DNA of 64,000 bases from Paracoccaceae bacterium. GTDB taxonomy: Bacteria > Pseudomonadota > Alphaproteobacteria > Rhodobacterales > Rhodobacteraceae. Shown piece by piece: positions 1-64,000 of the stretch. Positions within the stretch are counted from its first letter, which is position 1; each line of letters begins with the position of its first letter. A model generated the notes under the pieces. It was not told the origin of the DNA, made no database searches, and worked only from the letters and a program-made list of their open reading frames with translations. A program made the position numbers and the translations under genes. The stretch covers positions 1 to 64,000 of the forward strand of contig CACDPP010000001.1 in NCBI GenBank assembly GCA_902554705.1. Reading direction: 5' to 3'.

Positions 1-517
1 CGACACTTCGTTTCTTATCATCTCCAGCGCTATAAGTTAAATTGTTTCCACCAACTGCTGGTGCGCCAGTAGCATCAAAGCTGTACGAACCATTTTCACC
101 AGCTCCCCAAGTGTCTTTTACTTGTATAGTACTTTCGACACTTCGTTTCTTAATATCTCCAGGAGCATAAGTTAAATTGTTTCCACCAACTGCTGGTGCG
201 CCATTAGCGTCAAAGTTGTATTGACCACTTTCACCATCTCCCCAGGTCAAGTTTCCTGTTGTACTACCTACGACTTGTCGTTTCTTATCATCTCCCGCGC
301 TATAAGTTAAATTGTTTCCACCAACTGCTGGTGCGCCAGTAGCATCAAAGCTGTACGAACCATTTTCACCAGCTCCCCAAGTGTCTTTTACTTGTATCAC
401 ATTAACAACCTGGCGCTTTTTTAGATCTCCAGGAGCATAAGTTAAGTTGTTGCCACCAACGGCTGGCGCGCCATTAGCGTCAAAGTTGTATTGACCACTT
501 TCACCAGGCCCCCACGT
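1..517 (-). repeat. 135-bp coding tandem repeat array (45 residues per unit)
   Basis: Three full units (517-383, 382-248, 247-113) and a fourth cut by the window edge (112-1) lie in frame inside the flagellin-like gene. Each begins TWG and carries the conserved core GAPAVGGNNLTY followed by a GD-x-KKR turn. Two subtypes alternate: one with ESGQYNFDANG, the other with ENGSYSFDATG. Bases 11-126 and 281-396 differ at a single position, so the effective duplication unit is 270 bp. Confidence 0.93.
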
Positions 518-1831
518 TTGATTTCCAAATGTATTTGTTGTTCTGGCCTGAGTTACCGTATGCTTATGATTATTTGCAACATTGGTTATGGTGATTTCAT
601 CGCCCGCAATATTACCGTTGAAATTAATTCCGGTTCTTGCAGGAATTACCAAAATCTCATTTGCTTTGAAATTCTGCCCACCATCAATGATTTCCATATT
701 GGTTATCGTCTCGACACCACTTACGGTAGCAGTCTGAATGTGGGCTCTTACCGTTCCTGTACCCGCTGTGCCAGCCTGGCCAGCTTTATAAGATAACTCC
801 ACATTTTTATAAGTCCTATTAGCATCGGCTATGGCACCCATGGTAATGGCGTTTCCATTTTTATCCTGTAATGCAGAAATAAAACCGTTTCTCGTTCTCT
901 CCATATTAACGGTTTTCAAAATTTCTGTAAAACTTAAAACTTCATCCATAGAAGAACTAAAGTCACCATTGGCCATAGTTGACGTACGTGAAATTGTTGC
1001 ATCTGAGTAGAAATTTATTTTTAAAAGACCCTGAGAACCGTTTTTAGTTGCATCAATCTCTCCAATTGCGACTTTGGTAGTTCCTTGACTGGCATGGTCA
1101 AACGTATAATTGACTACATTACCATCAATTGTAATGCCTGCTGCATCTTGTAGTGTTAGTATATCTGGCCTTCCCAAATTGCTTGATACACCAAATTCAA
1201 TTGAATCTGCTGCAAAAACAGTTTCAAAATTTACAGAGTTTCCTAATATTGCATCAGAGGGCAGCTTAACGAGGTTCACCAACTGACCACCGTTTGGCAA
1301 TCCTTCCCCTACTTTGCGCAAAGCATCAAAAAGTTCAGAATACTCAATTTTTCCAAGACCAAAAGTCATTTCAGCATTACGAGCTCCAATTGAAAGGTAT
1401 TCACTTCCAGCAGTGTCAACAAAAATGTCTTTACCCTTGTAAGTAGCCCCTTGCATCACACGATTAAACTCTTGAGCAATAGCTTCCGCTTCAGCGTTGA
1501 TCATTTCCAGCTCTTCAAATGTATTAGTACCATTCGCACCTAAAACAGCTAGGTCTTGTAACCTAGCAAGAAGATTTGAAGCAGACCCAATAGCCTTCAT
1601 ACCAGTTTCAAGATAACCCAACACGACAGATGCGCCTTTGATACCTGCTTTGGTACTGGCATGGTCTAATCGAAATGCGTCTATCATCGCTGCGTTGGAA
1701 GCTCTATCACCAGCGTTGGCACTCTGCTTACCCGAAGCAATACGCTCCCGGCTATTGTTCGCTTCATAGTTCGTGCGTGTCAAAGATGTCTCCACCTTAT
1801 AAAACGCTGTGGTAGGACCGATGTTTGCCAT
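1..1831 (-). CDS. Flagellin-like protein with internal tandem repeats (partial, runs off the left edge)
   Basis: The reading frame starts at ATG 1831 after a good AAGGAG site and stays open to base 1, so 610 residues are visible and the C-terminus is outside. The N-terminal ~150 residues are a flagellin D0/D1 domain: ERIASGKQSANAGDRASNAA matches the family's SGLRINSAKDDAAG region, and LLARLQDLAVLGANGTNT matches its LQRIRELAVQAANGTNS helix. A variable domain follows, and from residue 439 a 45-residue repeat begins. A normal flagellin would need a C-terminal D1/D0 helix beyond the repeats. The product would be a secreted filament subunit with an enlarged outer domain. The N-terminal call is firm. 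Whether it is a true filament subunit or a flagellin-like adhesin cannot be decided without the C-terminus. Confidence 0.85.
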   Translation of the reverse strand, partial: MANIGPTTAFYKVETSLTRTNYEANNSRERIASGKQSANAGDRASNAAMIDAFRLDHASTKAGIKGASVVLGYLETGMKAIGSASNLLARLQDLAVLGANGTNTFEELEMINAEAEAIAQEFNRVMQGATYKGKDIFVDTAGSEYLSIGARNAEMTFGLGKIEYSELFDALRKVGEGLPNGGQLVNLVKLPSDAILGNSVNFETVFAADSIEFGVSSNLGRPDILTLQDAAGITIDGNVVNYTFDHASQGTTKVAIGEIDATKNGSQGLLKINFYSDATISRTSTMANGDFSSSMDEVLSFTEILKTVNMERTRNGFISALQDKNGNAITMGAIADANRTYKNVELSYKAGQAGTAGTGTVRAHIQTATVSGVETITNMEIIDGGQNFKANEILVIPARTGINFNGNIAGDEITITNVANNHKHTVTQARTTNTFGNQTWGPGESGQYNFDANGAPAVGGNNLTYAPGDLKKRQVVNVIQVKDTWGAGENGSYSFDATGAPAVGGNNLTYSAGDDKKRQVVGSTTGNLTWGDGESGQYNFDANGAPAVGGNNLTYAPGDIKKRSVESTIQVKDTWGAGENGSYSFDATGAPAVGGNNLTYSAGDDKKRSV

Positions 1832-2255
1832 CTCGGTCTCCTTTTCTAATACGATTTATAACTATCTCGAAAATAAAGAACGACACTCATCAAAAAAGTT
1901 AAGGAAAAAAAATTTAATTAATTGATGCCAAATGTTTTTTTAGTACGAATGTCTTCAAAAATTCGTTTCTGATGACACGCAACTTTCAGATCTGTAACTT
2001 GGCTGTGATTAGGAAAAAAGTGAATTCTAAAAGGAGAATATATTTATAAGTTAGCTCAGCATTTACACCCTGTCTTTTTGGAATAAATTTAGGATTTACA
2101 AAAGGAGAATTTAGCCTGTTTCACAATCCTAATATATAACCTAATATATAAAATTAAAAATTTTAAAATATTGTTTTTAAATATTTATTTCTATTATTAT
2201 GAGTAATGCAAAATGATAAAAGTTTTTTCTTATAATTAACAATCTTTGCTTAGCT
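1832..2255. other. Intergenic, very AT-rich
   Basis: This stretch separates the flagellin-like start from the stop of the polymerase-like gene. Apart from the flagellin ribosome binding site near 1838-1843, I see long A/T runs around 2140-2200 and no convincing gene or terminator. Confidence 0.6.
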
Positions 2256-3797
2256 TTACTCTACCTTCTGACCTTTCCAACTGCCTACCACTGTGTAAGG
2301 TTCTTTACCTTGATTATTACGCTCTACCCAGAGTCTGAATTTGTTATACGTTCGTTCATATCTTTCCGTTGTTTCTACTTTGGGTGGATTGTTCATCAGC
2401 GTGTTATAGTAGCCTTGATCAATATCTTTAAACTGTAAGGTTTCCGTATAGTTGTGGAAGTCTCTTTCATAGTTCAACTTTTTACCTAGAACTGCCTTAC
2501 TGGCTTCACCCATATATTTTTTTAAAGTGAGGATCTGATCATATTGAACAATAAATGAGTCATGGACACTGAGTATTGGCACATCGCTGTAAGTAAACTT
2601 CTTTATTACATACTCTGTTATTAGGCTGTCCTGATACATAAGATTAACAAGCTGAGCAGTAAACAACTCATCAGCCAAGTGTGGATTTAACTCCATGAAA
2701 CTATTAATTAATTTGCTTAACTCTCGATCTTTTAAAGGTAAATCGCTGCTGGCCCTAAAAGCCTCGTATGCTTGCCGCTTTGACGATGCACTTAATGCTG
2801 CTAAAATTAAAAGTTTTAAAGCTTTTGTTTGTTGTTTCTTGTTTAAATCAGGTAAAATCACTTCATCTAATTCATAAACAATAGAAGCCTTTCCTTTATT
2901 TATTGATAGGATCGAGGGATGAATACCTTTGTAGTCTACCTCAATGGTAGGTTTATTATTAATAAAAATGTCTTTCCTATAGCTTTTTCCTAGCTGTTGC
3001 CAAAATCCTCCGTAAAACCAACCGTTATTTGTCCATGAACCTCTGGAGAATATGCGACTTACAAACTTATTATTTTGGTTTATCGGTATGCGCTGAATAC
3101 CTACTTTAGTTTCACGCTCTATGTATGTCTTTTCGAGTGTTGCTATGTCTATGTAAGTTTTCTGAAGTAAGCTATTGTAAGCGTACAGCATCAACTCCAT
3201 TCGCTGGGTTTCGTCTGTGTCTTCATATTCTATAAGCTGCTTTAGTCGCTTGCCCCGCCTCCTTATAAGTTTTCCTTCTATATCAGTATCAAAGTCGGAT
3301 AGTATAACGGCGACTTTGCTTTTGTGTTTATAGATATCAAACTGTTCTGCAGTACATTTAGCAAACTCAACTTTAAGAATATGTGATGGGCGTATTCTGC
3401 TAGTGAAGCTTTTCCATCCAGCATAAGTTTTATCGTTGCTCCCACCCACAAACTCTAAATATCCTAGCTCGACTAAACCATCGATAAGTTGGACAATTTT
3501 AAACGAGACATTGAGACTGTTATACCGTGAGGTAGGAACATATGCATTTGTACTTCTTGGTACTCCTGTCCAAAACGCTGGGTCATCTAGGAATGTTTCA
3601 TAGAGGTGGACTAGTAGCACCTTTATTATAAGCTTTGGTTGTGTACCTTTTCTATTGCCTTTGGGAGTTAAGCTGGCTTGCCTGTGCTGGCCCAATGAAT
3701 GCCATACTTTATCAACAATTATATTAATTTCAGGATGGTCGGACCAAGCATGAATGTCTAGCGGTTTTGAATGTGATTTGTGATCGCCAATTGACAT
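2256..3797 (-). CDS. Uncharacterised protein with polymerase-like palm motifs
   Basis: A 513-residue protein from ATG 3797, preceded by AGGA six bases upstream; a TTG at 3863 would add 22 residues but has no such site. I recognise it as a widespread uncharacterised bacterial family. Its central part has GWFYGGFWQQ (259-268) then DYKGIHPS (288-295), laid out like motif A of family-A DNA polymerases and T7-type RNA polymerases. A helical stretch with TKALK (324-328) could be a motif B analogue. SVHDSFIV (410-417) resembles motif C, with HDS as in phage RNA polymerases. The N-terminal part (about 89-119) could be a winged helix. No signal peptide is seen. It stands alone between two surface-protein genes. 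Function is unknown; nucleotidyl transfer is an inference from the motifs only. Confidence 0.7.
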   Translation of the reverse strand: MSIGDHKSHSKPLDIHAWSDHPEINIIVDKVWHSLGQHRQASLTPKGNRKGTQPKLIIKVLLVHLYETFLDDPAFWTGVPRSTNAYVPTSRYNSLNVSFKIVQLIDGLVELGYLEFVGGSNDKTYAGWKSFTSRIRPSHILKVEFAKCTAEQFDIYKHKSKVAVILSDFDTDIEGKLIRRRGKRLKQLIEYEDTDETQRMELMLYAYNSLLQKTYIDIATLEKTYIERETKVGIQRIPINQNNKFVSRIFSRGSWTNNGWFYGGFWQQLGKSYRKDIFINNKPTIEVDYKGIHPSILSINKGKASIVYELDEVILPDLNKKQQTKALKLLILAALSASSKRQAYEAFRASSDLPLKDRELSKLINSFMELNPHLADELFTAQLVNLMYQDSLITEYVIKKFTYSDVPILSVHDSFIVQYDQILTLKKYMGEASKAVLGKKLNYERDFHNYTETLQFKDIDQGYYNTLMNNPPKVETTERYERTYNKFRLWVERNNQGKEPYTVVGSWKGQKVE

Positions 3798-4102
3798 TAA
3801 AAATCCTGAGTTAGAATGGGCTATTAAAAATCTCTGTGCATAATAATCAAACAATTTACTCAAGAATGAACTTAAATAAATAAAAATTTAAAATTAAAGC
3901 GTTCTTTTACAGTAATTTATGCTGTTCGATAGAGATCATCTTATTACTCAATTTTTCCTCATTTAAAGAAAGTCAAAAATTTGAAACTTGAAGGGCTATC
4001 AATCTTTAGAGCTCTTATTCTTTTGAAATCATTAGCTAATTAAATTTTTGGCATGTGATTTGCTATTTAAAAAGATAATTTAAACGTTAATCGCGAGTTT
4101 GA
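3798..4102. other. Intergenic region between divergent genes
   Basis: This AT-rich stretch lies between the start of the polymerase-like gene and the start of the adhesin gene, so both promoters should be here. I see no clear -35/-10 pair, repeat or small gene. Confidence 0.5.
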
Positions 4103-5944
4103 ATGTTTTTTAAATACAAAGTGCTCTATTGGGTTTGTGGCGCGATATGCGTTGGAACAGCATCGTTTGCGGGCAATTTGTCTTTATATTCTTTCACTGA
4201 AGGTGCAGCTGACCAAGGAATGACCAACATCACAAGTGGTGATGAAAACGTTGCAATTGGCGACGAAGCGTTAAAACTCAATACGAGTGGATCTTATAAT
4301 ACCGCTGTTGGCGATGAGGCTCTCAAAGCTAATACAATTGGTGTTAAAAACACCGCGATTGGGAAAAACTCATTATTTTCAAATATACATGGCCAACAAA
4401 ACGTAGGTATTGGTTTCGAAGCTCTAAAAAGTAATACCACTGGAGGTTACAATACAGCCGTTGGGGTTGAAGCAAACCGTTTGAATACATCAGGACAATT
4501 TAATACGTCAGTTGGTTTTGAAACTCTGGAGACTAATACTTCCGGATCTTACAATACAGCCCTTGGTGCCCGTGCTTTGAGATATAATTCCGGGTCATAT
4601 AACACGGCGGTGGGCATTTTTTCACTTGATGCTAATGGTTCCGGGTCTTATAACACAGCTGTCGGAGCAAACTCATTATCTACCAATACAACGGGATCAA
4701 ATAATACCGCTCATGGTTATAACTCACTAAATAGAAATACTTCTGGGTCTAATAATACCGCAACTGGGCGGAATTCTCTTTATTACAACACAACGGGATC
4801 AAGCAACACCGCCCAGGGTTATAACGCTCTATATAATAATACCTCTGGCTCTTATAATACTGCAACTGGGCAGGATTCTCTACGTTCCAATACAACCGGA
4901 TCAAACAACACCGCACAAGGTTATAACGCTCTTCGTGCTAATACTACAGGCGCTCAAAATACCGCAACAGGTGTCGGATCACTCGCCTCTAACACAACCG
5001 GTTCAAACAACACCGCCCAGGGTTATAACGCTCTTAATGCTAATACTACAGGCGCTCAAAATACGGCAACAGGTTTCGGATCACTCGCCGCTAATACCAG
5101 CGGGTCAAACAACACTGCCCAAGGTTACAACGCTCTCAGTGCGAACACTACCGGTGCTCAGAATACTGCATTTGGCGAGGCGGCAATGACAGCTAATACA
5201 ACAGGCTCGAACAACACTGCCTTTGGTAGAAACGCATTGCAAAACATTACCACTGGGAGTCAAAATACAGCAATTGGTTTAGGAGCTGGATCGACTAATT
5301 CACAAGGAACAGGCAATATTTTTGTAGGATATATGGCTGGATCACAGGAAAATGGGTCAAATAAGCTTTACATAGACAACTCATCAACAACGACACCACT
5401 TATTTATGGAGACTTTGATACAAACAGTGTAACTGTGAATGGCGATTTCGAAGTGACTGGAAATTTTCTTACCGACAAAGTTGTAAGCTCGACAGGACAA
5501 ACCGTTATGCATTATGAGCAAGCCACGGGAGCTGTGCACATTGGGCAAAACTCAATGGTTTTTTATGACTCCGCTGGGGCAATTGGTAATGGAAAAGATA
5601 TTATGGCTTCATCAGTTGGAAAAATACAAATTGGTCGAATGAATTCAGATGTCACAAGTTTTGTGGGAGAAGTAAATGTGCCAGAACCAACCAAGCCAAC
5701 ACATGCTGTTACAAAACAATATGCAGATAGTACAGCCGCAATGAGTATGGCGATGGCTTCAGCAGTTGATGCTAATAGCGAAGGCAATCATATGGGGTTT
5801 GGTTTTGGCGATTATGCTGGTCAAACAGCAATGGCGGTTGGCGTCAGTTTACAATATGAGAAAACAAAACTAAAGATTATAGCATCACAAAGCGAAACTA
5901 TGAAAGAGCCGGCTTTTTCTGGCGGATTTTCTTGGAGTTTTTAA
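4103..5944 (+). CDS. Trimeric autotransporter adhesin (YadA-type anchor, 17-residue repeats)
   Basis: A 613-residue secreted protein. Residues 1-23 form a signal peptide ending SFA. Residues about 49-400 are tandem repeats of the form NTAxGxxALxxNTTGSx, a left-handed beta-roll pattern of adhesin heads and phage fibres. A stalk-like stretch with SVTVNGDFEVTGNF follows near 440. The last ~70 residues fit a YadA membrane anchor: AVTKQYADSTAAMSMAMA, then GFGFGDYAGQTAMAVGVS, ending in the aromatic FSWSF expected of a BAM substrate. The trimer should pass its repeats through its own barrel to the surface. The stop overlaps the next start (TAATG), so the pair is probably co-translated. No strong ribosome binding site precedes the ATG. 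Confidence 0.85.
   Translation: MFFKYKVLYWVCGAICVGTASFAGNLSLYSFTEGAADQGMTNITSGDENVAIGDEALKLNTSGSYNTAVGDEALKANTIGVKNTAIGKNSLFSNIHGQQNVGIGFEALKSNTTGGYNTAVGVEANRLNTSGQFNTSVGFETLETNTSGSYNTALGARALRYNSGSYNTAVGIFSLDANGSGSYNTAVGANSLSTNTTGSNNTAHGYNSLNRNTSGSNNTATGRNSLYYNTTGSSNTAQGYNALYNNTSGSYNTATGQDSLRSNTTGSNNTAQGYNALRANTTGAQNTATGVGSLASNTTGSNNTAQGYNALNANTTGAQNTATGFGSLAANTSGSNNTAQGYNALSANTTGAQNTAFGEAAMTANTTGSNNTAFGRNALQNITTGSQNTAIGLGAGSTNSQGTGNIFVGYMAGSQENGSNKLYIDNSSTTTPLIYGDFDTNSVTVNGDFEVTGNFLTDKVVSSTGQTVMHYEQATGAVHIGQNSMVFYDSAGAIGNGKDIMASSVGKIQIGRMNSDVTSFVGEVNVPEPTKPTHAVTKQYADSTAAMSMAMASAVDANSEGNHMGFGFGDYAGQTAMAVGVSLQYEKTKLKIIASQSETMKEPAFSGGFSWSF
4230..5300 (+). repeat. 51-bp coding tandem repeats of the adhesin head
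   Basis: About twenty in-frame 17-residue units, each with an NTA-x-G step and an NT(T/S)G turn. The best-conserved stretch, about 4800-5160, repeats at 102 bp (two units) with only scattered base differences, which suggests recent amplification. Repeats near the N-terminal end are more diverged. Confidence 0.88.
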
Positions 5945-6306
5945 TGAATAGATTTTCTATTTTTAAAAGTTTCACCCTATCCTTTTCGCTATTTCTAATT
6001 GGGTCGAGCTTAATTGCTGGTTCTACAAAATATTTTTACAATGGCACAAAACTTTATAATCTTTGTCGTGCGGATAATTTAATTGATGAAGCTTTATGCG
6101 AAGGATATATTCTGGGTGTTCAAGACTCAATTTATTCTGGACATTTATCTGATCACTTTAACATATGTCTTGCAGAAGGTGTTGAGCCCGATCAATTACG
6201 ATTGCAGCTAGTAAATTTTATTGAAAATAATCCAGATATTATGAATTTCGCCGCGGAGGGTCTCGTTGCCAAAAGCCTAGAAACCTCATATGCCTGCAAA
6301 AAATAA
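5944..6306 (+). CDS. Rap1a/Tai-like periplasmic protein
   Basis: A 120-residue protein; I take ATG 5944, which overlaps the adhesin stop by one base, over an upstream TTG inside that gene. Residues 1-25 are a signal peptide ending near LIAG. The rest matches the Rap1a/Tai pattern: LCRADN, CEGYILGVQD, a third Cys in CLAEGVEPDQL, a NNPDIMNFAA helix and a final YACKK, giving two likely disulfides. Known Tai/Rap1a proteins neutralise type VI amidase effectors in the periplasm, but no such effector is visible here. Coupling to the adhesin suggests a periplasmic partner or chaperone role instead; that is inference. Confidence 0.78.
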   Translation: MNRFSIFKSFTLSFSLFLIGSSLIAGSTKYFYNGTKLYNLCRADNLIDEALCEGYILGVQDSIYSGHLSDHFNICLAEGVEPDQLRLQLVNFIENNPDIMNFAAEGLVAKSLETSYACKK

Positions 6307-6338
6307 CTAACAAGGCTTTGTTGATTTAGGATGAATCT

Positions 6339-6776
6339 ATGCGAAAATTTCTATTTATGTTTATCATCATAATTGGAACAGCAAATAAACTTTCGGCGCA
6401 GTATGTAGACCAAAACTTTTCAATTAAGAACTATAAAGTTTTTGTCCAAATAATAGACGCAGCTAAAGAGGGTTGCTGGACTAATATCAGTGAAACAGGA
6501 AGTTATATTAAAAATAAACTTTCTGAGAAGGGCATTCAACTTATCGATGATCAGAGCAAAACGGATTTGACTTTGAGTTTTTTTCTTATGGCGCAAAGAA
6601 CTGGGCACGGCTGGTGCTACGGAAACATGAGCTTGAGATTGACGGCAAATGTTATGCTCGGTGAATATATGATTTTAGGTACTTTTTATCAAGAAAACAC
6701 TGTGGATATTAAATCCCAACATTTCAATAATTCTGCCTTGAATTGGCTTGATAAGAAACTTCCAGAATTAAAATAA
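6339..6776 (+). CDS. Small secreted protein of unknown function
   Basis: A 145-residue protein with a hydrophobic leader (1-20, ending LSA) and a compact remainder. It has two Cys (the CWTN and WCYGN segments) that could pair, and a DLTLSFFLMAQ strand followed by GHGWCYGNMSLRLTANVML, which looks like a beta-sheet lipocalin- or sensor-like fold. I do not recognise a family. It lies 32 bases after the Rap1a-like gene in the same direction, so it may be the third gene of the adhesin operon. Confidence 0.6.
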   Translation: MRKFLFMFIIIIGTANKLSAQYVDQNFSIKNYKVFVQIIDAAKEGCWTNISETGSYIKNKLSEKGIQLIDDQSKTDLTLSFFLMAQRTGHGWCYGNMSLRLTANVMLGEYMILGTFYQENTVDIKSQHFNNSALNWLDKKLPELK

Positions 6777-6812
6777 AACTAAAGAGTCAGTCAAAAAGTC
6801 GTTAATTTGGTT

Positions 6813-7004
6813 ATGGATATGAAACCAGGCATAAACACAAGTAATTTATCTAACATGTTTATTACACGTGAAAGAGAGATATATGCCGACTCCAAAGATA
6901 AAGAAAAAAAGAGACAGCGTAAAAAAAATTTAAAGAAAAAATCAGGCAAAGATGGCTACAAAGGTATTTTTGAAAATTTTCACAGCATAGACCTACTCGG
7001 CTAG
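6813..7004 (+). CDS. Possible small basic protein
   Basis: A 63-residue frame with a strongly basic middle (DKEKKRQRKKNLKKKSGKDG). No clear ribosome binding site is present, and starts at 6813, 6819 or further in are equally possible. It follows the secreted-protein gene by 36 bases. Its codons run through A-rich sequence, so the Lys richness may simply reflect base composition. I list it as doubtful. Confidence 0.28.
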   Translation: MDMKPGINTSNLSNMFITREREIYADSKDKEKKRQRKKNLKKKSGKDGYKGIFENFHSIDLLG

Positions 7005-7110
7005 AATTAAAATTTTTTTTATTTTGAATATATTACTTAGCTCTCTAATAAAATTTTTAGACCCATATTTTCTTGCATTTAGTAAAGCAACACTTTAGTC
7101 AAAATAAAGT

Positions 7111-7187
7111 GGACCCATAGCTCAACTGGATAGAGTACTTGACTTCGAATCAAGGGGTTGGGGGTTCGAATCCTCCTGGGTCCGCCA
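7111..7187 (+). tRNA. tRNA-Arg (anticodon TCG)
   Basis: A 77-nt cloverleaf with CCA encoded. The acceptor GGACCCA pairs with TGGGTCC, the anticodon stem CTTGA/TCAAG encloses the loop CTTCGAA (anticodon TCG, reading CGA), and GGGTTCGAATCC forms the T arm. It marks the border between the accessory first 7 kb and the core genes that follow. I found no repeated copy of its 3' end in the window. Confidence 0.97.
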
Positions 7188-7564
7188 TCTTCCCAAAATT
7201 TTAAAATTACCTCAGTTCTGAAAATTTAAATAAAATAAAGATTATCAATATATAGTATTTAATTCCTAATTAATCTTATTGAATTAATACATGTTGTGTT
7301 TTAGCTAGTTTTATGTGAGGTATTGTTTAAAGAAAGAATTATAATATGTACCAGCAGAGCAGAATTAAAATATCCCAGTTGTTGTCAGTCGTAGTTTGTC
7401 TTGTGATTATAGTTATAGAAATTGTTTAGATTCAAAATATGATGCAAATGAATTTTCATTTAATTCATTAATTAAAGAATTATAAAGCCTTGTTCCTTCT
7501 CTTGAATTCAACCACTTAGACACTTTACTTAAGTGGCTTAGCTGCGGTTAGGGGTTAATAGCAA
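7188..7564 (+). other. Intergenic stretch with one doubtful micro-ORF
   Basis: It is mostly featureless AT-rich DNA. A 27-residue frame at 7346-7429 would encode a basic N-terminus followed by a single hydrophobic helix (SVVVCLVIIVIEIV), but no good ribosome binding site precedes it. Confidence 0.35.
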
Positions 7565-8278
7565 ATGCCAGAGAGAATCTTATGGATTGATGTGATTAGA
7601 GGCGTTTCTATTTTAGCTATGATTACTTTTCATTTTGCTTTTGACTTAATGTATTTTGGGTTCGCAAAATCTGACTTGATATATCAGCCTGACTGGAGGC
7701 TTTTTGAGCGCATGATAGCTTTTAGCTTTTTATTCATTGCGGGTCTTAGTCTATTTATTACGCATGGATCGTTGATTAACTGGAACTCATTTATAAAAAG
7801 ATATGGAGTTACGGCAATTTGTGCAGTTTTAATATCAGCGGTCACTTATGTTTTATTTAACGGTGATATGATACGATTTGGAATACTACACGCTATTTCG
7901 GTTTCAGGTTTAATAAGTTTATTATTATTAAAATTAAATTCATTCTTTTTGGCTTTGCTGGCAGTTATAATTTTCTTGATAAATCTACTTATCGCTCAAC
8001 CTGTAGAGGGCGATTATTTTTGGCAGTGGTTGATCTATACAAACGAAACGCCTCATTCATTAGATTACCGACCAATTATACCCTGGATAACTCCTTTTAT
8101 TTTAGGAATGGCATCGTACCAACTTTTTAAAAAATGGGGTTTATTGGAAACGAGCAACACTATCATCTACAGAGAACTTTCAATTCTTTCTTGGTTGGGA
8201 AGAAATAGTTTGATTATCTATTTGATACATCAACCTATTCTTTTTGGTGGCTTCTTCTTATTCTTAAAAATTAGCTAA
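7565..8278 (+). CDS. DUF1624-type multi-pass membrane protein
   Basis: A 237-residue integral membrane protein with about seven hydrophobic segments. The opening ILWIDVIRGVSILAMITFHF matches the DUF1624/heparan-alpha-glucosaminide acetyltransferase-like group, where an Asp near the N-terminus and a His in the first helix are conserved. The C-terminal WLGRNSLIIYLIHQPILFG is the other family hallmark. Such proteins are thought to move acyl groups across the membrane, but the substrate here is unknown. It ends two bases before the convergent tgt stop. Confidence 0.75.
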   Translation: MPERILWIDVIRGVSILAMITFHFAFDLMYFGFAKSDLIYQPDWRLFERMIAFSFLFIAGLSLFITHGSLINWNSFIKRYGVTAICAVLISAVTYVLFNGDMIRFGILHAISVSGLISLLLLKLNSFFLALLAVIIFLINLLIAQPVEGDYFWQWLIYTNETPHSLDYRPIIPWITPFILGMASYQLFKKWGLLETSNTIIYRELSILSWLGRNSLIIYLIHQPILFGGFFLFLKIS

Positions 8279-8280
8279 AC

Positions 8281-9411
8281 TTATAATGGTTCTAAGTCAC
8301 CAAGACTCAAATGTTCATGAAACTCTAACTCAAATTCTCCAAAGTTTTTATTTATTATAGCTTTTCTTATTATCCCCATAAGATCTTGATAATAATGAAG
8401 ATTATGCCAAGTTATTAGCATTGAAGAAATTATTTCCTGTGATTTAAATACATGATGCAAGTATGCTCTAGAGTAGTTTTTACATGCAGGGCATTGACAC
8501 GAAACGTCGAGCGGTCTGGGATCATTTTGGTGCCTCGCATTTTTTATATTTACTACACCTCTATGGGTGAAAGCCTGCCCTGTTCTCCCAGATCGAGAGG
8601 GTAAAACGCAATCCATCATATCTATTCCTCTTTTAACCGCACCTACTATATCACTTGGTTTACCAACGCCCATTAAATACCTTGGCTTGTCAGCCGGCAA
8701 CATGTCTGGAGCAAAGTCTAAAACTCGAAACATTTCCTCCTGCCCCTCTCCTACTGCTAGACCTCCTATTGCGTATCCATCAAATTCTATTGACTGGAGA
8801 ATTTTAGCACTTTCAGCACGCAAATCGTACTCTAAACCACCTTGTTGTATTCCAAACAGTGCATATCCTGGCCGATCTCCAAAAGCATCTCTCGAGCGTT
8901 TCGCCCACCTCATAGACAGCTGCATGCTACTTTCAATTTTTTCATATGGTGCCGGCAAAGCAGGACATTCATCAAAACACATGACGATATCACTTCCTAA
9001 CATTTTTTGAATTTCAATTGACCTTTCTGGACTTAGGTTATGGCGAGACCCATCTATGTGAGACTTAAAAGTGACACCTTCTTCGCTTAATTTTCGGAGC
9101 TCAGCTAAACTCATAACTTGAAAACCACCGCTATCGGTGAGTATTGGCCTTTCCCAATTCATAAATTTATGGAGCCCACCTAAATCCGATATCCTCTCAG
9201 CGGTTGGCCTTAACATCAAATGATATGTATTTCCTAACAAAACATCTGCGCCAGTAGACCTAACACTTTCTGGTAGCATTGCTTTCACAGTAGCCGCTGT
9301 TCCAACAGGCATAAAAGCAGGTGTCCTAATTTCCCCTCTCGGTGTCGAAATTACTCCACATCTGGCTTTTCCATCAACCGCAGTCAGGGAGTATGAAAAT
9401 TTTTTTGCCAT
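8281..9411 (-). CDS. tgt: Queuine/preQ1 tRNA-guanine transglycosylase
   Basis: Swaps the wobble guanine of GUN-anticodon tRNAs for preQ1. At 376 residues from ATG 9411 (MAKKFSYSL) it has the family's usual length; a TTG 15 bases upstream is less likely. DSGGFQ at 93-98 is the substrate-binding loop with the catalytic Asp. [17 protein letters not shown] carries the second, nucleophilic Asp and the RTG tRNA contact. The zinc site is CQCPAC followed by the His of the TWHNLHYY helix. It is transcribed alone, converging on the DUF1624 gene. Confidence 0.96.
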
Positions 9412-9452
9412 TAGATTATTTCTCAAAGTAAAAATACTTTTAAGTATATTGT

Positions 9453-9869
9453 TTATTCACTGAAATTCTTTCCACTAGATAATGGAGCCATACGAATAAG
9501 GCGAGAGTCTTGCACCGCTAGTTGACGATGCTTCATAGCCTCACGATAATCAGGATTTTTCACCATGGAAACAAAGGCACCAGCGCTTGGGTATTCTGCT
9601 ATAAAACAAAAATCCCACTTTTCTTCACTGGGCCCTATTAGGGGAAAGAGCATTTCTCCACGCCATATTATTTTACCACCCAGGTTTTCAAATATCGGAA
9701 AACTAAGTCGGCCATATCTTTTATATGCTTCCACACCTGAGACCACTTCACCATTGGGGTACTCAACTTCCTTATGAACCTTGACCAAGTTGAGCATATT
9801 CAAAGGTCGCGGATCTTTTATCTCACGAAAAGCATTAAACTCCTCACCCGAAAAACTTGTGTAACTCAT
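9453..9869 (-). CDS. DUF1330 family protein
   Basis: A 138-residue cytoplasmic protein of ferredoxin-like dimeric alpha/beta-barrel type. I choose ATG 9869 because GAGG lies five bases before it; ATG 9896 would add nine residues without a site. Family landmarks are [38 protein letters not shown], the [15 protein letters not shown] strand, and the terminal [14 protein letters not shown]. Its biochemical role is not known. It sits between tig and tgt, all on the minus strand. Confidence 0.85.
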
Positions 9870-9988
9870 TGGCGCCTCACGAAGTGCTAATACCATTTAC
9901 GCTCTTCAGACTTTTTTATCATCATGTTTGTACAAAACAAAGTCGGACATACGATTTAAAGCAAAAGGCTAAACGTTGGAACTTCAGA

Positions 9989-11323
9989 CTAGTCTTTGTC
10001 TAATGCCTCAACTGCAGTTTGCAATTCAGTTTTGTTTACTTTTTTATCGGTAACGGTCGCTTGCTCAAAAATATGATCAACTACTTTGTCTTCGAATATC
10101 GGCGCACGTAGCTGCTGCTGCATTTGCTCGTTCTTCTGCATGAATTCGAAAAATTCTTTTTCTTGACCAGGGTACTGCCTCGATTGAGCCATAATTGCTT
10201 GTGTAATTTCAGCCTCTGTCACTTCGACCTCAGCTTTTTGTCCTAATTCTGCTAGAAGTAGGCCTAATCGAACTCGCCTCTCGGCCAATTTATTATGTTC
10301 TTTGGTCGGTTCAATATTTTCATGTTCGTGATCTTTAACATCTGGGTTTTCATCATGAAATAATTGATGTGCTATTTGCTTGGCCTCTGCTTCAACAAGA
10401 CTTGGAGGTAATTCAAATTTTACTTTTTTGTCTAAAGCATCAAGAAGTTGACGTTTCATGACCGCTCTAGCCGCTCCACCATATTCAGATTCTAATCGTT
10501 CACTGATTTGAGCTTTTAATGCTTTCAAATCGTCTGCTCCAAATTTAGTTGCCAGCTCGTCATTAATTTTTGCAGGTACAGGTTCTTTGACGTTCTTAAT
10601 TTTACAAGCGAATTCAGCGTCCTTTCCAGCGAGATCTTTTGATCCATACTCCTTTGGAAATGTAACATTAACTTTTTGATCTTCTCCCGCTTTACATCCA
10701 ACCAATTGCGTTTCAAATCCTGGGATGAAACTATTAGAACCTAGGACCAACGGATAATCTTCTGAAGAACCTCCATCAAATGCTTCGCCGTCGACTGTTC
10801 CAAGAAAGTCAATGACTACCTGGTCTCCATCTTTTGCTTTAGAGCCCTTCTTACGGTCTTTGTATTCATTTGCGGAAGAAGCAAGGTTGTCTAAGGCTTC
10901 GTCCACTGCTGCCTTATCAGATTTCACTACAAGTTTCTGAAGTTTAATTTTAGAGAAATCTACGTCTGGAATTGATGGCAATGCTTCATAAGTTAGAGAG
11001 ACCTCTACGTCCTCTCCTTCTTTCCACTTTTCTCTATTTTGCATCTCTACGTTAGGTTGCATAGCGGGACGATCGCCACTGTCTTCAAAGTGCTTGGACA
11101 TTGCTCCGTCAATGGTTTCCTGCATCGCCTCACCTAATATCCGCTGCCCAAATTGCCGCTTTAAAAGAGCAATAGGTACTTTGCCCTTGCGAAACCCTTT
11201 CATCTCAACATCAGGTTGAGCTTCATGTAATTTTTCATTAACCTTAGTATCTAATTCATCAGCCGTTAATTTGATTGAATAGGCACGCTTGAGCCCTTCG
11301 TTAAGGGTTTCAGTAACCTGCAT
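9989..11323 (-). CDS. tig: Trigger factor
   Basis: A ribosome-bound chaperone and peptidyl-prolyl isomerase of 444 residues, the usual length. The N-terminal ribosome-binding domain contains [18 protein letters not shown] (the GFRxGxxP signature). The central FKBP-like domain includes [19 protein letters not shown] and the [14 protein letters not shown] loop. The helical C-terminal arms follow and end with an acidic tail. An AGGAGA-like site overlaps GGAGATTTTT before the ATG. It is a single gene, followed by DUF1330 about 90 bases on. Confidence 0.97.
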
Positions 11324-11429
11324 TAAAAATCTCCGTCATTTTGAACGCGCTCATAAGCACAAATATTTACGACCTTCTATTTTGCAAATGCAACCAATTC
11401 AAGTAGATTTCGCTCAAGAATAAAAACAG

Positions 11430-11825
11430 TTAAGAAGTAAATCTGATAAACAATAAAATTGCAGATATAAAAATATGCAAGAGAGTTATCATAACCGATC
11501 ACGTATGCAATAAAACAAAGATTTTTTTATGCTTCGTATCTGACGCCTTATTAACTGCAGGAATGAGAACCATGAAAGCTGGGATCATGGTTATGAAAAT
11601 ACTAAACGCTAAATCTATAGTTAGATTGCTGGTTTTTAAACTGAGCAAAATAATTAGAGCCGATACAACCAATAATTAACCATAAAAATATAATAAAGTT
11701 TTACGTACAAAGGCACTATCAACGGATGACCCTAAAACCTTAAAACACAACGCTCCAAATCCTACGCTAAAAAGCAACATACCTCCAAATAAAAAAGAAG
11801 TTAAAAGGACTGCTATATGCTCCAT
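11430..11825 (-). pseudogene. Broken DUF4149-like membrane protein gene (two in-frame stops)
   Basis: From ATG 11825 one frame reads as a four-helix membrane protein: MEHIAVLLTSFLFGGMLLFS, then ...RKTLLYFYG, stop (TAA), LLVVSALIILLSL, then MIPAFMVLIPAVNKASDTKH, FVLLHT, stop (TGA), SVMITLLHIF. The order GG-FF, R-x-x-YY, IP-xN-x-A-x-D and LH-x-SV fits DUF4149 proteins. The residues stay in one frame across both stops, so these are nonsense changes and not frameshifts. The gene directly follows a 47-residue membrane peptide gene. I infer a recently inactivated gene; readthrough is a less likely alternative. Confidence 0.7.
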
Positions 11826-11826
11826 T

Positions 11827-11970
11827 TTAAAGGCTAGATTTTATAAAAAGCCAAATAAAAGCCGCCGCCATTGATCCAAAGAAGATCACCGTGATTGCGA
11901 CCATAAATTTCATCTTGTATCCATCTAATATTTCTTGAGCGGTTTCTGTTTTTTTATCGATTTCTGTCAT
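11827..11970 (-). CDS. Small single-span membrane protein (47 aa)
   Basis: A basic/acidic head (MTEIDKKTETAQEILDGYKM) is followed by one membrane helix (FMVAITVIFFGSMAAAFIWL) and a short polar tail. A purine-rich AGGAAAGAAG stretch lies upstream of ATG 11970. It ends one base before the broken DUF4149 gene and is about 100 bases after the DoxX-like gene. I recognise no family. Confidence 0.55.
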   Translation of the reverse strand: MTEIDKKTETAQEILDGYKMKFMVAITVIFFGSMAAAFIWLFIKSSL

Positions 11971-12072
11971 TTATTTTTTCTTCTTTCCTAACAATTAAAC
12001 CAAAAATATGAGCCAGTCGCTAAACTCAAAAAGCACTGACTACATGATTTAAAAATTACCTGACGAGTTGAA

Positions 12073-12504
12073 TTATGTCCTATTGCCTCTCAACGCAAAA
12101 TAGAGACCACATACCCAAAGGAAGACGTGTAAGTTATCATACAATATGACGTCCAGAAGGCTTTCCGGTTGGCTAACCCAGATTATACCCGTCGTGATGG
12201 AGCATATGGTTATACCCGAGAAGCGAGTAATCATATCTCCAAATTCAGGAATGAAAGAAATGGATATAAGTTTAGCAGCGAAGAAACCGCCAACCAATAA
12301 GCCAATACCAGCTCCCGTTTCGCCGTATGCAACAACCCACCAAACTATATAGGGGAGGTCAAACGCCTCTGCGTCGTCAAGTGTTACCGGGAATTTAGAC
12401 AGTCCTTGCTGAATAAACACTATTGCCAAGGGCATTCTCAATAACCAATGGCTTAAACAAAACTCGGGAATAATTGTCGTTATACTCTTTAATGAAAGTT
12501 GCAT
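12073..12504 (-). CDS. DoxX-like membrane protein
   Basis: A 143-residue protein with four hydrophobic segments. LLRMPLAIVFIQQGLSKFP near residue 22 resembles the start of DoxX-family proteins, and the acidic-aromatic YGETGAGIGLLVGG segment fits the second helix pair. Members work in thiol/redox or respiratory contexts, but none of the catalytic features of the named enzymes can be identified. It is the first gene of a minus-strand run with the 47-residue peptide and the broken DUF4149 gene, and lies downstream of the puf genes. It may belong to the same transcription unit or start its own. Confidence 0.55.
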   Translation of the reverse strand: MQLSLKSITTIIPEFCLSHWLLRMPLAIVFIQQGLSKFPVTLDDAEAFDLPYIVWWVVAYGETGAGIGLLVGGFFAAKLISISFIPEFGDMITRFSGITICSITTGIIWVSQPESLLDVILYDNLHVFLWVCGLYFALRGNRT

Positions 12505-12706
12505 ACTATCTACCTCAATTGGCTAAATTATATTTACCATTACGGGGGTTAACTATGTTTTAGCCGGCTCAATGTTAAATTGTATTTTGATATACGATCC
12601 ATTATTAAAAATGGATTAATTCATAAAAAGATTTTAGGACTGAGGTTTATGTCTGATCCTATTTTTTCAATTCGAAAGATGGAATAGGTAGGCGCGTACA
12701 GGCCTG

Positions 12707-12732
12707 TTAATGTAGAGCAGAACCAACATTAA
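12707..12732. promoter_or_regulatory. Inverted repeat TTAATGT-N12-ACATTAA
   Basis: A perfect 7-bp dyad with 12-bp spacing. It contains TGT-N12-ACA, as in PpsR/CrtJ sites, but the symmetry extends outward and not inward, unlike the sites before pufL. It lies about 200 bases upstream of the DoxX-like gene. It could be an operator of another dimeric regulator, or chance. Confidence 0.35.
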
Positions 12733-12845
12733 TAAAAATATCTGGTATTGGGCGGCTTATCATTAGTGAATGCTATTTCGACTAATTCATATTTGCGAGA
12801 TCATAAACCTCAGCTTCATCAAATTTTGACTATTTTTATGAATTT

Positions 12846-12879
12846 TTTACTGTGCCGCTTATCCAAGCGCCACAGTAAA
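12846..12879 (-). terminator. Strong hairpin downstream of pufX
   Basis: TTTACTGTG and CACAGTAAA form the base and the CGCTT/AAGCG pairs the top, with one G-G (C-C) mismatch and a four-base loop. No uridine run follows on the minus strand, so it is better read as a 3' mRNA stabiliser or processing stop for the puf transcript than as a classical intrinsic terminator. Confidence 0.65.
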
Positions 12880-12938
12880 GTCTTATATAAGGGACCCAAT
12901 TTGCATTATTTCAGCCATGGCTTTTTCCCAAAAAATTT

Positions 12939-13151
12939 CTAATCGCTCAATTGGGCAAACGAATCCGGAGTTGGATCCTCTGCCTGCTTAGATTCAATCG
13001 GTAAAAATGTTCCAATAAAGTAAAAGAACATTATAAACGCAATTGGAATTCCAATGGCAAGGACTGCAAAGAAGGATCCCGCAACCATCTGTCCAAACAC
13101 TTGAGCCAAGGACATTTGTTTATCCCACATATTTGCTTCGTTCTGTTTCAT
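12939..13151 (-). CDS. pufX: PufX-like reaction-centre core protein
   Basis: A 70-residue protein directly after pufM, with a GAGGAAATAAA leader before ATG 13151. A polar N-terminus precedes one membrane helix (GSFFAVLAIGIPIAFIMFFYF), then FIGTFLPIESKQAEDPTP, which aligns by eye with the VVGRMLPIQENQAPAP end of Rhodobacter PufX. PufX opens the LH1 ring and lets quinone leave the reaction centre. Sequence drift in this family is high, so the call rests on helix position, the LPI-E/Q motif and gene order. An alternative is an unrelated small membrane protein in the same slot. Confidence 0.72.
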   Translation of the reverse strand: MKQNEANMWDKQMSLAQVFGQMVAGSFFAVLAIGIPIAFIMFFYFIGTFLPIESKQAEDPTPDSFAQLSD

Positions 13152-13169
13152 TTTATTTCCTCACAAATA

Positions 13170-14093
13170 TTAATTTAGTGGAGCATAACCGTGCATTTGA
13201 GCCCAGTAGTACCAATTATCAACAACGGTTCCAGTCAACAAAATACCTATACCACCAGTGATAGGAACTAAAACTGCAAACCACCAAGCCCATCGATGAA
13301 TACCTTCCATTGAAGCATTGAAACCCATCGTCCAGCGCCAGAATAGAGCCGCACGTTCAGATGCAGTACCACGGTCAGCTATTTGCTCTAACTCTCTGTC
13401 CCCTCCAAATCGGGAAGTCGCGAGGATAGTAGCCCCGTGCATCGCAAATAGGAGCGCGGAGCCATAAAGAAAAGCTATGGAAAGCGCATGAAATGGATTA
13501 TAAAATAGGTTTCCATACACCACAGAAAAGTTCATTGTCCAATCCAAATGGGTAAAGATCCCGTAAGGCACCGCCTCAGACCAACTTCCCATCAAAACGG
13601 GTCGGATCAGTCCTAAAACTAAGAACAACCAAATAGCCGCCCCAAATGCCCAGAAAACGTGTTTGCCCATTTTTAGCTGTCTCGCTAGATCGTACGCCCT
13701 CAACCACCAGGAAAGAACCGATATCAGCAGGAAAAAACTAGCTATCAACCAAAGGCCGCCCTCCTTCATTGGAGCAAAACCCAAACCATACTGTTCAGCT
13801 GGCGGCTCTAATGAAAAATAGAAGAGATCTCGGACAAAGACTGCTGGATTATATCCTGCTTGCCCCCAATACGCGAAGCCTACAATAAGGAACCAAATAA
13901 GGCCTGATATAAGTCCAAGAACTCCGAAGAAACCTAAATATACTGGGCCTAGCTGTGCGTTACCAAACCAACCTAGCAAAGTAGAGAAAGAAGTATTTCG
14001 TGTTCTTTCATCTAAGTTAATACCCTCTTCGACACCTAGTTCAGGAGGACCTTGCACCTGAACTTGTGTAAAAATATTCTGATATTCAGCCAT
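13170..14093 (-). CDS. pufM: Photosynthetic reaction centre M subunit
   Basis: Membrane subunit of the type II reaction centre, 307 residues from ATG 14093 ([13 protein letters not shown]) with GGGAGG five bases upstream. Five membrane helices are visible. H182 and H202 (bacteriochlorophyll ligands), H219, E234 and H266 (non-haem iron) all fall at, or within one residue of, the Rhodobacter positions. The start overlaps the pufL stop by eight bases. No pufC cytochrome gene follows; pufX does. With PufL it binds the special pair and quinones for anoxygenic photophosphorylation. Confidence 0.97.
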
Positions 14094-14934
14094 TAATGCC
14101 TCCCTCAATATTTACCCAAAAAGGTAAATCAACATACCAATACCACCACTCAGACCAAGCATCGAACCAGACAGTTCCTGATATCACGATACAAATAGCC
14201 GACCATAAAACAGCGTTTAGAGCCAACAAAAGACCCAACCTGTGTATCCCGAGCGGCCCAATGGAGTAGCCTATAAAATCTCTAAAAAATGTGTCCTCAT
14301 GTTCTGGCACACGCATCTCATTGCCCTTCTCGGGGTTTGCGGCAGAAAGTATTAACGATCCGTGCAATGCCAAAGCCAGTGTCGTAGTGAAAAACAAGGA
14401 TACCGCTATCATGTGAGCCGGGTTATAGTGAAAGTTACCGTATGCATAGCCAACATTGTTGACCCAATCCAGGTGGGACCAAATTCCGTAAGGAAAACCA
14501 TGCCCCCAAGCGCCCATTAAAACTGGTCTTATTACAACTAAGGTTGTGTAAGCGAGTATGGCGAACGAAAAAGCAGCTGGAATGTGCAAACCCATTCCTA
14601 ATTTTCTTGATATTTCAACCTGCCTAAGCGCCCATGAAAGAAATGCGCCATGAGCACATATCGTTACAAGCTGCCAAATCCCACCCTCATTTAAGGGGGC
14701 AAAACCAAGTCCCACCGATAACTCCGGCGGCTCAATTGAAATCAGCCAAGGGTTCCAAGTATCCCCCATAGACGCACCGTAAAAAATTAGGAAAGTTCCC
14801 ATCAGTGCAAAGAAAGCGACCGCTACGCCGAAGAAGCCAACATAAAAAGGACCAATCCAGAAATCAAATAAATTTCCGCCTATGATTGTTCCTCCAGGAA
14901 CTCGATATTTCCTTTCGAAAGATAATAGTGCCAT
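14086..14934 (-). CDS. pufL: Photosynthetic reaction centre L subunit
   Basis: Membrane partner of PufM, 282 residues from ATG 14934 ([15 protein letters not shown]), which has ACGAGGA upstream and matches the usual family start and length. H154, H169, H174, H191 and H231 correspond to the Rhodobacter L-chain ligands 153, 168, 173, 190 and 230 (numbered without Met). Five helices are present. Unlike Rhodobacter and Roseobacter puf operons, no pufB or pufA precede it: the upstream gene is puhC, 186 bases away, and the gap holds a hairpin and two PpsR-type palindromes. Confidence 0.97.
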
Positions 14935-14965
14935 CGATTTTTGTATCCTCGTATCTAAAATTCCC

Positions 14966-14992
14966 CGGAGCAAGCACGCGCTGATTGCTCCG
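14966..14992 (-). other. GC-rich hairpin in the pufL leader
   Basis: CGGAGCAA (14966-14973) pairs perfectly with TTGCTCCG (14985-14992) across an 11-base loop, about 30 bases before the pufL start. Rhodobacter carries strong hairpins between pufA and pufL that slow mRNA decay. This one is in the same place relative to pufL although pufA is missing. Confidence 0.7.
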
Positions 14993-15077
14993 CCGGCTAG
15001 CCATCCAATCAATTTTCGTGATCAGACACCATTAAAGCCAGGTAATTCCGTTTAATTGATAATTAGAAATTGCCCTA

Positions 15078-15095
15078 TGTCAATCTATATTGACA
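15078..15095. promoter_or_regulatory. PpsR/CrtJ-type operator, site 1
   Basis: TGTCAATCTATATTGACA fits TGT-N12-ACA exactly and is a perfect 7-bp dyad (TGTCAAT/ATTGACA). PpsR (CrtJ) represses photosynthesis genes in purple bacteria by binding pairs of such sites. It lies 144 bases upstream of pufL. Confidence 0.75.
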
Positions 15096-15100
15096 CTCTG

Positions 15101-15118
15101 TGTAATATTTTTTTGACA
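15101..15118. promoter_or_regulatory. PpsR/CrtJ-type operator, site 2
   Basis: A second TGT-N12-ACA match (TGTAATATTTTTTTGACA), less symmetric inside, 23 bp centre-to-centre from site 1, or about two helical turns. It ends just after the puhC stop, so the pair is placed to control a pufL promoter separate from puhC. Confidence 0.68.
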
Positions 15119-15120
15119 CT

Positions 15121-15552
15121 TTACTCTAAAAGATTGAAAAATACTTGAATATTACCGTCTCCGAAACCTGCGAGATCAATTTCTCTTTCAGTTTGAGGGT
15201 CAAAAATACTTATCCTATCTTTTTCACTGAGTCGCAGAAATACATTTGAGTTTTCAAATATTCCAACTTTTTTTCGATCTCTCTCCAGCACTTTTGTAAC
15301 CGTAGAAACAAAATTTTCTTGTTCCTTTGAATAGCTAACTAAAACATTTCCGTCGTCATCAAGAATTAGAGTTTCACCATCATCCCCAATTTTTAAAAGA
15401 ATCTCTTTTTCAGCCTTTATATCTAATTGCTTTGTAATTGAGTAAGGGCGTGATTCCGACATGCGAAACACAGCTACAAACGCAACAAATAAAACTAAAA
15501 TACAAATTACAAATAATGGAAGTGATGAATTGAAAATAATTTTTTTTTTCAC
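15121..15552 (-). CDS. puhC: Photosynthetic complex assembly protein PuhC
   Basis: A 143-residue protein from GTG 15552, preceded by GAGGTGA at proper spacing; GTG 15564 is possible but lies on that site. One N-terminal membrane helix (LPLFVICILVLFVAFVAVF) anchors a soluble domain. GDDGETLILDDDGNVLVSYSK, an ER-x-RK stretch (VLERDRKKVGI), a DPQTEREIDL strand and a closing GFGDGNIQVFFNLLE match the PuhC layout (DPATGR-x-IDL, FGPTN-x-x-AF-x-x-LL). PuhC helps assemble reaction-centre/LH1 cores and normally sits with puhA and puhB; here it precedes pufL instead. Confidence 0.82.
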   Translation of the reverse strand: MKKKIIFNSSLPLFVICILVLFVAFVAVFRMSESRPYSITKQLDIKAEKEILLKIGDDGETLILDDDGNVLVSYSKEQENFVSTVTKVLERDRKKVGIFENSNVFLRLSEKDRISIFDPQTEREIDLAGFGDGNIQVFFNLLE

Positions 15553-15987
15553 AATATTCTTCACCTCAAAACTGTTACTCTATCGCCATCAAGATGGTTA
15601 GAGATTTTGGCGTCTAGACATTTATGGTTAAAAGTATCTTTTTTCAAAGTTAACGCAAACCAAAAATTTGCTGCCAGTTGGCTTTGTGAAAAATGTAAAA
15701 ATGCTAGCGCCTCTTAAGCGGACTGACTTACGACTGAACTAACTCATCTAGCATTGAAGACATAGACTATAATAATTATCGAGCTTGGGTCATCGGGTGA
15801 TTTTTTTATTTTTGAACATTGATTATTACTTGAGGAAATCTAACTTTTGAATATAAGACAAATACCGCGTTTTAGTTAGCTAACTTCTTTTCGCAGATGG
15901 AGACCGCCAACATAAATCGAAATATTTTATAAACTCGCATCCCATTTTGGGATTGCAAGATTAACTTACGACTTAAAGGAATGTAAA
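15553..15987. other. Divergent promoter region between puhC and pseudoazurin
   Basis: This 435-base gap must hold the promoters of puhC and of the pseudoazurin gene. I found no TGT-N12-ACA pair, no FNR-type TTGAT-N4-ATCAA and no antenna peptide gene. A small ATCCCA-TTT-TGGGAT hairpin lies at 15939-15953 in the pseudoazurin leader. Confidence 0.55.
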
Positions 15988-16482
15988 ATGAATAAAAGTT
16001 ACAACCGCAGGGAAGTTTTAACCGGAGCTGGTGTAGTTATGACGGCTGCTTTAGCGCCTAACTTTTTAGCTGCAGGAAACACTTTTGAAGTTTTAATGTT
16101 AAATAAAGACCCAGATAATCCAAAAAAGAAAATGGTATTTTCTCCTAATTTATTAAAAGTTGCCGTTGGCGATACCGTTTCATTTTTACCTGAAGATAAG
16201 GGACACAACAGTGAGATAATTAAAGGTATGATCCCAGACGGAGCCGAAACTTGGAAAGGTAAAATGAATAAGCAAGTAGATGTAACCTTCACGGTTCCAG
16301 GATTTTACGGTTATCACTGCAAGCCGCATTCAAACATGGGAATGATCGGGTTAATTGTTGTGGAAGGCGATGGTATGCTTGATAACTTAGAGGCAGCGCG
16401 AGGCGTTAAGCACAGAGGAAAAGCCAAGAAAGCTTGGAAAGAGCTTTGGGAAGCCGCAGACGAAGCTGGAATGACGGCCTAG
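15988..16482 (+). CDS. Pseudoazurin (blue copper protein) with a Tat-like signal
   Basis: A 164-residue periplasmic electron carrier; AAAGGA precedes the ATG. The cupredoxin fold has type-1 copper ligands H73 (KGHNSE), C111, H114 and M119 in [15 protein letters not shown], with the spacing of pseudoazurins. The leader [19 protein letters not shown] carries twin arginines, suggesting Tat export of the folded protein, whereas classical pseudoazurins use Sec. A helical tail of about 30 residues ([19 protein letters not shown]) closes it. Pseudoazurin usually donates electrons to denitrification enzymes; no nir/nos genes are nearby and its divergent neighbours are photosynthesis genes. A role with the reaction centre is only a guess. 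Confidence 0.9.
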
Positions 16483-16784
16483 AATAATCAAATCCTCCAT
16501 CTAAAATAGATATAATTCTTCAAAATTAATTGAAGTTAAATTTTAGATGGGGGTAACAACCAACTTGAGCATTTCTAGAAAGACAAACTCCCTTATGTTT
16601 ATAGCAAAGGGAGACAATTAATGAGTAGTAATGCTATAGCTTAACTTCATTCTAAGCATTATAATTTATCTTAATAGACTAGCATAACAAAATTCCTACC
16701 AGCTAAGGATTCAGGTAGTTTTAGGGTATATGTAACTTTACACAGAACTGATTTTTAGGAAGAATAGTTTAACGGAGTCTTACC
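16483..16784 (+). other. Intergenic with a compound hairpin after the pseudoazurin gene
   Basis: CCATCTAAAA (16497-16506) pairs with TTTTAGATGG (16541-16550), enclosing a second stem CTTCAA/TTGAAG (16518-16535). No uridine run follows, so this is a probable 3' end structure and not a standard terminator. Nothing else is apparent up to the next gene. Confidence 0.5.
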
Positions 16785-16961
16785 ATGAAACGAGGTCGCC
16801 AGACAAATCCACGTGAGTATATTGAAATTCGTATTGAGCAACTGCTCGAGGATAGAAAGAAAGAAAAAGATAGCTTTAACCGTCAATGGCTTTGGCGTGT
16901 TATAAGCGAATTGAAATATGTAGCAACAATGATGGATAAAGATAGAGCAGGTAAAGATTAA
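16785..16961 (+). CDS. Small basic protein (58 aa), unknown
   Basis: The frame starts after ACGGAG with eight bases spacing. The protein is charged and helical (YIEIRIEQLLEDRKKEKDS, then NRQWLWRVISELKYVATMM) with no membrane segment. No family is recognised. It is the first of four consecutive short plus-strand genes leading into a FAD oxidoreductase. Confidence 0.55.
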   Translation: MKRGRQTNPREYIEIRIEQLLEDRKKEKDSFNRQWLWRVISELKYVATMMDKDRAGKD

Positions 16962-16996
16962 GATTAAAACGAAGTAGCCAAATAAGGATGAAAACT

Positions 16997-17131
16997 ATGA
17001 TTGAGATACACAAAAGGCAATTAGAGTGGTGGAAATCTAAGATGGGTATAAGTGACTATGGTGTTGCATGGATTGCATTCATTAAAGGCATAATTTTCGG
17101 ACTACTCCTATATCACTTTCTTATCACTTAA
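16997..17131 (+). CDS. Small membrane protein (44 aa), unknown
   Basis: AAGGA lies eight bases before ATG 16997, which I prefer to ATG 16988 nine bases earlier. A Trp-rich amphipathic head (RQLEWWKSKMGISDYG) precedes one hydrophobic helix (WIAFIKGIIFGLLLYHFL). It resembles an antenna peptide only in size: no conserved His ahead of a membrane core with the LH signature is present, so I do not call it PufA or PufB. Confidence 0.55.
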   Translation: MIEIHKRQLEWWKSKMGISDYGVAWIAFIKGIIFGLLLYHFLIT

Positions 17132-17205
17132 TGATATTGAAAAGGACTAACCCCAAGTAAAATTAAGCCCTATATTTTATTGAAAACGAGTGGAAGGAGT
17201 AAACA

Positions 17206-17337
17206 ATGAAAAAGCTAGTTTTTATCTTTGTTCCCATATTTTTAACAAGTTGTTCACAGGGGCAAATTAGTCAAACCCAAGCTTTACTATGTAATGTCAC
17301 CTTAGATGAAAGTCTGGCGTCGTGTGGTAGCCAATGA
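17206..17337 (+). CDS. Small lipoprotein (43 aa), unknown
   Basis: A GGAAGGAGTAAACA leader gives a strong ribosome binding site. The signal MKKLVFIFVPIFLTSC ends in a clear lipobox (LTSC, Cys16). Only about 27 residues follow, with two further Cys (LLCN and SCGS). The stop overlaps the next start by four bases (ATGA), implying translational coupling. Confidence 0.65.
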   Translation: MKKLVFIFVPIFLTSCSQGQISQTQALLCNVTLDESLASCGSQ

Positions 17338-17432
17338 ACCACCTTATCCTAACCTATTCATTTATCTTAAGTGTTTGGATGATTGTATCTTTAGCTTCGA
17401 TTTATTTTCTAAAACCCAGTGAATTGAAATGA
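17334..17432 (+). CDS. Single-helix membrane micro-protein (32 aa), unknown
   Basis: MNHLILTYSFILSVWMIVSL and a following ASIYFLKPSELK form one membrane helix with a short basic tail. Its ATG overlaps the lipoprotein stop and its TGA overlaps the start of the FAD oxidoreductase, both as four-base ATGA overlaps. The chain of two coupled junctions is the best evidence that it is translated. Confidence 0.6.
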   Translation: MNHLILTYSFILSVWMIVSLASIYFLKPSELK

Positions 17433-18512
17433 AACAAAAACCTAAAATTCTTGTTGTTGGCTCGGGAATTATTGGTGCAAGCATAGCATTATCCTGCCTT
17501 AATCTAGGCGCTGATGTAGTGGTCTTGGAACAAAATAAATTAGGTGGAGTCGCTAGTAGTAATTCTTTTGGTTGGATAAACGCTAGTTTTGCAGAAAGCT
17601 CTGCCTACTTTGAGTTACGTAATGCTGCTGTTGGTGCGTTCAGAAATTTAAAAACTGAGATTAACCTTAACGACAGTGTTATTTGGCAAGGTACGTTGTG
17701 GTGGGAAGACAGTGGTCAAGAGCTTGAAAAACAATTTAATAATTTAATAGGTCGAGGGTATGTCGCTAAGCTATTGAATAAAAGTGAAATTAAAAGTCTT
17801 GAACCGAATTTAAAAGATATACCCCAGGCCGCAATATTTACCCCTCTTGAGGGAGCAGCGGAAGCTGACCGGGTCGCTCTGACTATGCTGAGTAACCTTA
17901 CTGATGGGGGGTGGCAAAGTTATTAGCGGTTGCACAGTAGAAGGTTTGAAGTTTCAAAAAGGCCGTGTGTCCAGTGTCCAAACCAATATTGGTGAAATTT
18001 CTTGTGATATGGTAACCTTGGCTACAGGAGTCGCCGCGCAAAATGGCTTGTTGGGTTGTGAGTGGAACCTTCCAATGCAAAATAAAAAAGGATTAATTGT
18101 TCAAACCTCACCGATTCCAGCTCTTATAAATCATATTTTGATGACAAATGATGTTCATTTTAAGCAAAATGTGGATGGCACCTTAACCGCAGGAGAAATA
18201 TTTAGTGGAGACTTCGACGAAAATATAGTTGCTTTGGATCTGGCCAGTGATGTACTTTCACGTATTTCCAGAAAACTCAACTTAAGCGCAAAGTTGGTTC
18301 CAAGCAATATTAAGATTGGAACTCGTCCAGTTCCAATTGATGGCTTTCCTGTTGTTGGAGAAATAGAAGGGCATAAAGGAGTTTTTGTTGCAGTTATGCA
18401 TAGCGGTGTGACGCTCGCCCCCTTAATTGGTCAGTTGTTAGCATCAGAAATGCTAAAAGCTTCAAAAAGCCCTCTTCTTGGATCATTTCGCCCAAATCGC
18501 TTTGTGAATTAA
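17429..18512 (+). pseudogene. FAD-dependent amino-acid oxidase/dehydrogenase (DAO family), frameshifted
   Basis: The first part (17429-17926) has an N-terminal FAD site, VVGSGIIGASIALSCLNLGA, then SSNSFGWINASFAESSAYF, as in DadA-like DAO proteins. The frame is lost at a run of six G (17906-17911). The second part continues in the +1 frame from about 17904 with GGGKVISGCTVEGLKF and ends with the DAO motif IGTRPVPIDGFPVVGEIEG. Taking one G out restores a single 360-residue frame, with GGGKVISG at the join. Substrate is unknown. It could be a genuine inactivation, a switchable tract or a sequencing error. It is coupled to the small lipoprotein and micro-protein genes upstream. Confidence 0.82.
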
Positions 18513-18582
18513 CCAAAAAAAATATCGAAAACTATGCCTGAAAATTAAAAACAGGTAATTAATTGATATATTTTTTTCAGTT

Positions 18583-18667
18583 TGGTGCGGGTGATAGGAC
18601 TTGAACCTACACGCCTTGCGGCGCCAGAACCTAAATCTGGTGCGTCTACCAATTTCGCCACACCCGC
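18583..18667 (-). tRNA. tRNA-Leu (anticodon TAG)
   Basis: An 85-nt class II tRNA on the minus strand with encoded CCA. The acceptor GCGGGTG pairs with CACCCGC, the anticodon stem CCAGA/TCTGG encloses the loop TTTAGGT (anticodon TAG), a long variable arm (CGCCGCAAGGCG region) and GGTTCAAGTCC T arm are present. Confidence 0.97.
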
Positions 18668-18923
18668 ATTTAAAATCCAAACAGCATCTCACACTCCCAT
18701 ACCAAAAGGATATTCAGGATTCGAGACCAAAAACGAATTTTTAAAAAAAAAATTTGTCCTAGTGCAAGCGACCATAAATTCTTTATAAAACGCTTATTTT
18801 TTAATCAAGTTGGTTAAAAAATAGATTTATACACATCAATGAGGCTTGTAATTATTGAGAATTACCCTGATCACACTGTAAATCAACAAATCTAACTGAT
18901 TATGCCGAGGAGCGTGGTGGTAA

Positions 18924-19274
<351 letters not shown>

Positions 19275-19296
19275 AGAAAATTAGGAAGGACACAAA

Positions 19297-20703
19297 ATGA
19301 GCGCAGAGACATTGCTCAAACTAATCGCAGACGAAGACGCGGAATATGTCGATATCAGGTTCACTGACCCGCGTGGAAAATTACAACACGTCACAGTTAT
19401 GTCTGATCAAGTAGATGCTGACTTTATTGAAGAAGGGTTCATGTTTGATGGCTCATCGATCGCTGGCTGGAAGTCTATTGAGGCATCCGACATGAAATTA
19501 ATGATGGATACAGATAGCGCATATGTTGACCCATTCTATGCAGAAAAAACAATATGTGTTCATTGCTATGTGGTAGAGCCAGATACGGGCGAGGCCTATA
19601 ATAGAGATCCTAGGGGAACCGCCATGAAGGCTGAGGCCTATCTAAAATCATCGGGAATTGGGGATACATTTTTTGTAGGCCCTGAAGCTGAATTTTTCTT
19701 ATTTGACGATGTCCGCTTTTCGAATTCAATGAACAAAGTATCGTTTGAAGTGGATGCCCTGGACGCGGCTTGGAATACGGATACGGACTACGAAATAGGA
19801 AATACAGGCCATAGGCCTGGTGTGAAAGGCGGATACTTCCCAGTAAATCCTATTGATGATGGGCAGGATATACGTTCTGAAATGCTTTCAACAATGAAAA
19901 GACTCGGAATGTCGGTTGATAAACATCACCACGAGGTTGCGTCATGTCAGCACGAGCTTGGGCTAATATTTTCTAGCCTTACAAAGCAGGCTGATGAATT
20001 GCAAAAATACAAATACGTGATTCATAATGTTGCTCAAGCGTATGGTAAGTCCGCTACATTTATGCCGAAACCGATTGCAGGCGATAATGGAACCGGGATG
20101 CATTGCAACATGTCAATTTGGAAAGATGGAAAGCCTCTTTTCGCCGGAGACAGGTATGCTGACCTATCTGATGAAGCTTTATGGTTTATTGGTGGTATTT
20201 TGAAACACGCTAAGTCCCTGAATGCATTTACAAATCCATCAACAAATTCTTATAAAAGGCTCATACCGGGCTTCGAAGCACCTGTTTTAAGAGCTTATTC
20301 AGCAAGAAACAGATCAGGATGTGTGCGTATTCCATGGACTGAGTCGCCAAAGGCAAAAAGGGTAGAGGCACGTTTTCCGGATCCGTCATCTAATCCATAC
20401 CTATGCTTTTCCGCTCTGATGATGGCTGGGCTTGACGGCATAAAGAACAAAATTGATCCTGGCGAAGCAATGGACAAAAATCTTTATGACCTTCCAGCAG
20501 AGGAGCTTGCTGATATTCCAACAGTCTGTGGAAGCCTGCGAGAAGCAATTGAATGCCTTGAAGCTGATCATGAGTATTTACTCGCTGGAGATGTCTTTAC
20601 CAAAGACCAAATAGAGGGCTACATTGAGCTCAAAATGGAAGAAATTGAGACATATGAACATACACCTCATCCAGTTGAGTATGGAATGTATTACAGCTGC
20701 TAA
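19297..20703 (+). CDS. glnA: Glutamine synthetase type I
   Basis: Makes glutamine from glutamate, ammonia and ATP; dodecameric, 468 residues as expected. MFDGSSIAGW is the N-terminal signature. GPEAEFFLFDD and HHHEVASCQHELG hold metal and glutamate ligands. KPIAGDNGTGMHCNMS is the ATP-binding/latch region. NRSGCVRIPW and EARFPDPSSNPYL form the glutamate flap and active site. The adenylylation loop NLYDLPAEE contains the target Tyr, consistent with control through GlnB. AGGAAGGA lies before the ATG. It ends at a clear intrinsic terminator. Confidence 0.98.
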   Translation: MSAETLLKLIADEDAEYVDIRFTDPRGKLQHVTVMSDQVDADFIEEGFMFDGSSIAGWKSIEASDMKLMMDTDSAYVDPFYAEKTICVHCYVVEPDTGEAYNRDPRGTAMKAEAYLKSSGIGDTFFVGPEAEFFLFDDVRFSNSMNKVSFEVDALDAAWNTDTDYEIGNTGHRPGVKGGYFPVNPIDDGQDIRSEMLSTMKRLGMSVDKHHHEVASCQHELGLIFSSLTKQADELQKYKYVIHNVAQAYGKSATFMPKPIAGDNGTGMHCNMSIWKDGKPLFAGDRYADLSDEALWFIGGILKHAKSLNAFTNPSTNSYKRLIPGFEAPVLRAYSARNRSGCVRIPWTESPKAKRVEARFPDPSSNPYLCFSALMMAGLDGIKNKIDPGEAMDKNLYDLPAEELADIPTVCGSLREAIECLEADHEYLLAGDVFTKDQIEGYIELKMEEIETYEHTPHPVEYGMYYSC

Positions 20704-20726
20704 GATATTCTAAAAGAAACCAAAGA

Positions 20727-20754
20727 AACGCTCCAATTTTTTGGAGCGTTTTTT
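20727..20754 (+). terminator. Intrinsic terminator of glnBA
   Basis: AACGCTCCAA pairs with TTGGAGCGTT around a TTTT loop, followed by a run of T. This is the clearest Rho-independent terminator in the window. Confidence 0.95.
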
Positions 20755-20777
20755 AATGGGAATAGTTATCCAACTTT

Positions 20778-21497
20778 TTAAGCGTGAACTACAAAGGTAT
20801 GGATGCCAAAAATAATTGCTCCACTTTCGGGCAATTTGACCAAAGTTTGTCTTTCCGATCGAAAATAATTTGCTTTATTGGGTGCGGGTTTTCTTCTTGG
20901 CCGATTTGCCCTTCTTGGTTGAAAAAGATTTGGATCTTCATAATACAATGCGTTAAACCGCCAGACAGGACGATTTATTTTCAGACCATCAAATAGTCGT
21001 TGTACTCTTTTGGCAATAACATCATCATATTCTTTCACTGGAACATGTATATCAATAAGTGGCTTAAGATATTTTTCTTCCAGCGACCAACTAGCGGGAA
21101 AGCAAAGAACTGCTGCGGTTAACACATGCTCCTTGCCTTTTTTTTGCAAAATACAAAAATCGTTTTGAACAAGTCGCCCAAGAAAAGTCATGGGCTCATT
21201 TAAATCTATTTCAATAGAAACCCCATCAGGCCTAATGATCTTATTAATTTTTTTTTGATAACCCAACTTTGAAGTACAAAAATCTAATGTCATTTTTGAT
21301 AATTCAACGGCCGCCTCTCGTGCTTCGTCCGAAATCACCAGAACTTTATCTTTTTTTGTCTCAATGAGTTCATCCCTCAAAGCCATTTGCTGCGAAAATG
21401 CATCATCACATATAATCCATTCATCTGGAGAAATTGGTCTTGTACCGGGCAGTTTTGGATATGTTGTGTCGTAAGGGATTTTTTTTTGGAATATCAC
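20778..21497 (-). CDS. DUF3445 protein (haem-dependent oxidative N-demethylase-like)
   Basis: A 239-residue protein from GTG 21497, which has AAAGGA six bases before it; an upstream TTG at 21536 lacks a site. Landmarks are VLCFPASWSLEEKYLKPLIDIHVPV, the RVQRLFDGL helix, RPVWRFNALYYEDPNLFQPR and SERQTLVKLPESGAIIFGIHT, all typical of DUF3445. Characterised relatives form the alpha subunit of a haem-dependent oxidative N-demethylase acting on dimethylamine-type substrates. The partner beta/gamma/delta reductase genes are not next to it, so the exact reaction is uncertain. It converges on glnA and is divergent from dddP. Confidence 0.82.
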   Translation of the reverse strand: MIFQKKIPYDTTYPKLPGTRPISPDEWIICDDAFSQQMALRDELIETKKDKVLVISDEAREAAVELSKMTLDFCTSKLGYQKKINKIIRPDGVSIEIDLNEPMTFLGRLVQNDFCILQKKGKEHVLTAAVLCFPASWSLEEKYLKPLIDIHVPVKEYDDVIAKRVQRLFDGLKINRPVWRFNALYYEDPNLFQPRRANRPRRKPAPNKANYFRSERQTLVKLPESGAIIFGIHTFVVHA

Positions 21498-21608
21498 TCT
21501 GCATCCTTTTACTGATTTTATGATAAATAACGACAATTAATATGGTCGCTTTTAAGCCTGACATAATTGAAACTTTAGATAAACCTCAAGGAAATATTGG
21601 AGCCTAAA

Positions 21609-22952
21609 GTGAATAATCATTTTCGAGAAAATCGAAAGATAGATCCGTCTCAGGGCGCAACTTTGGGTGATAGAACCCCAAATAATAAGGACCGCGTTGA
21701 AATCGGCCCTACCCAACTAGCCTATAGCGAGTGGCATAAATCCGGACTAGCGTTACCAGATTTACCTCGTATGCGAGAATACCGATGGAAAAGGCTTACA
21801 GATCACGTAGTGCAAAGAGGATACGGCGGATTACTTTTGTTTGACCCTTTAAATATAAGATACGCTACAGACAGTACAAACATGCAGCTTTGGAATACCC
21901 ACAATCCTTTTCGAGCAGTTTTACTTTGTAGCGACGGTTACATGGTGATCTGGGACTATAAAAATTCACCATTTTTGAGCGAATTTAATCCTTTGGTTAA
22001 AGAGCAAAGATCCGGGGCAGATCTCTTTTATTTTGACAGAGGAGATAAAATTGATATTGCGGCAGATAAGTTTTCAAATGAAGTAAGAACTTTAATTGCA
22101 GAACACTCGCAATCAAACATGAGGCTCGCTGTGGACAAAATTATGCTACACGGGTTGCGTTCGTTAGAGGCGCAGGGCTTTGAGATAATGGAAGGCGAAG
22201 AAGTTACTGAAAAATGTAGGTCTGTTAAAGGAGAGGATGAAATTTTAGCGATGCGATGCGCCTCTGAGGCCTGCGAAAATGCCGTTGCTATCATGGAAAA
22301 AGAAGCCAGATCTGAAGTCCCAAAAGGAAATACAAGTGAAGATGATATTTGGGCTATTTTACACGCAGAAAACATTAAAAGGGGGGGAGAGTGGATTGAA
22401 ACGCGTTTGCTAGCGTCCGGCCCAAGAACTAATCCGTGGTTTCAAGAATGCGGCCCCCGAATAGTTCAGAATAACGAAATAGTTGCCTTTGATACCGATC
22501 TCGTTGGTTCCTATGGAATTTGTGTTGATATAAGCCGAACCTGGTGGATTGGTGACCGCCCCCCTCGTCCAGATATGATTTATGCCATGCAACACGCACA
22601 TGAACATATAACGACGAATATGGAACTTTTAGGGCCCGGTATTCATATGCGCGATCTTACTTTTAAATCACATGCGCTAGATGAAAATTTTAAAAAGGGT
22701 AAATACGGATGTCTAATGCATGGTGTTGGATTATGCGATGAGTGGCCATTAATTGCCTATCCTGATAAGTTTGTGGAAGGCGCATATAACTACGTACTTG
22801 AGCCAGGAATGGTGCTATGCGTAGAAGCATTGGTTAGCCCTGAAAATGGCGACTTTTCTATCAAGTTAGAAGACCAAGTTCTCATAACGGAAAGTGGATA
22901 TGAAAACCTTACAAAATATCCATTTGATCCACTTTTAATGGGAAATTTTTGA
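21609..22952 (+). CDS. dddP: DMSP lyase DddP
   Basis: Cleaves dimethylsulfoniopropionate to dimethyl sulfide and acrylate. It is an M24-peptidase-fold metalloenzyme of 447 residues from GTG 21609, with GGAG six bases upstream. With this start, D295, D297, D307, H371, E406 and E421 sit exactly at the metal-ligand positions I recall for Roseobacter DddP, and D377 (GLCDEWP) at the catalytic Asp. RKIDPSQGATLGD, NIRYATDSTNMQLWNTHNPF and FDTDLVGSYGICVDISR are near-identical to marine homologues. No DMSP transporter or acrylate genes adjoin it; purB follows after 90 bases. It is divergent from the DUF3445 gene. Confidence 0.93.
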   Translation: MNNHFRENRKIDPSQGATLGDRTPNNKDRVEIGPTQLAYSEWHKSGLALPDLPRMREYRWKRLTDHVVQRGYGGLLLFDPLNIRYATDSTNMQLWNTHNPFRAVLLCSDGYMVIWDYKNSPFLSEFNPLVKEQRSGADLFYFDRGDKIDIAADKFSNEVRTLIAEHSQSNMRLAVDKIMLHGLRSLEAQGFEIMEGEEVTEKCRSVKGEDEILAMRCASEACENAVAIMEKEARSEVPKGNTSEDDIWAILHAENIKRGGEWIETRLLASGPRTNPWFQECGPRIVQNNEIVAFDTDLVGSYGICVDISRTWWIGDRPPRPDMIYAMQHAHEHITTNMELLGPGIHMRDLTFKSHALDENFKKGKYGCLMHGVGLCDEWPLIAYPDKFVEGAYNYVLEPGMVLCVEALVSPENGDFSIKLEDQVLITESGYENLTKYPFDPLLMGNF

Positions 22953-23042
22953 GTTTATTAAAAAACACTACCACCCTACCCTTGCCGTTTTGCAAATAGC
23001 CGAGTACATCAATTTTGGAACTAATTCCAAAAGGATTGACAA

Positions 23043-24347
23043 ATGATACCACGTTACTCGCGCCCCGAAATGGTTGATATATGGTCACCAAGCACGAAGT
23101 TTAAAATATGGTACGAAATTGAGGCACATGCATGCGATGCAATGGCCAAAATAGGAATAATACCGGCGGAAAATGCAGAAGCAGTATGGAAAGCCAAAGA
23201 TGTCGAATTTGATGTTTCTCGAATAGATGAAATTGAAGCGACAACAAAGCACGATGTAATTGCATTCTTAACTCACTTAGCTGAACACATCGGAAGTGAG
23301 GAAGCTCGTTTTGTGCATCAAGGAATGACAAGTTCTGATGTGCTAGATACTTGTTTAAATATTCAATTAGTTCGGGCGAGCAACCTCTTATTGCAAAATC
23401 TTGACGATCTTCTTCGCGCGTTAAAAATGAGAGCTGAAGAGCATAAGATGACCATTAGAATAGGAAGAAGCCACGGTATACACGCCGAACCGACAACTAT
23501 GGGGCTAACTTTTGCCAGATTTTTCGCAGAAATGAAAAGAAACAAAGGTCGTTTAGAAACAGCAAAAAATGAAATAGCAACTGGCGCCATTTCTGGTGCA
23601 GTAGGTACATTTGCCAATATTGATCCTTTCATTGAAGAATACGTCTGTGAAAAGTTGGAACTCAATCCTGAACCGATATCAACGCAAGTTATACCACGGG
23701 ATAGGCACGCGGCATTCTTTGCCACTTTGGGAGTTATTGCTAGCTCTATCGAAAACATCGCAACAGAAATTAGGCATATGCAACGAACCGAGGTTTTAGA
23801 AGCCGAGGAATATTTTTCAAAGGGTCAAAAAGGCTCTTCTGCAATGCCACACAAAAGAAATCCAGTTTTAACTGAAAATCTCACGGGTCTTTCACGTCTT
23901 GTCAGAATGGTAGTTATACCAGCAATGGAAAATGTTACTCTATGGCATGAACGGGATATCAGTCACAGTTCTGTAGAAAGAAATATAGGCCCCGATGCTA
24001 CAGTAACTTTAGATTTTGCCTTAGCCCGCTTAACATCTGTGATTAAGAAATTAGTAGTGTACCCTGACAATATGATAAAAAATATGAATAAATTTAGGGG
24101 GTTGATTATGTCACAGCGTGTTCTGCTTGCCTTAACGCAAGCCGGTCTTAGTCGCGAGGATGCATATAAATTGGTACAAATAAACGCGATGAAAGTTTGG
24201 GAAGAAGGAAAAGACTTCAAAACAGAGCTCATCAATGACCCAGAAGTCTCAAAGGTACTAACGAAAGATGAAATTGATGAAAAATTTGATCTCGCATATC
24301 ACACAAAACATGTAGACACGATTTTCCAAAGGGTCTTTTCTGACTAG
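23043..24347 (+). CDS. purB: Adenylosuccinate lyase
   Basis: Catalyses two fumarate-releasing steps in purine synthesis (SAICAR to AICAR, and adenylosuccinate to AMP). The 434-residue length is standard. MIPRYSRPEMVDIWSP is the typical alphaproteobacterial opening. TSSDVLDTCLNIQL and GRSHGIHAEPTT carry active-site residues, and KGSSAMPHKRNP is the fumarase/lyase superfamily signature loop with its catalytic Ser. AAAGGATTGACAA precedes the ATG. It follows dddP with a short gap and might share its transcript. Confidence 0.97.
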   Translation: MIPRYSRPEMVDIWSPSTKFKIWYEIEAHACDAMAKIGIIPAENAEAVWKAKDVEFDVSRIDEIEATTKHDVIAFLTHLAEHIGSEEARFVHQGMTSSDVLDTCLNIQLVRASNLLLQNLDDLLRALKMRAEEHKMTIRIGRSHGIHAEPTTMGLTFARFFAEMKRNKGRLETAKNEIATGAISGAVGTFANIDPFIEEYVCEKLELNPEPISTQVIPRDRHAAFFATLGVIASSIENIATEIRHMQRTEVLEAEEYFSKGQKGSSAMPHKRNPVLTENLTGLSRLVRMVVIPAMENVTLWHERDISHSSVERNIGPDATVTLDFALARLTSVIKKLVVYPDNMIKNMNKFRGLIMSQRVLLALTQAGLSREDAYKLVQINAMKVWEEGKDFKTELINDPEVSKVLTKDEIDEKFDLAYHTKHVDTIFQRVFSD

Positions 24348-24449
24348 AGGTTTTTATAATCTCGAACCATCGTTACTTGCACGCATACGTTAAATGGTGT
24401 ACTATTGTATACAATTTAATGGGCGACCAATTATTAGGCTTTATTTACA

Positions 24450-27242
24450 ATGAATTTGTTCAAAGAATATCTCGATGAGATAACTGCAAGAAAACGACAA
24501 GGATTAGGTGCAAAGCCTATCGATAATGGCGATTTAGCACGCGAGATAATTGCTCATATTAAATCCATAGACAGCGCATATCATGACCAATGCGTCGACT
24601 TTCTTATTTTCAATATGTTGCCGGGCACAACAAAAGCAGCCAATGAAAAAGCGGAGTTTCTTAAGCAAATCATCAATGATGATTATCAAATTGACGAGAT
24701 ATCTATAGATAGAGCTTTTGAATTACTGTCTCATATGAAGGGCGGTCCGTCGATACAGGTTTTAATTGACCTAGCTTTGGGCCAAGACGCGGAAAATTCA
24801 AAAAAAGCAGCGGAAGTACTTAAGACTCAAGTATTTCTTTATGAAGCTGACACTGCAAGATTAATATCAGCTTATCGAGATAATAACTCTACAGCGGAAG
24901 ATATTTTAGTAAGTTATTCAAAAGCTGAATTTTTTACAAAACTACCAGAAATAGAAGATGAAATTGAAATAGTGACATATGTTGCTGGTGAAGGAGACAT
25001 ATCCACAGATTTACTGTCACCAGGTAACCAAGCTCATTCTAGAGCAGATCGCGAGCTTCATGGAAAATGTTTTATTTCAGAACGTGCTCAAAAGGAAATT
25101 GAAGATCTTAAGTTAAAGCATCCAGATAGGCGTATTATGCTTGTTGCGGAGAAAGGCACGATGGGCGTTGGATCCTCAAGAATGTCTGGAATTAACAATG
25201 TGGCGCTGTGGACAGGGAAGCAGTCAAGCCCCTTTGTACCGTTTGTTAACTCAGCTCCAATAGTAGCTGGAACAAATGGTGTTTCACCAATCTTTCTAAC
25301 AACTGTTGGTGTTACAGGTGGGATCGGAGTTGATTTAAAGAATTGGGTCAAAAAAATTGACCAACATGGAAAACCTATACTCAATAATGATGATACGCCG
25401 ATTTTGGAACAAAGATATTCTGTGGACTCTGGAACACTTTTAAAAATAGATGTAAAAAGGAAAAAGTTACTCAGTGCATCAGGTGATGAAGAGCTTGTAG
25501 ATTTATCATCTTCGTTTACGCCACAGAAAATGGAATTTATGAAAGCTGGTAGCTCTTATTCAATTGTATTTGGAAAAAAACTCCAAAGTCTTGCCTGCGA
25601 AGCACTAGGCTTAGAGCTTAAGTCATCTTATGCAAAAGCTCGCGAGGTAACTCACCCAAATCAAGGTATGACTGCCGTTGAAAAGATTTTCAATGCAAAT
25701 GCTCAGGGAATTAAAGGAGATAAATACTTACATGCAGGCTCCGATGTTCGCGTGAAGGTAAATATAGTGGGGTCACAAGATACCACCGGACTAATGACCG
25801 CTCAAGAACTTGAAGCTATGGCCGCAACTGTACTAGCGCCCAGCGTAGACGGCGCTTATCAATCCGGATGTCATACAGCTTCTGTGTGGGATATTAAAGC
25901 ACAGGAAAATACACCAAAACTTATGAAGTTTATGCATGAGTTTGGCCTTGTAACTGGTCGCGACCCAAAAGGCATATACCACCCAATGACAGACGTAATC
26001 CATAAAGTTTTGAATGACATCACTGTGGATGACTGGGCTATAATTATAGGTGGCGATTCACATACCAGAATGTCAAAAGGAGTAGCTTTCGGCGCGGATT
26101 CAGGAACCGTCGCACTAGCTTTGGCTACCGGTGAAGCCACAATGCCAATTCCTGAAACAGTAAAAGTCACTTTTAAAGGTTCCATGGCAGATCACATGGA
26201 CTTCAGAGACGTTGTACATGCCACGCAAGCTCAGATGCTGAAGCAATTTGGTGACAATGTATTTCAAGGAAGAGTAATAGAAGTACATATTGGAACTCTT
26301 ATTGCAGACCAAGCCTTCACTTTCACCGACTGGACTGCTGAAATGAAAGCAAAAGCATCGATCTGTATCTCGGAAGATGAGACACTAATTAAATCTTTGG
26401 AAATAGCGCGCGATAGAATAAAAATTATGATTGAAAAGGGAATGGAAAATAATGCGAATATGTTAAGCGGGCTGATAAATATTTCCCAAAATCGCATTAA
26501 CGAAATACTAAGTGGCGAGAAACCTGCGCTAAAACCAGACAGTAATGCGAAGTATTTTGCAGAAGTAGTAGTAGATTTAAATTTAATTAACGAGCCAATG
26601 ATTGCTGACCCCGATGTAAATAATATAGATATTTCCAAAAGATATACTCATGATACAATCCGGCCTGTTTCATTTTATAATGCAGAAAAAAAAGTTGATC
26701 TGGGTTTTGTTGGTTCATGTATGGTTCACAAAGGCGATATTAAAATCGTAGCTCAAATGTTACGTAATTTGGAAGAAAAAAGCGGCAAAGTTGACTTTAA
26801 AGCACCGCTAGTTGTTGCTGCACCAACATATAACATTATTGAAGAATTGAAGGATGAAGGTGATTGGGAAATTCTACAAAAGTATTCAGGTTTTGAATTC
26901 AGTGATGAAAACCCCAAAACTAAAGCCAGAACTGAGTATGAAAACATTCTTTATCTCGAAAGACCAGGTTGCAATCTTTGTATGGGTAACCAAGAAAAAG
27001 CGGCAAAGGGTGATACCGTACTTGCAACATCTACTAGACTTTTTAAGGGCCGCGTTGTTGAAGACACCGATAGTAAAGCTGGTGAGTCATTACTTGCGTC
27101 AACGCCTGTAGTGGTTTTGTCTGCGATTTTAGGTAGAACTCCACATATTGAAGAATATAAACAAGCTGTCGTAGGAATTGATTTGACTAAGTTTCAAGCA
27201 CCCAAAAAGAACTCTTTAGATGCTTTATCTGCGCACTATTAA
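24450..27242 (+). CDS. acnB: Aconitate hydratase B
   Basis: Interconverts citrate and isocitrate in the TCA cycle; 930 residues, as for AcnB. The N-terminal helical HEAT-like domain begins LFKEYLDEITARKRQGLGAKPI. The swivel domain follows, then SGCHTASVWD with the first cluster Cys and CNLCMGNQ with the other two [4Fe-4S] ligands. GGDSHTRMSKGVAFGADSG is a catalytic-loop signature. It stands alone and converges on ccmG. Confidence 0.97.
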   Translation: MNLFKEYLDEITARKRQGLGAKPIDNGDLAREIIAHIKSIDSAYHDQCVDFLIFNMLPGTTKAANEKAEFLKQIINDDYQIDEISIDRAFELLSHMKGGPSIQVLIDLALGQDAENSKKAAEVLKTQVFLYEADTARLISAYRDNNSTAEDILVSYSKAEFFTKLPEIEDEIEIVTYVAGEGDISTDLLSPGNQAHSRADRELHGKCFISERAQKEIEDLKLKHPDRRIMLVAEKGTMGVGSSRMSGINNVALWTGKQSSPFVPFVNSAPIVAGTNGVSPIFLTTVGVTGGIGVDLKNWVKKIDQHGKPILNNDDTPILEQRYSVDSGTLLKIDVKRKKLLSASGDEELVDLSSSFTPQKMEFMKAGSSYSIVFGKKLQSLACEALGLELKSSYAKAREVTHPNQGMTAVEKIFNANAQGIKGDKYLHAGSDVRVKVNIVGSQDTTGLMTAQELEAMAATVLAPSVDGAYQSGCHTASVWDIKAQENTPKLMKFMHEFGLVTGRDPKGIYHPMTDVIHKVLNDITVDDWAIIIGGDSHTRMSKGVAFGADSGTVALALATGEATMPIPETVKVTFKGSMADHMDFRDVVHATQAQMLKQFGDNVFQGRVIEVHIGTLIADQAFTFTDWTAEMKAKASICISEDETLIKSLEIARDRIKIMIEKGMENNANMLSGLINISQNRINEILSGEKPALKPDSNAKYFAEVVVDLNLINEPMIADPDVNNIDISKRYTHDTIRPVSFYNAEKKVDLGFVGSCMVHKGDIKIVAQMLRNLEEKSGKVDFKAPLVVAAPTYNIIEELKDEGDWEILQKYSGFEFSDENPKTKARTEYENILYLERPGCNLCMGNQEKAAKGDTVLATSTRLFKGRVVEDTDSKAGESLLASTPVVVLSAILGRTPHIEEYKQAVVGIDLTKFQAPKKNSLDALSAHY

Positions 27243-27275
27243 TTTTGTCAGATAAGAAAAAAAAGTGCTCAATAG

Positions 27276-27821
27276 TTAATCTTGCAAGGCGCCTTGCAAC
27301 ACTGGCTCGAACCTGTTCTCATAATCGCTCCCAACCAATGGACCTGCAAAGCGAAAAATAACCACCCCATCACTGTTAACAATGAAGGTTTCTGGCGGTG
27401 CTGTAACACCCCAGTCAATTGCAGTCTTACCTGACGGATCAAATGCTATGCTTGTGAAAGGATTACCACTTTCCCGTAAATACAAGATAGCATTATTCTC
27501 CTTGTCATTGAAATTTATACCAATTATCTGAACTCCCTGCTTAGCAAGTTCTAAAAGTTTAGGGTGCTCTGCTCGGCAAGGTGGGCACCAGCTCGCCCAA
27601 AAATTAACGAGCTTAATGTTTGGAGTCTTAATTTCATCAATCGACACTGGATTAAAACCTTTTAAAGGAGTTTCCGTAATGTTTGGAGCAGATTTGTTAA
27701 TAAATACTGACGGTAGATTATTTGGATTTTCTCTTTTAACACCTAAAATGAAGAGAACTGCTAAGCCCAAAAAAATAAGGGGAGGTAAAATAATAAGCGG
27801 TGGGAAACGCTTATTTTTCAT
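27276..27821 (-). CDS. ccmG: Cytochrome c biogenesis thioredoxin CcmG (DsbE)
   Basis: Reduces apocytochrome c haem-binding cysteines in the periplasm. In its 181 residues an N-terminal membrane anchor (8-28) leads to a thioredoxin domain with WCPPC at 78-82, preceded by KLVNFWAS. The CcmG-specific GVTAPPETFIVNSDG segment holds the cis-Pro loop. Its start overlaps the end of ccmD by 11 bases, so it is the last gene of a ccmABCDG unit. Confidence 0.95.
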   Translation of the reverse strand: MKNKRFPPLIILPPLIFLGLAVLFILGVKRENPNNLPSVFINKSAPNITETPLKGFNPVSIDEIKTPNIKLVNFWASWCPPCRAEHPKLLELAKQGVQIIGINFNDKENNAILYLRESGNPFTSIAFDPSGKTAIDWGVTAPPETFIVNSDGVVIFRFAGPLVGSDYENRFEPVLQGALQD

Positions 27822-27963
27822 TAACTTTTTCCTCTAAACTTAATAGTGTTTTTCTAGCTCTCTTATGCTTCATATAAGACCAAATAATTACTACCAAAAT
27901 AACCAAACTTGTCGCCCCATATGAGGCTAACACATGAAAAGCATATTTACCTAAATCTGGCAA
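27811..27963 (-). CDS. ccmD: Haem exporter protein CcmD
   Basis: A 50-residue protein that starts at TTG 27963 and is easily missed. MPDLGKYAFHVLASYGATSL matches the CcmD N-terminus, and the membrane helix VILVVIIWSYM is followed by a basic coil (KHKRARKTLLSLEEKVNEK). CcmD releases haem-loaded CcmE from CcmABC. The TTG is two bases after the ccmC stop, and the end overlaps ccmG. Confidence 0.9.
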   Translation of the reverse strand: MPDLGKYAFHVLASYGATSLVILVVIIWSYMKHKRARKTLLSLEEKVNEK

Positions 27964-27964
27964 T

Positions 27965-28690
27965 TTAAACCCTACTACGGGCCATTATAGCTCCCGCCCT
28001 CCTTTTCATTATTTCCGACCTTGTATTAAGTAAAACCAGTGCGATAAAAAGCAGAACAAACCCAGCCATAACTACTATTAAAGGATAATAGAATACGTCT
28101 GCCACATGTTCTTCCTTATCAATCGAAAGTGATGCATCTTGATGCAAACCTTGGTTCCAAAAAACAGTTGCGTACCTTGACAAAACTGCAAAGACAGATC
28201 CCACAATACATAATACAGATGTTAAATCTGCAGCAGTATCCGGATCTTCGACAGCTGCCCAGAGAACAATATATCCCAAGTAAAATAAAAATAGAATTAA
28301 AAAGGAAGTCAACTTGGGATCCCACTCCCACCACGTTCCCCACATAGGCTGGCCCCAAAGAGCGCCAGTTACTAGGCCTATGATCGTCATCGCGATACCT
28401 ATAGGTGCTGCAGCTTTTGCGGCAAGGGCACTGACATGATGTCTTCTTACTAACCAAATAATAGAAGCAACAAGCATCATAAACCAAGCATTTATAGCTA
28501 CAAAAGCAGACGGAACGTGCACATATAATATTTTCACAGTCGCGCCTTGCTTATAGTCATCTGGCGTGAAGAAAAATCCCCAACTTAATCCAGCAATGAT
28601 TGTAATAGTAGCCAAAATACTGAAGTAAGGAATTAGAGTACCTGACAACTTAAGAAATTTTAAAGGATTAGCATACTCCCAAAAAGACAT
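27965..28690 (-). CDS. ccmC: Haem exporter/transferase CcmC
   Basis: Loads haem onto CcmE. The protein has 241 residues from ATG 28690, with AGGG five bases upstream, and six membrane helices. The tryptophan-rich periplasmic loop is GQPMWGTWWEWDPKLTS, the haem-presenting WWD motif, flanked by His residues in KILYVHVPSAF and NQGLHQDAS. It lies nine bases after ccmB in the minus-strand operon. A GTG six bases upstream is an alternative start. Confidence 0.96.
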   Translation of the reverse strand: MSFWEYANPLKFLKLSGTLIPYFSILATITIIAGLSWGFFFTPDDYKQGATVKILYVHVPSAFVAINAWFMMLVASIIWLVRRHHVSALAAKAAAPIGIAMTIIGLVTGALWGQPMWGTWWEWDPKLTSFLILFLFYLGYIVLWAAVEDPDTAADLTSVLCIVGSVFAVLSRYATVFWNQGLHQDASLSIDKEEHVADVFYYPLIVVMAGFVLLFIALVLLNTRSEIMKRRAGAIMARSRV

Positions 28691-28699
28691 TTTCACCCT

Positions 28700-29356
28700 T
28701 TATCGCAAATTAATTCTGAGGACGCTAGCAGCCGCAAAAGGCAATATAGCCCAGCTTAACAATGTAACGCCCGATAGCAACAGTATAGAGGTCTGTGTTT
28801 CAAAACCTTGAATGCCTCTCCTAGCCGCTTCAGCGCCAAAAATTAAAGTGGGAATATAAAGAGGTAAAACCAAAATTGATAACAAAAGCCCGCCTCGTTT
28901 CATTCCAGCTGTTAAAGCGGCACCAAATGTTCCTATTATACTCAATGCCGGTGTCCCAAATATCAGTGATATAATTAAAAAAATAACATTACTGTTTTGC
29001 AGCCCAAGCAAAACACCAAGAAAGGGTGTTAGAAAGACTAAAGGTAGACCAGTGGTTAGCCAATGAACAATAGCTTTGGAAATTACAACACCTTCTAATG
29101 GTAAAGGCGAAGTTACCATCAAATCCAAAGTTCCGTCTTCAAAGTCTAACGCGAATATCCGCTCAAGAGACAAAAGGCAGGCCAAAAGAGCTCCTACCCA
29201 GAGCGTCCCTGGAGCTACTTTTGACAACAGATGTAGATCAGGACCTATCGCAAATGGAAAAAAAATAACTATTATGAAAAAAAACGCTAGGCTTAGGCCA
29301 AAGCCCCCACCTGCCCGTACAGCAATTCTTAAGTCACGAAAAATTAACGCAATCAT
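28700..29356 (-). CDS. ccmB: Haem exporter permease CcmB
   Basis: A 218-residue, six-helix ABC permease that pairs with CcmA. The N-terminal MIALIFRDLRIAVRAGGGFG and the ERIFALDFEDGTLDLMVTSPLPLEGVVISK segment are family marks. ATP hydrolysis by CcmAB frees holo-CcmE from CcmCD. Its start overlaps the ccmA stop by four bases. Confidence 0.95.
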   Translation of the reverse strand: MIALIFRDLRIAVRAGGGFGLSLAFFFIIVIFFPFAIGPDLHLLSKVAPGTLWVGALLACLLSLERIFALDFEDGTLDLMVTSPLPLEGVVISKAIVHWLTTGLPLVFLTPFLGVLLGLQNSNVIFLIISLIFGTPALSIIGTFGAALTAGMKRGGLLLSILVLPLYIPTLIFGAEAARRGIQGFETQTSILLLSGVTLLSWAILPFAAASVLRINLR

Positions 29357-29973
29357 AGAAAAGCCTCGTTTGAACTGCTTAAATCACCTGAATTTGACTG
29401 GAATTCTAAAAGATCAATAATTTGGGCGCTATTTTCTAGTCCTAAATCAATGTGAGTTGCGATTAACGCGCAACCATCTTCCGAAAGATGATCTTTAATA
29501 ATGTTTCCAAAAATTTTAACGGAAGTTTCATCTAACGAAACAGTAGGTTCATCGAGCAACCACACTTGGCGCCCCGTCAATCCAAGCCTCGCAAGTCCTA
29601 CTCTTCTTTTTTGACCAGCCGATAAGTTACCTACTTTAGTGTTTAGTAATTCAATTATCATAAATTTTTCAGCGACCTCCCTTATCGAAGGAGAGCCAAA
29701 AATATTCGCCCAAAATTCTAAATTTTCTTGAACGGTTAAAGTAGGCTTTACACCATCAGCATGACCAGAATAGCAAATATCTTCTAATGAACATTTTATT
29801 GTACCCGACTCTACCGGCTGTAATCCAGCTAATGCACGGAGCAAAGTTGTTTTACCAACACCGTTAGGGCCTCGCAAAATGCCTGCCTGTCCATTTTCCA
29901 ATTCAATATCAACGCCCTGAAGGAGATTAACACCACCGCGAGATACCGATAAGGATTCAATTGAAATAGCCAA
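29353..29973 (-). CDS. ccmA: Haem exporter ATP-binding protein CcmA
   Basis: A short (206-residue) ABC ATPase. Walker A is GPNGVGKTT, the signature is LSAGQKRR, Walker B is VWLLDEP with D-loop SLDE, and the H-loop is ATHIDL. The small size and CcmB partner identify it. It follows the Mth938-like gene by five bases. Confidence 0.95.
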   Translation of the reverse strand: MAISIESLSVSRGGVNLLQGVDIELENGQAGILRGPNGVGKTTLLRALAGLQPVESGTIKCSLEDICYSGHADGVKPTLTVQENLEFWANIFGSPSIREVAEKFMIIELLNTKVGNLSAGQKRRVGLARLGLTGRQVWLLDEPTVSLDETSVKIFGNIIKDHLSEDGCALIATHIDLGLENSAQIIDLLEFQSNSGDLSSSNEAFL

Positions 29974-29978
29974 TTTCC

Positions 29979-30341
29979 TTACCTCCCCTCAACAGCAAGC
30001 GCAGCAATAGCAATTCGTCTTGCCTCGGAAAGCAGCACGTTATAGGTTCGGCATGCTGAAGGAGTACTCATAATCTCCAAGTTTAATCCCATTTTTTCAA
30101 TTGTTTTACTAAAATCTCCAGGTATGTGATAAATTTCATGGCCGGTACCTAAAAAGAGAACATCGATCTTATTTTCTAAATTTTTTAGACTATTAAAGTC
30201 TTTATACCCACCCCAAGAACTTACGCCAGAGCTTGAACAAACTATGCCACTTTTAAAAATTTTACCTCCAACACGAAAAAACCCAGGTCCATAACTATCG
30301 ATTGGAATTACATCAAAATATTTTACTTCATTAACATGCAT
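29979..30341 (-). CDS. Mth938-like domain protein (DUF498)
   Basis: A 120-residue soluble protein related to human NDUFAF3 and archaeal Mth938. IDSYGPGFFRVGGKIFKSGI is the opening beta-sheet, VLFLGTGHEIYHIP the central strand/loop, and MSTPSACRTYNVLLSEARRIAIAAL the closing helix. Eukaryotic relatives help assemble complex I; the bacterial role is unsettled. It lies between the TauE/SafE gene and ccmA in a minus-strand series that starts at yajC, an arrangement I recall in Rhodobacterales. Confidence 0.9.
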   Translation of the reverse strand: MHVNEVKYFDVIPIDSYGPGFFRVGGKIFKSGIVCSSSGVSSWGGYKDFNSLKNLENKIDVLFLGTGHEIYHIPGDFSKTIEKMGLNLEIMSTPSACRTYNVLLSEARRIAIAALAVEGR

Positions 30342-30372
30342 ATTAATTTTACCGGCTATTCAACTCAACTGA

Positions 30373-31110
30373 TTAGTCCCAAAATGGAAGGCCACTTATG
30401 GCAGCTATAGCTATGATTATATAGGCAAATATTCGATACTGATTAGTTTTTTCTGGATCAAATAACTTGGCCCCAATAAAATTTCCGAAAAAGTTAGGAA
30501 TAGCCAAAATCGATCCCAGCAGGAATATTTCTAGCGTTAGAACACCGCTTAAAGCAAAAATTAGAACTACACAAACGTCAAAGAAATACAAAAATAGAAG
30601 GTTGTTAGCTCTTATTACTGAAATTGGATGAGAACTGGCTACATATAGCAATATAACTGGAGGACCAGGGATGCCTGTCAAACCTCCGGTCAAACCACCC
30701 AAACCACCAACAGAAAAGATAACAAATGGGTTTAATTTTCCTTTATACCTAACACCTAAACCTATTAATACTAATAGAAATAAAGATAAAATTGACACGC
30801 TATATCTGTAGAAGTCAGCACCGACCTTAGCTAAAAGTAGTAGAGCGAATGGCGTGACTATCATCATTCCCACAACTAACCGCGCCAAGTCCACTTTGTC
30901 AGCATCGCTCCACGATTTTCGCATAACTGCAAAAGTTCCAAAAAACTCCATTATTGCAAGTGACGCTATTGCCTCAAAGGGTGTCAAATATTGACTGGCA
31001 ATAGGAAGAAATACCATAGCTGTTCCAAACCCAGAAAACCCGCGAACGAGACCAGCTAGCAAAGCAGCTAATATTAGCCACATCATGCCATTTTCAGGCA
31101 GCAGACCCAT
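30373..31110 (-). CDS. TauE/SafE family anion permease
   Basis: A 245-residue membrane protein with about seven to eight helices. The repeated family motif appears as GLVRGFSGFGTAM near the N-terminus and GGLTGGLTGIPGPPVILLY in the second half. Members export sulfite, sulfoacetate or related organic anions, and the substrate cannot be told from sequence. It begins 17 bases after secF. Confidence 0.9.
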   Translation of the reverse strand: MGLLPENGMMWLILAALLAGLVRGFSGFGTAMVFLPIASQYLTPFEAIASLAIMEFFGTFAVMRKSWSDADKVDLARLVVGMMIVTPFALLLLAKVGADFYRYSVSILSLFLLVLIGLGVRYKGKLNPFVIFSVGGLGGLTGGLTGIPGPPVILLYVASSHPISVIRANNLLFLYFFDVCVVLIFALSGVLTLEIFLLGSILAIPNFFGNFIGAKLFDPEKTNQYRIFAYIIIAIAAISGLPFWD

Positions 31111-31127
31111 TATAAAATGTTCGGCTA

Positions 31128-32090
31128 CTATTGTGGAACCTGCGTGCCCGCCTCGGCGTTAGGCTTGGTCCAGTCTCGCTTTACTCCAGTCCAAAGAAGA
31201 ACAGCCGAAGCAATGAAAATTGAACTGTAAGTACCCACAACAACACCCCAAATCATCGCAAAGACAAAACCACGGATAACGTCACCACCAAGCACAAATA
31301 GTGAGATAAGAGCAAGTAGGGTTGTAACTGATGTCATCACAGTTCGGCTCATAGTTTCGTTAATAGAAAGGTTCATCACTTCGATTAATGAACGCTTTTT
31401 AAATTTGCGGAGATTTTCTCTGACTCTATCAAAAACCACCACTGTGTCGTTTAATGAATAACCAACAATGGTTAATATTGCTGCAATAATCGCCAGATCA
31501 AATTTAATTTGAAGTAGGGAAAAAATACCTATCGTCAGTATCACATCGTGTATGAGCGCTGAAATTGCTCCAAATGCAAACTGCCATTCAAACCGGATCC
31601 AGATATAAAATAATACAGCAGAAATAGCTAAAATCACCGCTATTATAGCGGTCCTGATAAGTTCGCCAGACACCTTTGGCCCTACGCTTTCAACAGAAAC
31701 AAATTTAATGTCTTCACTAACTCCTTTGAGTTTTTGTAAACTATTTTCAACTAATACGGATGTTGCTGCTTCTTGACCAGGTTGAGCCTGTATTCTTATC
31801 ATTGCTACGTTTTGATCAACTTCAAAGCTTGGATCAAAAACTTCAGAGATTGTAATATCACCTAAGTCCAAACTAGATAATGCCTTTCGATAAGTAGCAA
31901 CATTAACGGGCTCAGAACTTTCTGTCCTGATACTTGTGCCACCACGAAAATCTATCCCAAAATTTAAACTTTGAACAAGAAAGGAAATAAGGGATAAAAC
32001 GACCAGAATAATAGATATGCCAATCCATAATTTTGACCGCGAAAAGAAATTCCATGATGTATTTTTTGGAACAAGTTTTAAACGCATCAT
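31128..32090 (-). CDS. secF: Protein translocase subunit SecF
   Basis: Uses the proton-motive force with SecD to pull secreted proteins into the periplasm. The product has 320 residues and six membrane helices. SLNFGIDFRGGTSI is the SecF signature, followed by the periplasmic domain and IVGYSLNDTVVVFDRVRENLR in the second half. The ATG at 32090 overlaps the secD stop (TGATG), with GAGG four bases before it. Confidence 0.97.
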   Translation of the reverse strand: MMRLKLVPKNTSWNFFSRSKLWIGISIILVVLSLISFLVQSLNFGIDFRGGTSIRTESSEPVNVATYRKALSSLDLGDITISEVFDPSFEVDQNVAMIRIQAQPGQEAATSVLVENSLQKLKGVSEDIKFVSVESVGPKVSGELIRTAIIAVILAISAVLFYIWIRFEWQFAFGAISALIHDVILTIGIFSLLQIKFDLAIIAAILTIVGYSLNDTVVVFDRVRENLRKFKKRSLIEVMNLSINETMSRTVMTSVTTLLALISLFVLGGDVIRGFVFAMIWGVVVGTYSSIFIASAVLLWTGVKRDWTKPNAEAGTQVPQ

Positions 32091-33721
32091 CAAACCTCTA
32101 TTACTTTTGGCCGCCGCCGCTCAAACCACATTACGACCAAAAGACGCGTAACAAAAATTGCAGTAAAAACAGACGTTATTATCCCAAGACCTAATGTGAT
32201 CGAGAAGCCTCGTACCGGACCAGAACCCATAACAAACAATATAACAGCGGCAATAAAGGTTGTTATATTTGCATCTAAAATTGCTGACATCGCTTTCTCA
32301 TAGCCTAATTCAATTGCCCGAGCAGGCCCTTTTGCCGAAACCAACTCTTCTCGAATTCGCTCAAAAATTAAAACGTTCGCATCAACAGCCATTCCTATGG
32401 TGAGAACAATTCCAGCAATGCCCGGCAAGGTTAATGTTGCACCAATGCCGGATAACAATCCAAAGATTAAACCAACATTAATAAGAAGAGCAACATTTGC
32501 GAAAAGGCCAAACAGTCCATAGCTAGCCGCCATGAATACCAGAACAGCTCCAAATGCAACAATACAAGCAACTTTACCCGCTTGTATGCTATCAGCGCCC
32601 AACTCAGGTCCAACAGTTCTTTCTTCCAGAAAAGTTAAACCTGCCGGTAATGCTCCAGCACGAAGCAATATAGCCAATTCTGTACTTTCTTCTATTGTAA
32701 AACTTCCAGTTATTATACCAGAACCACCAGGTATATGGCTCTGGATCGTTGGCGCACTTATAACCTCATTGTCCAAAACGATCGCGAAAGGGTTACCTAT
32801 ATTTTCTGCGGTATAATCTCCAAATTTTCTAGCTCCCGAAGGATTAAACCTGAAATTTACTGCTGGCCTACCATTCTGATCAAAACTAGGTTGCGCATCA
32901 ACCAATTCTTCCCCAGTAACAACCGCTCCCGCATCGAGCAGGTAGAATTCAGACGGATCATCTAATGCTGGAAGAAGTTCTTGTCCTGAGCCAGCTAATG
33001 ACTCTGAGTTAACTCTCGCAGCTATGACCGGCTGAAAAGTAAGCTGCGCTGTGGTGCCAATCAACTGCTTTAATTCTGAGGCTGAACCTATACCTGGTAC
33101 TTGTATTAAAATTCGGTCAGAACCTTGTCTTTGTATAGTTGGCTCACGCGTTCCCACTTCATCAATACGCCGGCGAATGATTTCCAGAGCTTGCTGCATT
33201 GTCCGATCGTCTGTTGCACGACGTTCAGCATCGCTCAAACGAACTATAATTTCGTCATCTTCGCTGGCAATATCTAAATCTAATTTTCCGATACTTCCAA
33301 CGCTAGAAACTGGTTTCGCCAAAGCCTGTAATAGGTTGATACCCGTTCCAATTTCATTGGGATTGGAAAGTTTTATTCTAAGTTCGTCCGACTTTCCTTT
33401 TTGTAGCCTAATAGTACCAACTTTACTTCTCTCAGCTCGAAGTATGTCTCTAACAGCAGGCCATAATGCAGCCATACGTTGCTCATAAACGTCAGAGACT
33501 TGAACCTCGGCTAAAAGATGAGCTCCACCCCTTAAATCTAAACCTAAATTTACTAAAGAAGAGGGCAAAAAAGATGCCCATTTGTCAGAGGTCTCGTTCA
33601 AAACCTTTGCGTCGTTAAAAGTTTCAACCCTAGAATAAAAAGCATTGGGCAGCGCCAAGAGTAACCCACCAATGCATAATACCCATACAATTATGCGCTT
33701 CCAAAGAGCGATTTGCAGCAT
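32090..33721 (-). CDS. secD: Protein translocase subunit SecD
   Basis: The larger SecDF partner, 543 residues with six helices and a big periplasmic domain. SLVNLGLDLRGGAHLLAEV is the family signature. QRQGSDRILIQVPG and LRAGALPAGLTFLEERTVGPELG lie in the P1 base and head region, and GMAVDANVLIFERIREEL is the conserved transmembrane proton-path region. The yajC-secD-secF order is standard. Confidence 0.98.
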   Translation of the reverse strand: MLQIALWKRIIVWVLCIGGLLLALPNAFYSRVETFNDAKVLNETSDKWASFLPSSLVNLGLDLRGGAHLLAEVQVSDVYEQRMAALWPAVRDILRAERSKVGTIRLQKGKSDELRIKLSNPNEIGTGINLLQALAKPVSSVGSIGKLDLDIASEDDEIIVRLSDAERRATDDRTMQQALEIIRRRIDEVGTREPTIQRQGSDRILIQVPGIGSASELKQLIGTTAQLTFQPVIAARVNSESLAGSGQELLPALDDPSEFYLLDAGAVVTGEELVDAQPSFDQNGRPAVNFRFNPSGARKFGDYTAENIGNPFAIVLDNEVISAPTIQSHIPGGSGIITGSFTIEESTELAILLRAGALPAGLTFLEERTVGPELGADSIQAGKVACIVAFGAVLVFMAASYGLFGLFANVALLINVGLIFGLLSGIGATLTLPGIAGIVLTIGMAVDANVLIFERIREELVSAKGPARAIELGYEKAMSAILDANITTFIAAVILFVMGSGPVRGFSITLGLGIITSVFTAIFVTRLLVVMWFERRRPKVIEV

Positions 33722-33744
33722 CTCGTTCTACCTCATAGTCTTTG

Positions 33745-34026
33745 CTACTTATCTTTCGCCGGTTCTGTTTTTGATAAAACCTGAGCAACTGTATTCTGTA
33801 CTACGCGGACCTTTACACCAGTAGCCACCTCAACCTCGATTTCATTTTCTTCCTTAACTTTAGTGACTTTGCCTATCAGACCACCTTGTGTAACCACTTG
33901 GTCCCCACGTCTAAGAGAAGCTACCATATTCTGGTGTTCTTTGACTTTCTTTTGTTGAGGACGAATTAGTAAAAAATACATGATCGCGAAGATCAAAATT
34001 AATGGTATAAAGTCTTGAAAACCCAT
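33745..34026 (-). CDS. yajC: Preprotein translocase subunit YajC
   Basis: A 93-residue single-span membrane protein: LILIFAIMYFLLIRPQQKKVKEHQ is the diagnostic helix plus basic edge, followed by SLRRGDQVVTQGGLIGKV. It binds SecDF. First gene of the minus-strand sec-ccm run; its promoter must be in the 296-base gap shared with serS. Confidence 0.97.
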   Translation of the reverse strand: MGFQDFIPLILIFAIMYFLLIRPQQKKVKEHQNMVASLRRGDQVVTQGGLIGKVTKVKEENEIEVEVATGVKVRVVQNTVAQVLSKTEPAKDK

Positions 34027-34322
34027 TTAGATTTACCCCTTGTAATCATTCCGGGCAACCTATTCCCATGAACCCAAGTTTGCAAGTGCTTGTGAAGCTA
34101 ATTATTCTGATGGTAAGTTTTTAAATTCAAAAATTATTACCACCATTTGATAGTCATGTGAAAAGATCACTATGCGCCTGAGAGATACTAAAAAGAATTA
34201 AATATAAATAACACCTTTGAATATTATGGAAATTTCATCTCTTAAGCCATTTTTTGGTGTTACTAAACTAAAATATAGGGTATCTGATTTAGCGAATTAA
34301 ATTGTTCTCAGGAATGCACGCC

Positions 34323-35612
34323 ATGCATGACATACGCTCTATTCGCGACAACCCAAAAGATTTTGATAAAGCACTTGGACGAAGAGGAATAATTGCTGCC
34401 TCAGAGGAAATTTTAAAAATTGATGAAGATAGGCGGTCAGCCATTTTATCCGCCGAAACAGCCCAAGCGGAGCAAAATAAATCAAGCAAATTGATTGGAG
34501 TTGCAAAGGCATCGGGAGACGAAAAAGAGTTCGAAAAACTTCGAAAAATTGTGGCTGATAAAAAGACCGAAGTTGCTGACATGAATGCAAAGGCTAAAGC
34601 ATTAGATCAACAACTAAATTTAGCTTTAATGTCATTACCCAATATAATTGATAAGGATATTCCAGATGGTGAAGACGAAAACCAGAATAAGGAAATATTT
34701 TCTTGGGGCCAGCCTAGAGAAATAGTTAATCCCAAGGAACATTTTGAGATTGCTGCTGCAATACCAGGCATGGATTTTGAAACTGCAGCGAAATTATCGG
34801 GTTCCCGATTTGTTGTTTTACGTGGCGCCATAGCACGTCTCCACAGAGCATTGGCGCAGTTCATGTTAGATGTGCACGTCATTGAACATGGCCTGACAGA
34901 GACCATGACACCTGTATTGGTTAGAGAGGAAGCTATGTTTGGGACTAATCAGCTTCCAAAATTTTCAGACGATAGCTATCAGACTACCAATGGTTGGTGG
35001 CTTATACCTACCTCGGAGGTTACATTGACTAACATATGTGCAAACGAGATAACTCCGGAAGAAAATTTACCCTTGAGGATGACAGCACACACCCAGTGTT
35101 TTAGATCCGAGGCAGGCTCTGCCGGTAAAGACACTGCAGGAATGCTGAGACAGCATCAATTTGAAAAAGTTGAAATGGTTTCAATCACTCATCCAGATCA
35201 ATCAATGCAAGAACATGAGAGAATGACGGATTGCGCAAAGGCAATTTTAGAAAAATTAGAATTACCCTACAGGGTAGTTTTGCTTTGTTCTGGCGATACA
35301 GGATTTGGCGCGCAGAAAACTTACGATCTAGAAGTTTGGCTACCAGGACAGAAAGCCTTCAGAGAGATTTCATCTGTTTCAATTTGCGGCGATTTTCAAG
35401 CAAGAAGAATGAATGCCCGATTCAAACCAAGTAGCGGTGGAAAACCTGAATTTGTGCATACTTTAAACGGTTCGGGATTAGCGGTTGGGAGATGCCTAAT
35501 AGCAGTTTTGGAAAATGGCCAACAGGAAGATGGATCAATTTTAGTCCCCGAAGTTTTGCGTAATTACTTGGGAGGGAAAGTCATCATCGATAATCAAGGA
35601 AATCTTTGCTGA
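34323..35612 (+). CDS. serS: Seryl-tRNA synthetase
   Basis: Charges tRNA-Ser. It has 429 residues from ATG 34323 ([18 protein letters not shown]), the usual class opening; upstream in-frame starts would add seven residues. The N-terminal antiparallel coiled coil (about 30-100) reaches for the tRNA long arm. Class II motif 2 is [21 protein letters not shown] and motif 3 is [16 protein letters not shown]. It converges on der. Confidence 0.97.
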
Positions 35613-35654
35613 TTAAGAAAGAATGGCGAGAAGGTATTTTTTATTATTTAACAG

Positions 35655-37097
35655 TTATTTAAGGTGCTTTTTTAATTTTGATTGAGAAGGTTTCTTTTTA
35701 TTTTTGTATGGGTTTTTTTCTGCCTGAGATCGTAGAATCATTCGAATTGGAGTGCCGGGTAAATTAAAATCTTCCCGCAAGCCATTAACCAAATATCTAG
35801 AATAACTTTTTGGCACTTTTTCAGGGTTAGAGCACATTACCACAAATCCTGGAGGTCGTGTCTTCGGTTGAGTGATATAGCGCAGTTTTATTCTCCGCCC
35901 GTTTGGAGCAGGCGGTGGGTGAGAAATAAGCATAGCTGATAACCATTGGTTTAACTGAGCAGTTGAAATTCTGCTATTCCAAACTTTATAAGCTCGCATT
36001 ATGGCATCATGCAGTTCAAATATCCCTTTACCTGTTTTTGCTGAAATAGTTACCAATGGAGCCCCTTTAAGCTGGGGTAAAAGCCTTTCAAAAGCTTCAT
36101 ACAATTCATTTAATTTTTTTTGTTTGCTGCGTTCTAGATCCCATTTGTTTACAGCAATTATTACCGCTCTTCCCTCCCTTTCAGCCAAATCAGCAATACG
36201 CAAATCCTGCTGCTCAAATGGAATATCAGCGTCAAGTAGAACAACTACTATCTCGGCAAATTTCACAGCTCTTAGGCCATCACTTACCGAAAGTTTTTCT
36301 ATCTTATCTTGAACTTTAGCTTTTTTACGCATTCCAGCTGTATCAAAAAACTTAACTGAAGTGCCGTTCCAAACAAAACTTAACGAAATTGCGTCTCGTG
36401 TTATTCCCACCTCTGGCCCAGTCAATAAGCGGTCTTCGCCTAATATTTTGTTGATTAGCGTCGATTTGCCTGCGTTTGGCCGACCAATTACGGCTATTTG
36501 CAAAGGTTTTTTCTTGAAATTATCCTCATCAAACTGACCTAAATCATCAACTGGAATATCAACTTCAGCAGTCTCCCTACATGCTAATATTTCGTCTTCA
36601 AACCGATCAGCAAATGGCATTAAAGCATAAAGAAGATCACCCATACCCTCACCATGTTCAGCAGAAATGCTTATTGGCTCTCCCAAACCCAATCCCCAAG
36701 CCTCTATGGTGCCTGGATCACCTGCGAAACCCTCTGATTTGTTTGCTACCAATAAAACATTTTTGGCATTTTTTCTTAAGATCGCTGCAAGCGTTTGGTC
36801 CATATAAGTCACGCCAGTACGAGCATCTATCATGAATAAAGAAATGTCTGAGATCTCCACAGCATGCTCAGTAAGCGCGCGCATTCTACCCTGGAGACTC
36901 TCATCTCGGGCGTCTTCCAAACCGGCTGTATCGATCACTGTGAATTTAATATCACCAAGTTTACCATTACCCTCGCGAAGGTCCCTCGTCACTCCAGGCT
37001 GATCATCTACCAACGCAATTTTTTTTCCAACTAAACGATTAAACAGCGTTGATTTACCAACATTTGGACGACCAACAATGGCCATTGTGAATGACAT
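35655..37097 (-). CDS. der: Ribosome-associated GTPase Der (EngA)
   Basis: Needed for 50S ribosome maturation. The product has 480 residues from ATG 37097. It carries two GTPase domains: [16 protein letters not shown] and NKSE in the first, and [19 protein letters not shown] and NKWD in the second, then a KH-like C-terminal domain ([17 protein letters not shown]) and a Lys-rich tail. It follows bamB in the same direction. Confidence 0.97.
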
Positions 37098-37144
37098 TAC
37101 AGCCTCCAAGGCTTAGACTAAGCTGCTCTTAAACTAATTTTTAA

Positions 37145-38455
37145 TCAGCGAAAAGCCCGCAGCTTGCCATCTTGCGTAATCAAAAGAAGTGTTTTGTTAA
37201 CCACTATAGGGTTGGTAGTTGCACCTGATTTTATTTTCAACTTATTTTTTTGCTCACCCGTCTTCGGATCATAGAAGCAAATATAGCCATCGCTGGAAGC
37301 AATAATCAGCTGATTTCCAGCAATTATTGGTCCATAATACTGAACAGTTTTTTTACTTCGTCCTAATCTTTTTTGGGAATAAAATGGTAGTTCAGTCACC
37401 CAAACAGTTTGGCCCGTTTTCCTATTTAAGCGCACTAATTTATTTGTATCAGATATGAAAAATAAAGATCCACCTGCTGCCCAAAAATTACCATTAGAAC
37501 CAAAAGGAGCTGTCCAGTTTCTTTCACCACTTTCAATTTTTAAAGAGACCACTTTTCCTGATCCATCGGCCACATATAAATTTCTACCGATAATCAATGG
37601 GCTTGCAACAATATCATCAATTGCGCTTAAAACCTGACCATCACTTCGACTGCTTAGTGATGAACTCCAAAGAACATAGCCGCCTTTTTTAAAGGTTACA
37701 TAAATCTGTCCGTTTCCAAATCCAAAAACAGCATATTTTTCATTTATAGCTGGTGAAATAATAGATATTAGATTTGTATCGTTACCTATTGCATCAATTT
37801 TCCATCTAACTCGACCGTTATCTGCTTTAATAGCCCAAGCTTTCGAATCGCCACTCACTAAATAAACTAAACCATCATCAAAAATAGAACTGTTATTTCC
37901 TGCACCACTCAACCTTTGTGACCAATTTTTCCCACCGGTTGTAGGGTCAAGAGAAAGTAAAAAACCATATCCCAAAGTAACAAAAATCTGATCTTTTCCC
38001 GCTGTTAACCCACCACCAAAGATGTCGCCACTATTTTCCCCATCGGGTGTCAGATCTTTTTTCCAAAGTAGTTGGCCGTCAAGATTAAAAGCAGAAGCAA
38101 CAGAATTTGCATCCAGCGTGAATATTTTTTTATCAAAGAAAATAGGGTCCGTTGTAAGCCTTCTTTTCCTACTATCACCCTTGCCAACAGAGACTGACCA
38201 AATTTCTGATAGTTCGCTATCCAACAAATGATTAGGAAAATCTTTAGAAATTGTTGAAGAAATTAAAGACCATTGAGACTTGGCTACCATAGGCGGCAGA
38301 CTTATAGCGTTATCTATTGAAGCAGTACCTTTTTCTTTATTAGCAAAACCAAATGAATTCGTGGCATCTTCCCGTTTGCCGGGCAAAATTCTGTCTGGTT
38401 CACTACAAGCGATCAGAGAATTTAAAATCAAAATAATACCAAAAAAAACCCGCAA
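37145..38455 (-). CDS. bamB: Outer-membrane assembly lipoprotein BamB
   Basis: PQQ-type beta-propeller of the BAM complex, which inserts outer-membrane barrels. I choose TTG 38455: GGAG lies nine bases upstream, and the resulting leader MRVFFGIILILNSLIACS is a clean lipoprotein signal with Cys17. The TTG 15 bases earlier overlaps that site. The product has 436 residues. Repeated blades are visible: WSVSVGKG, LLWKKDLTP, GGKNWSQRLSGAGN, GRVRWKIDAIG, GERNWTAPFG, GQTVWVTELPF. Order YfgM-like, bamB, der is conserved in proteobacteria. The adhesin at 4-6 kb would be a BAM client. Confidence 0.9.
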   Translation of the reverse strand: MRVFFGIILILNSLIACSEPDRILPGKREDATNSFGFANKEKGTASIDNAISLPPMVAKSQWSLISSTISKDFPNHLLDSELSEIWSVSVGKGDSRKRRLTTDPIFFDKKIFTLDANSVASAFNLDGQLLWKKDLTPDGENSGDIFGGGLTAGKDQIFVTLGYGFLLSLDPTTGGKNWSQRLSGAGNNSSIFDDGLVYLVSGDSKAWAIKADNGRVRWKIDAIGNDTNLISIISPAINEKYAVFGFGNGQIYVTFKKGGYVLWSSSLSSRSDGQVLSAIDDIVASPLIIGRNLYVADGSGKVVSLKIESGERNWTAPFGSNGNFWAAGGSLFFISDTNKLVRLNRKTGQTVWVTELPFYSQKRLGRSKKTVQYYGPIIAGNQLIIASSDGYICFYDPKTGEQKNKLKIKSGATTNPIVVNKTLLLITQDGKLRAFR

Positions 38456-38491
38456 AAAAAAATTCTCCAAATTAGAGATCTATCTAAATAT

Positions 38492-39154
38492 TCAATTATT
38501 AATTAGCTCAGGCTCCTGCCCCAATGCAATCAGCATTTGAGTAGCTCTATTGCGAAGACCCGTAGTTAATTCAGCATCTAATAAGATTTCAGAGATTCTC
38601 TCGATTGCAATATCTACGTTACCCTGTTCTAGTTCAATTAAAGCTAATTGCTCTTGAGCCAGTAAACGAAAAGGATTTCCGGGATCACTTAATTCGGCAT
38701 AACCACTTTTTCTTTCGTCTAAGTTCATAATTTCAGCAGAGCCAAGTAGGATCTTAAATTTGAGTAATTCATGATATTTTGCATCAATGGACTGGTTGTC
38801 TATTATATCGCTTAAACTGGTCATTTCTAGGTTTGGCGAACGGTATTCACCTGCTTCAGCAGATAACAACATTGCCATAATTGCCTTAGCATTTTCACCT
38901 GGAGCTTTAATTTCTTGTAATTTTGAAATCCGGTCAGCTGCATTTTTTTCGCTAAGTGCATCTATAATGCTCGTTCCGAATAGTTCAGCTTCCGTTTCGG
39001 CCTGTGATTTCAGATATTCACGGTAAGTAGCCGCTCCAACGATCATAATCACAAGAAGAATAGCTATCCAACCGTATTTACGTATATTTCTATAAAGCTT
39101 ATCCCGACGAAGCTCTTCAGAGACTTCTTGCAAAAAACTATCAGTATCGCTCAC
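38492..39154 (-). CDS. YfgM-like membrane-anchored TPR protein
   Basis: A 220-residue protein with a cytoplasmic N-terminus (FLQEVSEELRRDKLYRNIRKYG), one membrane helix (WIAILLVIMIVGAATY) and a periplasmic helical repeat domain ending in RNRATQMLIALG. This matches the YfgM/TPR_21 family, a periplasmic chaperone partner of SecYEG and PpiD. It starts the YfgM-bamB-der run and is divergent from the RND genes. Confidence 0.88.
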   Translation of the reverse strand: MSDTDSFLQEVSEELRRDKLYRNIRKYGWIAILLVIMIVGAATYREYLKSQAETEAELFGTSIIDALSEKNAADRISKLQEIKAPGENAKAIMAMLLSAEAGEYRSPNLEMTSLSDIIDNQSIDAKYHELLKFKILLGSAEIMNLDERKSGYAELSDPGNPFRLLAQEQLALIELEQGNVDIAIERISEILLDAELTTGLRNRATQMLIALGQEPELINN

Positions 39155-39334
39155 TGTTTTCTCCTGCTACCAGTTAATCGTGGTTTAACTTTATCTTGAA
39201 TAAAAGTCCAAGACTAAAATTTAGTTTAATATCTGAAAAAACTAAAAAAATATTCATCTGAACTGGTTAATTGGCCGTAAAGACATTATATGCCCAGTTA
39301 ATTAAATTTTGCTCATCACCCAGAAAGGGTAGCC

Positions 39335-40597
39335 ATGCGAATTGTATCGCTTATTACCGCTGTAGCGGTTGTTTCTATTCTGTACGTTTTGGTTTTCGAA
39401 CGTGACGTATTAGAAGGCTTCTCCGATGGTGAGAATATTGAAGAATTAGCTAAAGATTTAGGTGATGGACCAGAATTAAATTCAGAAGGTAAAATAATTA
39501 CATCTAAAACGGAAAAAGGCAAAAAAGTAATATCCGTAGTGGTTATTGAGAGCTTTGCAAAAACGATCGACAGCGCAGTTGTTTTGCGTGGAGAAACCGC
39601 CGCTGCTCGATTAGTGGAAGTTCGATCAGAGACCTCAGGCCAAGTTGTAAACGAACCCCTCAGAAAGGGCGCAACTATATTGCAAGGTCAAGTTCTTTGT
39701 AGTTTAGACCCAGGAACACGCCAAGCTACTCTTGCAGATGCAGTGGCAGGTCTCGCAGAAGCTCGAGCTCGGGTTCCTGAAACGCAGGCAAAATTAGACG
39801 AAGCTGAAGCCCGCTTGGCCGAAGCCAAAATAAATTTCAATGCCGCCAACAAATTGTCAGAAGGCGGTTATGCTAGCGAAACTCGCGTGGCGAGCGCCAA
39901 AGCAGCGGTGAGAGCTGCAGAAGCAAGTATAGCTTCTGCTACCGCCGGGTTTGACAGCACTCGATCTAAAATACAGTCTGCAGAAGCTTCTGTTGCCATT
40001 GCAAAGAAAGAAATCGAAAGGTTATCATTAATAGCTCCATTCGATGGCATTTTAGAAACCGACACTGCTGAATTAGGAACTCTACTACAGCCCGGAGCTC
40101 TTTGCGCTAAAATTATTCAATTGAACCCAATAAAATTTGTTGGTTTCGTACCGGAAACAGAGCTGAGTCGAATTATTAAAGGATCAACCGCAACAGCAAA
40201 ACTTATAAATGGACAAGAAATTCAAGGTACAGTTACCTTTATTTCTAGGTCCGCAGATCAAACCACTCGAACATTTAGGGTTGAAATTGAGGCCGACAAT
40301 GCTGATTTGTGGATAAGTAAAGGGCAAACTTCAGAAATATCGATAGCATCCGACGGAACCCAAGCGCATCTCCTACCACAGTCAGCACTCACTTTGGACG
40401 ATAACGGAGTTCTCGGAGTTAGAACTGTAGATGACAAATCTCAGGTTGTATTTTTTGCAACAGATATAATCAGGGATACGATGAAGGGTGTTTGGCTGAA
40501 AGGCCTTCCTGAGAAGGCTAAAGTAATCGTCCTTGGTCAAGAGTACGTTACCGATGGAGTCGAAGTACAACAAGTTTTTCAAGAGGTTCAAAATTGA
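39335..40597 (+). CDS. RND efflux periplasmic adaptor (MFP)
   Basis: A 420-residue adaptor with an N-terminal membrane segment (residues 1-21). The lipoyl half-motifs are VEVRSETSGQVVNEPLRKGATI and ERLSLIAPFDGILETDTAELGTLLQPG, between which lies a coiled coil rich in Ala and Glu (about 130-230). Beta-barrel sequence follows (VGFVPETELSRIIKGSTATAKL). It bridges the RND permease to an outer-membrane channel, which is not encoded here. Its stop overlaps the permease start. Confidence 0.93.
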   Translation: MRIVSLITAVAVVSILYVLVFERDVLEGFSDGENIEELAKDLGDGPELNSEGKIITSKTEKGKKVISVVVIESFAKTIDSAVVLRGETAAARLVEVRSETSGQVVNEPLRKGATILQGQVLCSLDPGTRQATLADAVAGLAEARARVPETQAKLDEAEARLAEAKINFNAANKLSEGGYASETRVASAKAAVRAAEASIASATAGFDSTRSKIQSAEASVAIAKKEIERLSLIAPFDGILETDTAELGTLLQPGALCAKIIQLNPIKFVGFVPETELSRIIKGSTATAKLINGQEIQGTVTFISRSADQTTRTFRVEIEADNADLWISKGQTSEISIASDGTQAHLLPQSALTLDDNGVLGVRTVDDKSQVVFFATDIIRDTMKGVWLKGLPEKAKVIVLGQEYVTDGVEVQQVFQEVQN

Positions 40598-43500
40598 CAG
40601 GCATTATCGACTGGGCTTCCCAACGTGCCAGAATGATTTTGGCACTTATCATTGCGTCACTAGCAGCAGGGATTTTTTCTTATACAGGGCTTCCTAAAGA
40701 AGGAGAACCGGATATTGAAATTCCAGCTTTGTTTATATCCGTGGTATTCCCTGGAATTTCAGCAGCTGACAGCGAAACTCTTCTTATTCGTCCTATTGAA
40801 ACAGAATTAGCAGATATTGATGGACTTAAAAAAATGACAGCAACAGCTGCAGAAAACTATGCAGGAGTAGCTATAGAGTTTGAATTTGGTTGGGATAAAG
40901 CGAAAACAATGGCCGATGTTAGAGATGCCATGAATTCTGCTGAAGGTTTTTTTCCTGAGGGCGCAGAAAAGTATTCAATAAATGAATTAAATTTCTCCGA
41001 ATTCCCAATAATTATAGTGAATTTGACCGGAGATGTTCCAGAAAGAACCATGACCCTAGTCGCTAAAAAGCTACAGGAAGAAATTGAGGCTATGGATGCG
41101 GTTCTAGAAGCCGTTGTCTCGGGAGACCGAGAAGAAATGGTAGAAGTAACCATCGACCCTCTAAGGTTAGAGAGTTACAATGTTACTGCTGGCGAGCTAA
41201 TAAATGTCGTTCAAAATAATAACCAGCTAATCGCAGCAGGCGAAGTAGACAGTAAACAAGGGACTTTTTCAGTTAAGATCCCCAGTAGTTTTGATGAAGC
41301 CAAGGATATATATAATCTTCCTGTTAAAACTAATGGTGATAGGATCATCACTTTAGGTGATTTGGCCCAAATTAAATTAACTTTTGTGGATAGGTCCGGA
41401 ACCGCGCGTTTCAACGGTGCGAACACCGTAGCTCTTCAAGTTGTAAAAAGAAAAGGTTTCAACCTTATCGGAACAGCAAAAGAAATCAGGCTGTTAGTGG
41501 AAAAAGAAAGTCAAAGCTGGCCTTCAAATCTAAAAGCAGCTGTGGATGTTGGCACATCAAACGATCAAAGTCGAGTTGTGGACAGTATGGTGAGGCAGTT
41601 GGAAGGTTCAGTTCTAACTGCCATAGCTCTGGTGATGATTGTTGTACTTACATCACTAGGAACAAGAGCTGCATTACTTGTTGGGTTTTCAATACCCACA
41701 TCATTTTTGCTGTGCTTTGTTTTATTGGGGTTAATGGGTGTTACAATATCGAACATTGTTATGTTTGGCCTTATCTTAGCAGTAGGAATGCTTGTTGATG
41801 GTGCAATAGTAGTAGTTGAGTACGCCGATAAGCGAATTTCACAAGGCACAGGGCCGATGAAGGCCTATGTAGAAGCGGCCAAACGTATGTTTTGGCCTGT
41901 GGTAAGTTCAACAGCAACAACTCTTTGTGCTTTTTTACCCATGTTATTTTGGCCAGGGGTTCCAGGTCAGTTTATGGGCATGTTACCAATAACTCTTATT
42001 TTTGTTTTATCAGCTTCCTTAATTGTTGCCCTGATTTATTTGCCAATCTTGGGTGGTGTATCGGGAAGATTAAGTAGGTTTTTCGAAAATAGCTCCAATC
42101 TTTTGCGCGATATTCTTCCATGGTTTATACGCTTGCCACTTGTGCCACTGATAATCTGCTTACTTTGCTTGAGTATATTGCAGGTTGTTAACCCAAACCT
42201 ACTGCTAAATATCGATATCAAAGAAGCAGGGCCAATGGCAAATTTACCTGGAGTATTTATGTTTATACTCTCAGCTTTTATGGCTTCGATTGTCTTAGGT
42301 TCGGTGGAAATTCAGAAAAGGCAAAAAAATGTCCAAGCTGGATATAGAAGAACCCCTTTTGGGTACTTCATTAAGTTTATAGCTGGAAATCCTATTATGC
42401 CGCTCATAGCAATTGGCGGCGTAATAGGCTTCACTAGTTTTATTTTTACAACCTTTGGGAAAAATAACTACGGTGTTGAATTTTTTGTTGAAGGGGAGCC
42501 AGAACAAGCAATCGTATATGTTAAAGCAAGAGGTAACCTTTCACTAACAGAGAAAGATATCCTAGTACGCCAAGCAGAAATGATCGTAAATGCTCACCCT
42601 GGTGTCGAGAGCGTTTTTTCTTTCGCTGGAACTGGCGGTCTAAACCAAAATACAGCAGGAGCGACAGCACCTAAAGATACAGTTGGGCAAATCCAGCTAG
42701 AAACTATTCCCTGGGAAAACCGAAGAGGAAATCCTGACTTAGATGGAAATAAAATTATTGCTGAATTATCAAACGCGCTCACTAGCCTACCGGGAATAGA
42801 AATAGAAATTCTAGAATTAGAGAGAGGGCCAGCAAGTCCAAAGCCTGTGCACCTAAGACTTAAAGGCGAAAACTGGAATGATCTACTAAGCACTACTGCC
42901 GAAATGCGCGGAATATTTGATCAAACAGAAGGCTTAATACAAGTTGAGGATACTAGGCCATTGCCAGGTATAGATTGGCAAATTGATGTTGATGTGGAAA
43001 AAGCAGGGCGCTACGGCGCCGACGTAGCGACCGTTGGCGCAATGGTACAGTTGGTCACCCGCGGAATTCTATTAGACACCATGCGCGTCGATAGTTCAGA
43101 CGAAGAAATTGAAATTCGAGTGAGATTACCAGAAGAAGACCGATTTCTATCTACTTTAGATAATTTGAAAGTTCGAACTGCCGATGGACTTGTTCCGCTA
43201 TCAAACTTCATAAGTCGCAAACCAGTGACTAAACTTGCTGAAATAAACCGCATAGACCAAAAAAGATATTTTGATATAAAAGCGGGCGTTCAGCCAGACT
43301 TAAAAAGAACCATCGTATCGGATGAGGGCGTGGAAAGTGAAATTTTCATAAATGCAAATGAAAGAATAGCTTATCTTACAGAATATCTCGAAGAAAACCC
43401 ACTTACTCCTGGCATTTCTTGGGAGTGGACCGGTGATCAAGCCGATCAAGCAGAAAGCCAAGCTTTTCTAAGCTCAGCATTTGCTGCCGCGCTTGTCCTG

Positions 43501-44172
43501 ATGTTTATTATTCTTCTCGCACAGTTTAATAGTTTTTATAATTCGTTTGTTGTCCTTATCGCGGTCGTTTTGTCTACGGTGGGGGTTTTGATTGGCATGC
43601 TAGTTATGCAGCAACCTTTTTCAATAATCATGACTGGTACCGGCATAGTGGCATTAGCGGGCATTGTCGTAAACAATAACATCGTTTTGATAGATACGTA
43701 CCAAGAACTATCTCGGTATCTACCAAAAGTAGAAGCGATCGTAAGAACAGCAGAACAAAGAATTCGGCCTGTACTTTTAACAACAATAACTACAATGGCA
43801 GGCTTGGCCCCAATGATGTTTGGTTTAAGTTTAGATTTTGTAAATGGCGGTTACTCTGTCGATAGTCCAACAGCTTTATGGTGGAAACAATTAGCAACCG
43901 CGGTTGTTTTTGGGCTAGGGACCGCAACCATGTTAACTCTCGTATTTACCCCAGCCCTTTTATCGGCGAGGGTTTGGGTAACAACATATGTTTTATGGAT
44001 AGCGCGTTTTCTCGTAAGAATAGGCGCTTCTAGGCGTGGGCAAGTTGCACAAGACTGGGCGCTTAAGCGAATGGCTCGTAAAACAAAGCCCGCAGAAATT
44101 ATTTGGGATTATGCAGAGCCTCCATTGCTGGAAAAAGAAGAACCCGCCGGTTTAATTGGTCCTGCTGAGTAA
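40594..44172 (+). CDS. RND family efflux transporter permease
   Basis: A 1192-residue proton-driven inner-membrane pump. It starts at TTG 40594 with GAGG seven bases upstream, overlapping the adaptor stop. The opening WASQRARMILALIIASLAAGIFSYTGLPKEGEPDIEIPALF is typical, GMLVDGAIVVVEY in helix 4 carries the proton-relay Asp, and GIVVNNNIVLIDTY is the matching second-half motif. It is about 150 residues longer than AcrB-type pumps because of extra hydrophobic sequence between the halves (about 500-610). Substrate is unknown. Confidence 0.95.
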   Translation: MTGIIDWASQRARMILALIIASLAAGIFSYTGLPKEGEPDIEIPALFISVVFPGISAADSETLLIRPIETELADIDGLKKMTATAAENYAGVAIEFEFGWDKAKTMADVRDAMNSAEGFFPEGAEKYSINELNFSEFPIIIVNLTGDVPERTMTLVAKKLQEEIEAMDAVLEAVVSGDREEMVEVTIDPLRLESYNVTAGELINVVQNNNQLIAAGEVDSKQGTFSVKIPSSFDEAKDIYNLPVKTNGDRIITLGDLAQIKLTFVDRSGTARFNGANTVALQVVKRKGFNLIGTAKEIRLLVEKESQSWPSNLKAAVDVGTSNDQSRVVDSMVRQLEGSVLTAIALVMIVVLTSLGTRAALLVGFSIPTSFLLCFVLLGLMGVTISNIVMFGLILAVGMLVDGAIVVVEYADKRISQGTGPMKAYVEAAKRMFWPVVSSTATTLCAFLPMLFWPGVPGQFMGMLPITLIFVLSASLIVALIYLPILGGVSGRLSRFFENSSNLLRDILPWFIRLPLVPLIICLLCLSILQVVNPNLLLNIDIKEAGPMANLPGVFMFILSAFMASIVLGSVEIQKRQKNVQAGYRRTPFGYFIKFIAGNPIMPLIAIGGVIGFTSFIFTTFGKNNYGVEFFVEGEPEQAIVYVKARGNLSLTEKDILVRQAEMIVNAHPGVESVFSFAGTGGLNQNTAGATAPKDTVGQIQLETIPWENRRGNPDLDGNKIIAELSNALTSLPGIEIEILELERGPASPKPVHLRLKGENWNDLLSTTAEMRGIFDQTEGLIQVEDTRPLPGIDWQIDVDVEKAGRYGADVATVGAMVQLVTRGILLDTMRVDSSDEEIEIRVRLPEEDRFLSTLDNLKVRTADGLVPLSNFISRKPVTKLAEINRIDQKRYFDIKAGVQPDLKRTIVSDEGVESEIFINANERIAYLTEYLEENPLTPGISWEWTGDQADQAESQAFLSSAFAAALVLMFIILLAQFNSFYNSFVVLIAVVLSTVGVLIGMLVMQQPFSIIMTGTGIVALAGIVVNNNIVLIDTYQELSRYLPKVEAIVRTAEQRIRPVLLTTITTMAGLAPMMFGLSLDFVNGGYSVDSPTALWWKQLATAVVFGLGTATMLTLVFTPALLSARVWVTTYVLWIARFLVRIGASRRGQVAQDWALKRMARKTKPAEIIWDYAEPPLLEKEEPAGLIGPAE

Positions 44173-44226
44173 TCTTATTCATGGTGGTTAATAGTAAAGC
44201 CAATCTTTCAATTTAGTTTTCACTAA

Positions 44227-46035
44227 TTAAGCAGCCGGTTTATCTTCTGATAATTGTTTTGTCCACAAAGAATGATAGCGTCCCCGTTTACTGAGAAGCG
44301 CTTCATGTCTACCCATTTCGACAATACTTCCGTTTTCCAAAACAATTATTCTATCCGCATCTGCAATTGTTGAAAGACGATGCGCAATAGTCAGAACACT
44401 TCGCCCCTCGGAAGCACTGGTTAACGCATCCCGAATTTCACGTTCTGTTTCAGTATCCAATGCCGATGTTGCTTCATCTAATAGTAAAATAGGTGGGTTT
44501 TTTAGAAGGGTCCTTGCAATTCCTACTCGCTGTTTTTCACCACCCGAAAGCTTTAACCCACGCTCACCCACGGTCGTATCGTAACCTTCTGGGAGGGACA
44601 AAATAAAATCATGAATTTGGGCATCCGTGGCGGCTTTTTCAACTGCAGCTCGAGATGCATTATCAAGTCCATATGCTATGTTGTAGTAAATTGTATCATT
44701 AAAAAGAACTGTATCTTGAGGCACCACACCAATAGAGCTGTGTAGGCTTTCTTGTGTAATATCTCGAATATCCTGCCCATCGATTTTAATTGAACCTTGT
44801 TGAGCATCATAAAACCTGAACAACAAGCGTCCAATTGTTGACTTGCCTGAGCCAGAAGGACCAACAATTGCAATAGTCTCTCTCGAGTTAATCTCGATTG
44901 AGACATTCTGTATAATTGGCCTTGATTTATTATATCCAAAAGTTACGTTTTCGAACGAAATCCGGCCGTCGGTAATCTTTAATTCAGTAGCATTTTCACT
45001 ATCTAAAATTTCCGCAGGTTGTTCTAATAAGTCGAACATTTCACCCATATCTACTAAACCTTGCCGTATTTCCCTGTAGACGGTACCCAAGAAATTCAAG
45101 GGCATGGTAATTTGGATCATGTAAGCATTAACCATGACAAAATCACCAACCGTTAAATATCCACTTTGAACACCTAGAGCTGCCATTACCATCACAATAA
45201 TTAACCCAGCTGTAATGATTAGAGATTGGCCGAAATTTAAGAATGCCAGTGAATATGCCGTTGTTAACGCCGCTTTCTCATATTGCTTAATAGCTCCATC
45301 GTAGCGTTTGGCTTCTCGTTCTTCAGCGCTGAAATACTTGACTGTTTCATAATTAAGCAAACTATCTATAGCTTTTTGATTGGCGTCCGTATCTTGGTCA
45401 TTCATAAATTTTCGAATTTTAACGCGCCACTCAGTCACTTTGAACGTAAACCAAATATAAGCGGCAATCATCACAATTATTACAGTAAGATATAAATAAT
45501 CGAACCAAAAAAGCATAATACCTGCAATTATGAGAAGTTCCAAAACAAGAGGCCCAACCGAAAATAAGAGGAACCTTAGTAAAAATTCTAAACCTTTGAC
45601 CCCCCTCTCAATGACGCGACTTAAAGCTCCAGTTTTTCGAGAAATATGATACCGGAGAGAAAGCTTATGGATATGCTGAAATGTTTCTAAAGCTAAGTTT
45701 CGAAATGCTCTTTGCGCAACAGCAGCAAATACCACATCTCGCAATTGTTCAAAACCTCTAGATAAGATCCTTGCGGACCCATAAGCGACCGTCATACCTA
45801 CGGCTCCTAGCAAAAATGGAGAGTTACCAGTTTCCGTTAATGCATTCACAGCCTCTCGGTATAAAAATGGCGCAAAATTTATCATTGCTTTGGCAAGCAC
45901 CAAAAGTACTAAAGCTAATATAACTTTAACACGAAAATCAAAACGATCTTTAGGCCACAAGTAAGGCACAACCCTTAGAATTGTTCTTATTCCTGACTTA
46001 CGCTCAGCTGCTGCGATTTCCGCATTATTTTTCAT
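44227..46035 (-). CDS. ATM1-type ABC exporter
   Basis: A fused permease-ATPase half-transporter of 602 residues from ATG 46035 (a TTG 18 bases upstream is possible). Six helices include YHISRKTGALSRVIERGVKG and LLNYETVKYFSAEEREAKRYD, both hallmarks of the ATM1/HMT1 subgroup. The ATPase has GPSGSGKST, LSGGEKQRVGIARTLLK, ILLLDEATSALD and a TIAHRLST switch. Bacterial ATM1 proteins export glutathione-metal or persulfide species. It converges on the RND permease. Confidence 0.92.
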   Translation of the reverse strand: MKNNAEIAAAERKSGIRTILRVVPYLWPKDRFDFRVKVILALVLLVLAKAMINFAPFLYREAVNALTETGNSPFLLGAVGMTVAYGSARILSRGFEQLRDVVFAAVAQRAFRNLALETFQHIHKLSLRYHISRKTGALSRVIERGVKGLEFLLRFLLFSVGPLVLELLIIAGIMLFWFDYLYLTVIIVMIAAYIWFTFKVTEWRVKIRKFMNDQDTDANQKAIDSLLNYETVKYFSAEEREAKRYDGAIKQYEKAALTTAYSLAFLNFGQSLIITAGLIIVMVMAALGVQSGYLTVGDFVMVNAYMIQITMPLNFLGTVYREIRQGLVDMGEMFDLLEQPAEILDSENATELKITDGRISFENVTFGYNKSRPIIQNVSIEINSRETIAIVGPSGSGKSTIGRLLFRFYDAQQGSIKIDGQDIRDITQESLHSSIGVVPQDTVLFNDTIYYNIAYGLDNASRAAVEKAATDAQIHDFILSLPEGYDTTVGERGLKLSGGEKQRVGIARTLLKNPPILLLDEATSALDTETEREIRDALTSASEGRSVLTIAHRLSTIADADRIIVLENGSIVEMGRHEALLSKRGRYHSLWTKQLSEDKPAA

Positions 46036-46135
46036 AAAAAAATGCCCAAACAATGTAAGAGTTTAGTACTTATCAGATTAAAGATAGTCCATTGAAAATG
46101 GATGACTTAAAAAAATAATTTAATATACCTAACTT

Positions 46136-47602
46136 TTAGTTGACTGTAATATTGTCAGGCAAATCAAAAATCTGACCTGGGTAAATTAGATCTGGATTGC
46201 GGATCTTATCTTTATTTGCATCAAAAACCTGGACATACAAAATGCCTCTGCCATATCTTTCCCGAGAAATAGCCCACAGTGTATTACCGGGCTGAACTGT
46301 TATAACGTTTATTCTGGCCGGTGAAGCTATATCTTGCATTTGATCTACCAAAACACTGCGATCTTCCCTCTTAAACGGGCTCTCAATTCGACTAGATACT
46401 TTGCCTGACTGGTCCAATTGATCTAGTCGAAGTGTATAGACGCCAGTTTCAACGTCTGACAAATCAGCACTCCAATAACCCGTTTGATCTACTGCCGTGG
46501 AAGCAACTGGGGAATTGTCCAGATAGAAGTGTACAATCGATTCCGGGGCTCCCCGTCCAGTAACAGCAACATCCCCATCCTTGGAATAACTAATAGTATC
46601 GAACATCACATCTGTCATTACATCTGGCCCCGCACCACTTTGCACGACTTTCACACCTTCACTGTCCGCGAGTAGAACGGTTGGCTGCTCAGCCCCATTT
46701 GAAACCGTATTAGAAATAAGATCAGATTCCGATGGTTCTTGAGTCAAAATTTGCTGAACATCTTCTTCTATTGTTTCTTCGGTTGGTTGAGCTAATTGAG
46801 GTGTCTTATTAGTAAGATCAGCTTTGACACCATTATCTTTAGAAATTTTGTCCGCTTCGTCTGATTTTTCTGTTTCTTCTTCCGAAGCAGTTTTAGCAGC
46901 TAAATCACTGGATGAATTTTCTTCAGTAGTTGTCTCACTTTCTTCTATCAGCAAACTACCAACTTCAGTTGAATTTTCTGCACCTTCACTTTGCTTTTGT
47001 GTTTGCTTGTCTGCAGCATGTGCTTGTGCCAATTCTACAACTTTTGGAGCCACGATCATTGTTTCGTCCGAAACTAACGTTACCTCACCATCGATAGATC
47101 TTATCGATATAACTTGCGGTCGATCTTTTAGCTCTATGTCAAAAAGAACCGCAAAATTTCCATCTTGCCCTAATGTGATTGTCTCGACTACTTCTTCATC
47201 AACTAGTATCTCTAATACAGACCCTGGATAAGCCGTGCCTGCTACGAGAGCCGTTCCATCGTCGTCAATCCTAACCGTTTCAAGTTTAGGAGGGTAGATG
47301 GTGATTTTTTTTTCAGAGGCCGCGTTATCAGTCAACTTTTTTGTGATAATTTCGGCTTCTTTACTTTCCACGTCATCTTCGATTTTTTCATTGGTTTTAG
47401 TTGTCTCAGAAACTGTATCACTTTTCTGACCGGTAACGCTTTCATCTTTTACGGGTTCGCTTGAACCTTCTTCTTTTGAAGAAACAGATTGGTTCTCTGT
47501 AAATTCGGTGATATTTCTTTCCGAAAATATGGCAACCGTTGCGATAAAAACCGCCACCAAGCTTCCCATAATCCAGTACCATAGGTAAGGTATCGCTGCC
47601 AT
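46136..47602 (-). CDS. Membrane-anchored LysM protein
   Basis: I start at ATG 47602; a TTG at 47674 would add 24 residues. The product has 488 residues. One N-terminal helix (WIMGSLVAVFIATVAIF) is followed by a long acidic, Ser/Thr/Glu-rich low-complexity linker. Two small beta domains (KLETVRIDDDGTALVAGTAYPGS and KDGDVAVTGRGAPESIVHFYLDN) resemble each other and look like carrier Ig-like modules. A C-terminal LysM follows: ITVQPGNTLWAISRERYG ... PDLIYPGQIFDLP. It probably spans the periplasm to peptidoglycan. It is divergent from the LOG-family gene. Confidence 0.85.
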   Translation of the reverse strand: MAAIPYLWYWIMGSLVAVFIATVAIFSERNITEFTENQSVSSKEEGSSEPVKDESVTGQKSDTVSETTKTNEKIEDDVESKEAEIITKKLTDNAASEKKITIYPPKLETVRIDDDGTALVAGTAYPGSVLEILVDEEVVETITLGQDGNFAVLFDIELKDRPQVISIRSIDGEVTLVSDETMIVAPKVVELAQAHAADKQTQKQSEGAENSTEVGSLLIEESETTTEENSSSDLAAKTASEEETEKSDEADKISKDNGVKADLTNKTPQLAQPTEETIEEDVQQILTQEPSESDLISNTVSNGAEQPTVLLADSEGVKVVQSGAGPDVMTDVMFDTISYSKDGDVAVTGRGAPESIVHFYLDNSPVASTAVDQTGYWSADLSDVETGVYTLRLDQLDQSGKVSSRIESPFKREDRSVLVDQMQDIASPARINVITVQPGNTLWAISRERYGRGILYVQVFDANKDKIRNPDLIYPGQIFDLPDNITVN

Positions 47603-47702
47603 TAAAAGCCCCCAAAAAGCGATAAGCACATTTGCCTGTTGTGTGACCCTAACAAGTTGAGGTAGCAAGGTCAAAGCTTCTCAACAAATTTAAGGCTTAG
47701 TT

Positions 47703-48284
47703 ATGGAAAATTTCTCTGTTTGCGTCTTTTGTGGCTCGAGGTCGGGTGATAACCCCGATTATTTAGATCAAGCAGAAACACTTGGAAATTTAATAGCCAA
47801 GCACAAGTGGCGTTTAGTTTATGGTGCTGGAAATACAGGTATGATGGGTTCAGTAGCTAATGCGACCCAGATGGGAAAAGCAAAAACCTTTGGCGTTATA
47901 CCTCATCACCTCATGCAACGGGAGGTTGGGAAAACAGACTTAGATAACTACATAGTTACAGATAATATGCATGAGCGAAAAAAACTTATGTTTACGAATT
48001 CGGATGCGATTATTCTGCTGCCTGGAGGGCCTGGCTCACTGGATGAATTCTTTGAAGTGTTAACTTGGGCTCAATTGGAGTTACATAAAAAACCAATAGT
48101 AGTTATAAATGTAAAAAAATATTGGGATCCTCTTTTCTCACTAATAGATCACACAATATCATCAGGCTTTGCAGAAAATTCACTTAAAAAATTATTTACA
48201 ACAACCGAAACTGCAACCGAGGCGGTTGAATATTTAACCAAGCACAATCAAAGGTCCGATCCGAAAACCGAAACAAACCTTTGA
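47703..48284 (+). CDS. LOG family protein (TIGR00730, nucleotide 5'-monophosphate phosphoribohydrolase)
   Basis: A 193-residue Rossmann-fold enzyme. SVCVFCGSRSGDNPDYLDQA is the opening, VYGAGNTGMMGSVANA the nucleotide loop, and PGGPGSLDEFFEVLTWAQL the catalytic motif, normally PGGxGTxxE; Ser replaces Thr here. Relatives split AMP or cytokinin riboside monophosphates into base and ribose phosphate. It converges on sodB, ten bases away. Confidence 0.9.
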   Translation: MENFSVCVFCGSRSGDNPDYLDQAETLGNLIAKHKWRLVYGAGNTGMMGSVANATQMGKAKTFGVIPHHLMQREVGKTDLDNYIVTDNMHERKKLMFTNSDAIILLPGGPGSLDEFFEVLTWAQLELHKKPIVVINVKKYWDPLFSLIDHTISSGFAENSLKKLFTTTETATEAVEYLTKHNQRSDPKTETNL

Positions 48285-48294
48285 TCAGTTTTAA

Positions 48295-48894
48295 TTAAAG
48301 ACGCGAAGCCACGTTTTCCCAATTAACCAAATTATCTAAAAAATTTGACAGATAAGCTGGACGTTTATTCCTAAAATCAATGTAGTAAGAATGCTCCCAT
48401 ACATCACAGCCCAAAAGAGCCGTTTGACCGAAGCAAAGCGGGTTCACCCCATTTTCTGTTTTAGTGACTTTCAACGCGCCATCGGCATCTTTAACAAGCC
48501 AACACCATCCAGCACCAAACTGTCCAGCTCCTGCTGCAGAAAAATCTGCTTTAAATTGCTCTACCGAACCAAAACTATCTGCAATTGCGCTCTTCAATTC
48601 AGAAGGCATTTCACGCCCAGAGGGTCCCATCATCTCCCAAAACTGATTATGGTTCCATAACTGTGAAATATTATTGAATATTCCATTTTGAGCAACAGAG
48701 CTTGGATCGTATGTGCCAGTGATAATGTCCTCCATTGATTTTCCGTCCCATTCTGTGCCGGAAATCAATTTGTTTCCATTATCTACATAGGCCTTATGAT
48801 GCAGATCATGATGATATTCGAGTGTTTCTTTAGACATGCCCAAATCAGCCAATGCATCGTGCGAATAGGGAAGGTCGGGAAGTTCAAAAGCCAT
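48295..48894 (-). CDS. sodB: Superoxide dismutase (Fe/Mn family)
   Basis: Detoxifies superoxide. I take ATG 48894 (MAFELPDLPYSHDAL), which has AAAAGGA upstream and gives 199 residues; an upstream frame extension is not needed. Metal ligands lie in EYHHDLHHKAYVDN, NHNQFWE and DVWEHSYYIDFRNKRPAYL. AGAGQFGAGWCWLV fits the iron form better than the manganese form, though metal choice is not certain. Confidence 0.95.
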   Translation of the reverse strand: MAFELPDLPYSHDALADLGMSKETLEYHHDLHHKAYVDNGNKLISGTEWDGKSMEDIITGTYDPSSVAQNGIFNNISQLWNHNQFWEMMGPSGREMPSELKSAIADSFGSVEQFKADFSAAGAGQFGAGWCWLVKDADGALKVTKTENGVNPLCFGQTALLGCDVWEHSYYIDFRNKRPAYLSNFLDNLVNWENVASRL

Positions 48895-49024
48895 ATTAAT
48901 GAGTCCTTTTAAAAAATATGTTCTTAGATGCGTTTTATCTAAGTGTAAGGTCAAGCAAAAAAATATGCTTTATTTTTTCAGTTTCAAGAAAAAAACTATA
49001 TCAACCTAACGAGCTAAGAAAATT

Positions 49025-49582
49025 TTAAAAATCACCCACCTTTGAATTTGGCATGGATGAGGTTTTTAGAAGATTGAACATATAGTCAGCTACCGAGCTA
49101 AAACAAATAACACTTAAACTCGTCTCAGACGTTAGCCAAAAAGCAGCCGCTATTTGAGAAAATCGAGTTCGACGTATCTCACCTATCTCTAGCGTGGAGA
49201 TATTTACTGGAGCAAGTTTTGCAATAACCTCACGAATACCAGAACCAGAAATCTCAAATAAAGCTCTAGCATCAGAAACATTTACCAGCATGTGGTGTTG
49301 ATCTTTAAGCTCCATTTGCAAATTTTGACTAAGATTAGATACATCGGCATAGTCACATAAAATTAAAAGTTCATCCGGCGACATCCAAGCAACATCATTT
49401 CTAGCTAAAATTACTTCCCGCTCTTTAGGCAATTTGATACCCACCGCTTTCGTAAAAGAAGTTTTAAATTTACTAGATCTAAAATCACCCCGAACGGTCA
49501 ACATGCCCACTGCCGTCTTCTCACTAACTTTTACGTAGCCAGAATATGACCGCACTACTCTCTCATTTTGATGATCAGACAT
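49025..49582 (-). CDS. soxG: Sarcosine oxidase gamma subunit
   Basis: A 185-residue protein from ATG 49582, which overlaps the soxA stop by eight bases; upstream starts lie inside soxA. The fold resembles the T-protein C-terminal part: SPDELLILCDYAD, then VNVSDARALFEISGSGIREVIAKLAPVN and RRTRFSQIAAAFWLTS. It stabilises the alpha/beta/gamma/delta complex. Last gene of the minus-strand soxBDAG operon. Confidence 0.9.
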   Translation of the reverse strand: MSDHQNERVVRSYSGYVKVSEKTAVGMLTVRGDFRSSKFKTSFTKAVGIKLPKEREVILARNDVAWMSPDELLILCDYADVSNLSQNLQMELKDQHHMLVNVSDARALFEISGSGIREVIAKLAPVNISTLEIGEIRRTRFSQIAAAFWLTSETSLSVICFSSVADYMFNLLKTSSMPNSKVGDF

Positions 49583-52500
49583 TCTGCTTTTCCCCATCGG
49601 GGTCGTAAAATACTGGACTGGTGATCTTTGCCTGTATGACGGTTCCATCAATTTTTGGAAATTCAATAATTTCACCATCCCTTTCTGGCCCATTCATCAC
49701 AAGACCCATCGCTATTCCCCGCTTCAAAGTCGGTGAAAAATAGGAAGAAGTAACTCGCCCTTGTGTAGATTTTTGACCATTTGGGTTAACCCCATCAGCT
49801 GTTGCATAAGCACCGTCTGGCAAAACAGAACCGTCTAAAGTTTCTAAACCAACCAACTTCCAACGATTTTGGTTAACCATAAATGAACGCTCTTGAGCTC
49901 TTTTTCCGAGATAATCATCTTTCTTTTTCGAGATAGCCCAGTTTAAATTAAGATCTTGTGGAATTACAGTACCGTCTGTCTCGTCTCCTATCATTATGAA
50001 ACCTTTTTCAGCCCTCATAACGTGTAACGCTTCAGTGCCATAGGGCATTACTTGGAACTCTTTTCCAGCTTCAATCAATTCATCCCAAAATGCCATACCT
50101 TGCTTTGCAGGTACGGCTATTTCATAAGAGAGCTCTCCCGAAAACGAAATTCGAAAAATTCTTACATCATATTTTCCAAGTTTGCCATCTTTCCATTCCA
50201 TAAAACCCAGAGCTTCCCTACTGACATCTAGGCCACCAATTTTTTCCAGAAGCTTGCGGGCATTTGGTCCAACAACCCCAATCTGTGCATATTGTTCGGT
50301 TACATTCGCAACATAAACTCTCCAATCCCACCATTCCGTTTGAAGCCACTCCTCCATATGGGCATGTATGCTATCAGCCCCTCCCGTGGTGGTATGACAA
50401 AGCCAAGTTTGCTCATCAATTCTTGCGACGACTCCATCATCAATTAAAAACCCGTTTTCAGAGCACATAAGTCCATAACGACACTTACCTATCTTCAGTG
50501 TGCTCATCATATTTGTGTAGAGCATATCAAGAAATTTTCCAGCATCAGGACCAGTCACTAATAATTTTCCCAGGGTAGATGCATCAAGTAGTCCCAAAGA
50601 AGATCGGGTTTGATTTATTTCACGCTCTACGGCTTTTGCATAGGTTTCCCCAAATTGAGGATAACAAAAGGGCCGTCGCCATTGGCCCACAGGCTCCATG
50701 TAAGCACTATTGTTTTCATGCCAATCATGCATTGGTGTTTTTCTCACGGGCTGAAATAACTCATCTCTCGCCGAGCCTCCTATAGATCCCAGAGAAATTG
50801 GAGTGTATGGAGGACGAAATGTAGTGGTTCCGACCTTTGGTATTTCTTTACCCAAACTCGATGATAAAACAGCCAAACCATTTATATTTGATAATTTTCC
50901 TTGATCGGTCGCCATGCCCAAGGTCGTATATCTTTTAGCGTGCTCTACACTTTCAAAACCCTCGCGGGCGGCTAATTCAACATCATTAATTTTGACATCA
51001 TTTTGAAAATCCAACCATATTTTTGAGCGTTTCTTAATATCTGCATCATGAGGTGCAATCCAAATAGCCTGAAGAGAATTTTCATACTCCTGTTCAATTA
51101 CTTTGAAACTTTTCTTTTTAACTTTACCACCTGCAGCCTCAATCACACTCAGACAACCTTCCCGTGCATCCTTGAGAACCTCTTGCATCAAAAGAGAACC
51201 ATTAGCTGAACCCACTGCCGTGACGAAAGGCAGACCATCGTGGGAAGTAGGCTTAGCTGAGCTGTCTGGCTTGAATAATGCCAATTTCTCATCCCATTTT
51301 AGCTTTCCACCACAGTGAGAGAATAAATGGACAACAGGCGACCACCCGCCAGACATAGCAATGCAGTCACATTCAATTTTTTCGTTACCTTTGCCAGAAT
51401 CTTTATGTTCACAAATCCTAATCGCTTCTACGCGCTTTTTACCAAAAACTTTGGAAATAGCTTTTCCATTTTCTACTCTGATCCCGAGTGCTTTTGCACG
51501 TTCCGCTAATGCTCCTCCACCACTTACTCGAGCATCAACTATAACAGGGACTTCCACGCCAACTTCATTTAGGTTGATCGCAGTTCGATATGCATCGTCA
51601 TTATTAGTGTAAACAGCGATTTTATGACCCGTTGCGACGCCAAATTTCACAGCATAATCTCTAACAGCAGATGCTAGCATAACACCTGGAATGTCATTAT
51701 TTGGGAAAGAAACGGGCCTTTCGATCGAACCAGTGGCGGTAATTATCTGTTTAGCGCGTATTCGCCACAAACGATGTCGTGGACCTTCATCAGCAGCAAG
51801 ATGATCATTCAACCGTTCATATCCTAAAATATAACCGTGGTCATACACGCCAGCTCCCATCATACGAGAACGCATTGTAACGTTTTGGAATTTTCTTAAT
51901 TCTGAAAGAAGCCTAGACACATACTCAGAACTGGTTTCGTTACCAATTTTGGAAAAGTCTACAAGGCAACGCCCCCCCCCATTCTGGATTTTGCTCCATA
52001 ATCAAGATTTTAAGACCGCTCTCTGCTGCTGTAAGTGCTGCATTCAAACCAGCAATACCCCCACCCACAATCACCAAGTCATAAAATGCATAGAAATGTT
52101 CGTATTGACTATTATCTTTTTGTGAAGGCGCCCTGCCTAAACCTGCTGATTGCCGAATAAATGGCTCATAAATGTATTTCCAAAATGGACGAGGATGGAT
52201 AAACATTTTATAGTAAAATCCCGCCGGCAAAAAGCGAGCTAGGTAATTATTTATTACCCCAACGTCAAAATTTAATGAAGGCCAATGATTTTGTGAAGCT
52301 GCTTTTAGCCCATCAAAAAGTTCAGTAGTAGTTGCCCGTTGGTTTGGCTCAAAATTTTCTTTTTCTCCTAGATTTATCAATGCATTAGGTTCCTCTGAAC
52401 CAGAAGAAACTATGCCTCTGGGTCGGTGGTACTTAAAAGATCTACCGACTAAAACTTGATCGTTTGATAATAATGCTGAAGCTAAAGTATCACCTTCAAA

Positions 52501-52587
52501 ACCAGACAACTTTTTACCATTAAATTCAAATTGAATAGGCTTATTTCTGTCAATTAACAGACCGCCTTCCACTAATCTCTTACTCAT
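49575..52587 (-). pseudogene. soxA: Sarcosine oxidase alpha subunit, frameshifted at a nine-base homopolymer
   Basis: The N-terminal part (52587-51940) has FNGKKLSGFEGDTLASALLS (2Fe-2S-like fold) and a FAD/NAD site, IVGGGIAGLNAALTAAESGL, ending at NPEWGG. The frame shifts at a run of nine C on the plus strand (51972-51980). The rest continues in the next frame to 49575 and includes ATGSIERPVSFPNNDIPGVM and a GcvT-like folate domain (WRRPFCYPQFGETYAKAVE onward). Removing one G from the coding strand gives 1003 residues with the join NPEWGGRCLVDFSK, the expected size. Sequencing error, phase-variable tract and true mutation all remain possible. Confidence 0.88.
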
Positions 52588-52648
52588 TGAAATTTCCTAT
52601 GAGATTTAAACAGAGAATTAAGCCCATAATTAACTTTGCAGAAATTAT

Positions 52649-52978
52649 TCAACTCAAATTCCTCCATTTCCAACCCGGTCGCTTAGCTTTGATGATATCA
52701 ATAATCTCTTTAGGTGGCTCAAATGTTTGAGCGGAATAAGTACCAAATACCTCCAGAGTCGCGGTACATCGCGCAGCATGGAACCACTTGCCACAACCAT
52801 AAACATGCCGCCATCGCTCAAAATGAACGCCTTTTGGATTTTCTCGATTAAAAAGATATCCTTCTAGTTCTTCATCAGAAGATCCGGGCCCAAAACGTTT
52901 TAGATGAGCCTCACCACCTGGGTTCAACTCTGTTTCATCTGCTTCAATTCCGCAATAGGGACACTTAAAAACTAGCAT
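52649..52978 (-). CDS. soxD: Sarcosine oxidase delta subunit
   Basis: A 109-residue zinc-binding subunit. C6 and C9 (FKCPYCG) and downstream GCGKWFHAARC residues form the metal site region; FNRENPKGVHFERWRHVYGCG is the family core. Its ATG overlaps the soxB stop (TAATG). About 60 bases separate it from soxA. Confidence 0.95.
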   Translation of the reverse strand: MLVFKCPYCGIEADETELNPGGEAHLKRFGPGSSDEELEGYLFNRENPKGVHFERWRHVYGCGKWFHAARCTATLEVFGTYSAQTFEPPKEIIDIIKAKRPGWKWRNLS

Positions 52979-54222
52979 TAGTGCGCCACTCCAGCGGCTA
53001 CACTTTCGTCAATAAACTTGCCTTCTTTGAAACGATTTAAGCTAAATTCTTCAGTTAAACTGGAATGCCCTTTGGCCATCAATTCTGCCATCGCCCATCC
53101 TGAACCGGGTATTGCTTTAAATCCGCCAGTGCCCCAGCCGCAATTTATAAAAATATTTACAACTGGAGTTTTTGAAAGAATTGGGGATCTATCACCAGTC
53201 ATGTCAACTATACCACCCCACCATCGCAACATCTTTAGACGGGAAATAATGGGAAAGGTCTCTATTAGTGCTCTGACTGTTTCTTCTACATGATGAAAAG
53301 AGCCTCTTTGGGTATAATTATTAAATCCATCTGCACCACCACCAATAACCATTTCTCCCTTATCAGACTGGCTCATATAACCATGGACTGTATTGGCCAT
53401 TACCACGACATCCATGCAAGGTTTTATTGGCTCTGAAACAAGTGCCTGAAGCGCTACAGCCTCAACTGGCATTCGAAAACCGGCCATATCTGCCAGGACG
53501 CCAGTATGGCCCGCAACAACTATACCCAGTTTTTGGCAATCGATTGAGCCTTTACTAGTTTCAACTCCTTGAACTTGTCCATTTTCATGCCGAATGCCAG
53601 TAACCTCACATTGCTGAATAATATCCATTCCCATATCCGAACAAGCACGAGCGTAGCCCCAGGCAACAGCATCATGCCTAGCCGTCCCGCCGCGCGACTG
53701 CCACAATGCCCCTAGAACCGGATATCTTGGACCATCAATATTAATGATCGGCACCAGTGATTTAACTTTCTCAGGAGAAATAAATTCGGTTGATACCCCC
53801 TGCAAAGAATTTGCCTGGGCTGTACGTTTATATCCCCTAATTTCATGCTGGGTCTGAGCCAACATCATAACACCTCGTGGACTAAACATGACATTATAAT
53901 TTAGATCTTGGCTCATGGTTTCGTACAAACTTCGAGCCTTTTCATAAATTGCAGCCGAAGCGTCTTGCAGATAGTTGGACCGGATAATCGTGGTATTACG
54001 GCCAGTATTTCCTCCACCAAGCCAGCCTTTTTCAAGTATCGCTATGTTCTTTAGCCCGTGATTTTTTCCCAGATAGTAGGCCGTTGCCAGGCCGTGGCCC
54101 CCTGCCCCTATAATAATAGCATCATATTTCTTTTTTGGTTCCGGGCTTTTCCAAGCACGACCCCAGCCTTGGTGATAACGAAGAGCTTCTCGCGCAACTG
54201 CAAACACGGAATAACGTTTCAT
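52978..54222 (-). CDS. soxB: Sarcosine oxidase beta subunit
   Basis: The 414-residue flavoprotein that oxidises sarcosine, passing formaldehyde to tetrahydrofolate on SoxA. The FAD site is IIGAGGHGLATAYYLGKNHG, then GWLGGGNTGRNTTIIRSNYL. The C-terminal FINCGWGTGGFKAIPGSG carries the conserved region near the covalent FMN and sarcosine site. WWGGIVDMTGDRSPIL is also diagnostic. First gene of soxBDAG. The promoter should be in 54223-54396, shared divergently with ccmI. Confidence 0.96.
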   Translation of the reverse strand: MKRYSVFAVAREALRYHQGWGRAWKSPEPKKKYDAIIIGAGGHGLATAYYLGKNHGLKNIAILEKGWLGGGNTGRNTTIIRSNYLQDASAAIYEKARSLYETMSQDLNYNVMFSPRGVMMLAQTQHEIRGYKRTAQANSLQGVSTEFISPEKVKSLVPIINIDGPRYPVLGALWQSRGGTARHDAVAWGYARACSDMGMDIIQQCEVTGIRHENGQVQGVETSKGSIDCQKLGIVVAGHTGVLADMAGFRMPVEAVALQALVSEPIKPCMDVVVMANTVHGYMSQSDKGEMVIGGGADGFNNYTQRGSFHHVEETVRALIETFPIISRLKMLRWWGGIVDMTGDRSPILSKTPVVNIFINCGWGTGGFKAIPGSGWAMAELMAKGHSSLTEEFSLNRFKEGKFIDESVAAGVAH

Positions 54223-54396
54223 TTATATTTCACCCAAAACAGCTAAATTACTGGATATTTCTAACCGAAGTTTGTTAGCTCCTACGACTCAGTACGTCAT
54301 AAATCATTTCAGTTGCGACATCTAGCAACATCAGAGATTTAAGGGCTTACCTTGGCTAAATTTGATGTTTAAAAGACCAATGTAAAGGGAGACATA

Positions 54397-55623
54397 ATGA
54401 TAGTATTCTGGCTGAGCATTGTAATTATTTTAGCCTTTGTTTGTGTCATTTTTTATCAAACGTTGAAAAAAAATGCTGTCCAAAAAGAAGAAAATGCGGA
54501 TTTGAAGTTTTACAAATCACAGCTTTCTGAAATTGGAAGGGATATCGCGAAAGGAGCCATAAGTACCGAAGAAGCTGAACAACTGAAAGTTGAGGTTTCG
54601 CGCAGAATTTTAAAAAATAAAAATCAATCTTTACTTAAATTCAGCTTTCGATCTACAAACTCAAGATTAAAATTCGCTTTTATTTTGGGAATTTTTATGA
54701 GTTTTCTTTCGTTGGGCCTCTATTCATCACTCGGAAGCTTAGGATATTTCGATTTCTCCCAAGAAAATCGAATTGAAGCAGCTAAACTTTTGAAAGAAAC
54801 TCGACCGTCGCAACAGGAAGCCTGGGATGCTTTATCGGATGAAAAAACTATCAATACTCCAGAAGGCGAGATGGGTAAAATAATTACTAAATTGAGAAAA
54901 ATATCTCAAGAACGGCCTAATGATATAACGGGATTGCGTTATCTTGTGAGAACTGAAGCCAGTTTAAATAATTTTGAAAATGCAGCAATTGCTCAAATGT
55001 CTTTGGTTAAACTATTGGGAGAACAAGTTTTAACTGAAGATTTATACCAATTGGCAGAGTTAATGGTAATATCGCTGAACGGCTATGTCTCGCCAGAAGC
55101 AGAAGCTCTTTTTCGTAAGGTTTTGGCAAAAGATGATGATAATGGCGGGGCTCTTTACTATTTAGGGCTAATGTACGCCAACTTAGATCGGCCAGACCTT
55201 TCTTTTGAAATTTGGCGGAAACTTCTCAACCGAGGTCCAGATGACGCGCCATGGGTTCCTCTTATTCGCCAGCAAATTGTGGAAGTGGCATGGCGAGCTG
55301 GACAAAATCGATATGAGCTCCCTGCAAAAACAAAAATATCCCCAAATGGGCCCACTCAAGCTGATATTGAGGCTTCCAACGAGATGACAGCCGATGAAAG
55401 ACAGGAAATGATTTCTAACATGGTTGAAAGCTTGGCAAATCGTCTAGCATCTGAAGGAGGAACATCAGACGAGTGGGCCAGACTTATCAAGGTACTTTCA
55501 GTACTTGGTGACACAGATCGTGCAAAAAAAATATGGGCAGAAGCCCTAAATATTTATAGTAATTCACCAGCTGACCTGAGAGCCATTAATAATATTGCAA
55601 AGGAAATTGGTATTTCCAGATGA
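54397..55623 (+). CDS. ccmI: Cytochrome c biogenesis protein CcmI (CycH)
   Basis: A 408-residue apocytochrome chaperone that hands apocytochrome c to the CcmFH haem ligase. N-terminal helix 1 (FWLSIVIILAFVCVIFYQTL), the FYKSQLSEIGRDIAKGAISTEEAE cytoplasmic coil, helix 2 (FAFILGIFMSFLSLGLYSSL), then TPR-like repeats (GGALYYLGLMYANLDRPDLSFEIW). GGGAG precedes the ATG. It is 24 kb from ccmABCDG, and the ruvX start overlaps its stop by four bases. Confidence 0.93.
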   Translation: MIVFWLSIVIILAFVCVIFYQTLKKNAVQKEENADLKFYKSQLSEIGRDIAKGAISTEEAEQLKVEVSRRILKNKNQSLLKFSFRSTNSRLKFAFILGIFMSFLSLGLYSSLGSLGYFDFSQENRIEAAKLLKETRPSQQEAWDALSDEKTINTPEGEMGKIITKLRKISQERPNDITGLRYLVRTEASLNNFENAAIAQMSLVKLLGEQVLTEDLYQLAELMVISLNGYVSPEAEALFRKVLAKDDDNGGALYYLGLMYANLDRPDLSFEIWRKLLNRGPDDAPWVPLIRQQIVEVAWRAGQNRYELPAKTKISPNGPTQADIEASNEMTADERQEMISNMVESLANRLASEGGTSDEWARLIKVLSVLGDTDRAKKIWAEALNIYSNSPADLRAINNIAKEIGISR

Positions 55624-56093
55624 TATACGAAGACGTTTCCAAATTTGCGAATGAACTCCAATCGAATAGTTCCTTAATCGGCTTAGACTTAGGAACGAAA
55701 ACAATTGGCGTTGCGGTAAGCGACATCATCCTTTCTGTCGCCACACCGATTAAAACTATCAAACGGAAAAAGTTTTCAATAGATTCTGATCAATTATTGG
55801 GGATCATTTCCATTAAAAATTGTTGCGGGATCGTTTTTGGGTTGCCAAAAAATATGGATGGGAGTGAGGGACCAAGAGCACAGTCCACGAGAGCATTTGC
55901 TAGAAATTTTTCAAAAAAAACACCGCTTCCAATTTCTTTTTGGGATGAGCGGTTGTCAACAGTAGCCGCCGAAAAAGCTTTATTGGAGGCGGATACAACA
56001 CGAAAACGTCGTGCAGAAGTAATCGATCATGTTGCAGCAGCTTATATACTTCAAGGGTTCTTAGATCGATTAAAGATTTTAGACAATTGTTAA
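55620..56093 (+). CDS. ruvX: Holliday junction resolvase-like RuvX (YqgF)
   Basis: A 157-residue RNase H-fold nuclease acting in 16S rRNA 5' maturation and/or DNA junction processing. GLDLGTKTIGVAVSD holds the first catalytic Asp, FGLPKNMDGSEGPRAQ the central loop, WDERLSTVAAEKAL the Glu, and DHVAAAYILQGFL the last Asp. It overlaps ccmI by four bases (ATGA). Confidence 0.94.
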   Translation: MIYEDVSKFANELQSNSSLIGLDLGTKTIGVAVSDIILSVATPIKTIKRKKFSIDSDQLLGIISIKNCCGIVFGLPKNMDGSEGPRAQSTRAFARNFSKKTPLPISFWDERLSTVAAEKALLEADTTRKRRAEVIDHVAAAYILQGFLDRLKILDNC

Positions 56094-56124
56094 ATTTTAA
56101 GTGTCTTTCGGGAGGAAACTAGTT

Positions 56125-56358
56125 TTGGGTAGTGAATTTTGGACAAGAGATGAAATCCAAAGTCCTTGCATCAAAATATGTGTAATTCACCCCAGTGAAA
56201 GACTATGCACTGGATGCCATAGAACAATAGAAGAAATTTCTTCTTGGTCACGTCTGCCCTCGGAACAAAGAAACCAAATCATTAACGAATTACCAAAGCG
56301 TGCATTTAGATTAAAAAGACGTCGTGGCGGCAGAGCAGCCCGTGTCGCGAAATTATGA
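56125..56358 (+). CDS. DUF1289 Cys-rich small protein
   Basis: A 77-residue protein. I choose TTG 56125 because GGGAGG lies nine bases upstream; GTG 56101 overlaps nothing useful. Four Cys in PCIKICVIHPSERLCTGCHRTIEEISSW form the DUF1289 zinc- or cluster-binding motif, and the tail is very basic (KRRRGGRAARVAKL). Function is unknown. Its stop overlaps the convergent PhyH-like stop by six bases. Confidence 0.88.
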   Translation: MGSEFWTRDEIQSPCIKICVIHPSERLCTGCHRTIEEISSWSRLPSEQRNQIINELPKRAFRLKRRRGGRAARVAKL

Positions 56359-57138
56359 TAATTTTGGCCAATCAGCCAAATGTTGAAGTTCTGGTCTAAA
56401 ATAAGCTATTTTTCGTCCTTCACTAAAGTTTTTGATCTTAAATTCCCAGGGACTTATTCCATGAAGGCAAAGTCTGTGTATCATATAACTTTCGCCTAAA
56501 TTTGCATGCAGTACGCGTCTTTTACATTTTTCAAATATGCTTTTTCTTGTTTGCATATAAACCTCGCGAACATCCAAATCTTTCCATTTTCCAGGGTCTC
56601 GGTTCAAAAATAAACTGTTGAATGCCTTTGAAATTAAATGATGAGATCCCTCCCAGACCACAACAGGACTTGCGCCTTTTGGCGCTTGATTTAAGGGAAT
56701 TCCAAGTACATAGGCATGTGGCTCTTTTAACTTTCTTGGTCCCCCTGGAAAATCAGCTATCAAACCATCTACATGAGCTGCGTCTCTTTTTAATCTAAAG
56801 TTGAAAGAACTTTCACTTTCTTGATCTCTAGGCTTCGGGTAGCCTTCGAAAATTATCGAAACCTGAGCCGCATGGAGGCCGCGAGCTTCGGTGCGTTTCA
56901 TTAAACTTTCAAATGGTCCACTTAGTGAGATTTCGCCTAAGGCTCCATTTGTATCATTTTCTAAGGCATCTACACCAACAAACCAAGTTCCCTGACAGGT
57001 TAAATTATTATCAAAAATTTCTTTATTTTTTAGCTTTGAAGTAATCTTTGAATTAGCAGTATTAGCCCAATGGGCTACACGCTGATCAAACTTAAATTTA
57101 ATCCAGCCTTTATGCTCAAAATCACTAAGCTCTTTCAT
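56353..57138 (-). CDS. PhyH-like Fe(II)/2-oxoglutarate dioxygenase (predicted)
   Basis: A 261-residue soluble protein. H122-x-D124 in KRDAAHVDG, a distal His around 221-226 with R222 (YMIHRLCLHGISPW), and the VVVWEGSHHLI strand fit the double-stranded beta-helix of phytanoyl-CoA dioxygenase-like enzymes. Substrate is unknown. It follows kdsA in the same direction, so it could act on a surface glycan or lipid; that is a guess. The family level is a motif reading, not a search result. Confidence 0.65.
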   Translation of the reverse strand: MKELSDFEHKGWIKFKFDQRVAHWANTANSKITSKLKNKEIFDNNLTCQGTWFVGVDALENDTNGALGEISLSGPFESLMKRTEARGLHAAQVSIIFEGYPKPRDQESESSFNFRLKRDAAHVDGLIADFPGGPRKLKEPHAYVLGIPLNQAPKGASPVVVWEGSHHLISKAFNSLFLNRDPGKWKDLDVREVYMQTRKSIFEKCKRRVLHANLGESYMIHRLCLHGISPWEFKIKNFSEGRKIAYFRPELQHLADWPKLS

Positions 57139-57172
57139 GTCAATAAATACCCCTTGGGCTCTTTCAATTGAC

Positions 57173-58003
57173 TCAAATAGCCTTACTTAATTCATCTATT
57201 ACACGAAGCTTTTCAATCAGTTTTTGCAAATTAGCCACATCAATCATATTTGGACCGTCGCAAGGCGCGTTATCTGGTTCTTGATGAGTCTCAATAAAAA
57301 CCGCTGCAACACCAACTGCACAAGCTGCCCGAGCAAGCGCAGCCACAAATTTTCTCTCTCCACCGGAACTATTTCCTCTGCCGCCTGGTTGTTGAACAGA
57401 ATGAGTGGCGTCAAAAACGACTGGATATCCAGTCTCAGCCATTATTTCTAGACCACGAAAATCGTTAACCAGTGTGTTATATCCAAAACTAGTCCCACGC
57501 TCACAAAGCAATATTTTTTTATTACCAGTGCTAGCTATTTTCTCAGCAACATTTGTCATTTCCCAAGGCGCTAAAAACTGCCCCTTCTTAACGTTTATTG
57601 GTTTTCCAGTTTCTCCAGCTGCAATCAATAAATCAGTTTGCCGAGATAAAAATGCCGGAATTTGCAAAACATCCACCACTTCAGAGGCTGTGACACATTG
57701 AGAAACAGTATGAATATCTGTAATAACCGGGCAATTGAAAGTTAACTTTATTTCTTCTAGAATTCTTAATCCCTCTTCAATTCCAACACCCCTAGCTGAT
57801 GCAATCGAAGATCTATTTGCCTTATCAAAACTGGATTTAAATATAAAATTTGATGAAGATGGCGCACACAACTTAGTTATTTTCTCCGCCATAAACATTG
57901 CGTGGTCACGATTTTCTAGTTGGCATGGCCCCAAAATAAAGGCCAGCGGATTATCTCCTCCAACCGGTATATCACCAATATTTACAACATTATTATCAGA
58001 CAC
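57173..58003 (-). CDS. kdsA: 3-deoxy-8-phosphooctulonate synthase
   Basis: Condenses arabinose 5-phosphate with phosphoenolpyruvate to Kdo-8-phosphate. The 276-residue TIM barrel has LAFILGPCQLENRDHAMFMA, FKSSFDKANRSS, ITDIHTVSQC and FDATHSVQQPGG. The Cys of GPCQLE marks a metal-dependent KdsA. It lies one base after kdsB. Confidence 0.97.
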   Translation of the reverse strand: MSDNNVVNIGDIPVGGDNPLAFILGPCQLENRDHAMFMAEKITKLCAPSSSNFIFKSSFDKANRSSIASARGVGIEEGLRILEEIKLTFNCPVITDIHTVSQCVTASEVVDVLQIPAFLSRQTDLLIAAGETGKPINVKKGQFLAPWEMTNVAEKIASTGNKKILLCERGTSFGYNTLVNDFRGLEIMAETGYPVVFDATHSVQQPGGRGNSSGGERKFVAALARAACAVGVAAVFIETHQEPDNAPCDGPNMIDVANLQKLIEKLRVIDELSKAI

Positions 58004-58789
58004 TTAGAATAAAACTTCCTCTATTAGCTGTACATCTTGTGGATTATTTAACTCCCAAAAAACACGCCCTTTGCTATTTACCTCGACACACTTTACTCGT
58101 TTACTCTCAAATAAAAACCTTAATTGCTCCAAGCCCTCTAACTTTTCTAAGTTACTTTCAGGCCAGCTCAAATAATCCCTTAAGATATTCTTTCTATAAG
58201 CATATACACCAATATGATGGTAACACGGTATTTGGTCCTTCAAACCAATTTTGGATATTTCAAAAAAAGGTATTAACTCTTTTGAGAAATAAAGAGCGTA
58301 CATGTCTTTATCAAATACCACTGTGGTTCCGCCCACTCGGTCAGATTTTCTATCTTCAGAAAAAAGATTGTAACTTTTTCTATCTAATCTCAAAACTGGT
58401 GTGGCCATGTCAGTACTTTTATCTGCCTTCAAACCAGCAATTATTTCCTCGACAAACCAACTTGGAGTCAAAGGTGCATCCCCCTGAAAGTTTACAATAA
58501 TTTCAGCGTCTAATTGCGCATTATTTACTGCTTCTGCACATCTTTCCGTACCATTTTTACAATTTGACGAAGTTCGAATAACCTTTGCGCCAAAGGTTAC
58601 TGCGTGTTCCTCAATTCTTTTATCATCCGTTGCAACGTATATTTCCGATACGCCAGAGACTTTATTAGCGGCTTCCCAACTAAGCTGAATAAGAGATTTT
58701 TTTCCTTCTCTCGTTCTAAGCTCTACAAGCGGTTTTCCTGGGTAACGTGTTGAACCATATCGAGCAGGAATAATTATAACGGCTTTCAT
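58004..58789 (-). CDS. kdsB: CMP-Kdo synthetase
   Basis: Activates Kdo with CTP for lipopolysaccharide. The product has 261 residues: IIPARYGSTRYPGKPLVEL is the nucleotide-binding start, VNFQGDAPLTPSWFVEEI the metal/CTP loop (usually QGDEP; Ala replaces Glu here), and HHIGVYAYRKNILRDYLSWPESNLEKLEGLEQLRFL the Kdo/dimer region. Its start overlaps kdsD by four bases. Confidence 0.95.
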   Translation of the reverse strand: MKAVIIIPARYGSTRYPGKPLVELRTREGKKSLIQLSWEAANKVSGVSEIYVATDDKRIEEHAVTFGAKVIRTSSNCKNGTERCAEAVNNAQLDAEIIVNFQGDAPLTPSWFVEEIIAGLKADKSTDMATPVLRLDRKSYNLFSEDRKSDRVGGTTVVFDKDMYALYFSKELIPFFEISKIGLKDQIPCYHHIGVYAYRKNILRDYLSWPESNLEKLEGLEQLRFLFESKRVKCVEVNSKGRVFWELNNPQDVQLIEEVLF

Positions 58790-59742
58790 GCAGCTCCCAC
58801 TCTTAACAAATCCTGAATATGAATGATCCCAACAGGTTTGTTATCAGTAGAGGTCACAATCAGCACGCTTATTTTCCGATCCTGCATTAAGTTTAAAGCA
58901 TCAACCACGAAAGTTTCTTCAGCTATCGTAATTGGCGATAAGCTTGCGATGTCCCCTGCATTTTTTCCCATAAGATCATCTATATGCCGGCGAAGATCGC
59001 CATCAGTTATTACACCAACTAAGGAACCAATTTCATCAACTATAGCGGCTATTCCAAAACCTTTAGTTGACATCGTCAGTAAAGTTTCCTTCATTGAAGT
59101 TTTTGTCTTTACCAAGGGCATTGTATCATCTTTATGCATCAATTGGCTTACTGTCATTAATTTAGCACCGAGTTTGCCCCCCGGATGGAAAACCTTGAAA
59201 TTTTCAGCGTTAAAATTTTTTGCCTCCATTAGAGCAACTGCCAAGGCATCACCGAGAGCGAGCATCATCGTTGTTGAAGTTGTTGGAGCCATGCCTATTG
59301 GGCAAGCCTCATCCGCCATTGGTAAGCATAATTTAAAGTTTGCCGCTTTGACTAAGGTGCTTTCACAGTTTGAAGACATAGTAGCGATCGGAATACTAAA
59401 GCGACGTGCATGAGTTAATATATCAAACATTTCAATCGTCTCACCAGAATTGGAGATAAGCAGACAGAGATCTTGCTCGGTAATCATACCTAAGTCACCA
59501 TGGCTGGCTTCAGTGGCATGCACAAAATAAGCTGGAGTGCCTGTACTGGCTAATGTTGCAGAAATTTTATTTCCAATATGGCCAGATTTGCCAACTCCAG
59601 ATACAATTACTCGACCAGTTAAATTTAGTATGAATTTCACAAGGTCACTAAAATCACTAGGCAAATCATCTTTAAGTTTTCCAAGAGCGTCAGCCTCTGT
59701 TTTTAAAACTTTTTTCGCAGCTTTTACAAAAGAATTTGCCAT
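58786..59742 (-). CDS. kdsD: Arabinose-5-phosphate isomerase (KpsF/GutQ family)
   Basis: Makes the arabinose 5-phosphate used by KdsA. Of its 318 residues the SIS domain carries GVGKSGHIGNKISATLASTGTPAYFVHATEASHGDLG, with PTTSTTMMLALGDALAVAL further on, then two CBS domains (GFGIAAIVDEIGSLVGVITDGDLRRHI and KISVLIVTSTDNKPVGIIHIQDLL). First of kdsD-kdsB-kdsA; divergent from hisB. Confidence 0.95.
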   Translation of the reverse strand: MANSFVKAAKKVLKTEADALGKLKDDLPSDFSDLVKFILNLTGRVIVSGVGKSGHIGNKISATLASTGTPAYFVHATEASHGDLGMITEQDLCLLISNSGETIEMFDILTHARRFSIPIATMSSNCESTLVKAANFKLCLPMADEACPIGMAPTTSTTMMLALGDALAVALMEAKNFNAENFKVFHPGGKLGAKLMTVSQLMHKDDTMPLVKTKTSMKETLLTMSTKGFGIAAIVDEIGSLVGVITDGDLRRHIDDLMGKNAGDIASLSPITIAEETFVVDALNLMQDRKISVLIVTSTDNKPVGIIHIQDLLRVGAA

Positions 59743-60005
59743 GGTTTATTGTCCAATTAATAGAGACCTCGCGAGAGTTTATAGAATTAAAAGAATTAAT
59801 TTCAAAGGCTCAAATTTTTTAAAAATATTAGGTCCTAAATGTAACCTAAATCTAAAGCCAACATCAATCGACTATTTTAACGACAGCAAAAGTAACAATT
59901 TAACAACATTTTTTTCTTAATAATTAATTTGACTTGGCCTTGAACAATCTATTCAGTATAGCCGCATCACAATAATTTAAATGCTTTAGAAAGAACGAGC
60001 CAAGC

Positions 60006-60593
60006 ATGCGTAGTGGAAAAATTGAAAGAAAAACAGCTGAAACTGAAATCTCTGCATCCTTAAAATTAGACGGCACAGGCAAATACAAAATCAATACCGG
60101 TGTCGGTTTTTTTGACCACATGCTGGAACAATTGGCGCGCCACTCATTGATCGATTTAGAGATCGAAGCCAACGGTGATACTCATATTGACGATCATCAT
60201 ACCGTTGAAGACACTGGTATAGCTTTTGGACAGGCCTTGACTCAAGCCATTGGCAATAAAGTAGGAATTAATAGGTATGGTTGGTGCTTGTTACCCATGG
60301 ATGACACTTTGATACGAACGGCGTTAGACCTATCTAGTCGACCATTTTTATATTTTGATATTGATATGCCAACTGACAAAATAGGCACCTTCGATACCGA
60401 ACTTGTAAGAGAATTCTTCCAAGCTGTTTCTACTCATGGTGGGATTACACTCCATATGGAGAAGTTACATGGGTACAACAGTCATCATATTGCAGAAGCT
60501 GCTTTCAAGTCATTTTCAAAGTCTCTAAGAGTTGCAATTGAAAAAGATCCTCGAAATCTAAAAGCTTTGCCGTCTACAAAGGGTGCACTTTAA
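60006..60593 (+). CDS. hisB: Imidazoleglycerol-phosphate dehydratase
   Basis: Sixth step of histidine synthesis. A 195-residue monofunctional enzyme with [14 protein letters not shown], the metal-binding [17 protein letters not shown] and its internal repeat [19 protein letters not shown]. No phosphatase domain is fused. It is four bases from hisH. Confidence 0.97.
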
Positions 60594-60596
60594 TAC

Positions 60597-61232
60597 ATGC
60601 TTACCGCTATAATCGATTATAGTAGTGGAAACCTTCATTCCGCGCAGAAAGCATTTGAAAAGATTACAGCTTTAAATAACTTAGGTTCCGTTGTTGTAAC
60701 AAGTGATCCACAGATCATTTCTTCTGCTGATCGATTAGTACTTCCAGGAGATGGTGCATTTCCTTCGTGCAAATCCGAACTGATGTCCTCTGAAGCATAT
60801 GAGGCCATGGTTTTTAGTGCAGTTGAGAAAAAACGACCTTTTTTGGGCATCTGCGTGGGCATGCAATTGATGGCAATAAAAAGTTATGAGTACCAAGAAA
60901 CTGACGGTCTTGGTTGGATTGACGGTGAAGTACGTAAGATAAACCCTAAAGACAAATCTTTAAAAATTCCTCATATGGGCTGGAATACGTTAAAGATAGA
61001 GAGCGACCACCCTATCTTCAAATGTATTCATAATGGTGATCATGTATATTTCATACACTCTTTCCAGATGATGATAAAAAAACACGAGCAACGCCTAGCC
61101 TACACAGATTATGGAACAGATATTACAGCAGTTGTGGGCAAGGAGAATATGGTAGGACTTCAGTTTCATCCAGAGAAAAGTGGTGAAATAGGGCTAAGAA
61201 TCATAGAAAACTTTCTTTCATGGAGTCCATAA
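60597..61232 (+). CDS. hisH: Imidazole glycerol phosphate synthase, glutaminase subunit
   Basis: Class I amidotransferase, 211 residues, feeding ammonia to HisF. Nucleophile Cys in PFLGICVGMQLMA, and the His-Glu pair in GLQFHPEKSGEIG. DYSSGNLHSAQKAFEK is the N-terminal signature. A hairpin overlaps its stop, and a minus-strand DUF2147 gene separates it from hisA. Confidence 0.97.
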   Translation: MLTAIIDYSSGNLHSAQKAFEKITALNNLGSVVVTSDPQIISSADRLVLPGDGAFPSCKSELMSSEAYEAMVFSAVEKKRPFLGICVGMQLMAIKSYEYQETDGLGWIDGEVRKINPKDKSLKIPHMGWNTLKIESDHPIFKCIHNGDHVYFIHSFQMMIKKHEQRLAYTDYGTDITAVVGKENMVGLQFHPEKSGEIGLRIIENFLSWSP

Positions 61233-61258
61233 AACTATATTTTTTTATAGTTTTATGG
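61227..61258. terminator. AT-rich hairpin between convergent hisH and DUF2147 gene
   Basis: CCATAAAACTATA pairs with TATAGTTTTATGG over a T6 loop, a 13-bp perfect stem starting inside the hisH stop region. No T-run follows on either strand, so it may act as a bidirectional 3' end structure. Confidence 0.6.
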
Positions 61259-61272
61259 AAATTAAGTTTGTG

Positions 61273-61668
61273 TCACTTGACTCTTGTCCAAGTCCCTCCA
61301 TCTCTGCATAAAATTGCTACACATCCAGAGATCTTGAGCTCATCATTACCCACTAACTTCATTTTGGACTTATAAATTTTGTCACGATCGGGAGACCAAA
61401 TTTTACCACCAGAATACTTGCCGTTTTTCTTCGCCTTCATATCCCAAATAATCAACTTGCCAAGATTTTTAGATTTATATTCTTTTCCTGACCCATCAAA
61501 AGATTTAACCAACTCACCGCAGATTTTGTCTTCACAGGCTCTAACTTCAATCTGTCCATAATTACCGTTGTCGTCACCTACAGTTTGCCATAAACCAAAA
61601 ATTGGATCTGCAGATGCCGAAAAAGCGAAAAACAGCCCGGTAACAGCTACCGATATAAATTTTTTCAT
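61273..61668 (-). CDS. DUF2147 secreted protein
   Basis: A 131-residue periplasmic protein with signal peptide (1-20, ending SASA). DPIFGLWQTVGDDNGNYGQIEVRACEDKICGELVKS, the KIWSPDRDKIYKSKMKLVG strand and the closing CVAILCRDGGTWTRVK are the DUF2147 pattern. Function is unknown. It is encoded against the his genes between hisH and hisA. Confidence 0.93.
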   Translation of the reverse strand: MKKFISVAVTGLFFAFSASADPIFGLWQTVGDDNGNYGQIEVRACEDKICGELVKSFDGSGKEYKSKNLGKLIIWDMKAKKNGKYSGGKIWSPDRDKIYKSKMKLVGNDELKISGCVAILCRDGGTWTRVK

Positions 61669-61794
61669 TAAATTTCCTCCCTTTCAATAAGAATGTTGGC
61701 TGTCTTTGCAACTAGTTTCAAGCCTTTTATTATGTGCCATTGCAAATTAAATTCAAAACTGCGACACACCTGTCCGGTGAATTGAGGAATTTTT

Positions 61795-62517
61795 ATGATC
61801 TTATACCCAGCAATTGACCTAAAAGACGGGAAAGCAGTTCGGCTGCTCCGTGGAGATATGAACAAATCAACGGTATTTAATGATAGCCCAATTGATCAAG
61901 CATTGAGCTTCATCAATCAGCGTTGCCAATGGCTGCATCTAGTTGATTTGAATGGTGCTTTTGAAGGTAAACCCGTTAATGCAGATACGGTTGAAAAAAT
62001 AATAAACAGGTGTAACGTTCCAATCCAATTAGGTGGAGGAATAAGAGATATTGACACGATTGAAATGTGGCTTTCAAAAGGACTTGCGCGCGTTATTCTG
62101 GGGACAGTAGCCGTAGAAAATCCATCACTTGTAAGGTTAGCGGCAAATAAATATCCTGGCAAAATAGCTGTTGGAATAGATGCTAGAGCTGGGCGTGTAG
62201 CTACAGATGGCTGGGCCAAAGATACAGATATCTGGGCTACAGAACTTGCCAAAAAATTTGAAAATGATGGTGTTTCGGCCATTATTTACACTGATATTGA
62301 AAGGGATGGCGCAATGATGGGGCCAAATTTGGGTGCCACAGCTGAGATAGCCAACGCAGTTTCTATTCCTATTATCGCATCAGGCGGGGTCAGCTCTCTA
62401 GACGACCTAAAAGCACTTAAGGATTGTGGAGCTCAACTCAATGGCGCTATTTCGGGTAGGGCGCTTTATGACCGGAAATTTACTGTTCAGCAGGCATTAG
62501 AGGTTCTCGATGCTTAA
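61795..62517 (+). CDS. hisA: Phosphoribosylformimino-AICAR phosphate isomerase
   Basis: A 240-residue TIM barrel: [19 protein letters not shown] has the first catalytic Asp, [14 protein letters not shown] the phosphate loop, [14 protein letters not shown] the second Asp, and [16 protein letters not shown] the other phosphate site. GAGG precedes the ATG. It overlaps hisF by eight bases. Confidence 0.97.
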
Positions 62518-63274
62518 ATGCCGAATAATCCCCTGCTTAGACGTTGCCGACGGTAGGGTTGTAAAAGGGATTAATTTTGTTGGTCTTAGAGATGCTGGAG
62601 ACCCGGTGGAAGCAGCAGAACGGTATGACAAAGAAGGCGCGGATGAACTCTGTTTTCTTGATATTAATGCCACTTATCAAAACCGGGCAACGACCTACTC
62701 CATCGTGCAAAAAACAGCTGAAAAATGTTTTATTCCGCTAACAGTTGGCGGAGGCGTTAGATCTTCAGAGGACGTAAGAAATCTTTTATTGGCAGGAGCA
62801 GATAAAGTAAGCTTTAATTCTGCTGCAGTGAAAAACCCAGATGTTATTTCAGAGGCTGCTAACAGGTTTGGATCTCAATGCATAGTTTGCGCAATTGACG
62901 CAAAAGCTGCTCCATCTGGAAAGTGGGAGCTTTTTACTCACGGAGGAAGAAAACCAACGGGTATTGACGCAGTTGAATTTGCCCAGCTCATTGAAAAAAA
63001 AGGTGCAGGCGAAATATTGCTGACTTCAATGGATAAAGACGGGACAAAATCGGGCTTTAATTTGAATATGACCAGGATAATTTCCAACGCTGTTACGATA
63101 CCAGTTATAGCTTCTGGTGGTGTCGGTAATTTAGATCACTTAGTTGATGGGGTAGTGCGAGGCGGCGCATCTGCTGTTCTAGCAGCTTCTATATTTCATT
63201 TTGGTGAATATACTATAGACCAAGCGAAAAAACATATGGACAAAGCTGGAATACCAGTCAGATTGAATAAATGA
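62510..63274 (+). CDS. hisF: Imidazole glycerol phosphate synthase, cyclase subunit
   Basis: A 254-residue TIM barrel paralogous to HisA, partner of His[62 protein letters not shown] and [20 protein letters not shown] hold the catalytic Asp residues and phosphate sites. It overlaps hisE by four bases (ATGA). Confidence 0.98.
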
Positions 63275-63579
63275 AATTAGAAGATTTAGTCAAAACAATT
63301 AATTCTCGTGCTGACGCTGATCCGTCGGAAAGTTGGACAGCTACGCTTCTAGCTCAAGGGCCCGAAAAATGTGCTGAAAAGTTTGGAGAAGAGGCAGTAG
63401 AAGCAATTATAGAGGCAGTAAAAGGTGATGATAAGGCTCTTATCTCTGAAGCAGCTGATGTTATTTTTCATTATCTGGTTATGCTGAAATCTAGAGAGAT
63501 TAATTTTGACGATGTAATGAAAGAACTAAAGAGTAGAACAAATAAATCTGGGCTTAGGGAAAAAGAAGAAAGATTATAA
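63271..63579 (+). CDS. hisE: Phosphoribosyl-ATP pyrophosphatase
   Basis: The 102-residue MazG-like enzyme of histidine step two, separate from HisI here. [30 protein letters not shown] and [20 protein letters not shown] hold the metal-binding Glu/Asp helices. Last gene of the his run; its stop overlaps that of the convergent CoA-binding gene by six bases. Confidence 0.96.
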
Positions 63580-64000
63580 ACGCGAAGAAATTATGTTAGT
63601 TGCAAACCCAGCTTTTCTTAGCTCACCAAACAACCTTTGATGCTCTATTTTAGGACATCTATCCTCTATTACGTTTAAACCTAACTGCCTTGCCTTTTGT
63701 GCCGAACTTTTATGTTTTATTCCAATTTGCATCCAGATCGTTTTCAAGCCTTTCAATTTAGCCAAGCTGTCATCCACAATTTGAGGGACTGCCTCTGGTT
63801 TTCTGAAAATATCGACCATATCTACTGGTTCATCAATTTCATCAATACTAGACTTGACGACTTGACCAAAGAAATGTTTGCCCCCGTGTCCTGCATTAAC
63901 TGGTATAACTTTGTAACCGCGTTTATGAAGATATCTTCCAACAAAATAACTCGGTCTGGTCTCGTTCATACTAAGGCCAACCATCGCAATAGTTTTAGTG
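63574..64000 (-). CDS. CoA-binding domain protein (partial, N-terminus beyond the right edge)
   Basis: The frame is open to base 64000, giving 141 visible residues. TKTIAMVGLSMNETRPSYFVGRYLHKRGYKVIPVN is the Rossmann-type CoA-binding fold, with VDMVDIFRKPEAVPQIVDD and the IGIKHKSSAQKARQLGLNVIEDRCPKIEHQR end typical of the small YccU-like group. The cellular role is unknown. Its start lies outside. Confidence 0.92.
   Translation of the reverse strand, partial: TKTIAMVGLSMNETRPSYFVGRYLHKRGYKVIPVNAGHGGKHFFGQVVKSSIDEIDEPVDMVDIFRKPEAVPQIVDDSLAKLKGLKTIWMQIGIKHKSSAQKARQLGLNVIEDRCPKIEHQRLFGELRKAGFATNIISSRL

Follow-up and report, generated by a model that had tools for sequence, protein, structure and literature searches.

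A family-A-like polymerase gene with an eroded active site that appears to be retained in a marine Rhodobacterales genus

The divergent phage family-A polymerase divPolA2 was named in 2024 from 110 genomes of barbaviruses, which are Rheinheimera phages, with AUR84708 as its representative, and the portion of that study drawn on here leaves its function open between DNA repair and an RNA polymerase (PMC11348598). TV-Pol, the transposon-virus polymerase family introduced in 2008, is in the excerpts used here a minimal polymerase core without a nuclease; some members carry an additional N-terminal domain, which is also found encoded by a gene of its own (PMC2579912). According to the same excerpts, TV-Pol has members in Rhodobacterales, with lambda-type integrases and IS630-type transposases as neighbours, and its features include a beta-hairpin with an absolutely conserved arginine and fingers with a conserved aspartate and an RxxxK motif (PMC2579912). 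For the CCPol-MP pair of SCCmec, the sections of the source considered here report that CCPol extends primers and, together with MP, primes de novo (PMC7581432); related polymerase-SSB pairs appear in the corresponding part of a further report (PMC10061031).

Here, we describe a gene of a marine Rhodobacterales genus that encodes a degenerate, family-A-like polymerase, P0001. The gene lies in a stretch of 64,000 nucleotides (the window) that forms the beginning of contig 1 of a 1.85 Mb genome that is 69% complete. The explanation that we favour, with moderate confidence, is that of a captured, catalytically degenerate mobile-element polymerase that has been kept for a non-catalytic role. The reading frame runs on the minus strand from an ATG at position 3797 down to 2256 and encodes 513 residues without an internal stop, while stops abound on the plus strand across 2256-3797; a TTG at 3863 is a possible start of a longer ORF. 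The translated protein contains the motifs DYKGIHPS (from residue 288) and VHDSF (from residue 411), which a preliminary description of this DNA had likened to palm motifs A and C of family-A polymerases. The likeness is not due to chance, as D288, K328, H412 and D413 are identical in all 24 relatives that were found by similarity to P0001 with the motifs left unused (hereafter the motif-blind relatives).

P0001 gave nothing convincing against Pfam, NCBIfam and PADLOC, and the sole family model that fitted was PHROG phrog_4756 (E 6.7e-42), of unknown function. By tblastn, 25 of 50,697 phage records and three plasmids matched P0001. When a phage member of the family was used as the query, 278 of the 50,697 records matched (E <= 0.01), of which 115 were from Rheinheimera phages, and some phages had two or three matching places per record, as is also described for divPolA2 in the portion of its report used here (PMC11348598). 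Among 292 sampled genomes of the order, 47 matched P0001, its own included, with some of the matches covering short stretches only. Scanned by pattern, 84,980 species genomes yielded 380 stretches, 267 of them confirmed by tblastn, and the best 80 gave 79 loci; the scan patterns include R260 and D288, and degenerate copies elsewhere may have escaped. Viral contigs scanned with P0001 contained no relative, and scanning them with the family alignment identified 12 loci. The protein had been introduced as an orphan, which is incorrect given these relatives in phage records, plasmids, genomes of the order and other bacteria.

The link to divPolA2 is close. An hhalign comparison of the family with AUR84708 gave a probability of 98.5 and an E-value of 2e-15 over 350 columns. 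Among the BFVD viral models searched by Foldseek, phage proteins of the same family rank first, as far as they are named, and the 'DNA polymerase' of Rheinheimera phage Barba31A matched the P0001 model with an E-value of 6.6e-19. Together, the hhalign and BFVD matches mostly refute the proposal of the preliminary description that P0001 represents an undescribed polymerase or nucleotidyltransferase system. In favour of that proposal are the lack of a fitting Pfam, NCBIfam or PADLOC family and a matching PHROG of unknown function. The catalytic set of the window copy is moreover incomplete, the phage branch already bears the name divPolA2 (PMC11348598) and a setting like that of TV-Pol is on record, as far as the excerpts go (PMC2579912), so that we hold such a system to be extremely improbable. 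What is novel is the degeneration and retention of the window copy; the family itself was already known. We found no title on a degenerate yet retained member of this family in the open-access literature, which was mostly judged by title. The record of Ma-LMM01 gave no match, and gp030, which we presume to be the TV-Pol of that phage, reached an hhalign probability of 0.3. As no sequence match that would relate it to a named TV-Pol was obtained, we refrain from classing the window protein as a TV-Pol.

An AlphaFold2 model of P0001 was built from 67 aligned sequences (pLDDT 87.7, pTM 0.88). Structure prediction and a Foldseek search had been proposed as checks in the preliminary description, for which a fold without a palm would have been a refutation; a palm domain was found, and the predicted fold agrees with the palm that family-A DNA polymerases have in common with RNA polymerases of the T7 type. 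Three Foldseek matches in the PDB had an E-value <= 0.001, all of the DNA polymerase I type (best E 6.3e-4, probability 1.00). VIA-align, run on rows taken out of the best 1000 of Foldseek, matched the apicoplast polymerase (Z 10.8, rmsd 4.2, 251 residues aligned), Aquifex Pol I (Z 10.1), Bst Pol I (9.6), T7 DNA polymerase (9.4) and the mitochondrial RNA polymerase of yeast (9.0), and the 50 rows listed were all family-A DNA polymerases or mitochondrial RNA polymerase. In the model, D288 closes the predicted strand E282-288 and D413 is placed in the turn of the hairpin E409-411/E414-418. The replication protein of the Zamilon virophage matched the model with a Foldseek E-value of only 0.016.

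Sequence comparisons reached less far. With hhalign, the family scored a probability of 0.3 against 14 Pol I proteins and of 0.7 against T7 and SP6 RNA polymerase, where the motif-C stretch alone was aligned. A phmmer search of the PDB sequences with P0001 and a profile search returned no polymerase, and single members of the family gave weak matches to RNA polymerase families in PHROG (best E 0.0013, 3 of 17) and Pfam (best E 0.035, 2 of 17). The assignment to the superfamily is thus based on the predicted fold and the order of the motifs, and we consider the family and fold assignment of P0001 nearly certain.

The N-terminal domain (residues 1-165, positions 3303-3797, minus strand) forms a separate globular unit in the model, with predicted elements H54-71, H100-110, E114-117 and E132-137, and residues 1-170 modelled alone reached a pLDDT of 86.6. 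Its Foldseek and VIA matches included many regulators of the MarR and Fur types, others being ribosomal proteins, and were weak (best E 0.049, best Z 6.3); the domain is perhaps winged-helix-like, a tentative reading of the model. No 3'-5' exonuclease family was found for P0001 in Pfam. The P0001 family thereby resembles divPolA2, for which a palm, an N-terminal globular domain and no exonuclease are given in the part of its description used here (PMC11348598).

Nine core residues (R248, R260, R274, D288, D306, R324, K328, H412 and D413) are present in all 24 motif-blind relatives, and the window copy has lost three of them. Codon 260 (TGG, positions 3018-3020, minus strand, as for all codons here) encodes Trp in place of the Arg of G-R-F-Y, codon 306 (ATT, 2880-2882) Ile in place of the Asp of the fingers motif D-P-Y, and codon 324 (ACA, 2826-2828) Thr in place of the Arg of RxxxK in motif B. 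R248 and R274 are kept, as are D288 of palm motif A (GAC, 2934-2936), K328 of RxxxK (AAA, 2814-2816) and His-Asp 412-413 of palm motif C (CAT GAC, 2559-2564). We take R260, R324 and K328 to have known counterparts in Pol I and T7 RNA polymerase. Motif-B residues hold the phosphates of the incoming nucleotide. The suggestion that a lysine-containing helix between the two motifs acts as motif B stood in part: helix H320-336 is at the place of RxxxK, but T324 is found here where all 24 relatives have Arg. The sequence context of T324-x3-K328 is the same as that of R324 in L048, the nearest relative. Both TV-Pol fingers features, the Asp and RxxxK, are thus absent from the window copy (I306, T324) and present in the 24 relatives (PMC2579912, as excerpted). 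If the hairpin arginine of TV-Pol is mapped to R260, the window copy has Trp where the relatives have Arg; the other candidates are R248 and R274.

The losses were also seen by other comparisons. The alignment-free patterns G-R-[FYW] and D-x-Y were present in 24 of 25 rows, the window row being the exception; a search for RxxxK does not discriminate, as the window protein has an unrelated R-x3-K further on. Pairwise BLAST among the motif-blind ORFs, P0001 included, recovered R260 in 31 of 32, D288 in 32 of 32, and H412 and D413 each in 31 of 31, and its gap shifts were too large for judging sites 306-328. Besides an alignment of 17 relatives (A2), we built a larger one (A3) from P0001 and 66 of 67 near-full-length ORFs out of 85 matches. 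The excluded ORF, L087, has a long N-terminal extension; it keeps GRF and HDS, with DPY further on. In the 67 rows of the larger alignment, which is biased at R260 and D288 by the patterns used to choose its loci, 63 have all nine core residues, L081, L112 and L107 miss one each and the window copy misses three. At the 67 conserved sites of this alignment, the window copy deviates 13 times and the other 66 rows at most 10 times (median 2).

We infer that the window copy has probably lost its polymerase activity, so that the active new polymerase envisaged by the preliminary description is unlikely at this locus. Weak residual catalysis would be possible because both catalytic aspartates (D288 and D413), K328 and H412 are retained. 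The same four residues, together with purifying selection over the genus (see below), favour a P0001 whose site is altered but which remains active as a polymerase or primase, the substitutions having changed rate or substrate. Against this stand the conservation of R260, D306 and R324 in every motif-blind relative and the orthologues of a sister lineage (71-72% identity), which have been retained without H412 and D413. Across the genus as a whole, the conserved property is therefore not catalysis, and we judge an active enzyme to be unlikely.

These orthologues were found among 16 genomes of the genus, five of which match: the genome of the window, three with orthologues (97, 72 and 72% identity; 71-72% for L036 and L037) and one with a distant copy (29%, G305). 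The closest orthologue, L035, runs to the end of its contig and has W260, I306 and T324 as in the window copy; this 3-kb contig matches the window along its length, over the polymerase and adhesin genes. L036 and L037 keep R260 and have N306, C308, T324 and Y336. Their motif C reads Asn-Gln in L036 and Ser-Glu in L037, where K328 is also gone. The loss of D306 and the substitution R324T are thus common to all four copies. As L036 and L037 share E390, C308 and Y336 as well as the loss of His-Asp, this loss is most simply older than their split. All four frames are open over 515-543 codons, one reaching the contig end. A quick maximum-likelihood tree groups the four copies in a single clade (SH-aLRT 100) inside the bacterial family, with a stem of 0.72 and with L073 as its neighbour (93).

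The distant copy of G305, another species of the same genus, lies at L038 1381-2685 (minus strand) and has, as judged by eye, a Gln at the expected place of the G-R-F-Y Arg. The family gene of Rhodobacteraceae bacterium HTCC2150 is split in two frames (L049 7923-13361), with a repeat of about 1 kb of the gene lying 4.5 kb downstream.

The window and the two orthologous loci with enough flanking sequence (L039 and L040) have tRNA-Arg, the polymerase gene and the flagellin-like gene in this same order. In the window, the conserved neighbour on the 5' side of the P0001 gene is tRNA-Arg(TCG) (7111-7187, plus strand) and the conserved 3' neighbour is a flagellin-like gene (1-1831, minus strand, truncated by the contig start; Flagellin_N E 1.1e-15). 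The polymerase gene is 157 bp from the tRNA in L039 and L040, and the window has about 3.1 kb more, including a YadA-like adhesin gene (4103-5944, plus strand; YadA_anchor E 4.3e-6) that is absent between the polymerase gene and the tRNA in those two loci. Two further genomes, G293 and G297, gave no match to P0001; as both contigs end near the expected place, we do not count these two genomes as losses of the gene. The flagellin-like gene has 135-nt direct repeats at 1-533, and the adhesin gene contains 51/102-nt repeats. divPolA2 is described from phages, whereas the window copy belongs to a chromosomal contig, is syntenic with two orthologues and lacks three of the nine core residues.

We also considered whether the P0001 gene marks an element integrated at tRNA-Arg. 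We dropped this reading because the gene lies 5' of the tRNA and not at its 3' end, and because the first 20 kb of the window have no inverted repeats of at least 40 nt and no exact copies of the last 17 bases of the tRNAs. By eye, no integrase, resolvase or transposase was recognised among the listed window ORFs, in a contig that begins 2.3 kb from the P0001 gene.

To describe selection on the gene, we used maximum-likelihood estimates of omega. Between the window copy and L036 or L037, omega was 0.118 and 0.121, respectively (LRT against 1: 226.8 and 227.7). L036 against L037, both of which lack motif C, gave 0.315 (LRT 20.8), and since the His-Asp loss most simply predates their split, the protein under this selection would already have been devoid of motif C. 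The selection is weak, as the three neighbouring genes of the same genomes have lower values. These genes, named by eye as DUF1624-like, tgt-like and tig-like, had omegas of 0.121, 0.060 and 0.048 between the window and G299 and of 0.144, 0.044 and 0.037 between G299 and G303. Between the window copy and L035, omega was 0.474, not significantly different from 1 (LRT 3.57). The dS of the polymerase gene, about 1.5, exceeds that of the neighbouring genes (0.38-0.98), which could reflect replacement by recombination.

These values bear on whether P0001 is the remnant of a mobile element that is becoming a pseudogene, with residue losses that are ordinary decay. Eroded catalytic motifs would be expected of such a remnant, as would the lack of significant selection in the window lineage, the weaker selection on L036 and L037 than on neighbouring genes, and the existence of split and partial family copies elsewhere. 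Ordinary decay is at odds with four frames that have all stayed open, with an omega of 0.12 over a dS of about 1.5 and with significant selection on the copies without motif C, and we find it rather improbable. Selection for some function of the gene is likely. The reading of degeneration with retention is based on the four copies.

Amino acid divergence was unevenly spread along the protein. Relative to residues 1-300, residues 301-440 diverged 2.41-fold between L036 and L037, 1.62-fold between the window copy and L036, 1.43-fold between the window copy and L037, and 0.86-fold between the window copy and L035. Sixty control pairs of relatives with 60-95% identity, which are not mutually independent, had a median ratio of 1.04 (range 0.59 to 1.84). 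The L036/L037 ratio lies above all of them, window/L036 is exceeded by one control and window/L037, exceeded by four, is within their range. The part from the fingers to motif C is thus relaxed in the sister lineage and less clearly so in the window lineage. The stricter conservation of residues 1-300 suggests, at the sequence level, a role in binding nucleic acid or a partner.

Intact relatives show the gene in another setting. Contig ends truncate many of the 79 loci, and a tRNA gene occurs in 47 of the 79. The last 17 bases of that tRNA recur as a second, direct copy in 17 of the 79 and as an inverted copy in 11. Inverted repeats of at least 90 nt with at least 85% identity flank or overlap the family gene in 17 of the 79 loci. 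Overall, 17 of the 79 bacterial loci sampled have the look of elements integrated at a tRNA gene. One ORF cluster recurs in 14 of 21 hand-chosen loci (L031 together with 20 from the set of 79, most of which have tRNA-Gln or inverted repeats), and the three members compared with Pfam all match DUF6538 and Phage_integrase; two exceed the Phage_integrase cut-off and the third narrowly misses it. L073 (Rhodobacteraceae bacterium IMCC1909), the nearest relative of the four copies in the tree, has an integrase ORF that passes this cut-off, and its flanks contain, as judged by eye, an IS630-like transposase and another integrase-like ORF. The setting of some P0001 relatives resembles that of TV-Pol, for which lambda-type integrases and IS630-type transposases are likewise given as neighbours (PMC2579912, as excerpted).

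In ten loci, the family gene neighbours tRNA-Gln, and inverted repeats (245-492 nt, 85-100% identical) lie on either side of the gene or overlap it (L050 7242-9722, L055 6272-9736, L056 7757-15077, L060 7237-9790, L063 7717-11183, L068 860-2891, L070 7410-9655, L079 7567-9812, L082 7270-10409 and L120 7333-9775). One arm starts with the last 17-20 bases of the tRNA and the other closes with an inverted copy of them, and an arm often overlaps one end of the family gene. A direct copy of the tRNA end is found further away in six of the ten. Between genomes, the arms mostly have short blocks in common, an exception being L066 and L120 (87% over 345 nt). This arrangement looks like an invertible or gene-converting polymerase module. 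Two Paracoccus versutus plasmids share 99.3% identity as far as the final base of the copy of the tRNA-Gln end (L031 5173-5189, L034 up to 7098), and the alignment stops exactly there, as expected for insertion at that site. Possible element cargo includes an AIPR protein (L070 12978-14216, minus strand) and a DUF2779 protein (L063 9425-11020, minus strand). The name AIPR is linked to abortive infection.

Given this gene context, and the priming and extension shown for CCPol-MP, integrative elements probably use the intact relatives as their polymerases or primase-polymerases. Compared by description, CCPol-MP is like the P0001 family in that its polymerase is a family-A polymerase of a mobile element; unlike our reading of the window copy, it is catalytically active, and it works with a small partner protein (PMC7581432, sections as above).

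In the favoured explanation of a captured and degenerate polymerase, P0001 would descend from a polymerase, or perhaps a primase-polymerase, that a mobile element or phage carried. The gene would have been captured in this marine Rhodobacterales genus between tRNA-Arg and the flagellin-like gene and inherited there since. The Asp of the fingers and the Arg of motif B would have been lost first, most simply before the four known copies split. Later losses would have removed the Arg of G-R-F-Y in the window lineage and the His-Asp pair of motif C in the sister lineage. Today, the protein would not catalyse DNA synthesis and may instead bind nucleic acid or a partner, for example as a regulator or competitor of active elements or phages. 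That P0001 acts as a DNA-binding competitor or regulator is a tentative proposal and by itself doubtful. A dominant-negative defence, in which the protein binds DNA or partners needed by active elements or divPolA2 phages and so blocks their replication, appears distinctly improbable.

A polymerase that was seemingly kept by selection after two kinds of erosion of its site is a natural experiment on what the remaining protein does. The family connects bacterial elements that look integrated at tRNA genes with the phage proteins of divPolA2, a group of open function, and its intact bacterial relatives are available for biochemistry.
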